From contig JASHPY010000116.1 of assembly GCA_030037855.1 (NCBI GenBank), positions 1 through 37,733 of the forward strand: a DNA stretch of 37,733 nucleotides, in the 5' to 3' direction. This DNA comes from Thermoplasmata archaeon (GTDB lineage Archaea > Thermoplasmatota > Thermoplasmata > Lutacidiplasmatales > UBA184). Numbering within the stretch: position 1 is the first letter of the stretch; the number at the start of each line of letters is the position of its first letter. Positions 1 to 37,733 of this stretch are shown in pieces. The position numbers were made by a program, and so were the translations under genes. Below the pieces are notes generated by a model. The model was given only the letters and a program-made list of their open reading frames with translations. It searched no databases and was not told the origin of the DNA.

Positions 1-121
1 GCGCAGTGTAGCGTGCTCGCGTGGCGGCAAGTTATGACGGGAGGACGCGATAGCCGGAGGCGGGCGGTCCCCCGGGGCGAGTCGTTTGGCTTCCCGAACC
101 CGCCGCTCGCGGGGTGGCTGA

Positions 122-1369
122 ATGCGAGCGACGCCGGCCGAAAGCCCTCGGTTGGCCCGGTTCGTGCGCGCGACCCGCCGCGGCGGACGGACGACCCTCG
201 ACCGCGCGTGGGACGAGCTCACGCGAGCCGGCCTGCCGCTCGTGGAACCGTCCGGGAGACGACGGCGGGAGCGACTCGTGACATTCGTATGGCGGCCGTC
301 GGGCTCGCCGACCGTCGCTTCGGTCTACACGCCGATGGCGGATCTCACCCCTCAGGGAACCGCGCTCGCTCCGATCGGGCGGACCGGCGTGTGGTACCGG
401 ACGTTCCGGTGGCCGTCGGCCGCTCGGGCGTCGTACGGGTTCGCGCCGCTCCCCCTCCCCTCGCTCTCCGACGCCGGGACGGCGTGGGGAGCGTTCGTTC
501 GGTCGCTCCGGACGGACCCGTGCAATCCCCTCCGCGTTCGAGCCGGCCCGACGTTCTACCTCTCCGAGGTGGCACTGCCGGGGGCCCCCTCCCAGCCGTG
601 GAGCGCAACGATCGAGACGGTGGAGGGGAGCGAGGATCAGCGAACGTTGCCGAGCCGAGCCCTTGGCAACCGGCGCTCGGTCTGGGTCGCCCTCCCGGAC
701 CGGTTCGACGCGCGTCGCGCTCGCCCCAACCTCGTGATCGTGTTCGACGGACCGGCGTACGAGGACCCGATCCCGGCCCGGCGCATCGTGGCCAACCTGA
801 CGGCGGCGGGACGGATCGGTCCCACGGCCGTCGTGCGCGTCGACAACGTGCCGGGCGGTCGAGAGAAGGAGCTGACCGACAATCCCGCGCTCTCCCGATT
901 CCTCGCGCGCGAGCTCCTGCCGTGGCTGCGGTGCCGCTATGGCCTGCGACCCGTCGGGCGCCGGACGGTGCTCGCCGGTTCGAGTCTCGGCGGGCTCGCG
1001 GCCGCCTCGGCAGCCCTGGCGTTTCCGCGGAACTTCGGCGCGGTGCTCGCGCAGTCCGGTGCCTTCCTCGCGTCCACGGGACGAACCGACGGTGGCTCCG
1101 CGTCGATCTTCGAGCGGTACGCTCGCGAGCCGCGTCGCTCCTTGCGGTTCTACCTCGACGCGGGAACGCACGAGACGATCGTTCCCCCGGGAGGGACGGC
1201 GTCGCTGCTCGGAGGAGCGCGCCACCTGCGAGACGTGCTCCGGGCGAAGGGGTATCCGGTGGCGTACCGGGAGTTCGAAGGAGGCCACGACTACGTCTGC
1301 TGGCGCGGGACGTTCGCGGACGGACTCGTGCAGCTGCTTGGAGCAGCCCGTCGCCCCGCCCGCGCCTGA
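122..1369 (+). CDS. enterochelin esterase-like alpha/beta hydrolase
   Basis: This 415-residue protein has the layout of the Fes/esterase-D-like hydrolases. An N-terminal beta-rich region of about 170 residues (the position of the enterochelin esterase N-terminal domain) is followed by an alpha/beta-hydrolase domain. The likely triad is visible: nucleophile Ser288 in a GSSLGG elbow, Asp346 in FYLDAGTHE, and His389 in EGGHDY. The GGHD-x-x-x-WR ending is typical of this family. I see no signal peptide, so it is probably cytosolic. Family members hydrolyse ester bonds in siderophores or other acyl esters. No siderophore or iron-uptake gene is nearby, so the substrate is unknown. The ATG start is the first in a frame that keeps family-like sequence. 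The next gene is convergent. Confidence 0.8.
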   Translation: MRATPAESPRLARFVRATRRGGRTTLDRAWDELTRAGLPLVEPSGRRRRERLVTFVWRPSGSPTVASVYTPMADLTPQGTALAPIGRTGVWYRTFRWPSAARASYGFAPLPLPSLSDAGTAWGAFVRSLRTDPCNPLRVRAGPTFYLSEVALPGAPSQPWSATIETVEGSEDQRTLPSRALGNRRSVWVALPDRFDARRARPNLVIVFDGPAYEDPIPARRIVANLTAAGRIGPTAVVRVDNVPGGREKELTDNPALSRFLARELLPWLRCRYGLRPVGRRTVLAGSSLGGLAAASAALAFPRNFGAVLAQSGAFLASTGRTDGGSASIFERYAREPRRSLRFYLDAGTHETIVPPGGTASLLGGARHLRDVLRAKGYPVAYREFEGGHDYVCWRGTFADGLVQLLGAARRPARA

Positions 1370-1514
1370 TTCCTGCGCTCGATGCTCGACTCGCCCCCGG
1401 ACGGCGCCCCGCGGCGGCATCTCCGGCATCAATCGCACGGAGCGTACGACGCGATCCGGCGGGAGGAGGACGATTCCCCGGCCGGGGCGGTCTTCGCACG
1501 AGGGTCGAAAGATA

Positions 1515-1892
1515 CTATTCTCGCCCTGAGTCGTCGGCTCGGGGGAGCTTCGCGCGCCGGAGCTGCCGGCGGATCTTCGGGAGCTCGAGGGTGGCGAACC
1601 TCCAGAGCTCGTCGAAGTTCACGCGTTCGGCGGCGGCGGCGTAGGGGTGCGCGCTGTCGAACCGAAGGCGCCGCAGCACCCGCCACGGAATGTCGGGGTT
1701 CGTGGTACGGACCGACTGACCGACGGCTTCGCTGGCCTCCCCGAGCAGTTCGAGGTAGTGCTCGATCGTGGCTCGATTGCGGACGTCCCCGGGATCGAAG
1801 AACTCCTCGCGCCCACGCCGCACGACCTTCGTGATCTCGTCGGCGTATCGGAGCATGTCGCTCAGGACCCGACGCTGCCGATCGAGGGTCAT
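1515..1892 (-). CDS. HEPN-domain toxin, HepT/DUF86-like
   Basis: This 125-residue all-alpha protein resembles the DUF86/HepT family. It has the RX4HXY ribonuclease signature: Arg77, four residues, His82, Pro83, Tyr84. An upstream helix reads RNRATIEHYLELLGEA, as in other HEPN proteins. HepT proteins are RNases that are silenced by a partner minimal nucleotidyltransferase. That partner lies directly upstream with a gap of only two bases, so the two are surely co-transcribed. The ATG at 1892 is chosen because the frame continues upstream only through the partner gene with no family-like sequence. Cleavage of tRNA or mRNA is the known family role. The actual target here is not visible. Confidence 0.85.
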   Translation of the reverse strand: MTLDRQRRVLSDMLRYADEITKVVRRGREEFFDPGDVRNRATIEHYLELLGEASEAVGQSVRTTNPDIPWRVLRRLRFDSAHPYAAAAERVNFDELWRFATLELPKIRRQLRRAKLPRADDSGRE

Positions 1893-1894
1893 CT

Positions 1895-2341
1895 TCACAG
1901 CGGGACCCGCTCCGACTCGACCTGCGGCGTGATCGCCCAGTGGAGGCCACCCTCGTTGACCAGATCGACCCGTCGACCCAGAATCGCCTCGAGCTCGAGG
2001 GCGAGGGCCGAGCGGTCCAGAACGGAGTGCGGGCGCCCCCATCGGACCATCAGGTCAACGTCGCTCCCCTTCGTCGCCTCGCGCCGACGGACCGAGCCGA
2101 AGACCCAGATGCGGTCGACACCGAAGCGCCGGACGGCGGCTCGGATCTCCTCCTGGTGCGGGAGGAGCAGCTCCTCCACCCCGAGCCCCCGGCCGAGCTC
2201 GACCGGACGCAGTTTCGGCATACCGTAGCGCCGGCTCTTGCAGCGAGGGCACACCAACGGAAACCGAGTCGTGCGAATTTTCCATGCGTAGACGCACCGG
2301 TAGCATCGAACGCGCCGCCCCTTGCGTCCTGACATCGTCAT
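1895..2341 (-). CDS. zinc-ribbon / minimal nucleotidyltransferase fusion, MntA-like antitoxin
   Basis: This 148-residue protein has two parts. Residues 11-40 form a zinc ribbon with Cys13-x-x-Cys16 and Cys31-Pro-Arg-Cys34. Residues 55-148 form a minimal nucleotidyltransferase with the exact GSX10DXD catalytic motif (Gly82-Ser83, then Asp94 and Asp96) and a third acidic residue near Asp126. In type VII toxin-antitoxin systems, MntA inactivates HepT by adding AMP to a tyrosine near the RX4HXY motif. The HEPN toxin follows two bases downstream. Typical MntA proteins consist of the nucleotidyltransferase alone, so the zinc ribbon is unusual. It may bind DNA for autoregulation (inference). A second ATG lies two codons in. 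A short palindrome overlaps the start. Confidence 0.85.
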   Translation of the reverse strand: MTMSGRKGRRVRCYRCVYAWKIRTTRFPLVCPRCKSRRYGMPKLRPVELGRGLGVEELLLPHQEEIRAAVRRFGVDRIWVFGSVRRREATKGSDVDLMVRWGRPHSVLDRSALALELEAILGRRVDLVNEGGLHWAITPQVESERVPL

Positions 2342-2352
2342 ACATCAGTATG
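2339..2352. promoter_or_regulatory. palindrome over the MNT start codon, candidate operator
   Basis: CATAC and GTATG form perfect five-base arms around a four-base spacer, and the left arm includes the start codon of the zinc-ribbon/MNT gene. The surrounding 2340-2400 stretch is much richer in A and T than the rest of the window. Toxin-antitoxin operons are usually autorepressed at such sites. The zinc ribbon of the encoded antitoxin is a plausible binder. The arms are short, so chance is possible. Confidence 0.35.
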
Positions 2353-2634
2353 CTACATTACTTATTTCTATCGTGAAGACATCTAGATATACCCACTCCA
2401 CGTAACGGCCGGACGGGAAGCGCCACGGCCCGCCGTCCGAGATCGTCGGGGGTGCGGGCAGGATCGGATGACTGGGCGGTGGGAGGTCCGCGCGGCTCCG
2501 ATGAGCCCACGCGGAGGTCGATCGGGAGGTCGCGCCAAGTTGGACCGGATCCCGACCGCCGCGGGTCCTCCCGACTGGACGCCGAGTTCCGGCCACAGCA
2601 CCGGACGAGGACTCGTCTGAGCCCGCCGGTGCGG

Positions 2635-2946
2635 TCACCCTTTTCGAACGAGTGCCTTCACCCGGGAGAGCTTTCGATAGAAGCCGGGCCGGGCGCCGAA
2701 TGCCCCGATCTTGACGAGATCCCCGTCGACGACGAAGAACATCCGATACCCACCGACCTTCATCGACCACACGGGAGAAACCACACCCGGTGGCGGGGAA
2801 AGCTGAACGACCTCGTAGCCCGGACCAGAGGCGAACGGGTCGACCGACATCCCCCGAATGGCGCTCTCATAGATCGCCCGAACCGTCGGTGGCAGTTGGA
2901 AGAACTCCGTGAGCGCCCGGCGGTGACGGACGACGTGGAAGGGCAC
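2635..2946 (-). CDS. RelE/ParE-like toxin
   Basis: This 103-residue protein has the size and fold pattern of RelE-superfamily toxins. An N-terminal strand and helix pair (FHVVRHRRALTEFF) is followed by beta strands ending in GGYRMFFVVDGDLVKIGAFG and a C-terminal RPGFYRKL segment. In RelE enzymes the Arg in the GYR strand and basic or aromatic residues near the C-terminus take part in ribosome-dependent mRNA cleavage. The GTG start lies one base after the stop codon of the preceding antitoxin gene, which indicates translational coupling. A ParE-like gyrase poison cannot be excluded from sequence alone. Confidence 0.75.
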   Translation of the reverse strand: MPFHVVRHRRALTEFFQLPPTVRAIYESAIRGMSVDPFASGPGYEVVQLSPPPGVVSPVWSMKVGGYRMFFVVDGDLVKIGAFGARPGFYRKLSRVKALVRKG

Positions 2947-2947
2947 G

Positions 2948-3166
2948 CTACAGACCCTGGGCCCGACGCGCGCGGGACTCAGCGACCATGTGGTCCACCG
3001 GCTCGAACTCGTCGGACCGAAAACGCCGGTTAAGCTCAGCCCAGTTCAACCGATTCGGATGCGTCGCGAGTAGCAGCGCGATGACATCGTCGTAGGTTTC
3101 CTCGCCCGTCTTGAGCATCCCCAAGAGCTCGCGAGTTCGCCGGCTCACCGCCACCGTCGTGCTCAC
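2948..3166 (-). CDS. small antitoxin, VapB-like, partner of the RelE-like toxin
   Basis: This protein of 72 residues begins with a short strand-helix segment (STTVAVSRRTRELLGMLK) followed by GEETYDDVIALLL. This resembles archaeal ribbon-helix-helix antitoxins that start with a V-x-V-S strand. The C-terminal half, rich in charge, would wrap the toxin. I chose the GTG at 3166 over the GTG at 3175 because a TATA-like box centred near 3193 places transcription start near 3167, which makes 3166 a leaderless start and puts 3175 upstream of the transcript. The toxin gene follows after one base. The family assignment is moderate and the antitoxin role rests mainly on context. Confidence 0.7.
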   Translation of the reverse strand: MSTTVAVSRRTRELLGMLKTGEETYDDVIALLLATHPNRLNWAELNRRFRSDEFEPVDHMVAESRARRAQGL

Positions 3167-3189
3167 AGCCTGCACCAGTCGCTATGGGC

Positions 3190-3197
3190 AATATAAC
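3190..3197 (-). promoter_or_regulatory. TATA-like box of the RelE-type TA operon
   Basis: The minus strand reads GTTATATT, centred about 26 bases upstream of the GTG start at 3166. This fits an archaeal TATA box that drives a leaderless message for the antitoxin and toxin. Confidence 0.55.
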
Positions 3198-3219
3198 GGT
3201 AACGAGAGAGCGGGCGACA

Positions 3220-3294
3220 CGGGCGCGGAGGGATTTGAACCCTCGACCGCCGGGTTAGGAACCCGGTGCCCTATCCAGGCTAGGCTACGCGCCC
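3220..3294 (-). tRNA. tRNA-Arg (anticodon CCU)
   Basis: The minus strand folds into a full cloverleaf of 75 bases. The acceptor stem is GGGCGCG paired with CGCGCCC, followed by discriminator G. There is a four-pair D stem. The anticodon stem CCGGG/CCCGG encloses loop TTCCTAA, so the anticodon is CCT, reading AGG. The variable loop has five bases. The T arm is GAGGG-TTCAAAT-CCCTC. CCA is not encoded. A TATA-like TGATATGC sits about 26 bases upstream, overlapping the stop codon of the preceding exoprotein gene. I see no intron. Confidence 0.95.
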
Positions 3295-3314
3295 CGAACG
3301 TCTCCCCGCTCTCC

Positions 3315-3322
3315 GCATATCA
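3315..3322 (-). promoter_or_regulatory. TATA-like box of tRNA-Arg
   Basis: TGATATGC on the minus strand is centred about 26 bases before the first base of the tRNA and overlaps the stop codon of the upstream exoprotein gene. Confidence 0.45.
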
Positions 3323-4681
3323 GGGATTCGCCCCCGGTCCGCGGGGCGGTGCGTCCCCCGTCCCGGCGGGAGGAGGGGGCGGCGCCCGCGCGCCTCCCGA
3401 GGACACCGAGCCTCCCGCTCGGGGGAACCATCGACGCAGGTGGAGCGCCCCCACCAGCCGGACTCCCGCTCGCCGGGTCGGCTCGATCAGCCGGACGCGC
3501 GCCCACCGAAGGGGTCCGTCGAGTCGATCTCGGGTCCACTCGATCGGGTCGACCCCCACGACCACGATCGCGACGAGCCCCAGGATCGCGAGCCCCGCAA
3601 CCGCAGCGACCACTGCGAGCTCGACTTCCGGTAGGCTTCCGGCCGCGGCCCCCCCGGTCGGGGGCGGACCCCCCTGGCCGGTCGTGTTGCCCGACGGAAT
3701 GTCGTTCGCCGGGTATTCGGTCGCCACGACGGCGAACTCGCCGGCGTCGCCCGCGGGGGCCACGAACTCCGCTTCGTACGAGTCGTTCGAGTCGACGATC
3801 ACCTGGGCGTCCCACACGGTCGCGGTCCCGACCCCGTTGTCGTTCGAACACGTCTGGCCGGAGGAGTACCCTCCGCAGCCGGCCGTGTCGGTGTGGCCGG
3901 TGGTCCAGCTGTTGATACTGTCCAGCACGAAGCCGCTCGGCTGGACGACGACCTCGGAGAGACGGTCCGGCCCGAGCGCGCTCTCGATCTCGAGCGTCGA
4001 AACGGAGATCTCCGTACGGTAGACGTAGCCGGGCGGCGGTCCCGAGATCGAGATCGTGACCAGCGAACCGTCCATCGGTCGGACGGGCGTGCCCCAACGG
4101 TAGAACGCGAACGACGGGAACGTTCCGACCTCGGGGACCATCTCCACATGGTAGGTCGACGTGACGCCGACCGAAAGGTCGGCCCCGAACGTGGTGAACA
4201 TGTCGGCGTTGAGGTGGAGCGTCTGCTCCCAGAGCGTGTAGTCCGCGAGGCCGGTGGGCTCCTTCGCGGTGTACCCTCCCGCCCCGGTGTACGTCCCCGA
4301 CTCCCCGGGCAACATCACGTCGTTCGCCCAACCGTCCACGTTCGGGCCGTAGAGCCCCACGCAGGCCGAGGGCGCGGGCGGGACGCTGAGCTGGGTGCAC
4401 GTGCTGTCGTACAGGTAGGAGTTCTGCACGGCCGTGACGACCGTGGCGGAGGTGATCGTGATGCTCGCGCTCACGAGGTCCCAGACCGTCCCGTTCGAGG
4501 GAGCGGGGAGGTAGACCGAGACGGTCGTTCCGACCCCGACGACCGTTCCGTTGAAGTAGAGCGGCGTCGGCGAGCTCGCCGCGGCCTCGCCGACGACCGG
4601 GACGTGGGCGACGGGCGAGAAGCCCCCCACGGCGCCCAGGAGGGCTGCGCTGGCGAGGATGACCGCGATGAGCGCCCGCAC
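3320..4681 (-). CDS. membrane-anchored exoprotein, unknown function
   Basis: This 453-residue protein has an N-terminal signal peptide (RALIAVILASAALLGAVGG) and a beta-rich ectodomain with several N-glycosylation sequons and a few cysteines. One transmembrane helix spans about residues 354-377, followed by a cytosolic tail of some 75 residues that is first arginine-rich and then proline/glycine-rich. The topology is outside-facing, type I. I do not recognise the ectodomain. The GTG at 4681 is preferred over a TTG at 4702 because a GATTATG box near 4710 places transcription start near 4684. The TTG would lie too close to that box. The gene sits just upstream of the tRNA and next to a divergent group of similar exoproteins. 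A role in surface structure or adhesion is inference. Confidence 0.75.
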   Translation of the reverse strand: MRALIAVILASAALLGAVGGFSPVAHVPVVGEAAASSPTPLYFNGTVVGVGTTVSVYLPAPSNGTVWDLVSASITITSATVVTAVQNSYLYDSTCTQLSVPPAPSACVGLYGPNVDGWANDVMLPGESGTYTGAGGYTAKEPTGLADYTLWEQTLHLNADMFTTFGADLSVGVTSTYHVEMVPEVGTFPSFAFYRWGTPVRPMDGSLVTISISGPPPGYVYRTEISVSTLEIESALGPDRLSEVVVQPSGFVLDSINSWTTGHTDTAGCGGYSSGQTCSNDNGVGTATVWDAQVIVDSNDSYEAEFVAPAGDAGEFAVVATEYPANDIPSGNTTGQGGPPPTGGAAAGSLPEVELAVVAAVAGLAILGLVAIVVVGVDPIEWTRDRLDGPLRWARVRLIEPTRRAGVRLVGALHLRRWFPRAGGSVSSGGARAPPPPPAGTGDAPPRGPGANP

Positions 4682-4706
4682 GCCCCTATCAGTGCGCCGC
4701 AAGGCG

Positions 4707-4713
4707 CATAATC
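4707..4713 (-). promoter_or_regulatory. TATA-like box of the 453-residue exoprotein
   Basis: GATTATG on the minus strand, centred about 26 bases before the GTG at 4681. It decides between two candidate starts for that gene. Confidence 0.45.
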
Positions 4714-4787
4714 CCTCGGTCGGGGCTCCGGTCGTTGCCTCTCGGAGCGGCGGCGCAGGGCGAGCCGATCGACGGGGTCACCGGCGA

Positions 4788-5855
4788 TCAGGCCTTCGAG
4801 GTCGACTCCACCGGGGGAGCGAGGAACCGCTCGTACCGGTGATCGACCGGGGCGGAGAAGCCGGTCGCGGCCTCCTGGAGGATCTCGATCCCCTCGAGCG
4901 CCTCCCGCAGGGTCGGGAGCACCGCGCGCCGCTCGGGGTCGGCGCTCCCCACCGGACCTCCTCCGCCCAGCGCGCCGAGGAGCCAGCGACCGTCGCCGAC
5001 CACGAACAGGAAGGGGAAGACGCGGCACTCGTGCGTCAGGGTCGAAAACAACAGCTCGGGCCGCGCTCCGGCGCGGGGAGATCCTGAGATCAGGACGACC
5101 TGATCCGCCGCCCGGCCCTGGTACGGGGGGAGGCGCGCGGGCTCGAGGAGGGTCCGGTGCGTGACCCACCCCCGGGCCATCACGCGTCGCTGGGAGAACG
5201 GGAGCCCGAACGGGCCGACCAGGTGCCCTCCGCGCCCTTGAGCGGCGGCGGTGAACGGGCGGCGCAGCAGCTCACCGATCGCCCATTGCTGGTGCGGGGT
5301 CAACGGTCCGGTCTCCCCGGACTCGTCCCCCGGCGACGCGGTGGCTCCGCCGCCGAGCCCGTGCGGATAAGCGAGCGTTCCTTCGAGCCCCGCGAGATGG
5401 CACCAGAGCCCCTCGAAGTCGAAGTAGACCGGGATCGTCGGTCCCTCGGCGCTGACCGTGACCGCGAGCGGCGGCGCGGCCGAGTGATCGCGCTCGAGCC
5501 GGGCGGCGAGGCGCGCGCCATCGGGTGCCTTTCGGTAGAACCCGACGGCGATCGCGAGCTGGGCGCCCATCCAGAGCAGCACATTGCCGTCGTCCGCCGA
5601 GACGGCTTGCGTGAACGCGTCGACCCGGTCGGCGTACGGTCGAGCGACCAGGAACGTCACGAACGGCCGGCCGAGTGGCACCGGGTGGGGGATGTATCGA
5701 TCCCGGAGCCAACCCTCCCCGTAAGCGCGGCGCCGCACGGCGTGGTAGGTGGAGCGGGGGACGCTCACCTGTTTCAGGCGCTCGCGCTCCCGGTCGGGCC
5801 GGGCCGCGAGCAGCACGGCGATCACCCGGGCCTCGGACTCGGTCAGTGCCCGCAC
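4788..5855 (-). CDS. HTH-containing protein, possible regulator, unknown family
   Basis: This 355-residue protein begins with a likely winged helix-turn-helix (residues 1-60: a helix LTESEARVIAVLL, then a recognition-type segment VPRSTYHAVRRRAYGEGW). The next 300 residues have no domain I recognise. They include a central part with FDFEGLWCHLAG and a second helical part ending in QQWAIGELLRRPF, then VLISGSPRAGARPELLF and FLFVVGDGRWLLGALGG near the C-terminus. There is no signal peptide or clear transmembrane helix. The GTG start is preceded by a purine-rich GGGAGGGA. It lies between two exoprotein genes that read away from and toward it, so control of surface proteins is a possibility by context only. 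Confidence 0.6.
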   Translation of the reverse strand: MRALTESEARVIAVLLAARPDRERERLKQVSVPRSTYHAVRRRAYGEGWLRDRYIPHPVPLGRPFVTFLVARPYADRVDAFTQAVSADDGNVLLWMGAQLAIAVGFYRKAPDGARLAARLERDHSAAPPLAVTVSAEGPTIPVYFDFEGLWCHLAGLEGTLAYPHGLGGGATASPGDESGETGPLTPHQQWAIGELLRRPFTAAAQGRGGHLVGPFGLPFSQRRVMARGWVTHRTLLEPARLPPYQGRAADQVVLISGSPRAGARPELLFSTLTHECRVFPFLFVVGDGRWLLGALGGGGPVGSADPERRAVLPTLREALEGIEILQEAATGFSAPVDHRYERFLAPPVESTSKA

Positions 5856-5925
5856 TAGGGGAGTCCCTCCCGATTGTCACGGTGTAGCACGGCGTCCAAG
5901 CGACCCGTCGCTCCCCGACGCTCGC

Positions 5926-5932
5926 GTTTAAG
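5926..5932 (+). promoter_or_regulatory. TATA-like box of the 471-residue exoprotein
   Basis: GTTTAAG lies about 54 bases before the ATG at 5983. Transcription would start near 5955, leaving a leader that contains GGAGTGAT (5964-5971). This is one of the few genes in the window with a real leader and a Shine-Dalgarno-like site. Confidence 0.4.
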
Positions 5933-5982
5933 AGCCGAACGCCGCATGAATCCGCCGCGCTACGGAGTGATGCTACGCGAAG

Positions 5983-7398
5983 ATGAAGGTTCGGCTGCGC
6001 CGGTCGGCCTGGGTCGCCGCGGTGGTTTCGACGTTCATCGTCGTCTCGGTGCTACCGGCCGTGGCGGCCGGTTCGCCGACTCCGAGCCTTACGCCGGGAC
6101 CCACCTATACCGTCTGGGCGTACGGCGCGGTCCGGACGGTCGACTTCTCGGGGCCGGCGACGAGCGATTACGACTACATGGGAAGCGCGACGTACGGCTA
6201 CGCCGTGATCCTGAACCAGACCAACCTCACTTCCTCCACGTTCGAGCTGTTCGCGAATCGAACGATGGCGGTCGACCTGTCGATCGAGTACTGCTCGCCG
6301 AACTGCAAGAAGCCGACGCTCACCGCGACCGTCAGCCACGATGTGTGGGAGGCGGTCGACTCGTGGGCGAACTTCACCACTAACGCCTCGGTGATCCAGA
6401 GCGGGGCGAACGCGAGCGCGGTCGGATTGCTGAACTCGCACACGGAGGTCCACGGCAGCCTCCTCGACGAGGCCCAGGGGCTCGTCCGCGACTCCGTCCT
6501 CAGCGCCAACGTCTCCGCGGACGCGAGCGTCACGTTCTCGCCCGCGCTCGGCCTGCTCCCGAACGACCTCTCCGCCCCGTCGAGCTGGACCAGCTCGAGC
6601 GCGTTCTCGGCGAGCGGCGACTATCTCATCGGCTATCACTACCACTTCGTCGGGCCGCACGCGACCATCAACATCGGCCCGACCACGACCTCGGGCTCGG
6701 TCAGCGGGACCGGTAACGTCTCGGTCTCGGGCAGCGTTTCGAGCGGCGCCCCGAGCTCGATCGACCTCGGCGGCGTCCCGTACGTCAACGTCTCACTGAG
6801 CGTGGTCGGCCCGTTCGAGGCGCGCGAGGGGTTCATCCTCGTCCCCGACACGGTCGACCTGTTCGGCTCGAGCGCGTCGTCCGCGTGGTCGGCGAACGAG
6901 ACCGGGGGCGCGACCGCGTCGATGTCCTCGCTCGACGTGCGGCCGGGCGGCGCCCACCTCGGCATCGGCGGCTCGGAGTGGCTCTTCACCTCGATGGCGC
7001 TCAACCCGTCCGTCACCTCCCTCGCGCCCGAAGGGCCGGGCGTCACGGAGATCGCCGCCGGGGCGAACGACGTCGGCACGACGCCCGTTCAGGGCGTGCC
7101 GATGGCGGTCGGGCAGGCGCAGAGCGACCAGGGGTGTCTCATTTCGGGGGGGACGTGCGCTTCCCCCGCCGGGAAGGGGCCGGCCCCGGTGTTCCTCCTC
7201 GGTCTCCTCGGCGCGGCGGTGCTCGCCGCCGTGCTGGTGGTCGCCGTGACGGAGCGCCGGCGAATGCCTCCGCCGGTCTACCCGAACGCGACCCTCTACC
7301 CGCCGGGGGCCTCCGCGCCCGCGAAGGACACGGCTACGACCGGACCCGTTCGGCGACCGGCCCCCGCCGAGGACGATCCCCTCTCGAACCTCTGGTGA
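5983..7398 (+). CDS. membrane-anchored exoprotein, Ser/Thr/Gly-rich, unknown function
   Basis: This 471-residue protein has a signal peptide (basic start, then VAAVVSTFIVVSVLPAVAAG) and a long ectodomain dominated by Ser, Thr, Gly, Asn and Val with many N-x-S/T sequons. Examples are NQTNLTSS and NLT/NAS sites. A C-terminal transmembrane helix spans about residues 400-421, followed by a short arginine- and proline-rich cytosolic tail. The composition is that of archaeal surface-layer or pilin-like exoproteins, but no named domain is evident. The gene is convergent with prf1, with 15 bases between them. It shares its topology with the exoproteins at 3320, 27754 and 35097, which suggests a paralogous class of envelope proteins. 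Confidence 0.75.
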   Translation: MKVRLRRSAWVAAVVSTFIVVSVLPAVAAGSPTPSLTPGPTYTVWAYGAVRTVDFSGPATSDYDYMGSATYGYAVILNQTNLTSSTFELFANRTMAVDLSIEYCSPNCKKPTLTATVSHDVWEAVDSWANFTTNASVIQSGANASAVGLLNSHTEVHGSLLDEAQGLVRDSVLSANVSADASVTFSPALGLLPNDLSAPSSWTSSSAFSASGDYLIGYHYHFVGPHATINIGPTTTSGSVSGTGNVSVSGSVSSGAPSSIDLGGVPYVNVSLSVVGPFEAREGFILVPDTVDLFGSSASSAWSANETGGATASMSSLDVRPGGAHLGIGGSEWLFTSMALNPSVTSLAPEGPGVTEIAAGANDVGTTPVQGVPMAVGQAQSDQGCLISGGTCASPAGKGPAPVFLLGLLGAAVLAAVLVVAVTERRRMPPPVYPNATLYPPGASAPAKDTATTGPVRRPAPAEDDPLSNLW

Positions 7399-7413
7399 GG
7401 TCGGCCGAGCCCG

Positions 7414-8694
7414 TCACGCCGGGCGCGCCGTCGGACGCGCCGGCAATGGGTAGCGCAGGATCGCGGCGATCCCCTGGAACCCCTTCGCCAGCATCTCTCC
7501 TTCCTCGCTCTCGGTCGAGACTAGGCGGACGGTCCCGTTGGACTCCACCGCGCGACGGAAGAGCCCCTCGACGTAGTCTTCGGACGAGAGCTCGACCAGA
7601 CTGCGCTGCCCGCAGTTCGGGCACGCACCGTCGAGCACGGCGTCGACCTCGGCGTCCGGGAGGGTCCGGGTGAACTCCGTCTGGCAGGCAGTGCAGCGGA
7701 ACGCGACGCGCCGGCGCCGGAGCCCCTCCGACACGAGGAGCGTGTCGACCGAGCCGAGCTCGAGCGCCCGTTGGACGTCCGCCTCGCCGTACGCGGCGAG
7801 ACCGGTGTCGCCCCTTCGGATCTCGCCGAGCAATCGCTGGACGAGGCGCTTCTCCTCCGTGATGTCGAGCCCGTGGAGGGTCTGGGTCGCCCGCTCGACG
7901 AGCTCCTTCAGCCCGTACTCGTCCGTGTAGCCGGTGTCGAACAGCGGCTGGACGACCTTCTGCTGGAGCTCGTGGTGGAGGTACGCCTCCTTGTAGAAGT
8001 ACTCCTTCGTCGCCCCCGGTCCGCCGAGAAGGATCCCCTTCAGCGTCTCCTTACGGGGGAGGAACAGCTCGCCGGCCATCTCGCCGACCTTCACGAAGAA
8101 CTCGTGGGCGGCGTGCTCGATCAGCCGCTCGAAGCGGTGCGCCGACTGGCCGCCCCGACCGTGCTTGCTCGGCACGAGCGACTGGCGGTTCTTGAGCGGC
8201 TCGACGCGCTTGCCGCGCAGGAGCCCGAGCGTCGCCTCCGCGCGGTCCATGACGATCAGCCCCCAGACGTCCGGCTCGTGGACCATCGCGAGGAGCGGGT
8301 CGAGGAAGAACGTCGAGTCGCAGCGGTACAGGTACGTGTTCAGTGTCTCGGGCGGCTCGACGATGAACGTCACGGACTCCGACTTGTCGGCCCCCACCGC
8401 CTTCGAGCCGACGAAGAACGCGACCCCGTTCTTCGGCGACTCGCGGAACTGCCGGACGCGCCCCATCAGCGAGTCGATCGCCCACATCACGTTCTTGCGG
8501 GTCGTCCGGCTCTTGATGTTCGAACTCTGCGCGTACTCGTTCCGCAGGTAGGACATCACGTCCGAGATCTGCCGGCCCGGCGGCACGTAGAGGCTGACGA
8601 GCTCGGTCGCCCGGCCCTTGACCGACGCGATCTCATCCAGCTTCCGCTGGAACGAGTACCGCGCGAGCTGGAGGTCGCCGCTGGGGGCGCTCAT
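7414..8694 (-). CDS. prf1: peptide chain release factor aRF1
   Basis: This 426-residue protein is archaeal/eukaryotic-type class I release factor. It recognises all three stop codons and triggers peptidyl-tRNA hydrolysis on the ribosome. Domain 1 carries the codon-recognition NIKS motif at residues 59-62. Domain 2 carries the catalytic GGQ at 181-183 (context GRGGQSAHRF). Domain 3 contains a zinc-ribbon insert with CTAC and CPNC pairs, as in the archaeal proteins. The length is normal. A CTTTAG box about 26 bases upstream of the ATG indicates a leaderless transcript. The gene stands alone, convergent with an exoprotein gene. Confidence 0.97.
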   Translation of the reverse strand: MSAPSGDLQLARYSFQRKLDEIASVKGRATELVSLYVPPGRQISDVMSYLRNEYAQSSNIKSRTTRKNVMWAIDSLMGRVRQFRESPKNGVAFFVGSKAVGADKSESVTFIVEPPETLNTYLYRCDSTFFLDPLLAMVHEPDVWGLIVMDRAEATLGLLRGKRVEPLKNRQSLVPSKHGRGGQSAHRFERLIEHAAHEFFVKVGEMAGELFLPRKETLKGILLGGPGATKEYFYKEAYLHHELQQKVVQPLFDTGYTDEYGLKELVERATQTLHGLDITEEKRLVQRLLGEIRRGDTGLAAYGEADVQRALELGSVDTLLVSEGLRRRRVAFRCTACQTEFTRTLPDAEVDAVLDGACPNCGQRSLVELSSEDYVEGLFRRAVESNGTVRLVSTESEEGEMLAKGFQGIAAILRYPLPARPTARPA

Positions 8695-8718
8695 GCGGCG
8701 CCCCCTACGGCCGGCGCA

Positions 8719-8724
8719 CTAAAG
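8719..8724 (-). promoter_or_regulatory. TATA-like box of prf1
   Basis: CTTTAG on the minus strand centred about 26 bases before the prf1 ATG. This implies a leaderless message. Confidence 0.4.
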
Positions 8725-8780
8725 GCCGACGGCTCGACCGGGAACCCACCCGGACGGCGCCCGTGCCCGGGGCGGCGGAG

Positions 8781-9098
8781 TCAGAGGAGCGCGCGAACGT
8801 GCTCGTCGATGACCGCTTCCGGATACGCCCCGACGATCCGGTCGACGAGCTTCCCCTGCTTGTAGAACAGGAGGGTCGGGATGCTCATGATCCCGAGCAT
8901 GCCGGCCTTCTCGCCGTTGTCGTCCGAGTTCATCTTGCCGAACGCGACCTTCCCCTTGTACCGCTCGCTCAACTTGTCGACGATCGGAGAGACCATCCGG
9001 CACGGCCCGCACCAGGGAGCCCAGACGTCGACGACCACCGCGGTGTTCTCCTGCGCGAACTTGTCGAAGTTGGCCCCGCCGACTTCCTGAACGGCCAT
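8781..9098 (-). CDS. trxA: thioredoxin
   Basis: This 105-residue protein is a classical thioredoxin. It has the WAPWCGPC active site (redox Cys30 and Cys33), the buried Asp in VVVDVWAPW and the cis-proline in SIPTLLFYKQG. It reduces disulfides in cytosolic proteins and is itself reduced by a thioredoxin reductase, which is not in this window. The frame is open to a GTG at 9125, but a TTTAATA box at 9131-9137 lies only a few bases before it, and the ATG at 9098 fits both the transcription start near 9108 and the usual thioredoxin N-terminus. It is divergent from the methyltransferase gene. Confidence 0.95.
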   Translation of the reverse strand: MAVQEVGGANFDKFAQENTAVVVDVWAPWCGPCRMVSPIVDKLSERYKGKVAFGKMNSDDNGEKAGMLGIMSIPTLLFYKQGKLVDRIVGAYPEAVIDEHVRALL

Positions 9099-9130
9099 AG
9101 AAGGTCCCCGGTTCTTCGAGCGCACGGGGC

Positions 9131-9137
9131 TATTAAA
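9131..9137 (-). promoter_or_regulatory. TATA box of trxA
   Basis: TTTAATA on the minus strand. Transcription would start near 9108, ten bases before the ATG at 9098. This rules out the longer GTG start at 9125. Confidence 0.6.
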
Positions 9138-9254
9138 TCACTTGTGCACGGCGACGCCACCAGCGCACGCACGACGGGTCCGGCGGCCGCCGGCGGCGCC
9201 CCGCGCGGGCGCCCCGCCATCAGGTTCATACCGACCGACGCCTATTCCGGAGAC

Positions 9255-10067
9255 GTGACGCCGGTCCACGGCGGAGCCGGCTCGCTGCGACCGACCCTCG
9301 AAACGGTCGGAGGTTCGGGCGAGGCCGTTCCAGCGTACCTCCCGCGCACGTCCCGTCGCGCGTCGCTCCTGACCCCGGCCGCCCGCAAGGGGATCCGCCA
9401 GCGGATGCTCTTGCTCCGGCAGGCGGCGCTCGACCGCATCGCCCGGCTGACGCGGGTGTCGGAGGCCGACCTGCAGAGGTACCGACGCGATCTGCGGGCG
9501 AGCGGTCTGCCCGACACGCTCCTCGAACGGGGGGCCGGCCTCGCGTTCACGCGGGAGCTTCCCCAGGGCGCACTTCTCTACCTCCTGGTGCGCGCGGGCC
9601 GCCCGCGTACCGTGATCGAGACCGGCGTTCGGCCCGGCTACTCGACCGCGTGGTTGCTCGCCGGGCTCGCCGACAACGGCTTCGGTGCGCTCACGTCCCT
9701 CGGGCCGGGTCCGGTCGCCGGCCGGTCGACCGGCGTCCACGACGTCGGGGTCGGGCAGTTCGTGCCGCCGACGCTGCGCTCGCGCTGGACCCTCGCGCTC
9801 GGGAACACCCCGGACCGGGTCCGGGAGCTCCTGAGCGCCGCCGGTCAGGTCGACCTGTTCCTCTACGACAACGGTCCCGAGCTCGCCCGGGCCCGGTTCG
9901 AGCTGCGCGCGGCGTGGGAGACGCTCGCCCCGACCGGCGTGCTGCTCGCGCACCACGTGGAGGCGAACGACGCCTGGCGGGAGCTGTGCGCCCGCCAGGG
10001 TCTGCCGCCGCAACTGCTCGACCCCGGACCGCCGCCGATGGGGGCGCTCGGCGTGCGCGGCGGCTGA
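9255..10067 (+). CDS. class I SAM-dependent methyltransferase-like protein
   Basis: This 270-residue protein has a helical N-terminal region (residues 35-110) followed by a Rossmann-like core. Motif I is VIETGVRPGYST at about 120-131, followed by a later VDLFLYDNGPEL strand and VLLAHHVEAND. This layout resembles the methyltransferase_24/class I family in which motif I reads E-x-G-x-x-x-G-x-S. Methyl transfer from S-adenosylmethionine to an unknown acceptor is the likely activity. The GTG at 9255 is chosen because TTCATA at 9225-9230 places transcription start on that codon. It is convergent with moaB, with seven bases between the stop codons. Confidence 0.75.
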   Translation: MTPVHGGAGSLRPTLETVGGSGEAVPAYLPRTSRRASLLTPAARKGIRQRMLLLRQAALDRIARLTRVSEADLQRYRRDLRASGLPDTLLERGAGLAFTRELPQGALLYLLVRAGRPRTVIETGVRPGYSTAWLLAGLADNGFGALTSLGPGPVAGRSTGVHDVGVGQFVPPTLRSRWTLALGNTPDRVRELLSAAGQVDLFLYDNGPELARARFELRAAWETLAPTGVLLAHHVEANDAWRELCARQGLPPQLLDPGPPPMGALGVRGG

Positions 10068-10074
10068 CGCCGGC

Positions 10075-10596
10075 TCAGCGCTCGAGCTCTTCCACGAGGT
10101 GGATCGCGGCCGGGAGGATCAGCTGCTCGAGCGCGGTGCGCACCGCGCGCTCGCTGCCCGGAAGGGCGAACACGGGTTTGCCGCTCACGAGGTAGAGACC
10201 GGCGCGGCTGATGATCGCGAGCGGTCCGACCTCCTGGAAGCTCACGGACCGATAGAGCTCGCCGAACCCGTCGATCCGTTTCCCGCCCATCGCCTCGAGC
10301 GCGTTCACGGTCAGGTCGCGCGAGCTCACGCCGGTGCCACCGATCGTGACCGCGACCTCGATCGCGTGGTCCTGGAGCCACGGGTCGAGCGCCTCGCGCG
10401 CGTCCGCGATCGAGTTCGCGACCAACGCGTAATGCACGACCTTGTGCCCGCCGGCTTCGATCAGTCGGCGCGCGAGATCGCCGGACGGGTCGTCGTCGAC
10501 GGTGTGCGTGTCGGAGACGGAGAGGACCCCGAAGCCGAGGGCCCGACCCCCCCCGAGGTGATGGCGGCTCGCCGCGGCGGGAGGAGATTCGGTCAT
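10075..10596 (-). CDS. moaB: molybdenum cofactor biosynthesis protein MoaB
   Basis: This 173-residue protein has the MoaB/Mog/MoeA-C fold. The strand GFGVLSVSDTHT is followed by D-x-SGDLARRLIEAGGH. The nucleotide and molybdopterin-binding segment is TIGGTGVSSRDLT, and a third motif is SGKPVFALPGSE. In archaea MoaB-type proteins adenylylate molybdopterin, or its tungsten counterpart, before metal insertion. The ATG overlaps the stop codon of moaC by four bases (ATGA), so the two are translationally coupled. Length and motifs are normal. Confidence 0.93.
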   Translation of the reverse strand: MTESPPAAASRHHLGGGRALGFGVLSVSDTHTVDDDPSGDLARRLIEAGGHKVVHYALVANSIADAREALDPWLQDHAIEVAVTIGGTGVSSRDLTVNALEAMGGKRIDGFGELYRSVSFQEVGPLAIISRAGLYLVSGKPVFALPGSERAVRTALEQLILPAAIHLVEELER

Positions 10597-11042
10597 GTGA
10601 GGGGCGCCGGTCCCTTTCGCTTGGTCACGACGCGAATCGGCCCGAGGGTTGTCCGCGGATAAAGTCCGCGGTCGTCCTTCTCGAGGTACTTCACCATGTC
10701 CCAGACGGTGAGCAACGCGACGCTCGCCCCGACGAGCGCCTCCATCTCGACCCCGGTCCGGTCGACGGTCTCGGCCTCCGCGCGCACCCGGACCCCTCGG
10801 GGCGAGACCCCGAGCTCGATGCGGCTCGCGGTCAGGGCGACGAGGTGGCAGTGCGGGATCAGCTCGGGCGTACGCTTCATCGCGAGGAGGCCGGCGAGCT
10901 CGCCGACCGCGATCGGGTCGCCCTTCTCGACCCGACGGGCCCGGATCGCGCGCCGGGTCGCCGGCGAGACCCGCAGCTCGCCGACGGCGACCGCGCGCCG
11001 GTGAAGGCGCGGCTTGCCGCCCACGTCCTTCTGGCGGGCCAT
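10593..11042 (-). CDS. moaC: cyclic pyranopterin monophosphate synthase MoaC
   Basis: This 149-residue protein is MoaC, which converts the MoaA product to cyclic pyranopterin monophosphate. Recognisable segments are RRAVAVGELRVSP, KRTPELIPHCH, GVEMEALVGASVALLTVWDMVKY and the basic C-terminal KRKGPAP. The Lys in DMVK matches the catalytic lysine in DMCK of bacterial MoaC. The ATG at 11042 is six bases after the rfcS stop, and the frame continues upstream only through rfcS. It is the middle gene of rfcS-moaC-moaB. MoaA is not in the window. Confidence 0.93.
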   Translation of the reverse strand: MARQKDVGGKPRLHRRAVAVGELRVSPATRRAIRARRVEKGDPIAVGELAGLLAMKRTPELIPHCHLVALTASRIELGVSPRGVRVRAEAETVDRTGVEMEALVGASVALLTVWDMVKYLEKDDRGLYPRTTLGPIRVVTKRKGPAPLT

Positions 11043-11047
11043 GGAGT

Positions 11048-12031
11048 CTACGGGCCCCGCGGGCTCGCGGCCGCGAGGTGAGCGAGCACCGCCTCCAACT
11101 GGATCCGGTCGCCGGCGCCCTGCGTGAGGCGGAAATCGACCTCGGCGAGGAACTCGAGCAGCCGGACCTTCTCTCGGGCCGGGAGCACCGACTCCGCGAC
11201 GTCCGGGAGGTAGCTGTGAATCGCCTTCAGGATCTCCTCGCCGGCGGCGCCGCGGTCGGTGAACATCGAGTACAGCCGGGCGCGCGCTCCGAGAAAGTCG
11301 CCCGCGAGCGCGGCGCCGAGCATGCCCTCGACCTCGCGACGCAGCGGGATCGTCGCGTTCTCCTGGACGGTCTTCACGGTCACGTGGTCGGCGTGGGTCG
11401 CGGTGAGCTGCAGGAGGTTGATCGCGCGGCGCATGTCCCCGCTCGCGGCGGTGAGGATCGCGTCGAACGCCTCCGCGTCCACGCGCTTTCCCTCCGCCTT
11501 CGCGATCCGCTCGAGCTGCTCCTTCACGGCCGCGGGCGAGTAGGTCCGGAAACGGAACACGGCGCAGCGCGACTGGATGGGCTCGATGATCCGCGAGGAG
11601 TAGTTGCACGAGAGGATGAACCGGCACGAGCCCGAGTACCGCTCCATCAGGCGGCGGAGCGATGCCTGCGCCTCCGCGGTCAGGTTGTCCGCCTCGTCGA
11701 GGAGGAGGAGCTTGAACCCGACCCCGCCGAGCGGGCTCGTCCGAGCGTATCCCTTGATCGTCGTGCGCACGGTGTCGATCCCCCGCTCGTCGCTCGAGTT
11801 GAGCTCGAGGAAGTTCTGCCGCCACTCGTCGCCGTAGAGGTCGCGGGCGAGCGCGAGCGCCGCGGTCGTCTTCCCGGTCCCCGGGGGGCCGGCGAACAGG
11901 AGGTGCGGCATCGACCGCTTCTCGGCGTACGACCTCAGGAGCGGGACGATCGTCTCCTGCCCGAGCATCTCCGCGAGACCGCCGGGCCGGTACTTCTCGA
12001 CCCAGACCGCCTCGGCCGCGCGCCCCGCCAT
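11048..12031 (-). CDS. rfcS: replication factor C small subunit
   Basis: This 327-residue protein is the archaeal clamp-loader small subunit, which loads PCNA onto primed DNA. It shows the RFC box VWVEKYRP near residue 10, Walker A GPPGTGKT at 48-55, Walker B LLLLDEADN at about 108-116, a sensor 1 segment ILSCNYSS and the SRC arginine-finger motif at 154-156. The C-terminal helical collar completes it. Length is normal and there is no intein. The rfcL gene is not adjacent. It appears to lead an operon with moaC and moaB. A CCGTAAAG sequence overlapping the upstream gene's stop may serve as promoter. Confidence 0.97.
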   Translation of the reverse strand: MAGRAAEAVWVEKYRPGGLAEMLGQETIVPLLRSYAEKRSMPHLLFAGPPGTGKTTAALALARDLYGDEWRQNFLELNSSDERGIDTVRTTIKGYARTSPLGGVGFKLLLLDEADNLTAEAQASLRRLMERYSGSCRFILSCNYSSRIIEPIQSRCAVFRFRTYSPAAVKEQLERIAKAEGKRVDAEAFDAILTAASGDMRRAINLLQLTATHADHVTVKTVQENATIPLRREVEGMLGAALAGDFLGARARLYSMFTDRGAAGEEILKAIHSYLPDVAESVLPAREKVRLLEFLAEVDFRLTQGAGDRIQLEAVLAHLAAASPRGP

Positions 12032-12064
12032 CGACGCCCCCGAGCGCCTCCCGACGGCGGCTCT

Positions 12065-12496
12065 TTACGGTTTCCGCGGCTCGCCGCCGGCGAGGTACGC
12101 CTGCTCGTCCCGCCGGTGGCGGCGGAGCGCCTCGGTCAGCACCCGGCCGTACTGCCCCAGTGCCTGGCGGTGTCCGCCGTGGTCTTCTCGGTCCACGATC
12201 CCGAACGACCACGCGAGCTGGTCGAGCGAGACGTAGAACCGCGCGTGGTCGGAGTCGAGCGCGGCGCGCGCCCCGGCGGCCGCCGGAACGTCCGAGCGTC
12301 GGATCGGCTCGCGCCCGCCGAAGTCGCGCACGTGCGCCCGCACCGCGCGATCGACGGCGCCGACCGCGAACCGAAGGTCCTCACGCGGGTACTCCTCGAG
12401 GAGGACGAGGTTCGACGAGAGCTGGTCGAACCATGCGATCAGCTCGTCGAAATCGCGCGGTGGAGCCCGGATCTCGACCGGCCGGCGAGCGAGCAT
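12065..12496 (-). CDS. hypothetical protein, helical
   Basis: I do not recognise this protein of about 143 residues. The core begins at PPRDFDELIAWFDQL and runs through helical segments (EDLRFAVGAVDRAVRAHV, HARFYVSLDQLAWSFGI) to a basic C-terminus. There is no signal peptide or transmembrane helix. The frame is open upstream to a TTG at 12661, with a GTG at 12565. I prefer the ATG at 12496 because a GGATTTGC box about 26 bases before it would give a leaderless start, and the upstream segment is compositionally poor. The start is uncertain. It lies 33 bases upstream of rfcS in the same direction. Confidence 0.55.
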   Translation of the reverse strand: MLARRPVEIRAPPRDFDELIAWFDQLSSNLVLLEEYPREDLRFAVGAVDRAVRAHVRDFGGREPIRRSDVPAAAGARAALDSDHARFYVSLDQLAWSFGIVDREDHGGHRQALGQYGRVLTEALRRHRRDEQAYLAGGEPRKP

Positions 12497-12806
12497 CGCT
12501 GCCGCCGGAGAGCGCGCGAGCAAATCCGTTGCGGTGTCCCGCCGGCTCGCGCGCTCGACAGTCACCGGTCGTGAGTATCGGAGGAGGGGTGCCGGAGTGC
12601 GCTGCCCCCAAGGAACCCCTCCACCTTGCTCCCTCTCGATGAGCGCCTTCCTGGCCCGCAACGCGATGGAGACCGCTGCCCTGACCCGAACGACCCCTAC
12701 GATCCTCCCCTCGGAAAACCTCGGGGAGCGCCGCCGGCTGCGAGACTGGATCTCGGGTCGGCCGAAGAACCCGCCCCGCGGGCCGGAGTGGCGCTGAGTC
12801 GTACGA

Positions 12807-13817
12807 CTACGCCGGGCCCGGACGAACGGCCCCGGGCGGGATCCCCGTGCCGGTCCGGGCCAGGATCCGCCGGTGCAGCCGGTAGAGTAGGTAGACGAAC
12901 AGGGCGGAGACGACGAGGATCCCGGGAACCGAGAACTCGATGACGACGTCCCAGACGAACAGGATCCCCAGCATCCCGCACGCGAAGTAGAACTTCGAGC
13001 GGTCGAGGTCGTCCGCGCCGACCCGGGTCAGCACGACCCCGAGCGCGCCGAGCGAGAGCAGGACCATGAGGAGCCCCGTGACCGGCGCGGGGACCCGACC
13101 GGAGATCCCGGAGAGAGCGAGCACGAACACCCAGGACGCGAAGAACACCGCCCCGTCCACCGCGAGAAGGTAGGGGCCGATCCGCCGGGGCCCCGGTCGA
13201 ACCCGCAGCAGGTCGGCGGGCACCCGGTAGGCGAGATAGATCAGGAGCGCCTCGACGCCGAGGAACAGGGCGATGAGCGCCGGCGACGGTCCGTAGCCGA
13301 CCACGACGGAGAACAGGGCGACCACGAACCCGTACACCCCGGCGGCGAGCGCGATCGCGCCCGGGTCGAGCCATCGCTCGTTCTTGACCTCGGGGAACCA
13401 GAGCTGGGTAAGGAGAATCGGGAGCGCGATCGAGTAGACCGCGTGGAACGCCGTAAGCCCGAGCGCCCAGAGCCAGTTCACTCCGAACGCGTGTCCGTAC
13501 GCGCCGAGGAGGCCGACGGGAGATCGTCCGGCCGGCTCGAAGAACGTGTGAACGGCGAACCCCTCCTCGGCGATCCCGTAGGCGGCGCCGAGCAGCAGGA
13601 TCGTCGCCCAGCCCTTGCGAAAGTAGACCGCGAACTCGCGGATCAGGAGCGCTCCCGTGCCGTACAGACCGACGATGCCCGCGAACCCGATCGCGAACTG
13701 CAGCGGCGCGTAGACGAGCTCGGAGACCGGGGTCGAGCCGGTCAGGAGCTCGGGGATCGTGGGGGCGAGGAGCAGGAGCGCCAGGACCGGGAGCCGGGGC
13801 CGGAGGAGGATGCGCAC
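12807..13817 (-). CDS. polytopic membrane protein, unknown family
   Basis: This 336-residue protein has around eight to ten hydrophobic helices and few polar loops. An intramembrane segment YGIAEEGFAVHTFF (Glu84, Glu85, His90) and a later LTAFHAVYSI (His125) recall the Glu-Glu and His motifs of CPBP/ABI-type intramembrane proteases. The arginine of EExxxR is absent and spacing differs, so I do not assign that family. The GTG start is 26 bases from a GTTCAAGT box, indicating a leaderless transcript. It is divergent from the SppA-like peptidase gene. Transport or intramembrane catalysis are both possible. Confidence 0.65.
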   Translation of the reverse strand: MRILLRPRLPVLALLLLAPTIPELLTGSTPVSELVYAPLQFAIGFAGIVGLYGTGALLIREFAVYFRKGWATILLLGAAYGIAEEGFAVHTFFEPAGRSPVGLLGAYGHAFGVNWLWALGLTAFHAVYSIALPILLTQLWFPEVKNERWLDPGAIALAAGVYGFVVALFSVVVGYGPSPALIALFLGVEALLIYLAYRVPADLLRVRPGPRRIGPYLLAVDGAVFFASWVFVLALSGISGRVPAPVTGLLMVLLSLGALGVVLTRVGADDLDRSKFYFACGMLGILFVWDVVIEFSVPGILVVSALFVYLLYRLHRRILARTGTGIPPGAVRPGPA

Positions 13818-13873
13818 GGCGTTCCTTCCGTGACTCCGGTACTTGAACCGTCGGGTCCGCGCCGCCGTCGGGG

Positions 13874-13880
13874 ATTATAT
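13874..13880 (+). promoter_or_regulatory. TATA box and Shine-Dalgarno of sppA
   Basis: ATTATAT is followed about 26 bases later by the expected transcription start near 13903, then by GGAGGT at 13907-13912, four bases before the ATG. This gene has a short leader and a clear ribosome-binding site, unlike most neighbours. Confidence 0.6.
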
Positions 13881-13915
13881 CCGCCGCCGACCTCGCGCTC
13901 TCCCTCGGAGGTACC

Positions 13916-14710
13916 ATGCGCGAGCGGCTCGCCCACGTCGTGTTCCGCGGCGTCATCCGCGAGCGCTCGGTCGAGCCGTACCTCCGGATTCTCCGCGCGC
14001 TCAAGGACCGTACGCGCGTGAAGGGCGTGCTGCTTGACATCTCAAGCGGCGGCGGCGAGTCGATCGCGTCGACCGACTTCTACCTCGCGGTGAAGCGCCT
14101 CAACGCGGTGAAGCCGGTCGTCGCGTCGATCGGGTCGATCGGAGCGTCGGGCGCGTACATGGCCGTGCTCGGCGCGCGACGGGTTTTCGCGTATCCGGAG
14201 TCGGCGGTCGGCTCGATCGGGGTCGTGCTCCCGCACTTCGCCGTCCGGGACCTCCTGCGGCGGGTCGGCATCTCGGTCGAGCTCCTCCACGCCGGCGTCC
14301 ACAAGGACGCCTACCAGGGCTACCGGCCGCTGACCGAGGAGGAGCGGACGAAGCTTCAGGCGGTCGTGCAGGAGGGGTACGACACGTTCGTCGGGCTCGT
14401 CGCGAGCGAGCGCCACCGGCCCGTGGACGAGATCCGGGCGCTCGCGACCGGCGAGTTCTGGACCGGGACCCGCTCGCTCCAGCTCGGCCTCATCGACGCC
14501 CTCGGGGATCGCGACATGGCGCTCGACGACCTCGCCCGCCTGACCGGCGTTCCGGTCGGCAAGACCGTGCGGGTCGCGCCGCCTCGCCCGTTCCTCGAGC
14601 GCATCCTCTCGGGGGGCGCGGGGAGCCTCGCCGGCGCGGTCGCGACGCGCGTGCACGAGTCGATCGAGGACGCGGCGTACGACTTCGGCGGCGGCACGCT
14701 CTGGCGCTGA
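13916..14710 (+). CDS. sppA: signal peptide peptidase SppA-like, S49 family
   Basis: This 264-residue protein belongs to the S49/ClpP-fold peptidases that degrade remnant signal peptides. The candidate nucleophile is Ser78 in IGASGAY and the general base Lys130 in GVHKDAYQ. Their 52-residue spacing equals that of the Ser/Lys dyad in Bacillus SppA. VGSIGVVL follows the serine helix, as in the family. I see no signal peptide or transmembrane helix, so this form would be cytosolic or peripheral, while many archaeal SppA proteins carry an N-terminal anchor. Sec61-beta follows 59 bases downstream, which suits a role in protein export. Confidence 0.85.
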   Translation: MRERLAHVVFRGVIRERSVEPYLRILRALKDRTRVKGVLLDISSGGGESIASTDFYLAVKRLNAVKPVVASIGSIGASGAYMAVLGARRVFAYPESAVGSIGVVLPHFAVRDLLRRVGISVELLHAGVHKDAYQGYRPLTEEERTKLQAVVQEGYDTFVGLVASERHRPVDEIRALATGEFWTGTRSLQLGLIDALGDRDMALDDLARLTGVPVGKTVRVAPPRPFLERILSGGAGSLAGAVATRVHESIEDAAYDFGGGTLWR

Positions 14711-14736
14711 GCCCCGGCGCCGACGCCCGTCACGGG

Positions 14737-14743
14737 TTATATA
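14737..14743 (+). promoter_or_regulatory. TATA box of the Sec61-beta gene
   Basis: TTATATA is centred 30 bases before the ATG at 14770. It gives a start near 14766 and an almost leaderless message. Confidence 0.6.
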
Positions 14744-14769
14744 CGGCCTCGGCGCTCGGATGAACCGTC

Positions 14770-14931
14770 ATGCCCGACAACCGACGGTCCGGCTTCTCGA
14801 GCGCGGCCGGGCTCATCCAGTACTACGACATGGAGGAGTCCCGCGCGCTGAAGGTCAACCCGTACATCGTGATCGCGCTCGGGATCGTCTCGGCGGTGTT
14901 CGTCGAGATCCTGAACTGGCGCCTCGTGTGA
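14770..14931 (+). CDS. secG: preprotein translocase subunit Sec61-beta (SecG-type)
   Basis: This 53-residue single-span protein is the archaeal Sec61-beta subunit of the SecYE translocon. It shows the typical layout. A short Ser/Gly-rich N-terminus is followed by the conserved SSAAGLIQYYDMEESRALKVNP segment (residues 10-31), which precedes one membrane helix (IVIALGIVSAVFVEILNW) near the C-terminus. The C-terminus would face outside. It sits between the SppA-like peptidase and the convergent taw1. Its own TATA box suggests separate transcription. It is very short, but the family match is clear. Confidence 0.9.
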   Translation: MPDNRRSGFSSAAGLIQYYDMEESRALKVNPYIVIALGIVSAVFVEILNWRLV

Positions 14932-14932
14932 G

Positions 14933-15913
14933 CTACGCGGTCGCGCCGACCATCGGCAGCCCGGGACCCGCGGGCTCGCGACCGGGCAGGAAGCGACCCT
15001 CGGTCCGTGCGCCGAGCAGGAACACCTTCGACTCGGGCGACTCGTCGAGGACCGGGTAACCGATCCGGGCCGAGAGCCGGCGCGCGAACGCTCCGATCTC
15101 CTCGTGCGTCGGGACGTGGTCCCGACCGAGGCGCTGGCGGGACTTTCCCATGTAGACGTAGCCCTTCGGTTCGACGAAATCCGGGCGCGCGACGAGGTCG
15201 AGCTCGGCGTAGTCGTCGACCCATCCCAGGTTCCAGCCCTTGACAAGCGTGTGGCGCACGACCCGTCGGGTCCGCAGGTCGCGGACGATCGCGAGCGACT
15301 CGCGCAGGCGGGCCCACGCGTCGTCGTACGCGGGCAGCGTGAGGCGTCGAAACACCTCGGCGTTCGGCGCGGTGACCGAGACGTAGAGCTGGGTCGGGAG
15401 CGGGTCGAGCGCGCGGAGCGCGTCCGGGTTCGTCCCGTTGGTGACGAGGAACGTCGTGATCCCCCGCTCGTGGCAGATCTCGAGGAACCGGTTCATCTTG
15501 GGGTAGAGCGTCGGCTCGCCGGTCAGCGAGATCGCGATGTGTCGTGGGGCCTGCGACTCGTCCCAGCGCTCGGGCCGGACCGCCGGGTCGCCTTTGAAGC
15601 CCGAGAGGATCCGGCGCTGCGCGCCGATCGACTGGTCGAGGAGCGTCTCGGGGTCGTCGTACTCGGGCATGATCGCGTCGTTCTCCCAGCCCTGGTTCCG
15701 CCAGCAGAACCGGCAGCGCAGGTTGCACGAATCGATCGCCGGCGACATCTGCAGACACCGGTGGCTCTCGATGCCGTAGAACCGGCCCTTGTAGCAGTCC
15801 CGACCCCGAACGAGCGACTCGCGCGTCCAATAGCAGATCTTGACCGCGCTGTGCTTTCCGACGAGCTGGTAGCCCTGACCCGAGAGCTCGGTCGAGAGGT
15901 CCTGGTCTCCCAT
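14933..15913 (-). CDS. taw1: 4-demethylwyosine synthase Taw1 (TYW1)
   Basis: This 326-residue protein is the radical-SAM enzyme that condenses N1-methylguanosine-37 of tRNA-Phe with pyruvate carbons to give 4-demethylwyosine. The radical-SAM cluster motif is DSCNLRCRFCWR (CxxxCxxC). The TYW1-type start with GKHSAVKICYWTRESL and CYKGRFYGIESHRCLQM supplies extra cysteines for the second cluster. SLTGEPTLYPKM and LVTNGTNPDAL are family signatures. The length is normal, without the flavodoxin domain of eukaryotic TYW1. It ends one base after the Sec61-beta stop on the opposite strand. A GCATTAT box lies upstream near 15949. Confidence 0.95.
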   Translation of the reverse strand: MGDQDLSTELSGQGYQLVGKHSAVKICYWTRESLVRGRDCYKGRFYGIESHRCLQMSPAIDSCNLRCRFCWRNQGWENDAIMPEYDDPETLLDQSIGAQRRILSGFKGDPAVRPERWDESQAPRHIAISLTGEPTLYPKMNRFLEICHERGITTFLVTNGTNPDALRALDPLPTQLYVSVTAPNAEVFRRLTLPAYDDAWARLRESLAIVRDLRTRRVVRHTLVKGWNLGWVDDYAELDLVARPDFVEPKGYVYMGKSRQRLGRDHVPTHEEIGAFARRLSARIGYPVLDESPESKVFLLGARTEGRFLPGREPAGPGLPMVGATA

Positions 15914-15976
15914 TGCACGCGAGGCCCGAGAACGGGCCGCGCGGGATAATGCTTGGGGAGCCCGCTCCCTCGGACG

Positions 15977-16831
15977 CTACGTGAACTCCTCGCGACCGAA
16001 GAGCGCGAGGCCCCCGAGCGTTGTGAAGAGGAAGTAGCCGAACATCACGGCGATCCCCTGCGCGAGCGTGGGGAGGAGCGCGACGTTCCGGATGAGCTCG
16101 CCCGCGCCCGCGGGCACCCCGGTGAGCGGGTAGGCGATCACGACGTTCGCCCACGTGATGATGAACCACGGGGTGATCCCGACCAGCCCCTCGATGAGGT
16201 CGACGACGATCGCGAACCCGAAGAGGAACATCACCGCGACGATGATCACGCCGTAGAGGCTCTGCTTGAACATCGAGCTGAACAGGAACGTGGTCCCGAG
16301 CAGCGCGGCGAGGTAGAGGGCCGCGAGGCCGACCGAGCCGAGCAGCCCGGTCGTGATCGCGCCGCTCCCGACGAAGTACAGCCCGGCGCCGACGAGCACG
16401 ACGAAGTAGACGAGGATCGTCACGAGGGACGCGGCGTAGGCGGCCAGGTACTTGCCGGCGTAGACGCTCCAGCGCTTGATCGGGAGGCCCATCAGGAAGT
16501 AGCCGGTCTTGTTCTGGAACTCCCCGGCGATCGAGTCGCCGCCGAAGATGATCCCGGCGAAGATGATCAGGATCTCGGACCCTCCGACCCAGAGCGAGCC
16601 GAAGAACGCGTTGCCGTTCGCGATCAGCGCGGGCGGGGGGTAGTGCCCGACCAGCGCGAGCAGGATCGCGAGGATCGCGCCGACGATCGCGAGCATGAGG
16701 ATGAACCGCTGGGCGCGCAGGTAGTCGCGGAACTGGTACCGGGACATCAGGAACGCCTGCTCGACCGGACCCGGCATCGTGCCGAGCGCGACGTGCGGCT
16801 CGTCCGCGAGCCCGCCGCTGCTCGCGCTCAT
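15977..16831 (-). CDS. ABC-2 type transporter permease
   Basis: This 284-residue protein has six membrane helices: one after the N-terminal cytosolic stretch, then a cluster of five from about residue 90 on. This matches ABC-2 permeases. The loop after helix 1 contains GGSEILIIFAGIIFGGDSIAGEFQNKTGYFLMGLPI, the conserved pattern in which newly integrated Glu/Asn-rich residues precede the second helix. The start ATG overlaps the stop codon of the ATPase gene by four bases. Together they form an exporter for an unknown substrate. Many archaeal pairs of this type move lipids, antibiotics or copper-related factors. Nothing here decides. Confidence 0.88.
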   Translation of the reverse strand: MSASSGGLADEPHVALGTMPGPVEQAFLMSRYQFRDYLRAQRFILMLAIVGAILAILLALVGHYPPPALIANGNAFFGSLWVGGSEILIIFAGIIFGGDSIAGEFQNKTGYFLMGLPIKRWSVYAGKYLAAYAASLVTILVYFVVLVGAGLYFVGSGAITTGLLGSVGLAALYLAALLGTTFLFSSMFKQSLYGVIIVAVMFLFGFAIVVDLIEGLVGITPWFIITWANVVIAYPLTGVPAGAGELIRNVALLPTLAQGIAVMFGYFLFTTLGGLALFGREEFT

Positions 16832-17775
16832 GACTCCCCCGTCGTGATCTCTTGGAGGTAGACGTCCTCGAGCGCGCTCCGGCTCTCGTGGAAGCCCACG
16901 AGGCCGAGCCCGAGCCCGGCGACGCCCTGGAGGATCTCGGCCCGCTTCTCGGGGCCGCCCTGGATCGTGAGCGTCACGCGCCGCTCGTCAAGCCGCGACC
17001 AGGCGGTGACGCCGGCAAGGGAGGCGATCGAGCGGGCGACGTCCGCGTCCGCGATCGGGCGGAGGAACTCGGCGTCCACCGACGTCGCGCCGCTCCCGAG
17101 GCGGGCGTTGACGTTGGCGAGCGTGTCGTAGAAGAGGAGCTTTCCACGGTTGATCAGGATGACTTCGTCGCACACGTCGATCACCTCGCTCAGGATGTGG
17201 CTCGAGAAGAAGATCAGACGCCCTTCGCCCTTCAGCCCGCGGATGATCGATCGGACCTCGGCGACCCCGCGGGGGTCGAGGCCGGTGCTCGGCTCGTCGA
17301 GCAGCACCACGTCGGGGTCGGAGAGCAGCGTCGAGGCGATGTTGATCCGCTGCTTCATCCCCTTCGAGAAGCGGCCGACCTTCTGGTTGGCCCACTCGGT
17401 CATCTTGACCTGTTCGAGCACGCGATCGGTCCGCTCTCGGACGTCGGCCGCGCTCATCCCCCGGACCGCTCCGACCAGCTGAAGCGCCTCCCGCGGGGTC
17501 AGCGAACCGTAGATCTCGGGGGTCTCGATCAGCGCGCCGCACGAAGAGAGCGCGCGCCGGCGGTCCTGCTGGACTGAGATGCCGTTGACGAACGCCTCGC
17601 CCTCGGTCGGGAAGATCAGGTCCGTGAACATCTTCAGGGTCGTCGTCTTGCCCGCGCCGTTCGGTCCGAGGAAGCCGACGCACTTCGTCCCTTCGACCTT
17701 GAGCGTGAGGTGGTCGAGCGCCGTGAACGTACCGAATCGCCGCGTCAGTTGCCTTGCTTCGAGACTCGGGGGCAT
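16828..17775 (-). CDS. ABC-2 type transporter ATP-binding protein
   Basis: This 315-residue protein is an ABC ATPase. It has Walker A GPNGAGKTTT near residue 40, the signature FSKGMKQR, Walker B VVLLDEPSTGLDPRG and the switch histidine in FFSSHILSE. A C-terminal extension of about 90 residues follows the core, as in DrrA/CcmA-type exporters. The ATG at 17775 precedes a standard LEARQLTRRFGTFTALD start. The frame is open far upstream through the opposite-strand copper-ATPase region but shows no family sequence there. It is translationally coupled to the permease by an ATGA overlap. Confidence 0.93.
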   Translation of the reverse strand: MPPSLEARQLTRRFGTFTALDHLTLKVEGTKCVGFLGPNGAGKTTTLKMFTDLIFPTEGEAFVNGISVQQDRRRALSSCGALIETPEIYGSLTPREALQLVGAVRGMSAADVRERTDRVLEQVKMTEWANQKVGRFSKGMKQRINIASTLLSDPDVVLLDEPSTGLDPRGVAEVRSIIRGLKGEGRLIFFSSHILSEVIDVCDEVILINRGKLLFYDTLANVNARLGSGATSVDAEFLRPIADADVARSIASLAGVTAWSRLDERRVTLTIQGGPEKRAEILQGVAGLGLGLVGFHESRSALEDVYLQEITTGES

Positions 17776-17888
17776 GGTCAGGACCGCGGGAACGCGTGGG
17801 CTGGGCACCACGAGTTGAAAAGCGTGCGGGGCCCGTGCCACGTTGTCACAGGCGGGCGAGCCCACCGGGTCCCGGCCGTACCCACGGG

Positions 17889-19949
<2,061 letters not shown>

Positions 19950-20000
19950 CGTCGGCTCACGCGCGGCTCGGCACCGTGCCGGGACCGGGCCGGAGGAGGC

Positions 20001-20147
20001 TCAGCGGGTCCGGGGCGCGTGCTCGCGCTCGTACTTCTTCTGGCACGGGACCGAACAGAAGTAGACCGTCTCGGAGCCGTACGTACCGCGGGCGGCCGCC
20101 GTGGCGTCCTCGATGACCATTCCGCAGACCGGGTCCTTGACCTTCAT
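20001..20147 (-). CDS. small YHS-domain metal-binding protein
   Basis: This 48-residue protein consists of a single YHS domain: KDPVCGMVIE near the start, then VYFCSVPCQKKYE. The cysteine pattern (one in PVCGM, two in FCSVPC) matches the domain at the N-terminus of the copper ATPase 51 bases downstream, and the two are transcribed together. YHS domains bind copper or other heavy metals, so it may act as a small chaperone that passes metal to the pump (inference). A CTATATC box 26 bases upstream of the ATG indicates a leaderless operon message. Confidence 0.85.
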   Translation of the reverse strand: MKVKDPVCGMVIEDATAAARGTYGSETVYFCSVPCQKKYEREHAPRTR

Positions 20148-20170
20148 CGAACCGTCGCACGACGGGGGGA

Positions 20171-20177
20171 GATATAG
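20171..20177 (-). promoter_or_regulatory. TATA box of the YHS-copper ATPase operon
   Basis: CTATATC on the minus strand, centred 26 to 27 bases before the YHS ATG. No clear metal-regulator operator is visible nearby. Confidence 0.55.
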
Positions 20178-20219
20178 GGTCCCCCTCGTACCGCCCGACC
20201 CGAAAGATAGAAACCGTGC

Positions 20220-20564
20220 GTGTCCGTCGCTCCGCTCGTGGTCGAGGAGCTCTCGGCACGGGCGGTCGCGGAGAAGCTCAAGCACGGCTCCGCGGACCTC
20301 CTCCTGCTCGACGTCCGGGAACCGGACGAGCGCGAGGCCGCGGTGATCGAGCCGTCGCGGCACATTCCGATGCGGGAAGTGCCCGATCGGCTCGACGAGC
20401 TCCCGAAGGACCGGGAGATCGTCGTCTACTGCCACGGGGGCACGCGCTCTGCGATGATCGCCGGATTCCTCGAAGCGAAGGGCTACCCGCGGGTCGCGAA
20501 CCTGCACGGGGGGATCGATGCCTGGTCCCGGACGGTCGACCCCAAGGTTCCGCGGTACGGATAG
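20220..20564 (+). CDS. rhodanese-like sulfurtransferase
   Basis: This single-domain rhodanese of 114 residues has LLLLDVREPDE near residue 30 and the active-site loop YCHGGTRS with catalytic Cys71, then HGGIDAW. Such proteins carry persulfide sulfur for thiolation or detoxification. The GTG at 20220 is the first usable start. A GAAAGATAG box near 20205 would instead favour the in-frame GTG at 20238, shortening the protein by six residues. It is divergent from the YHS/copper pump operon. A link between persulfide and copper handling is possible but not shown. Confidence 0.88.
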   Translation: MSVAPLVVEELSARAVAEKLKHGSADLLLLDVREPDEREAAVIEPSRHIPMREVPDRLDELPKDREIVVYCHGGTRSAMIAGFLEAKGYPRVANLHGGIDAWSRTVDPKVPRYG

Positions 20565-20770
20565 CGCTCCGACGGGACCACATCGCCGTCCTGCCCGGGA
20601 GCGACGCCCTCCGGTGGGACACCGGCCCGTTGAGCAGCGTCGGGTTCCTGAAGGAACGTGGGGACGTCCTCGAATGGCCGGCGGACCCGATCCGGTTGCT
20701 AGCGCCGTGCGGGGCGCGCTCGTCCGTCGAATGCCAAGGAGCTGACCTCGGGCGGTCGCCGGCGGGGGAT

Positions 20771-20800
20771 GCGGGTAGGGCCTTCGCGTTCCCCACCCGC
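20771..20800. repeat. hairpin between convergent genes, possible terminator
   Basis: Ten-base arms (GCGGGTAGGG and CCCCACCCGC) pair with one mismatch around a ten-base loop. The hairpin lies in the 273-base gap between the convergent rhodanese and winged-helix genes. No T tract follows, so termination is only a guess. I see no gene in the rest of 20565-20837. Confidence 0.3.
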
Positions 20801-20837
20801 GACGTCTGTACCTCGCGGGGATTTCCTGGGCCGTCCC

Positions 20838-21173
20838 CTACGCTCGACGTCGGGAGATACGGTCCTCGGGGTTCGCCTCGAGCACCTCGATGTACGCCCG
20901 CATCTTCCAGTAGGTCGACAAGAACTCCTGGCCTCGCGGCGTGATGTCGTACGCCGGCCGACCGTCGATCTCCTCGGCCTTCAACAGACCGAGGGCGACG
21001 AGCCGCTCGACGAGCGTCCGCAGGCGATCGACCGGCATACCGGCACCGTAGGAGACGCGGGTGATCCGCGCCGCACCGTGGTAGCGCTTCACGACCTCGA
21101 GGACGGTCGCGTAGAGGTCGGTCGCCTCCCGCCGCCGCGGTCCGCCCCGTCCGGGCTCCCGATCGTCGAGCAT
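20838..21173 (-). CDS. winged-helix transcriptional regulator
   Basis: This 111-residue protein resembles the archaeal winged-helix regulators annotated as HTH_45-like. Helix 1 is DLYATVLEVVKRY. The recognition part is ITRVSYGAGMPVDRLRTLVERLVALGLL. The wing DGRPAYDITPRGQEFLSTY follows, with a C-terminal dimerisation helix. It starts 15 bases after the stop of the bactofilin-like gene and is almost certainly in the same operon. This ties it to control of that gene or of surface functions, by context only. Confidence 0.8.
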   Translation of the reverse strand: MLDDREPGRGGPRRREATDLYATVLEVVKRYHGAARITRVSYGAGMPVDRLRTLVERLVALGLLKAEEIDGRPAYDITPRGQEFLSTYWKMRAYIEVLEANPEDRISRRRA

Positions 21174-21188
21174 CCGACCGCTCCGGGC

Positions 21189-22406
21189 TCACAGGGGGAA
21201 AGGGGGCAGCGTGTCGACCTTGCGCGGGGGGGAACGAACGCGCGCGTCCGCGGAGACCTCGACCGACTGGGTGTAGGTGACCTCGTCCGCCACGGCCGAC
21301 TCCCGGAGCCGGACCTGGGCGGCGAAGATGCGGCGGGCCTCGGCCCGCTCCTCGAGTTCGACGACGCCGCCGTAGACGTCCTCGACCTTCGCGCCGCGCT
21401 CGATCTCGACCGTGTCGCCGACCAGCGGTCCGCGCGCGCGGGACTTCCGCTCGAGTCGGATGCGCGCCGCCTTGAGCCCCTCCTGCGTCGACACCTGCCC
21501 GCCGATCTCGACCGGACCGCTGAACGTCGCGCGGCGGGCGTCGAGCGAGCCGCCGATCTCGAGCCGTTCCCCCGAGAGCACCTCGCGCACGGAGATCGAC
21601 CCACCGACCTCGAGCGCGTGGGCGAGCGTGAGCGAGCCGCGGACGTCGAACTTCCCGCCGATCTCGGCGCGTTGACCGGTCCCGTTGCCGCCGATCCGCC
21701 CGACGCCCCCGATCTCGAGCTGGTCGAACGTGAGGTCCTTGCTCGCCGTCAGCAGCCCGCCGACTTCGATCGAACCTCCGGTCGCCGAGTCGTCAAACTC
21801 GGCCAGTCCGCCGACGTCGATCGACCCGAACTTGAGGGGCCCGGCGCTGCGGAACCGGCCGCCGACCTCGATCGAACGCCGGACCTCGCCACCCCCGAGC
21901 CGTACGGTGCCGCCGACCTCGAGCGTGTCGATCGAGACGTCGGCGAGCTCGACCGAGCCGCCGGCTTCGACGCTCTCCGCCTCGAGACGACCGGCGAGGT
22001 GGAACTTTCCCCCGACCGAGACCCCCTTCGCCGTGAGCGTTCGGGCTCCCTCGAGGACTCCGCCGACCTCGAATCGCTCCGCCTCGGCGGCGCCTCCGAC
22101 GCGGAGCTTCCGGTCGACGTCGACCCGTCGCGCCTTGAGCGCTCCACCGATCTCGAGGGTGCTGTCGCGCGCCTCGACGTCCTCGTGCACGACGAGGTCG
22201 CCCGAGATCACGACCGTTCCGTCGTCCGCTCGGAACCGGGCGCACTCGAAGTGCCCGATCACTTCGGCGGACCCGTCGAACCGGGCCTGCCCCGATACGA
22301 CGACCGTTCCCTCGGCCGTGATCCGGACGCTCGACTCGGCCCGCAGGTCGCCGTCCACCGCGCCCAGGCGGACCTCGGCACCCCGCGGGATGCGCATCTC
22401 GGACAT
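21189..22406 (-). CDS. bactofilin-like polymer-forming beta-helix protein
   Basis: This 405-residue protein is a long run of short beta strands. It contains 14 copies of a pentad of the type (L/I/V/F)-E-(V/I)-G-G, for example LEIGG, LRVGG, FEVGG, VSVGG, IEVGG and IDVGG, spaced about 16-25 residues apart between residues 85 and 310. This is the pattern of polymer-forming cytoskeletal proteins (bactofilins) that stack into a right-handed beta-helix. There is no signal peptide or membrane segment. The N- and C-terminal parts keep beta-helix character. It is over twice the length of most bactofilins. A CCGTATAG box gives a leaderless start at the ATG. A role in cell shape or scaffold is inference. 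Confidence 0.7.
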   Translation of the reverse strand: MSEMRIPRGAEVRLGAVDGDLRAESSVRITAEGTVVVSGQARFDGSAEVIGHFECARFRADDGTVVISGDLVVHEDVEARDSTLEIGGALKARRVDVDRKLRVGGAAEAERFEVGGVLEGARTLTAKGVSVGGKFHLAGRLEAESVEAGGSVELADVSIDTLEVGGTVRLGGGEVRRSIEVGGRFRSAGPLKFGSIDVGGLAEFDDSATGGSIEVGGLLTASKDLTFDQLEIGGVGRIGGNGTGQRAEIGGKFDVRGSLTLAHALEVGGSISVREVLSGERLEIGGSLDARRATFSGPVEIGGQVSTQEGLKAARIRLERKSRARGPLVGDTVEIERGAKVEDVYGGVVELEERAEARRIFAAQVRLRESAVADEVTYTQSVEVSADARVRSPPRKVDTLPPFPL

Positions 22407-22428
22407 GGTGGAGGCACGGGGACCCCCC

Positions 22429-22435
22429 TCTATAC
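22429..22435 (-). promoter_or_regulatory. TATA box of the bactofilin-like operon
   Basis: GTATAGAG on the minus strand within 22429-22436, centred about 26 bases before the ATG at 22406. This predicts a leaderless message for the bactofilin-like gene and its winged-helix partner. Confidence 0.5.
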
Positions 22436-22509
22436 GGCTACGTCACGACGGGTGAGCACGGAAGGCGACGGTCCCGAAGGAGCCAAAGGTCCCGAGGCGT
22501 GGCGACCGC

Positions 22510-23220
22510 GTGGCCGACTCGCTCGCCGCGCTTCGGACGGAGGTCGTCGCGTGCCGACGATGCCCCCGGCTCGTGCGCTACCGCGAGCGGATCGCGCGCG
22601 AGAAGAAGCGAGAGTTCCGGGCCGACGAATACTGGGGACGGCCGGTGCCGGGGTTCGGCGACCCGAACGCGCGCCTGGTCGCGGTCGGTCTCGCCCCCGC
22701 CGCCCACGGCTCGAACCGGACGGGTCGGGTTTTCACGGGGGACCGGTCGGCCGCGTTCCTCGTGCGGGCGTTCCACGCGGCCGGCTTCGCGAACCAACCG
22801 ACCTCGGTGCGTCGTGGGGACGGCCTCGAGTACCGCGACCTCTACCTGACCGCCGCGGTGCGTTGCGCGCCGCCGGACAACCGGCCGACCCCGTCCGAAC
22901 GGACGAACTGCGAGTCGTACCTCGACCGCGAACTCCGGCTCCTGCCCGAGACCCGAGCCATCCTCGCGCTCGGGGGGTTTGCCTGGGACGCGCTGCGAGA
23001 GGCGGTGCCGCGGTTGTACGGCGTTCCCCGTCCCGGGACCGCGTTCGCGCACGGCGCCTGCGCGGCGCTTGGCCCCGGGCGCCCCCTCCTCTGGGCGTCG
23101 TACCATCCGAGCCCGCAGAACACGAACACCGGGAAGCTGACGCTCCCGATGCTCGTCGAGCTCCTTCGTCGGATCCGAGGCTCGTACGCCGAAGACGGCG
23201 CCCGGAGCGGCGGCAGGTAG
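22510..23220 (+). CDS. uracil-DNA glycosylase, family 5 (UDGb)
   Basis: This 236-residue protein removes uracil from DNA. Motif 1 is GLAPAAHG (60-67, followed by SNRTGRVFTGD), which is the family 5 form lacking the catalytic Asp/Asn of other families. Motif 2 is HPSPQNTNTG from residue 199. Four cysteines (15, 18, 119, 134) have the spacing of the 4Fe-4S cluster. The length is normal. The enzyme suits a GC-rich genome that suffers cytosine deamination. The GTG start gives the expected N-terminus before the first Cys pair. tgtA follows 20 bases downstream in the same direction. Confidence 0.93.
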   Translation: MADSLAALRTEVVACRRCPRLVRYRERIAREKKREFRADEYWGRPVPGFGDPNARLVAVGLAPAAHGSNRTGRVFTGDRSAAFLVRAFHAAGFANQPTSVRRGDGLEYRDLYLTAAVRCAPPDNRPTPSERTNCESYLDRELRLLPETRAILALGGFAWDALREAVPRLYGVPRPGTAFAHGACAALGPGRPLLWASYHPSPQNTNTGKLTLPMLVELLRRIRGSYAEDGARSGGR

Positions 23221-23240
23221 ATCAGCGAGGGAGGAAGAGT

Positions 23241-25199
23241 TTGGCCGCCTTCGAGTTGTTGGAACGGGACGGGCTCGCGCGACGCGGGCGCCTCGAGACC
23301 CCGCACGGAACGATCGAGACGCCCGCGCTCCTTCCGGTCGTGCACCCCGACCCCGCGCGACAACCCTTGTCGCCGCGCGAGATGCGCGCGCGTCTCGGGA
23401 TCCGCGCGGTGATCACTTCGTCGTACATCACCTGGCGGACCCCGCCCCTCCGAGCGACGGCGGAGTCGCGCGGGATCCACGGACTGCTCGAGTTCGACGG
23501 TCCGGTCATGACCGACTCGGGCGCCTTCCAGCAGCACGCCTACGGGTCGGTCGAGGTTGGGCCGGACGAGATCCTCGCGTTCCAGAACACGATCGGGGCG
23601 GACATCGGGACCGTGCTCGACCGGTTCACCGAGCCCGAGTCGGAGCGCGACGACGCGGCGTCCGCCCTCGAGACGACGCTGGAGCGCGCCCGGGTCGCGC
23701 GTTCCCAGCGCGAGGGACTGCTCGCGGTGCCCGTCCAGGGCGGGCGGCACGAGGATCTCCGACTCCGCTCGGCCGAGCGCGCCTCGGAATTCGCCGACGT
23801 GCTCGCGGTGGGCGGCGTCGTCCCGCTCCTGGAACAGTACCGCTTCCCCGAGCTGGCGCGCGCGCTCGCGGCCGCGCGTCCGGGACTCAATCCCGGTGCG
23901 GCGGTGCACCTGTTCGGCACCGGCCACCCGATGACGTTCGCGTTCGCCGCGCTCTGGGGCGTCGACCTCATCGATTCCTCCGCCTACCACAAGTTCGCCC
24001 GTCGCGGGAGCCTGCTCTTCGCGGAGGGCACCGTATCGATCGACGGGATCCGCGAGGACCTCTGTCACTGCTTCCTCTGCGCTGAGCTGCCCCTTCCCGA
24101 GGTCGCCCGACGGCCGGTCGCGGAACGCGAGCGCCGCATCGCCTTCCATAACCTCCTCACGTCGGTCGAAGAGATCGGCCGCGTACGGCAGGCGATCCGC
24201 GACGGCACGCTCTGGGAGCTCGCGGAGCGCCGCGCGACCGCCCACCCGGCCCTCCGGGCGGGGCTCGCGGAGGCGACCCGCCACCCGGAGGTCTTCCTCC
24301 CGACCGAGCCGCTCTCCCGTCGCGCGTTCCGCGAGGTCATGCCGGACAGTCGGACGCGGCCCGCGGTCGCGCGGTTCCGCCGGTGCGTCGAGGAGTACGG
24401 CCGCGATCGGCCGCTCCCGGCGCGTCTCCACCGGGTTCCGTTGCGGCCCGAGTACCTGGCGCGGATCCCCACCGAGGACCGCGGCGGCCGCTCGATCGAA
24501 TGGGTTTGCGAGACCCCGCTCGGGACCGTGCCGGTCGAGCTCCTCGACCTCTATCCCGTTGGGCCGTACCTCGGGGTCGACGAATTCGTCGACCGTCCCG
24601 GCCACCGACCGGCCTCCGCCGTCACCGCCGAACTGCGGGAACGGAGCGAGCTCGACGCCGACCTCGATCGCGACTGGAGCGAGGAGTGGACGCGACGTCA
24701 GGTACGCGCCCTGCTCTCGGTCGCGTACGGCCCCGAGATCGCCGCTGCGGTCGGGGAGGAGGCGCGGGGGGCGCGCTCCCACCGGACCGGCCGACTGCGG
24801 ACGATCGGCGCCGACGGGAACCCGTGGTTCGTGATCGGCACCGACGGCTTTCCCCGCCCGACCTTCCACGGGGCGTCACGCCTGCTCGCATTCCTGCCGG
24901 AAGGGCGGTCCCGGGTGGTGGTCAGCTACGACGCGGTGCCGTTCGTGTCGCGGGGCCGTAGTGTGTTCTCGCGGTTCGTCACGCGCGCGGACCCGAACCT
25001 CGTCCCGGACGAGACCGCCCTGCTCGTCGATCGTGCGGACACGCTGCTCGGCGTCGGGAGATTGCTGCTGGCGCCCCACGAGATGCCCCGGCTCCGCCGG
25101 GGCGTGGCGGTCCGCGTGACGGCCCACGCCAAAGCGCCCGTGCCGGTGGACGAGGTCGAGGAGTCGCCCGCGGAGCCCTCGGACCGCGGGTCGGATTGA
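23241..25199 (+). CDS. tgtA: archaeal tRNA-guanine(15) transglycosylase
   Basis: This 652-residue enzyme swaps guanine-15 of tRNA for the archaeosine precursor preQ0. Visible features are the substrate loop with Asp92 in DSGAFQ, the catalytic segment GVDLIDSSAY (Asp245), and a zinc site of Cys275, Cys277, Cys280 and His303. A middle region leads to a C-terminal PUA domain (about 570-635) that binds the tRNA. The TTG start at 23241 is preceded by GAGGGAGGAA and fits the family N-terminus (FELLERDGLARRGRLETPHG). The frame is open far upstream but without family sequence. It follows the glycosylase gene by 20 bases and may be co-transcribed with it. Confidence 0.95.
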   Translation: MAAFELLERDGLARRGRLETPHGTIETPALLPVVHPDPARQPLSPREMRARLGIRAVITSSYITWRTPPLRATAESRGIHGLLEFDGPVMTDSGAFQQHAYGSVEVGPDEILAFQNTIGADIGTVLDRFTEPESERDDAASALETTLERARVARSQREGLLAVPVQGGRHEDLRLRSAERASEFADVLAVGGVVPLLEQYRFPELARALAAARPGLNPGAAVHLFGTGHPMTFAFAALWGVDLIDSSAYHKFARRGSLLFAEGTVSIDGIREDLCHCFLCAELPLPEVARRPVAERERRIAFHNLLTSVEEIGRVRQAIRDGTLWELAERRATAHPALRAGLAEATRHPEVFLPTEPLSRRAFREVMPDSRTRPAVARFRRCVEEYGRDRPLPARLHRVPLRPEYLARIPTEDRGGRSIEWVCETPLGTVPVELLDLYPVGPYLGVDEFVDRPGHRPASAVTAELRERSELDADLDRDWSEEWTRRQVRALLSVAYGPEIAAAVGEEARGARSHRTGRLRTIGADGNPWFVIGTDGFPRPTFHGASRLLAFLPEGRSRVVVSYDAVPFVSRGRSVFSRFVTRADPNLVPDETALLVDRADTLLGVGRLLLAPHEMPRLRRGVAVRVTAHAKAPVPVDEVEESPAEPSDRGSD

Positions 25200-25299
25200 C
25201 CGCGGGGACCGGAAACTCCGCCGCCGGCTCCGCGTGTTGGGTCAGAGTTATCAGGCCCAGCCCGCTGGCGCGGCCCGAACCCGACTCCGGACGGCGCAC

Positions 25300-25530
25300 G
25301 TGACCAAGACGTTCCTTCTCCTGCAGCTCGACAGCGAGGGCGCGCCGTATTCGGAGGTCGCCGAACTCCTCGAGGACATCGGGTTCCGGCCCGAGACCGA
25401 GGGGTACGACTTCCTCTACGAGTGGGGCCGCCCCGCGTCGGTCCAGGAGACGCTCGACTTCGCCGACCGGATCCAGGAGACACTCCGGGGTAAGCGCGTC
25501 GGGTTCCGGATCGAGTCGACCGAGGAGTGA
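25300..25530 (+). CDS. small conserved-looking protein, unknown function
   Basis: This 76-residue protein has no named domain that I recognise. It has an alternating strand-helix pattern: TKTFLLLQLD, then SEVAELLEDIGF, YDFLYEWG, SVQETLDFADRIQETLRG and VGFRIEST. That suggests a small ferredoxin-like alpha-beta fold. It is acidic and soluble. The GTG at 25300 starts the coherent part. The frame upstream to 25234 reads poorly. It lies between tgtA and kae1, two tRNA-modification genes, in the same direction. A role as a helper of tRNA modification is guilt by association only. Confidence 0.7.
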   Translation: MTKTFLLLQLDSEGAPYSEVAELLEDIGFRPETEGYDFLYEWGRPASVQETLDFADRIQETLRGKRVGFRIESTEE

Positions 25531-25556
25531 CCGCGCGCCCGTCGAGCGCGGCCGGG

Positions 25557-25563
25557 TTTTAAG
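25557..25563 (+). promoter_or_regulatory. TATA box of kae1
   Basis: TTTTAAG is centred 26 bases before the ATG at 25585, which predicts a leaderless transcript. Confidence 0.55.
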
Positions 25564-25584
25564 CCGTCCACGGTTCGCGCGTCG

Positions 25585-26571
25585 ATGGCCGTCCTCGGGA
25601 TCGAGTCGACCGCCCATACGGCGTCGGTCGGCATCGTCTCCGACCGCGCGGAGGTGCTCGGCCTCGCCTCGGACATGTACCGGCCGCCGGCCGGCGGGAT
25701 CCACCCCCGCGAGGCGGCGAACCACCACGTCGAACTCCTCCCCGGCCTCGTCCGCCAGGCGCTCGACGCCGCCCACGTGGCGCCGTCGGAGATCGAAGCG
25801 GTCGCGTTCGCCCAGGGGCCGGGGCTCGGGCCGTGCCTCCGGGCCGGCGCGACGGTGGCACGGATGCTCGCGCTCACGTGGGAGAAGCCCCTCGTGCCGG
25901 TGAACCACTGCGTCGCGCACGTTGAGATCGCGCGCGTCCTGAGCGGGCTCGACGACCCCCTGCTCCTCTACGCGAGCGGGGGGAACACGCAGGTGATCGC
26001 GTACGGCCGGGGGCGATATCGGGTGCTCGGGGAGACGCTCGACATCGGGATCGGGAACTTCCTCGACAAGCTCTGGATCGGGCTCGGCGGCACGTTCCCG
26101 GGGGGGCCCGCGCTCGAGCTCGAGGCCCGGGCCGGCGCGAACCTGCACGAGCTGCCGTACTCGGTCCACGGGATGGACGTCGCGTTCTCCGGGATGCTCA
26201 CCGCGGCGCTCGCACTCCACCGCAAGGGCGTCGCGCGACCCGACCTCGCGCTGTCGGTCGAGTCGACGGCGTACGCGATGCTGACGGAGATCACCGAACG
26301 GGCGCTCGCCCACCGCCGTCGCGACAGCGTCGTGCTCGGGGGGGGCGTCGCGTGCAACGAGCGGCTCCGAGGGATGGTCCGGACGATGGTCGAGGAGCGC
26401 GGCGGCACGATGTTCGCCCCGCCGCGCGCGATGTGCGTCGACAACGGGGCGATGATCGCGTGGACCGGTCGGCTGGCATTCCGCGCGGGCGCTACCGCCG
26501 CGGTCGAGGATTCCGCGGTGGAGCCGCGTCAGCGCACGGACCTCGTCGCGACCCCGTGGCGCGCCGAGTAG
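25585..26571 (+). CDS. kae1: tRNA N6-adenosine threonylcarbamoyltransferase Kae1
   Basis: This 328-residue protein transfers threonylcarbamoyl to A37 of ANN-decoding tRNAs as the catalytic KEOPS subunit. It shows GIESTAHTASVG at the start, GGIHPREAANHH, the metal-binding His108 and His112 in VNHCVAHVEI, the nucleotide loop LYASGGNTQ, LDIGIGNFLDK, and the late Asp in CVDNGAMIAW. It ends at its own stop with no Bud32 kinase fusion, unlike many euryarchaeal Kae1-Bud32 proteins. Bud32 is not in the window. The geranylgeranyl reductase gene follows 16 bases later. Confidence 0.95.
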   Translation: MAVLGIESTAHTASVGIVSDRAEVLGLASDMYRPPAGGIHPREAANHHVELLPGLVRQALDAAHVAPSEIEAVAFAQGPGLGPCLRAGATVARMLALTWEKPLVPVNHCVAHVEIARVLSGLDDPLLLYASGGNTQVIAYGRGRYRVLGETLDIGIGNFLDKLWIGLGGTFPGGPALELEARAGANLHELPYSVHGMDVAFSGMLTAALALHRKGVARPDLALSVESTAYAMLTEITERALAHRRRDSVVLGGGVACNERLRGMVRTMVEERGGTMFAPPRAMCVDNGAMIAWTGRLAFRAGATAAVEDSAVEPRQRTDLVATPWRAE

Positions 26572-26587
26572 TCGACCCTCTCCGCTT

Positions 26588-27859
26588 ATGGGGGCGCGCC
26601 CGCCTCGTACGGTCGTGGAGGAGGCCGAGGTCCTCGTCGTCGGCGGCGGGCCGGCCGGGAGTACGGCCGCCCGCGGGCTCGCGGAGCGGGGGCACGACGT
26701 GCTCGTGCTCGAGGAGCACGCGCGGATCGGCCTGCCGGTCCAGTGCGCGGGACTGGTCTCCCAGCGGGTGCTCGACCTCGCCGCTTCGACCTCGTTCGTC
26801 CGCACGTCGGTTCGTGGCGCGACCGTCTTCGGCCCGAGCCTCGGGTGCGTCGCGTTCAAGGCCGCCGAGCCGCGTGCGTTCGTGATCGACCGCAGCGGAC
26901 TCGACATCTACCTCGCCGACCGCGCGGCCCGTTCGGGTGCGCGGTTCCGTACCGCCACCCGGTTCGACGGGATCGTCTCTCGAGGGCCGGAGCGTACGGT
27001 CGTGCGCGCGACCGGCGCGGACGGCACCTCCCTCGAGATCGGTGCGAAGCTCGTCGTCGGGGCGGACGGCGTGTCGAGCGCGGTCGCCCGGGCGTTCCGC
27101 CTGCGGCGGCCGGTGGAGATCCTACCGGCGTTCGAGGCGGAGTTCCCGAAGAGCCCCGGTGACGCCGAGCAGGTCGAGGTCTACCTCGGCCGAACGTTCG
27201 CGCCGGGCCTCTTCGGCTGGTGGATCCCCGACGGGGCGGGCGGCGCCCGGGTCGGCGTCGCGGCGGACGCGGACGGAACCAGCGCCCGGGTCTATTTCGA
27301 CCACCTGGTCGACTACCTCGCGAAGCGGTTCGGGGAGCGCCTCGCGAACCCGACCGCCTACCTCGTTTCGGGGATCCCGATCGGTACGGTTCCGAAGACC
27401 CACGGTCCGGGCGTGCTCTTGGTCGGCGACGCGGCCGCGCAGGTGAAGCCGCTCTCGGGAGGGGGGATCTTCGCCGGCATGCGGTGCGCCGAGATCCTCT
27501 CGGACGTCGCCCACGACGCGCTCGCGCGGAACGACCTCTCCGAGGCCGCCCTCGCCGAATACGACCGGCGGTGGCACGCCGAGCTCGGCGAGGAGTTCCG
27601 CCGCGCGCTCTACCTCCGACGGCTGTTCGCGAGGCTCTCCGACCCGGACCTCGACGGCATCATCGCCGCGCTGCAGGGAGCGGAGCTCACCGAGACGATC
27701 GTCGCGTTCGGCGACATCGACTTCCCGACGCACGTCGCGCGTCGGTTGCTCCGTCAGTCGCCGTCCCTCGTGCGCCTCTTGCCGAAGGCGCTCGGCGCGT
27801 GGTGGTCGTCCGAGCCGTCCTTCCCGACGCCGGACCTCGACGAGGGCCCCCGGAAGTAG
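26588..27859 (+). CDS. geranylgeranyl reductase family flavoprotein
   Basis: This 423-residue FAD protein is of the archaeal digeranylgeranylglycerophospholipid reductase type, which saturates isoprenoid side chains of membrane lipids. The FAD-binding GGGPAGSTAARGLAERG segment starts near residue 18 and is followed by EEHARIGLPVQCAGLVS, the typical PxxCxG-like loop. GADGVSSAVAR and GDAAAQVKPLSGGGIFAGM are further signatures. The C-terminal helical part is present and length is normal. The last 106 bases overlap the convergent exoprotein gene at 27754-28554. Confidence 0.9.
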   Translation: MGARPPRTVVEEAEVLVVGGGPAGSTAARGLAERGHDVLVLEEHARIGLPVQCAGLVSQRVLDLAASTSFVRTSVRGATVFGPSLGCVAFKAAEPRAFVIDRSGLDIYLADRAARSGARFRTATRFDGIVSRGPERTVVRATGADGTSLEIGAKLVVGADGVSSAVARAFRLRRPVEILPAFEAEFPKSPGDAEQVEVYLGRTFAPGLFGWWIPDGAGGARVGVAADADGTSARVYFDHLVDYLAKRFGERLANPTAYLVSGIPIGTVPKTHGPGVLLVGDAAAQVKPLSGGGIFAGMRCAEILSDVAHDALARNDLSEAALAEYDRRWHAELGEEFRRALYLRRLFARLSDPDLDGIIAALQGAELTETIVAFGDIDFPTHVARRLLRQSPSLVRLLPKALGAWWSSEPSFPTPDLDEGPRK

Positions 27860-28554
27860 ACGTACGCCCCCGCGCCGACGAAGATCGCGGCCGCGACCAG
27901 CACGCCCCCGAGCACCCACGGGAACGACGACGACGAGACGACGATCGCGGTCTCGGGAAGCACCCCCGAGACACCGAGGACCGTCAGGTTGAGGGTCGCG
28001 CTCCCGTTCGGGAGCTCGGTCGCGGCGGCCCACGTGCTCGCGTTGAACCAGCCGCGCGAGTCGAGCAGGTACGACGTTCCGTTCGACTCGAACGCGAGCG
28101 CGGTACGGACCGCGAACGCTCCGTTCGGGGTCGACGCCGAGGTCGTCACGCCGACCGAACCCGGCACGACCTCGCCGTGCGCGAGCGCCCCGATCGCGAC
28201 CCCGACCGAGCCGCCCGAGCTCGTCGTGTTCGAGAGCACGGGCGCCCCCACGACCGTGATCGTCGCGGTCGCGTTCCCGGGGAAACCGTTGAAGGCGTAG
28301 ATCTGGAGCGTCAGCACCGCGCCCGAGATCGGTGCCGGGAGCGGGTCGCCGACCGAGAAGGCGATCGTACCCGAGCTCCCCGGCACGACGCTCGGCGCGC
28401 TCAGGTTCCCGAGGAACCCCCGGTCGTCGGCGATCGGCAGCGGCGGGTACCCTGCGCCGTACGCCGCTCCCACGCCGACGGCGCCCGCGAGAGCGAGCGC
28501 CACGACCACGATCGAGGCGACCCGGAGCGCGACGCTCGCCGGGGGCCTACTCAC
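27754..28554 (-). CDS. membrane-anchored exoprotein, third gene of the BlaI operon
   Basis: This 266-residue protein has an N-terminal signal or anchor helix (ALRVASIVVVALALAGAVGVG), a beta-rich ectodomain of about 170 residues with many N-x-S/T sites, and a C-terminal membrane helix at about 210-234, then a basic tail. No domain is recognised. The GTG start overlaps the stop of the metallopeptidase gene by eight bases and is preceded by GGAGGAGCT, so translation is coupled. Its C-terminal 106 bases overlap the geranylgeranyl reductase gene on the other strand. It could be a substrate or sensor partner of the peptidase (inference). Confidence 0.72.
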   Translation of the reverse strand: MSRPPASVALRVASIVVVALALAGAVGVGAAYGAGYPPLPIADDRGFLGNLSAPSVVPGSSGTIAFSVGDPLPAPISGAVLTLQIYAFNGFPGNATATITVVGAPVLSNTTSSGGSVGVAIGALAHGEVVPGSVGVTTSASTPNGAFAVRTALAFESNGTSYLLDSRGWFNASTWAAATELPNGSATLNLTVLGVSGVLPETAIVVSSSSFPWVLGGVLVAAAIFVGAGAYVYFRGPSSRSGVGKDGSDDHHAPSAFGKRRTRDGD

Positions 28555-29443
28555 CGAGCTCCTCCGGGAACCGCCCGCTCTCCGCGAGCGCGACGAGTTG
28601 CCGGATCCGCTCGGTCGTCTGCTGGCGCCCGCGTCGTCCCCCGGTGCCGAGCAGGCCCGACGCCGGCCCGATCCGCGGCCCGCCGTCCGCGCTCGCTTTG
28701 TAGAGCGCGCGGGCGAGCGCGCGGGGACGCCGCGTCATCTCCACCGCGTCCGCGTCCGCCCGGAACTCCTCGCGCTCGGTCAGGCGGTTCGCGAGGACCG
28801 CGAGGATCGGGTCCCAGCGCGCCATGCGCGACAGCGTGCGGAAGAAGGTGAGGTACCGACCGTCGAGCTCGCGGAGGTGACCGAGCTCGTGCGCGACCAC
28901 GGCCTCGCGCTCGGCCGCCGACAGGCGCTCGAGGAGACCGTCCGAGAGCAGGACCACGTCGCGGCGGTGGACGAGCGGCGCCCGGCCGAGCTCGAACAGC
29001 GTGAACGAGAACGCGTCGGCGCGCGGTGACCGGAACGCGAGGAGCGTCGTCGGGGTCGGAGGGCGCGGGAGTCGTTCCGGCCACTCGAGCTCGCTCGACC
29101 GCTGGAGCGCGAGGAACCCGCGTCCGACGACCTGGCTGAGGAGGAACGCGGTGAAGAAGATCGCGAACGCCCCGAGCGCGCCGAGCAGCCAGAGGAGGAC
29201 GAACTGCGGCTCGAAAATGATCTCGGGAGCGCGCATGAACCGGACGGCCGCGTTCCATCCGCCGGCGGAGACCAGCCACGCGAGACCGGTGGTCGCGAAC
29301 ACCGCCCAGAGCGCGAGGAACACCGCGGCGAGCCGGAAGACGACCGTGGACGTCGAGCGCCGGTAGGCGACCAGGAGGCCAACGCCCACCCCGACCCACG
29401 CGAGGACCGGGATCGAGACGAGCCCGACCAGCGGAGCTACCAT
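28547..29443 (-). CDS. integral membrane metallopeptidase, M48/M56 (BlaR1-like)
   Basis: This 298-residue protein has three membrane helices in the first 110 residues. A cytosolic metallopeptidase domain follows with zinc motif His185-Glu-Leu-Gly-His189 in VVAHELGHLRELD and a third ligand from E226 in the E-x-x-x-D-x-x-A motif EFRADADA. This is the layout of M48/M56 peptidases. A BlaI-family repressor gene lies 17 bases upstream. In bacteria BlaR1-type M56 peptidases cleave or inactivate BlaI/MecI after sensing an external signal. No penicillin-binding sensor domain is present here, so the trigger must differ. The ATG at 29443 is the start consistent with the membrane N-terminus. Confidence 0.88.
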   Translation of the reverse strand: MVAPLVGLVSIPVLAWVGVGVGLLVAYRRSTSTVVFRLAAVFLALWAVFATTGLAWLVSAGGWNAAVRFMRAPEIIFEPQFVLLWLLGALGAFAIFFTAFLLSQVVGRGFLALQRSSELEWPERLPRPPTPTTLLAFRSPRADAFSFTLFELGRAPLVHRRDVVLLSDGLLERLSAAEREAVVAHELGHLRELDGRYLTFFRTLSRMARWDPILAVLANRLTEREEFRADADAVEMTRRPRALARALYKASADGGPRIGPASGLLGTGGRRGRQQTTERIRQLVALAESGRFPEELGE

Positions 29444-29460
29444 CGCGCCTTCCCGTCGCG

Positions 29461-29820
29461 TCAGTCGAGCCCGAGGCGCCGCCGAAGTTCCCGCTCCTCG
29501 GACGGGTCGAGCTTCGCCAGCTCCTCGTTCAGATGGACCACCCCGGCGGGTCCGAACATCGCCACGACGCTCTTCAGCAGATTCTGAAGGTATTTCTGCT
29601 CGACCTCCGCCGGTCGGTAGACGTACCGCTCGCCTCCGCGGCAGGTCTCGCGTCGCCGTCGGACGAGCCCCTTCTGGTGGAGGCGCGTGAGGATGGTCGC
29701 GACCGTCGTGTACGCGACCCGGACGCCGTTCCGCTCGAGCGCCTTGCGCACGTCCCGCGCCGGGGCTTCGCCGAGCCCCCGGAGCGACGAGAGGACCTCG
29801 GTCTCGAGCGAGCCGATCAT
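29461..29820 (-). CDS. BlaI/MecI-family transcriptional repressor
   Basis: This 119-residue protein has an N-terminal winged helix: SLETEVLSSLRGLGEAPARDVRKAL, then TTVATILTRLHQKGLVRRRRE, and the wing RYVYRPAE. A C-terminal helix (QKYLQNLLKSVVAMFG) would dimerise. This is the BlaI/MecI family, whose members are inactivated by proteolysis. The ATG at 29820 fits a TTAAG box about 30 bases upstream. The peptidase gene follows after 17 bases. It leads a three-gene operon and is divergent from the cysteine operon. The cleavage site of known BlaI proteins lies between the two domains; I cannot confirm it here. Confidence 0.9.
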   Translation of the reverse strand: MIGSLETEVLSSLRGLGEAPARDVRKALERNGVRVAYTTVATILTRLHQKGLVRRRRETCRGGERYVYRPAEVEQKYLQNLLKSVVAMFGPAGVVHLNEELAKLDPSEERELRRRLGLD

Positions 29821-29922
29821 GGCCAGCCAAAGATGCCGCACGCCTGCCTTAAGACATCGGGCGCGGGGGAACGAACGAGTACGAACCGGCCGGACCGCGC
29901 GCACGCGCCTTGCGCGGTTCGC

Positions 29923-29932
29923 AAGCATTAAC
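29923..29932 (+). promoter_or_regulatory. TATA-like box of the cysteine operon
   Basis: AAGCATTAAC, centred about 27 bases before the GTG at 29956, predicts a leaderless message. A TTAAG box for the BlaI-like gene lies about 75 bases to the left on the other strand. Confidence 0.45.
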
Positions 29933-29955
29933 CGACGGACCCGCATCGCGGGCGC

Positions 29956-31356
29956 GTGGCCGAACCGACGTCCGGGCCGAGCTCCGTCCTCGACCTGGTG
30001 GGCAACACGCCGCTCGTTCCGCTGCGCCGGGTCACCCACGGGCTCCCCTACCGGGTGCTCGCGAAGCTCGAGTTCCTGAACCCGGGGGGCTCGGTCAAGG
30101 ACCGCATCGGCACGATCATGATCGACGACGCGGAGCGGAAGGGGCTCCTGAAGCCCGGGGGAACGATCGTGGAGGCGACGAGCGGCAACACGGGCGTCGG
30201 GCTCGCGCTCGTCGCGGCCGTCCGGGGGTACCGGGCGGTGTTCGTCCTGCCCGACAAGATGAGCGCGGAGAAGATCCGGCTCCTCAGGTCGTACGGCGCT
30301 CGGGTGGTCGTGACGCCGAGCGGACTTCCGCCCGACCACCCGATGAGCCATTACTCGGTCGCCGCGCGACTGGCGAAGGAGATCCCGGGCGCGTACTATC
30401 CGAACCAGTACGTCAACCAGGGGAATCCGGAGGCCCACTACCGCACGACCGGCCCCGAGATCGACCGCGCGGTCGGCGACGGCCTCGCGGCGGTCGTGGG
30501 GACGGTCGGTACCGGCGGGACGATGAGCGGGATCGGACGGTACTTTCATGAGCACCGGCCCGGGGTCCGGATCGTCGCGGTCGACCCCGCCGGCTCGATC
30601 CTCGGTCACTTCTTCCGCACCCACGAGCTCGGCAAGGCGGTGCCGTACCTCGTCGAGGGGATCGGGGAGGACATGATCCCGCAGTCGATCCACTTCCAGT
30701 ACCTCGACGAGTTCGTCGAGGTCAACGACAGCGAGTCGTTCCACATGGCCCGCCGGCTCGCGCGGGAGGAGGGGCTGTTCGCGGGCGGGTCGTCCGGCGC
30801 GGCGGTCGCCGGGACCGTCCGCTGGCTCGCGAAGCGACCGATCCCGGACGGAGCCACGGTCGTCGTCATCCTGCCCGACTCGGGCGACCGGTACCTCTCG
30901 AAGTTCTACTCGGACGACTGGATGCGCGAGAAGGGCCTCCTCGACATCGGCTCGACCGCGCGGGAGCTGATCGCGCGGAAGTCGGGGACCCCGGCGCTGA
31001 TCTCCGCCGACCCGACGACGGTCGTCTCGGACGCGCTCGCGGTGCTCCGGCATCACGGGATCTCCCAGCTCCCCGTCCTCTCGGGCACGCAGAACGTCGG
31101 GAGCGTGCAGGAGGACGAGATCCTGCGGCGCAGCCTGGCGGACGAGACCGTCCTCGAACGCTCGGTCGCGTCCGTGCTCCAGTCGCCGTTTCCCGAGGTC
31201 AGCGCCGACACCCCGGTGGCGGACGTGCTCCACCGGCTCAAGGAGGAGAAGGTCGTGCTCGTGCGCGACGCGGCGACCGGGACCCTCATCGGGCTCTTGA
31301 CCCGCCATGACCTCGTCGGGTTCCTCTCGGAGCAGGGGGGATCGAATGCGGTTTGA
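29956..31356 (+). CDS. cystathionine beta-synthase-like PLP enzyme with CBS domains
   Basis: This 466-residue protein has a fold-type II PLP domain (1-325) and a C-terminal CBS pair (about 345-460). Lys48 in NPGGSVKDR is the PLP lysine. EATSGNTG and VGTVGTGGTMSGIG are phosphate and substrate loops. GGSSGAAVAGT follows. The CBS pair would sense an adenosyl ligand such as SAM or AMP. It may make cystathionine from serine and homocysteine, or act as a cysteine synthase. The adjacent cystathionine lyase-type gene favours the former. The GTG start is 26 bases after a TATA-like box. It heads a four-gene run. Confidence 0.9.
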   Translation: MAEPTSGPSSVLDLVGNTPLVPLRRVTHGLPYRVLAKLEFLNPGGSVKDRIGTIMIDDAERKGLLKPGGTIVEATSGNTGVGLALVAAVRGYRAVFVLPDKMSAEKIRLLRSYGARVVVTPSGLPPDHPMSHYSVAARLAKEIPGAYYPNQYVNQGNPEAHYRTTGPEIDRAVGDGLAAVVGTVGTGGTMSGIGRYFHEHRPGVRIVAVDPAGSILGHFFRTHELGKAVPYLVEGIGEDMIPQSIHFQYLDEFVEVNDSESFHMARRLAREEGLFAGGSSGAAVAGTVRWLAKRPIPDGATVVVILPDSGDRYLSKFYSDDWMREKGLLDIGSTARELIARKSGTPALISADPTTVVSDALAVLRHHGISQLPVLSGTQNVGSVQEDEILRRSLADETVLERSVASVLQSPFPEVSADTPVADVLHRLKEEKVVLVRDAATGTLIGLLTRHDLVGFLSEQGGSNAV

Positions 31357-32491
31357 CACGCGCCTCATCCACTCGGGGCAGCCGGCCGACCCGCTCACGG
31401 GCGCGGTCAACGTGCCGGTCTACCTCTCGAGCACGTTCCGCCAGTCGGCGCCGAACCGACACCGGGGCTACGTGTACAGCCGTTCGGGCAACCCGACGCG
31501 CGCCGTGCTCGAGTCGGCGCTCGCGGCGGCCGAGTCCGGGCGCACCGGGCTCGCCTTCTCCTCCGGGCTCGGCGCGCTGACGACCCTCCTCGAGGCGTTC
31601 CCCACGGGGAGCCGCATCGTCTCGGTCGACGACCTCTACGGCGGCACCTGGCGGCTGTTCGAGCACCATCGTCGGCAGTTCGGCGTGCGGATCGACTACG
31701 TCGACATGACCGACCCGGCGCGGGTCGCGGACGCGATCGGGGAGGCGCCGACGGCCATGGTCTACGTCGAGAGCCCCACGAACCCGCTTCTTCGACTGGT
31801 CGACCTGCGAGCCGTTGCGCGCCTCGCCCACCGCGCGGGAGCGGTCGTCGCCGTCGACAACACGTTCGCCTCGCCCGCGAACCAGCGGCCGATCGAGCTC
31901 GGGGCCGACATCGTACTCCACTCGACCACGAAGTACCTCGGCGGCCATTCGGACATCATCGGCGGCGCGCTCGTGCTCTCCGACCCGAAGCAGGCCGAGC
32001 GCTACGCCTGGCTGCAGAACGCGGTCGGCGCCGTGCCGAGCCCGTTCGACTGCTTCCTCGTCCTCCGGGGCTTGCACACGCTCGGGGTCCGGATGCGGGC
32101 GCACGAGGCGTCCGCCCGCGCGGTCGCGGAACTCTTGGTCGGACACCGGAAGGTGCGCGCCGCCTACTACCCCGGGCACGCGTCCCACGCGCAGCACGCG
32201 CTCGCGCGGCGCCAGATGGACGGCTTTGGCGGCATCGTCTCGTTCGAGGTCGCGGGCGGGCGCGGGGCGGCGCTGCGGTTCCTGCGCGGGCTCGAAGTGT
32301 TCACGCTCGCGGAGAGCCTCGGCGGGGTCGAGTCGCTCGTCGACCACCCGGCATCGATGACCCACGCGAGCATGCCCCGGAAGGAACGCGAGGCGCACGG
32401 CGTGACCGACGGGCTGATCCGGCTCTCGTGCGGGATCGAGGACCCGGCCGACCTCGCGGACGACGTTCGGCGCGCGCTCGGGAGGATCTAG
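31346..32491 (+). CDS. cystathionine gamma-lyase/synthase family PLP enzyme
   Basis: This 381-residue protein is a Cys/Met-metabolism PLP enzyme. It starts with the family motif TRLIHSGQPADPLTGAVNVPVYLSSTF. The PLP Lys196 sits in HSTTKYLGGHSD. Other marks are YSRSGNPTR and the VESPTNPLL segment, and SLGGVESLVDHPASMTH near the end. The family includes cystathionine gamma-lyase, gamma-synthase and O-acylhomoserine sulfhydrylase. Next to a cystathionine synthase it is probably a lyase that yields cysteine. The ATG overlaps the end of the upstream gene by 11 bases, so the two are coupled. Confidence 0.9.
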   Translation: MRFDTRLIHSGQPADPLTGAVNVPVYLSSTFRQSAPNRHRGYVYSRSGNPTRAVLESALAAAESGRTGLAFSSGLGALTTLLEAFPTGSRIVSVDDLYGGTWRLFEHHRRQFGVRIDYVDMTDPARVADAIGEAPTAMVYVESPTNPLLRLVDLRAVARLAHRAGAVVAVDNTFASPANQRPIELGADIVLHSTTKYLGGHSDIIGGALVLSDPKQAERYAWLQNAVGAVPSPFDCFLVLRGLHTLGVRMRAHEASARAVAELLVGHRKVRAAYYPGHASHAQHALARRQMDGFGGIVSFEVAGGRGAALRFLRGLEVFTLAESLGGVESLVDHPASMTHASMPRKEREAHGVTDGLIRLSCGIEDPADLADDVRRALGRI

Positions 32492-32493
32492 CG

Positions 32494-33936
32494 GTGCGGC
32501 GCGTCACGATCTACGACTCGATGTCCCGGGCCACCCGGATCTTCGCCCCGATGCAACCCCCCCGGGTCGGACTGTACGTCTGCGGGCTCACCCCGTACGC
32601 CCCCGCGCACGTCGGCCACGGCCGGACGTTCGTGATCTTCGACATGGTCGCCCGCGCGCTCCGCCGCTGGGGGTACCGGGTGTTCTACGTCCAGAACGTC
32701 ACGAACCTCGACGACAAGCTGATCGCGCGGGCCGCCGCGGAGAACGACGACCCGCTCGCGCTCGCCGAGCGACACTTCGCGGGGTTCCTACGTTCGATGG
32801 AGCGGCTCGGGGCGCGCTCGGTGAACTACTACCCGTTCGCGACCGACTACGTCCCCGAGATCCTCGAGCAGGTGAAGGGGCTCGTCGACCGCGGGTACGC
32901 GTACGTCGCCGACGACGGATCGGTCTACTTCGAGGTCGCGAAGTTCGCCCGGTACGGCGCCCTGTCCGGTCAGAAGGTCGAAGCGCTGAAGCCCGGAGCC
33001 CGCGTCGAGGTCGATCCGCGGAAGCGCGCGCCGGAGGATTTCGTGATCTGGAAGGCGGCGACGCCGGGCGAGCCGAGCTGGGAGAGCCCGTGGGGACCCG
33101 GACGGCCGGGCTGGCACATCGAGGACACGGCGATGACCGGGCGGCTCTTCGGCGCGAAGTACGACCTCCACGGAGGCGGGCTCGACCTGAACTTCCCGCA
33201 CCACGAGGCCGAGATCGCGCTCTCCGAGTCCGCGACCGGGCTCGCGCCGATGGTCGAGTACTGGATGCACTCCGGCCTCGTCGCGATGACCGGCGAGAAG
33301 ATGTCGAAGTCGATCGGGAACGTCTCTTCGCTCGAGCAGGCGATCGACGACTTCGGCCCCGGCGTCCTCCGGCTCTACTACCTCAACGCGAGCTACCGCA
33401 GCCCCGTCGACTTCGTGCCGGGGAAGAGCCTCGAGGAGGCCCGGGAGGCGTACGGGCGGCTCTCGGCCCCCGCCGACCGGATCGCCGAGATCCTCGAACG
33501 GGACGGTCCGGACCGGGCGGGCGACCCGCTCCCCAAGGAGCTCGAGGAAGCGGCGGAGCGGCTCGTCGACGACCTCGACACGACGCTCGCGAACGACTTC
33601 AACTCGCGCGAGGCGATCGCGCTCCTCTTCGGCTGGGCGCGCCGGCTCGCGGAGATCCTCCCGCAGATCGAACGCCTGGACGGCGCGGGCTTGACCGCGC
33701 TCGCCGCGCCGTACGCCTGGGCGACGGAGACGCTCGGGCTGTTCGAGCGGACCCCGGGCGCGCGGTCGGGCGGATGGGCGACCGTCGTGCCGCTCCTGCT
33801 CGCGGCCCGGGCGCGCGCCCGGGCCCGGGGCGACTACGCGGAGTCGGACCGCATCCGGGACGAGCTCCGCGCGGCCGGGGTCGAGGTCGAGGACGGCGCC
33901 GACGGGAGCGCCTGGCAGTTCGCCGACGCGAAGTGA
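32494..33936 (+). CDS. cysS: cysteinyl-tRNA synthetase
   Basis: This 480-residue class I synthetase charges tRNA-Cys. It shows the HIGH-like motif HVGHGRT at about 39-45, KMSKS at 269-273 and zinc-ligand residues: Cys30 at the start of the Rossmann fold and the FPHHEAE segment. The second ligand position in the GWHIE motif is Asp (GWHIEDTAM) rather than the Cys seen in bacterial enzymes. The DALR anticodon-side helices follow. The GTG at 32494 is two bases after the upstream stop, giving the standard RRVTIYDSMSR start. The operon with cysteine biosynthesis genes links supply and charging. Confidence 0.95.
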   Translation: MRRVTIYDSMSRATRIFAPMQPPRVGLYVCGLTPYAPAHVGHGRTFVIFDMVARALRRWGYRVFYVQNVTNLDDKLIARAAAENDDPLALAERHFAGFLRSMERLGARSVNYYPFATDYVPEILEQVKGLVDRGYAYVADDGSVYFEVAKFARYGALSGQKVEALKPGARVEVDPRKRAPEDFVIWKAATPGEPSWESPWGPGRPGWHIEDTAMTGRLFGAKYDLHGGGLDLNFPHHEAEIALSESATGLAPMVEYWMHSGLVAMTGEKMSKSIGNVSSLEQAIDDFGPGVLRLYYLNASYRSPVDFVPGKSLEEAREAYGRLSAPADRIAEILERDGPDRAGDPLPKELEEAAERLVDDLDTTLANDFNSREAIALLFGWARRLAEILPQIERLDGAGLTALAAPYAWATETLGLFERTPGARSGGWATVVPLLLAARARARARGDYAESDRIRDELRAAGVEVEDGADGSAWQFADAK

Positions 33937-33943
33937 ACCGGCG

Positions 33944-34987
33944 ATGCGCGGTTTCGGTTTCCGGGAGCACGGGGGGTTCGACCGCCTCGAGTTCGTCGAG
34001 ATCCCCGAGCCCGAGCCCGGGCCGGGCGAGGTCCGGGTCGCGATCCGCGCGGCGGCGTTCAACCGACTCGATCGGTTCACGCTCGCGGGGATCCCGGGCG
34101 TGCCGATCGAACGGCCGCATGTCCTCGGCTCCGACGGGGCGGGGGTCGTCGATCGGTGCGGGGACGGGGTCTCCGGAGTCGCTCCCGGCCAACCGGTGCT
34201 GCTGAATCCGGGGATCTGGGACGGGACGTGCGAGGCGTGCCTCCGGGGGGAGGAGTCGCTCTGCCGCGCGTACCGGATCCTGGGGGAGCATACGCAGGGC
34301 TCGGTGACCCGTTACGTGGTGCTGCCCGCCCGGAACGTTCACCCCCGCCCGGAACGGCTCTCGTTCGCGGAGGCGGCCGCGGCTCCGCTCGTGTTCCAGA
34401 CCGCCTGGCGGGCGATGAAGACGGTCGGGGCGGTCCGCCCGGGGGACCGCGTCGCGGTGATCGGAGCGGGCGGGGGCGTCCCGACCGCGGTCGTCCAGGT
34501 CGCGAAGCTCCTCGGCGCGCGCGTAGTGGTCGCCTCCCGCTCGCGCGAGAAGGCCGAACGGGCTCGGGCGATCGGCGCGGACGACGCGGTCGTCTTCGAC
34601 GAGGCAGACCACCCCCTCGACAAGGTCCTCTGGCAGTGGAGCCAGAAGAACGGCCTCGATGTGATCTTCGACTCGGTCGGGGCCCCGACCGTCCCCCGTT
34701 CGGTCCGCGCACTCGCGCGTGGGGGCCGGGTGGTCGTGATCGGCGCGACCGCGGGCCCCGTCGCCGAGGTCGACCTGCGGACCCTGTTCTGGCGCCAGTC
34801 GTCGATCCGGGGGAGCACGATGGCCGATCGTCGCGAGTTCGACCAGGTGCTCGGTCATCTCGCGTCCGGGAAGCTTCGACCGGTCGTCGATTCGGTGCGG
34901 CCGTGGGAGGAGGCGGGCGAGGCGTTCCGCCGCTTCGACGCCCCCGACCTGTTCGGCAAGGTCGTGGTCGAGGTCCCGTCCAGCTGA
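33944..34987 (+). CDS. MDR-family zinc-type alcohol dehydrogenase/quinone oxidoreductase
   Basis: This 347-residue NAD(P)-dependent oxidoreductase has a GroES-like domain (about 25-140) and a Rossmann domain with VIGAGGGVPTAVVQVAKLLGARVVVASRS. The catalytic zinc ligands of true alcohol dehydrogenases are missing: the first position is NRLD and the GHE motif reads GSDGAG. Three cysteines in TCEACLRGEESLC remain from the structural zinc loop. This resembles the subgroup annotated as zinc-binding dehydrogenases or quinone oxidoreductases. It follows cysS by seven bases and may be in the same operon. The substrate is unknown. Confidence 0.88.
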   Translation: MRGFGFREHGGFDRLEFVEIPEPEPGPGEVRVAIRAAAFNRLDRFTLAGIPGVPIERPHVLGSDGAGVVDRCGDGVSGVAPGQPVLLNPGIWDGTCEACLRGEESLCRAYRILGEHTQGSVTRYVVLPARNVHPRPERLSFAEAAAAPLVFQTAWRAMKTVGAVRPGDRVAVIGAGGGVPTAVVQVAKLLGARVVVASRSREKAERARAIGADDAVVFDEADHPLDKVLWQWSQKNGLDVIFDSVGAPTVPRSVRALARGGRVVVIGATAGPVAEVDLRTLFWRQSSIRGSTMADRREFDQVLGHLASGKLRPVVDSVRPWEEAGEAFRRFDAPDLFGKVVVEVPSS

Positions 34988-35063
34988 CCCTCGGCGGAAC
35001 GCGTCCGGTCGGCGGTGCCGGGTCCACAGAATCGCCCCGGCGACCCCCGTTTCAGGGCATAGC

Positions 35064-35072
35064 TTTCAAATA
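35064..35072 (+). promoter_or_regulatory. TATA-like box of the large exoprotein
   Basis: TTTCAAATA, centred about 28 bases before the GTG at 35097, predicts a leaderless start. Confidence 0.5.
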
Positions 35073-35096
35073 CCAGAATACGGCCTCTCTTGAGTC

Positions 35097-37733
35097 GTGA
35101 GCCGTCATTTGGGCAGCTCCCCATGCACCGGGGAAGCCGCGCGTGCCCCCGGAAGATGGACCCGACCGCTGTTCGCGGGCCTGATCGTCGTCCTCGTGAT
35201 CGCGAGCGCGACCCTGATGCTCGCCGTCGGCGCGCCGGCGGTCCACCCCGCGACGGCCGCGTCCCCCGCCGCCGCTACGGCGGCGGCCCCCGCGGCGAAC
35301 CCGCCGACCCACGGGGACCTCGTGGTCGCGTCGGGGCAGACCTACACGATCCAGCCGACCGGAGGGGTCCCGACCTACTACCAGGGGGGTAACATCACGG
35401 TCCAGAGCGGCGGCACCCTGATCGTCAAGAACGTGTCGCTGATCTTCGTCGAGTACGTGTCGGACCTCGGCACGCCGATCGTCCGACTCTCCCACATCTA
35501 CCAGTTCCAGGACGCCGGAACCGTCGACATCGTGAACTCGACCGTCACGACCGACGTCGGGATCCTGAACGCCTACGCGAAGCTCAATGTCGAGGTGACC
35601 GGCGCGATGAGCGTCCAGCACTCGGTGCTGGCCTTCCCCGGCTGGATCACCGCCTCCGGGAGTTCCGCGGACCTGACGCTCAACGACTCCTCGCTCACGG
35701 CGAACCCGGCCGTGGTCGGCCTCGGAGGCTCCGAGCCGAGCGCGATCTGGGGCGATACGTCGTACGCGGCTAGCCTGACCGCGACCGGCGGCGCCCACGT
35801 CTACCTGTTCAAGAGCGCCATCAACGACACCTACGCGGACCCGACGAGCACGAACGGCATCCCGAGCACGCTGCCGCTCAACGCGACCGACGTCGCGCTC
35901 GGCGGCGCGGGGGAGAACCTCACGGACCTCGCGACCCCGACCGACTCCGCCAGCCTCGCGCAGGACTACCTGTACTACCCCACGGGAGTCGCCGGCGGCG
36001 AATTCAACATCTACTACAACGACTCCAACCCCGGGCCGACCACGACCACCCTCGACCTCTGGTATCAGGGCACGGAGTACTCCCTCGGGACGGTCGTGCT
36101 CGAGAACGACACGAGCAACGGCCTCCTCACGATCCCGATCCCCGCGGCCCTGACCTCGGCGATCAACGCGGGCGGGATGCTCGGCTACCTCAACAGCACC
36201 GGGAACTTCGGGCTCCCGTCCGCGATCGCGTTCAACTTCTCCGCCGTGACCGCCCCGCTCACGCTCAGCCAGGTCAGCCTCGTGCTGGACCCTCCGCTCG
36301 AGTACAACGTCAACGCGACCGGCGCGGGCACGGTCCTCGTCTCGGCCGACACCCAGTTCAACCTCAACTTCGCCGACGTGCCGGCGAGCCCGCTCTCTCA
36401 GGCCAGCCCGTTCCCGTGGGAGTCGAACAAGCTCCTCCTCACGGACGGTGCGGTCGCCTACCTCGGCAATCTCACCGTGACCGCGTCGGTCCCCGGCGTC
36501 TTCTCGACCTCGGCGGTCCTCACCGACGCCACGAGCACCGCCTGGCTCTACCGGTGGGCGGACTTCAACATCACCAGCTCGACCGACCACGTGAACGTCT
36601 CGGGCGCGCTCGCGAGCGCGTTCTACGCCTACGACGACAGCCAGCTGAACAACGCGACCGTCAACGCCCTCAACGACCTGCCGGCCACGAGCACCCCGCT
36701 CGCGGGCTACGTCGACTACGTGGACGGCCTCCGGGGCGTCACGGCGTACGGCTCGTCCGACATCGGGGGCCAGGCGTACCTTCTACTCGTCTCGAACGAA
36801 CTGAACGCGAGCGACCTCCCGAGCGGCGGATTCCTCGGCGGCTACCACGTCGCCTTCTCGAGCCCGTTCGCGGCCAACGTGACCTGGATCTCCTACTCGG
36901 TGAGCCCGTACCCGACCGGCGTGGCGCTCGGCACGGCGAACTACGGGTCGCCCGACCGGGTGAACGTCGCGATCCCCGTCGCGGCCCCGGTGGTCCGCTT
37001 CGTGACCTACAATGTGCCCACGAGCCCGCTCAGCCTCAACACCCAGTACACGTCGAGCGGGACCATCTTCCTGAACGGCCCCGGCACCGCTTCGATCGTG
37101 GTCACCGCGACCCCGATCGGCGGGATCGGCACCGCCGTGACGATCGCCTCGGACGCGGCGGTCGCCAACGGCTCGTTCCAGTTCAACTGGGCGAATCCGC
37201 TGCCGTTGACCGCCGGCACGTCGTACTCGATCGTCGCGACCGCGACCTACAAGGGCGCGACGGGGAGCTACAACCTCGGCACGTACAGCGTTCCGTCGTC
37301 GACGTCGCCGGTCGGTTTCCTGTTCCAGAAGTTCCTCGGTCTCCCGCTCTGGCTCTGGATCGCGATCGCCGCGGCGGTGGTCGTGGCGATCCTGGTCGTG
37401 CTGATGATCTTCCGGCGCCAGGCCGCCGGTAAGCTCGTCGAGTGCGGGGAGTGCGGGGAGCTGATCCCCGAGGACGCGACCGTCTGTCCGAAGTGCGGCG
37501 CCGAGTTCGAGTCCGACCTCGTCCGTTGCAGCCGGTGCGCCTCGACCATCCCCGCGAATTCGGCGGTCTGCCCCGAGTGCGCCGCGCAGTTGCTCGGCGT
37601 GCCGGGCACCGCGCCCGAGGAGGCCGAGCGGCAGGGCTACCAGGACTTCACCGAGAAGTACCGCGCCGAGGCCAAGAAGGAGCTCGGCGAGAATTACAAC
37701 GAGGGGTCGTTCTGGGACTGGTGGAAGCGCCAG
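35097..37733 (+). CDS. large exoprotein with C-terminal transmembrane helix and cytosolic double zinc ribbon, partial
   Basis: The frame from the GTG at 35097 is open for 879 codons to the right edge and has no stop, so the C-terminus is missing. A signal peptide (PLFAGLIVVLVIASATLMLAVG) and a Pro/Ala/Thr-rich linker precede a beta-rich ectodomain of about 680 residues. It is rich in N-x-S/T sites, and the strand-rich region with GGNITVQSGGTLIVKN suggests a right-handed beta-helix start. A membrane helix lies at about 750-770. The cytosolic tail has two zinc ribbons: Cys783/786 with 797/800, and Cys811/814 with 825/828. A charged segment ending in WDWWKRQ follows. Zinc ribbons behind a membrane anchor suggest contact with a cytosolic partner. 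Confidence 0.8.
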   Translation, partial: MSRHLGSSPCTGEAARAPGRWTRPLFAGLIVVLVIASATLMLAVGAPAVHPATAASPAAATAAAPAANPPTHGDLVVASGQTYTIQPTGGVPTYYQGGNITVQSGGTLIVKNVSLIFVEYVSDLGTPIVRLSHIYQFQDAGTVDIVNSTVTTDVGILNAYAKLNVEVTGAMSVQHSVLAFPGWITASGSSADLTLNDSSLTANPAVVGLGGSEPSAIWGDTSYAASLTATGGAHVYLFKSAINDTYADPTSTNGIPSTLPLNATDVALGGAGENLTDLATPTDSASLAQDYLYYPTGVAGGEFNIYYNDSNPGPTTTTLDLWYQGTEYSLGTVVLENDTSNGLLTIPIPAALTSAINAGGMLGYLNSTGNFGLPSAIAFNFSAVTAPLTLSQVSLVLDPPLEYNVNATGAGTVLVSADTQFNLNFADVPASPLSQASPFPWESNKLLLTDGAVAYLGNLTVTASVPGVFSTSAVLTDATSTAWLYRWADFNITSSTDHVNVSGALASAFYAYDDSQLNNATVNALNDLPATSTPLAGYVDYVDGLRGVTAYGSSDIGGQAYLLLVSNELNASDLPSGGFLGGYHVAFSSPFAANVTWISYSVSPYPTGVALGTANYGSPDRVNVAIPVAAPVVRFVTYNVPTSPLSLNTQYTSSGTIFLNGPGTASIVVTATPIGGIGTAVTIASDAAVANGSFQFNWANPLPLTAGTSYSIVATATYKGATGSYNLGTYSVPSSTSPVGFLFQKFLGLPLWLWIAIAAAVVVAILVVLMIFRRQAAGKLVECGECGELIPEDATVCPKCGAEFESDLVRCSRCASTIPANSAVCPECAAQLLGVPGTAPEEAERQGYQDFTEKYRAEAKKELGENYNEGSFWDWWKRQ

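Follow-up and report, generated by a model that had tools for sequence, protein, structure and literature searches.

Few prokaryotic toxin-antitoxin modules are as abundant as the pairs of a HEPN toxin and a minimal nucleotidyltransferase (MNT) antitoxin. In the locus described here, the antitoxin of such a pair begins with a Cys4 zinc ribbon. The window, i.e., the whole stretch of 37,733 nucleotides that was analysed, is a contig belonging to a 1.75 Mb archaeal MAG. Its close sequence relatives are Thermoplasmata archaea, including UBA184 and Candidatus Lutacidiplasma silvani, and the host, also a member of the Thermoplasmata, belongs to the UBA184/Lutacidiplasma group, a family of soil archaea in the order Lutacidiplasmatales (described in PMC9287336).

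On motifs, operon layout and fold, as seen in the sequence and in structure models, the gene pair is a type VII HEPN/MNT toxin-antitoxin operon (Table 1). As originally predicted, the antitoxin has an intact GSX10DXD motif (GSVRRREATKGSDVD) within a domain matching Pfam NTP_transf_2 (PF01909; 4.4e-12), and the HEPN partner, whose RX4HXY motif (RFDSAHPY) is likewise intact, starts two nucleotides after the MNT stop codon (TGA-AG-ATG). Foldseek matches of the MNT part (1wot, 2.4e-7; 7bxo, 3e-5; 8xeo, 5e-5) point to an MntA-like fold. Against the NCBIfam model MntA_antitoxin (NF047752) the protein scores 40.3 bits, short of the cut-off of 60; it is related to, yet outside, the curated MntA equivalog, and that cut-off is a naming threshold, not a biological property. 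A HEPN gene lies downstream of the ribbon-MNT gene in 78 of 83 cases, three of the remaining five having no room for one. All four ribbon cysteines and GSX10DXD are kept in 39 of 39 inspected antitoxin copies, and RX4HXY in 66 of the 78 HEPNs. In six HEPN partners (L046, L054, L102, L210, L294 and L299) the arginine of RX4HXY is lost and FxSxxKHEYW is found instead; their antitoxins lie on one tree branch and have the GTAA-N6-TTAC class of operator described below. Elsewhere in the window, the interval from the HEPN/MNT operon to a tRNA-Arg gene contains another small module of two genes, one RelE/ParE-like on visual inspection and the other DUF7557-like, both below Pfam cut-offs; a tRNA-His called by ARAGORN lies inside an esterase gene, has no Rfam support and is probably a false call.

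Table 1. Positions of the features discussed in the text (window coordinates unless a locus, L, is named)
Feature	Position	Strand	Remarks
Antitoxin gene, zinc ribbon plus minimal nucleotidyltransferase	1895..2335	-	146 aa from the conserved MSG start
Alternative antitoxin ATG at 2341	1895-2341	-	148 aa ORF
N-terminal basic Cys4 zinc ribbon (predicted)	2198..2335	-	residues 1-46
Ribbon Cys11/14/29/32	2303-2305, 2294-2296, 2249-2251, 2240-2242	-	
Minimal nucleotidyltransferase domain	1898..2155	-	residues 61-146; Pfam PF01909, Foldseek
GSX10DXD motif	2054-2098	-	
HEPN (HepT-like) toxin gene	1515..1892	-	125 aa; Pfam PF01934 1.5e-9
RX4HXY (RFDSAHPY) in HEPN toxin	1641-1664	-	
Predicted operator of the operon	2348..2372	-	GATAGAAATAAGTAA (2358-2372, class B) overlapping GTAA-N6-ATAC (2348-2361)
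RelE/ParE-like module with DUF7557-like partner	2635-3175	-	
tRNA-Arg gene	3220-3294		
ARAGORN tRNA-His	909-1000	+	probably false call
Solo ribbons directly before restriction-modification/methyltransferase genes	L222, L223, L224, L227, L229, L230, L231, L285		
Cas1 homologues divergent to solo ribbons	L223:296-1489, L288:237-1430, L224:1815-2999, L222:1827-2594		
Decayed Cas1 remnants beside solo ribbons	L231, L233, L235, L236		

The ribbon scores below every Pfam cut-off (best match Zn_ribbon_19, E 0.013, 16.1 bits against a cut-off of 30.8; none of the named zinc ribbons, including Zn_ribbon_19, HypA, TFIIS and others, scores above its curated cut-off), so annotation by that library misses it. 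In the 36-row alignment A1, eight ribbon residues (C11, R13, C14, W18, C29, R31, C32 and S34) are invariant, as are G80, S81, D92, D94 and others. The invariance of the four cysteines rules out a chance CxxC pair. Mean column entropy is 1.27 bits over residues 11-34 against 1.62 for the nucleotidyltransferase, and on these alignments the ribbon is among the better conserved parts of the antitoxin. Start codons lie 7 to 12 residues before the first cysteine in 38 of 39 copies (L072 has no standard start there) and not after residue 50, which rules out a fusion created by the choice of start codon. Homologues start at the second ATG (2335, MSG...) rather than the first (2341), and the ribbon cysteines are therefore numbered 11/14/29/32; the earlier numbering, 13/16 and 31/34, is correct if the first ATG is used. 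In an AlphaFold model of the antitoxin (mean pLDDT 93.9; residues 11-50 at 89-96), a confident ribbon, which would bind zinc, is followed by the MNT fold, and PDB matches of the model align with the MNT part only. These matches and the literature (PMC4621449, PMC7641770, PMC11586414) fit the view that characterised type VII antitoxins have no extra domain. Residues 1-45 carry a net charge of +15 in the window copy and +8.8 on average over 78 copies, compared with a mean of +0.5 for the nucleotidyltransferase. Ratios of dN/dS on close pairs fit purifying selection on the ribbon, with too few changes to carry weight.

A search for the fusion across archaeal genomes, as had been proposed, indicates that it is found throughout the lineage and does not arise from faulty annotation. 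The family was sampled with 61 genomes, in which a ribbon is encoded 333-479 nt upstream, on the same strand, of 67 of the 75 HepT matches. The eight matches without one comprise two at contig ends (L246, L207), a degenerate pair (L245), a HEPN without an MNT (L247) and four weak or partial HepT matches beside which no ribbon-type MNT was recognised. The search of 61 genomes returned about 45 matches from the same genus, most of them full-length and up to six per genome; matches from outside the genus begin at about residue 55, in the nucleotidyltransferase, or cover a ribbon-like stretch only. A phylum-wide search found the fusion in several genera of one family, and MNTs from other lineages have no ribbon. 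A wide occurrence in bacteria was considered and rejected: the tblastn coverage of four loci (L134, L146, L138 and L143) looked full-length, but their translations do not contain the ribbon cysteines. Among viral contigs, a single-protein query found no relative and an alignment query found one ribbonless MNT.

Upstream of the ribbon-MNT genes, paired GTAA half-sites form a predicted operator, arranged as TTAC-N6-GTAA (13 cases), TTAC-N7-GTAA (5), GTAA-N6-TTAC (13) or GATA-N1-4-ATAAGTA (14), with TTACCTTGAGGTAA, GTAAGTTTATTTAC and GATAGAGATAAGTAA as examples of classes A, C and B, respectively. The data set used for counting was also the one from which the motif and its classes were derived. 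In it, a strict site is present in 44 of 78 non-redundant upstream regions and absent from 34, compared with a mean of 0.4 and a maximum of 3 in dinucleotide shuffles; with one mismatch allowed, a palindrome is present in 49 of 78, compared with 5.4 in shuffles. Spacers between half-sites are sharply 6-7, and the half-sites are 10 bp apart in both palindrome classes. The window copy is of class B (CGATAGAAATAAGTAATGTAGCATAC, 13 to 38 nt before the ATG), and the GTAA-N6-ATAC that overlaps it departs from the GTAA-N6-TTAC palindrome at a single position. Counted over the fetched DNA, some 1.1 Mb in all, the 150 nt upstream of ribbons contain 45 distinct palindromes and the remainder nine; for class B sites the figures are 19 and 1. 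Two of the nine, GTAAG...CTTAC near solo ribbons, are codons for CKSPY and not operators. These off-site counts, and the ribbonless and winged-helix controls given below, do not support a general promoter element of the family genomes; GTAA(G) beside a TATA-like stretch may in part be a promoter element, which leaves the mirrored half-site unexplained.

The checks that are independent of motif discovery are ribbonless MNTs, winged-helix operons and other antitoxins that carry the ribbon. The site was found upstream of none of 50 ribbonless MNTs (Fisher test against 44/78, 3.5e-13) and of one of 25 operons with winged-helix antitoxins (1.3e-6), which have other palindromes of their own. When operator class was assigned by nearest neighbour, the ribbon was right in 60 of 64 cases and the nucleotidyltransferase in 54; with relatives capped at 60% mean identity, the corresponding figures were 55 and 23. 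The ribbon was also correct in all six cases in which ribbon and nucleotidyltransferase were discordant, and of the 12 alignment columns most informative about operator class, 11 fall in ribbon residues 3-26. Judged by these comparisons, operator type goes with the ribbon and not with the catalytic domain, and the most likely function of the ribbon is to read the operator of its operon. Linkage could imitate such co-variation, given that the ribbon is promoter-proximal, with codons within about 150 nt of the operator that recombination would rarely part from it. The palindrome would then be read by another factor or be a promoter feature, and the ribbon would serve elsewhere, in the antitoxin fold or in contact with HEPN, much as in MqsA, whose zinc domain contacts the toxin and leaves DNA binding to another domain. 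Operator class requires 15 changes on the protein tree compared with 40.6 when shuffled, a clustering also expected from shared descent. This alternative is nevertheless unlikely in view of the ribbonless MNTs, which have no site, and of the ribbons found on antitoxins of unrelated toxins.

Two such antitoxins have been identified, and in both the operator type is that of their nearest ribbons. The antitoxin at L226 has a class B ribbon with GATAGAGATAAGTAAG upstream, and its toxin is a nucleotidyltransferase with sub-threshold similarity to AbiEii. The antitoxin at L220/L307 has a class A-like ribbon with ACTTATAGGTAAGT upstream. Its toxin does not reach the cut-off for DUF6036; of 103 family genomes, 39 encode homologues of this toxin, about 60 in total. 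The antitoxin neighbouring these homologues is legible in about 25 loci and has a winged-helix N-terminus, with a KDELL-GMxPS tail in the closest relatives; its model resembles ArsR/MarR repressors. At L220/L307 the tail is kept, the N-terminus is a ribbon where relatives have the winged helix, and the operon has none of the winged-helix palindromes. Pairs of nucleotidyltransferase and winged-helix antitoxin occur at L307-L336 and also in the genome of the window (G000:C1:25714 and C101:946), with palindromes such as TATACAAAACGTATA upstream. The exchange of a winged helix for a ribbon, as read from the aligned proteins, is the argument least open to linkage, and it rests on one locus. Because ribbons that share an operator type are found on antitoxins whose toxins are unrelated, a partner-specificity module, one of the functions first suggested for the ribbon, is not supported. 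The suggestion of DNA binding and autoregulation has gained from the operator motif, from both controls and from the domain replacement.

The explanation that we favour, with a probability of about 0.78, is that one antitoxin chain does two jobs, the MNT domain silencing HEPN and the ribbon reading its own operator and autoregulating the operon. From its motifs and fold, the MNT domain would adenylylate the tyrosine of RX4HXY in the HEPN RNase and so silence this putative toxin, a transfer of AMP that has been described for the Shewanella and Thermococcus systems (PMC7641770). The Cys4 ribbon would bind an operator lying next to the promoter of its operon or overlapping it, and would read inverted GTAA half-sites one helical turn apart (TTAC-N6/7-GTAA or GTAA-N6-TTAC) and, in the window copy, the variant GATA-N-ATAAGTA. 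This contact would repress the operon, like the separate DNA-binding domains of type II antitoxins. As the ribbon would read the operator before its own genes, the same protein would both disarm the toxin and control its production. It has been proposed for HEPN/MNT systems that a DNA-binding component acts in trans (Makarova and colleagues, PMC2701414), and the Shewanella antitoxin SO_3165 binds and represses its own promoter with no recognisable DNA-binding domain (PMC4621449).

Alternatively, the ribbon might bind RNA and deliver the nucleotidyltransferase to tRNA or the ribosome; the MNT, or the complex, would then have RNA as its target and would not control transcription. The strong basicity of the ribbon would suit this role, HEPN toxins are RNases, and Cys4 ribbons are present in many archaeal ribosomal and RNA-modifying proteins. 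However, RNA binding would leave unexplained the operator motif, its absence before ribbonless MNTs and the exchange with the winged helix, and the solo ribbons of the family are mostly beside DNA-targeting restriction-modification genes; we consider it very improbable. Zinc sensing had also been suggested, and nothing was found in its favour. The Cys4 site is compatible with a switch of antitoxin activity by zinc or redox state but not specific to it, whereas the invariant cysteine pattern resembles a structural ribbon and no metal-homeostasis gene was noticed adjoining the operon. It is simpler to read the Cys4 site as structural, and a sensor can scarcely be entertained.

Operator reading by the ribbon may extend beyond MNT antitoxins. 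Among the ribbon matches with no HepT after them are copies at contig edges, the fusions at L226 and L220/L307, and 14 small proteins (47-64 aa) in which the ribbon stands alone. For eight of these 14 solo ribbons the next gene, at a distance of -1 to about 70 nt, belongs to a restriction-modification system or encodes a DNA methyltransferase, and the types of gene following solo ribbons are MmeI-like, type III Mod, Eco57I/HSDR_N, N6_N4_Mtase with Mrr, D12 and ResIII/HSDR_N. In the fetched DNA, no GTAA operator was found before the solo ribbons of restriction-modification genes. Several solo ribbons are divergent to a Cas1 homologue (PF01867; 1.6e-44 and 5.2e-48), and a crude repeat scan of 10-17 kb regions around several solo ribbons found no CRISPR array. 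Where Cas1, ribbon and a variable defence gene are arranged in this way, they could together form a defence cassette or a mobile element. At L238:383-1674 (-), the start of a cas1 gene is overlapped by an ORF of about 130 aa read in the same direction, ribbon-like but more divergent in sequence. In other Thermoplasmatota families, solo ribbons mostly stand apart from genes of these kinds, and some proteins carry the ribbon in tandem; those at L264, L265, L276 and L034 (families f8 and f22 of the same class) have about two to six copies each, some with an apparent helix-turn-helix tail. We suggest tentatively, at somewhat less than even odds, that the ribbon is a portable operator-reading head on antitoxins of at least two, and possibly three, unrelated toxin types (HEPN/MNT, DUF6036-like and AbiEii-like), taking the place of a winged helix in one of them, and that the solo form of 47-64 aa, where it precedes restriction-modification genes and is divergent to a Cas1 homologue, controls defence operons. 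If so, a single small zinc module would connect several conflict systems, each to its cognate operator.

Throughout this lineage, a candidate reader that forms a domain of its own and a short predicted operator would take part in the transcriptional control of HEPN/MNT systems, a natural case that makes the question of control directly testable with a peptide of 46 residues and a duplex of 14 bp. The naturally occurring pairs of ribbon and operator, which fall into several specificity classes, would also be useful for learning the recognition code of a Cys4 ribbon. No zinc ribbon fused to an MNT was described in the literature searched (open-licence papers). The HEPN-MNT pair of Legionella pneumophila (PDB 8xeo, 8xeh) has the same MNT fold, but its MNT is single-domain, and zinc, DNA-binding or operator data were not found in the text of the paper describing it. 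Type II antitoxins (RHH, HTH and AbrB types; MqsA) also combine neutralisation and operator binding on one chain; in the window antitoxin, neutralisation is expected to be enzymatic, by AMP transfer, and the predicted DNA reader is a Cys4 ribbon. The haloarchaeal protein Brz (PF23454), a short Cys4 beta-ribbon, is regarded as an archaeal transcription regulator and is one example of the small zinc-ribbon regulators of archaea, whereas the window ribbon is a fused module and has no Pfam match to Brz. The DUF6036/AbiEii-like nucleotidyltransferase pairs with winged-helix partners have a toxin that is unrelated to HEPN, with similarity to DUF6036 and AbiEii far below Pfam cut-offs, and L220/L307, which belongs with them, has this ribbon where the others have a winged helix. 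Closest to the window pair are the HepT/MntA systems of Shewanella oneidensis (SO_3166/SO_3165) and Thermococcus cleftensis CL1, which are likewise two-gene operons with the antitoxin first and the genes nearly touching, and which have in common with it GSX10DXD, RX4HXY and the nucleotidyltransferase fold (PDB 7bxo, 6m6w). Their antitoxins have neither a zinc ribbon nor a recognised DNA-binding domain, whereas the window antitoxin has an N-terminal ribbon and a conserved predicted operator. Autoregulation is a further point in common, reported for SO_3165 (PMC4621449) and predicted here, and the new element is therefore a dedicated, exchangeable candidate reading domain with an identifiable predicted operator.

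Follow-up and report, generated by a model that had tools for sequence, protein, structure and literature searches.

A BlaI-type repressor, a BlaR1-like membrane metallopeptidase and an exoprotein in one archaeal operon: a possible proteolytic switch

In a Thermoplasmata archaeon, genes for a BlaI-type repressor, a membrane zinc metallopeptidase and a membrane-anchored exoprotein are arranged in one operon, which we read, with roughly even confidence, as a proteolytic switch of BlaI-M56 type that controls the expression of its own operon and, through it, the amount of exoprotein made. We favor this reading because the repressor and peptidase genes are inherited together and lost together while the exoprotein gene is retained, because the catalytic residues of the peptidase are invariant, and because its predicted structure follows the BlaR1 fold over TM1-3 and the protease domain. 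It is further supported by an operator-like element that occurs almost exclusively at the blaI promoter, by adjacent BlaI-M56 gene pairs in other Thermoplasmatota, and by the finding that BlaR1 cuts BlaI directly (PMC9834060). The window, by which we mean the whole stretch of 37,733 nucleotides analysed here, is one entire contig of an archaeal genome of 1.75 Mb in 139 contigs.

Organization of the three-gene operon

The three open reading frames lie on the minus strand in the order blaI (29820-29461), peptidase (29443-28547) and exoprotein (28554-27754). Seventeen bases separate the BlaI stop codon from the peptidase ATG, and the peptidase stop overlaps the GTG start of the exoprotein by 8 bases (GTGAGTAG; 28547..28554, minus strand). 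These coordinates, the gap and the overlap are exactly those given by a first-pass annotation of this DNA. In other loci with enough flanking sequence, BlaI lies about 10-23 bases ahead of the peptidase; the overlap measures exactly 8 bases in about 26 of the 30 loci compared and 11 bases in three, start codons in this comparison being inferred ones. Because both the gap and the 8-base overlap recur in other loci, the spacing is beyond chance, and on comparative grounds the three genes form a real operon. The overlap likely reflects translational coupling of the peptidase and the exoprotein, an arrangement that would also be in keeping with a stoichiometric complex of the two proteins.

The BlaI repressor

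The first gene encodes a BlaI/MecI-type winged-helix repressor of 119 amino acids (29461..29820, minus strand). Its match to PF03965 (Penicillinase_R; 6.5e-18, 65.6 bits, curated cut-off 22.6) covers residues 2-116 and spans both the winged helix and the C-terminal region, bearing out its earlier identification as BlaI. Mean column identity is 81% across 31 loci. The best PDB profile match was 2g9w, which we take to be M. tuberculosis BlaI. The profile alignment ended short of the position of S. aureus Asn101-Phe102, and the canonical Asn-Phe cleavage site was not placed.

The membrane metallopeptidase

The second gene (28547..29443, minus strand) encodes a BlaR1/M56-like (M48/M56) membrane zinc metallopeptidase of 298 amino acids, assigned from PF05569, PF01435 and a structural model. 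The profile evidence for its family is divided, part pointing to M48 (HtpX) and part to M56. The M56 profile PF05569 is matched at 3.4e-8 (33.4 bits against a curated cut-off of 31) and is outscored by the M48 profile PF01435 (4.5e-10, 40.1 bits against a cut-off of 20.3), while the NCBIfam HtpX equivalog models gave at best 35.6 bits, under their cut-offs of 245-422. Among PDB sequences, HtpX was the best match (E 3.4e-6, versus 1.8e-3 for BlaR1).

The active-site residues are strongly conserved. The HELGH zinc motif (residues 185-189; 28877..28891, minus strand) aligns with HEYAH of BlaR1, and H185, E186 and H189 are invariant. In the EEFRAD motif (residues 225-230; 28754..28771, minus strand), E225, E226, A229 and D230 are invariant; E226, judged from the alignment, is the probable third zinc ligand, and E226 and D230 are the equivalents of BlaR1 E242 and D246. 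The invariance of H185, E186, H189 and E226 holds in an alignment of 42 sequences, and the loss of zinc ligands in relatives, which the first-pass annotation had named as a finding that would speak against its proposal, was thus not seen. D194 and D230, which correspond to BlaR1 Asp210 and Asp246, are invariant as well; mutation of Asp210/Asp246 abolished beta-lactamase induction by B. licheniformis BlaR1 (PMC9834060).

In the structural model (pLDDT 85.6), three membrane helices are followed by a gluzincin domain. From residue 10 or 13 to residue 274 the model matched the BlaR1 structures 8exq, 8exs and 8exr with Z scores of 9.0 to 11.0 over 204-217 residues and rmsd values of 4.2 to 5.3 A. 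Scores similar to those of BlaR1 were obtained for BepA and Ste24-type proteases. The matched region of BlaR1 consists of TM1-3 and the protease. TM4 and the extracytoplasmic beta-lactam sensor domain are absent, as the peptidase ends at residue 298, just after a helix (270-288) on the C-terminal side of the protease domain. The earlier statement that the peptidase has no beta-lactam sensor agrees with this model, which has no ectodomain. Since RR and R are located between TM1 and TM2 and basic residues follow TM3, the zinc/protease domain is predicted to face the cytosol, an orientation derived from the positive-inside rule only.

The mixed family signals raise a second reading, in which the protein would serve membrane quality control as an HtpX-like protease and BlaI would be a simple autorepressor that is not cut, both co-regulated with an envelope protein in a stress or maintenance operon. 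The higher PF01435 score, the better PDB sequence match to HtpX and the comparable structural scores of BepA and Ste24 speak for it, and like HtpX/Ste24 (M48) the protein is an HExxH...E gluzincin with membrane helices and an over-threshold PF01435 match. Differing from HtpX/Ste24, the archaeal peptidase is strictly paired with BlaI, with which it is co-inherited and jointly absent (see below); its M56 match is also above threshold, and its structural match to BlaR1 takes in the transmembrane helices of the TM1-3 arrangement. We therefore consider the HtpX-like reading doubtful.

The exoprotein

The third gene (27754..28554, minus strand) encodes a type I membrane exoprotein with a signal peptide, an Ig/NEW3-like beta-sandwich ectodomain, one C-terminal transmembrane helix and a short basic tail; the beta-sandwich and the C-terminal helix are seen in a model of pLDDT 87.5. 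A Pfam search with the exoprotein of the window gave no match, and 15 of 50 relatives matched PF10633 (NEW3). Conserved juxtamembrane residues are present, and the stop codon falls at about residue 243 in many relatives. TRAP chains appeared among the top 50 Foldseek matches, and the alpha and beta TRAP subunits of the translocon, like NEW3/Ig-like ectodomain proteins, share the type I anatomy and an Ig-like sandwich with the exoprotein. The fold match is generic, however: the best structural matches by Z were generic Ig-like domains, and no listed match of PF05753 or PF03896 (TRAP beta/alpha) in 18 genomes coincided with the exoprotein locus. TRAP homology is thus unsupported.

Apparent co-translation with the peptidase would also suit a reading in which the exoprotein is the substrate, cut in a regulated manner at the membrane or close to it. 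This is improbable. The protease domain is predicted to be cytosolic, where the exoprotein offers only its short tail, and the exoprotein is retained in genomes that have no peptidase. In the window, the final ~35 residues of the exoprotein (27754-27859) are encoded on the strand opposite the 3' end of a convergent geranylgeranyl-reductase-like gene (26588-27859, plus strand), and this antisense overlap confounds the conservation of the tail.

Distribution and history of the pair

We searched the order with profiles that had been made from 31-33 loci. Among its 106 genomes, 82 gave a peptidase match at E<1e-20 and 80 had BlaI, every one of the 80 together with the peptidase; the two genomes with the peptidase and without BlaI (G011 and G122) gave only partial peptidase matches. 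The BlaI-peptidase pair occurs in four genera of one family (g1, g25, g28 and g29) and is absent from genera g24, g26 and g27 and from two other sampled families. Thus, co-occurrence is not limited to close strains, a restriction that the first-pass annotation had regarded as damaging to its case. As most of the genomes are metagenome-assembled and incomplete, single-genome absences mean little and genus-wide absences mean more.

The exoprotein was detected in 92 of the 106 order genomes, representing all nine genera, and in 149 of 250 genomes sampled from the class (44 of 85 genera). In g26 and g27 the exoprotein gene directly follows the cysteine synthase gene and the pair is cleanly missing. 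In one genome of the window's own genus (G088), the pair is gone, a scrap of blaI is still readable (VEHKYLVNVLRRAV...), and the exoprotein is intact. Being class-wide and retained where the pair is missing, the exoprotein is, by its distribution, more ancient and much more widespread than the BlaI-peptidase pair and not its obligate partner. Of the three-gene co-occurrence that the first-pass annotation had suggested looking for, that of BlaI and the peptidase was found in four genera; the exoprotein is independent of them.

Genus g25 carries the pair at the same place. Trees of neighboring genes put it together with g26 and g27, and the one-gene tree adds g24 to this group. The simplest reading of these trees, which represent genes of one region and were rooted by a few outgroups or at the midpoint, is that the pair was present in the family ancestor and was then repeatedly lost as a unit; an independent gain in g25 appears less likely.

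These patterns also bear on the view that the three genes are neighbors with no functional link. A region of about 20 kb around the operon is syntenic throughout the genus, which could by itself keep them together. Against this, exactly BlaI and the peptidase are missing from an otherwise intact block, the coupling is conserved, and the promoter element described next is tied to blaI. The absence of any link is already disfavored, and we regard it as very improbable.

A candidate operator upstream of blaI

Upstream of blaI we identified an 18-bp candidate BlaI operator, GTTCGTACTCGTTCGTTC (29869..29886, minus strand), which corresponds to the consensus GTWCGWACNNGTHCGTTC. A TATA-like box, CTTAAGG (29847..29853, minus strand), is located about 27 bases upstream of the ATG and is conserved in the alignment of upstream regions. 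The consensus element was present with at most 2 mismatches in 26 of 40 upstream regions, in all of them 15 bp upstream of the TATA-like box; in about one-third of the regions it was diverged or unrecognizable. Five of its nine mirror pairs are complementary in at least 21 of the 26 sequences with up to 2 mismatches. Because the remaining pairs vary or mismatch, the element is dyad-like and not a perfect palindrome. Perfect inverted repeats with related half-sites occur in some non-consensus lineages (CACGAACGGTCCCGTTCGTG in L022 and ACGTACGGTCCCGTACGT in L124).

Seventy-eight congeneric genomes contained 34 exact copies of the element, 30 of which lie directly upstream of blaI, and 0 copies of the control pattern, the element read backward. 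In the regions of the pair-less genera g24, g26 and g27, the best matches had 6 mismatches, no better than in shuffled sequence; in the G088 region the best match had 4 mismatches (shuffled mean 5.6, minimum 4). Bacterial BlaI operators are of the TACA/TGTA type, from which the archaeal element differs in sequence. The first-pass annotation had suggested looking for an operator at this and other promoters; a conserved candidate stands at the operon's own promoter, and with only four exact copies elsewhere in the 78 congeneric genomes a wider BlaI regulon was rejected. The element keeps a fixed distance upstream of the TATA/BRE region, and from this position either an activator or a repressor could act.

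A model of the switch and its relation to known systems

In the switch that we favor, BlaI would hold the operon down by binding the dyad-like element that precedes the TATA box. An envelope or membrane cue would activate the membrane metallopeptidase, which, by analogy with BlaR1, would cut BlaI, and all three genes would then be expressed together. The exoprotein would be the output, holding the place that blaZ or mecA has in bacteria, and it may in turn influence the peptidase within the membrane. We infer the repression, the cleavage and the input; the operon, the co-inheritance of the pair, the invariant catalytic residues, the near-confinement of the operator-like element and the independence of the exoprotein are read from the sequences themselves. 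The mixed M48/M56 signals, the activator-compatible position of the element, the unplaced Asn-Phe site and the diverged elements in about one-third of the upstream regions count against this model.

A split BlaR1-like receptor is the main alternative, though a distinctly less probable one. Here, an ancient Thermoplasmata envelope protein would have been recruited as both trans-acting sensor and output of an ectodomain-less BlaR1-like protease: the exoprotein would supply the ectodomain and fourth helix in trans, sense the envelope and control the BlaI-cutting peptidase. If true, cells that lack murein would have in it a feedback loop that is self-contained. The match to BlaR1 covers TM1-3 and the protease, where the peptidase ends, and the exoprotein has one transmembrane helix and an ectodomain; the 8-base coupling is kept in most loci, and the juxtamembrane residues of the exoprotein are conserved. 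Elsewhere in the phylum (loci L149-L154), BlaI and metallopeptidase genes are adjacent or overlapping, and these peptidases mostly have four predicted transmembrane helices, with TM2 and TM3 joined by an extracytoplasmic loop and a short tail past the final helix; the search for homologues of the exoprotein next to these pairs found none. There are thus two architectures, four helices with outside parts of their own and three helices with a co-translated exoprotein. On the other side, the exoprotein is found class-wide in genomes that lack the pair and persists where the pair has been lost, so serving the peptidase is not its main job. In addition, mycobacterial BlaR also has no sensor domain (PMC5473688), and so a missing domain alone demands no separate sensor protein.

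The class-wide occurrence of the exoprotein without the pair weakens the proposal that it is a dedicated sensor, and we return to the autoregulatory switch, where its more probable role is that of the output under control and not of a sensor made for the purpose. What stands of the first-pass interpretation is the sensor-less repressor-peptidase pair with a candidate operator; the exoprotein as external sensor or cleaved substrate has become less supported, as it is older and wider than the pair and is kept without it. Proteolytic signaling in an organism without murein would fit the co-inheritance of BlaI with an intact-looking M56-type peptidase and the candidate operator, with cleavage proposed by analogy.

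BlaI-BlaR1 is the textbook penicillin-sensing switch. As in BlaI-BlaR1 and MecI-MecR1 of S. aureus and B. licheniformis, a BlaI-type repressor in the archaeal operon stands beside a membrane gluzincin, which has in common with BlaR1 the predicted TM1-3/protease fold, the HExxH motif, the third Glu and the equivalents of Asp210 and Asp246. Unlike those systems, the operon has no TM4, no PBP-like sensor and no beta-lactamase or PBP target, and its output would be an archaeal exoprotein. Sensor-less BlaI-BlaR pairs are already known in mycobacteria: BlaR of the M. tuberculosis pair (Rv1846c-Rv1845c) resembles the archaeal peptidase in having no extracellular sensor domain (PMC5473688), whereas the pair is bacterial, regulates blaC and respiratory genes, and is not known to include a co-translated exoprotein. 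A literature search for archaeal BlaI-M56 systems found none, which is not proof of absence. A version across an archaeal family without murein or sensor domain suggests that the core of repressor and membrane protease is a more general envelope-sensing module, of which beta-lactam sensing is one use. The locus also illustrates how an established gene can gain or lose a regulatory pair. It looks one-targeted, with one operator, one operon and one conserved exoprotein, and its logic is therefore testable with three genes and one promoter.

Genomic surroundings

A divergent cysteine synthase/CBS gene (29956..31356, plus strand; PF00291 and PF00571) has a common intergenic promoter region with the operon, and a promoter effect common to the operon and the divergent cysteine genes is possible. 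This gene adjoins the operon in most loci of the family but is more than 1 kb off in L034 and L035, a break in adjacency by which we rejected the cysteine genes as a required partner. An Rfam scan of the window for RNA elements returned one tRNA only. The convergent arrangement of the exoprotein and geranylgeranyl-reductase-like genes was seen repeatedly in the class.

Broken and decayed copies of the operon

In G088, a genome of the window's genus from which the BlaI-peptidase pair is gone, a remnant of blaI was found at locus L136 (approximately positions 8800-9130), flanked by the genes for cysteine synthase and the exoprotein. A search of this remnant region for the element, the 18-bp dyad-like candidate BlaI operator, found no matches with fewer than four mismatches. 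The operon is also interrupted in genome G002, where an IS607-looking element lies between the peptidase and exoprotein genes (L041, approximately positions 7500-9480); its TnpA-like recombinase and TnpB-like protein were both recognised by eye.

Outside the blaI promoter, the element has exact copies at G027:C13:10016, G100:C16:11904, G018:C3:267699 and G108:C103:40050 (genome, contig, position), two of these four sharing GTTCGAACGGGTCCGTTC.

Relatives of the peptidase and the exoprotein

Pairs of BlaI and an M56-like peptidase are present in other Thermoplasmatota, at loci L149-L154 (genomes G217, G262, G254, G245, G230 and G330). Four transmembrane helices are predicted in most of these peptidases, and their extracytoplasmic loops differ strongly in length and sequence.

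The exoprotein (window 27754-28554) belongs to a class-wide, uncharacterised family of type I exoproteins, with relatives at, for instance, L194-L212 and a member in genome G051. Most relatives from outside the window's taxonomic family carry a basic, cytosolic C-terminal tail, about 30-45 residues long. Fold matches of the family include TRAP subunits. The exoprotein gene and the geranylgeranyl-reductase-like gene overlap convergently, 3′ antisense, at window 27754-27859, an arrangement that was found again across genera; of the distant members of the class that were examined, about half have the convergent pair.

Other features of the window

ARAGORN called a 92-base tRNA-His at window 909-1000, within a long ORF; the call had no Rfam support and is probably spurious. 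Near the contig end, window 35196-37733 encodes a large, exported protein that contains a zinc-ribbon region and keeps the same position in the genus.
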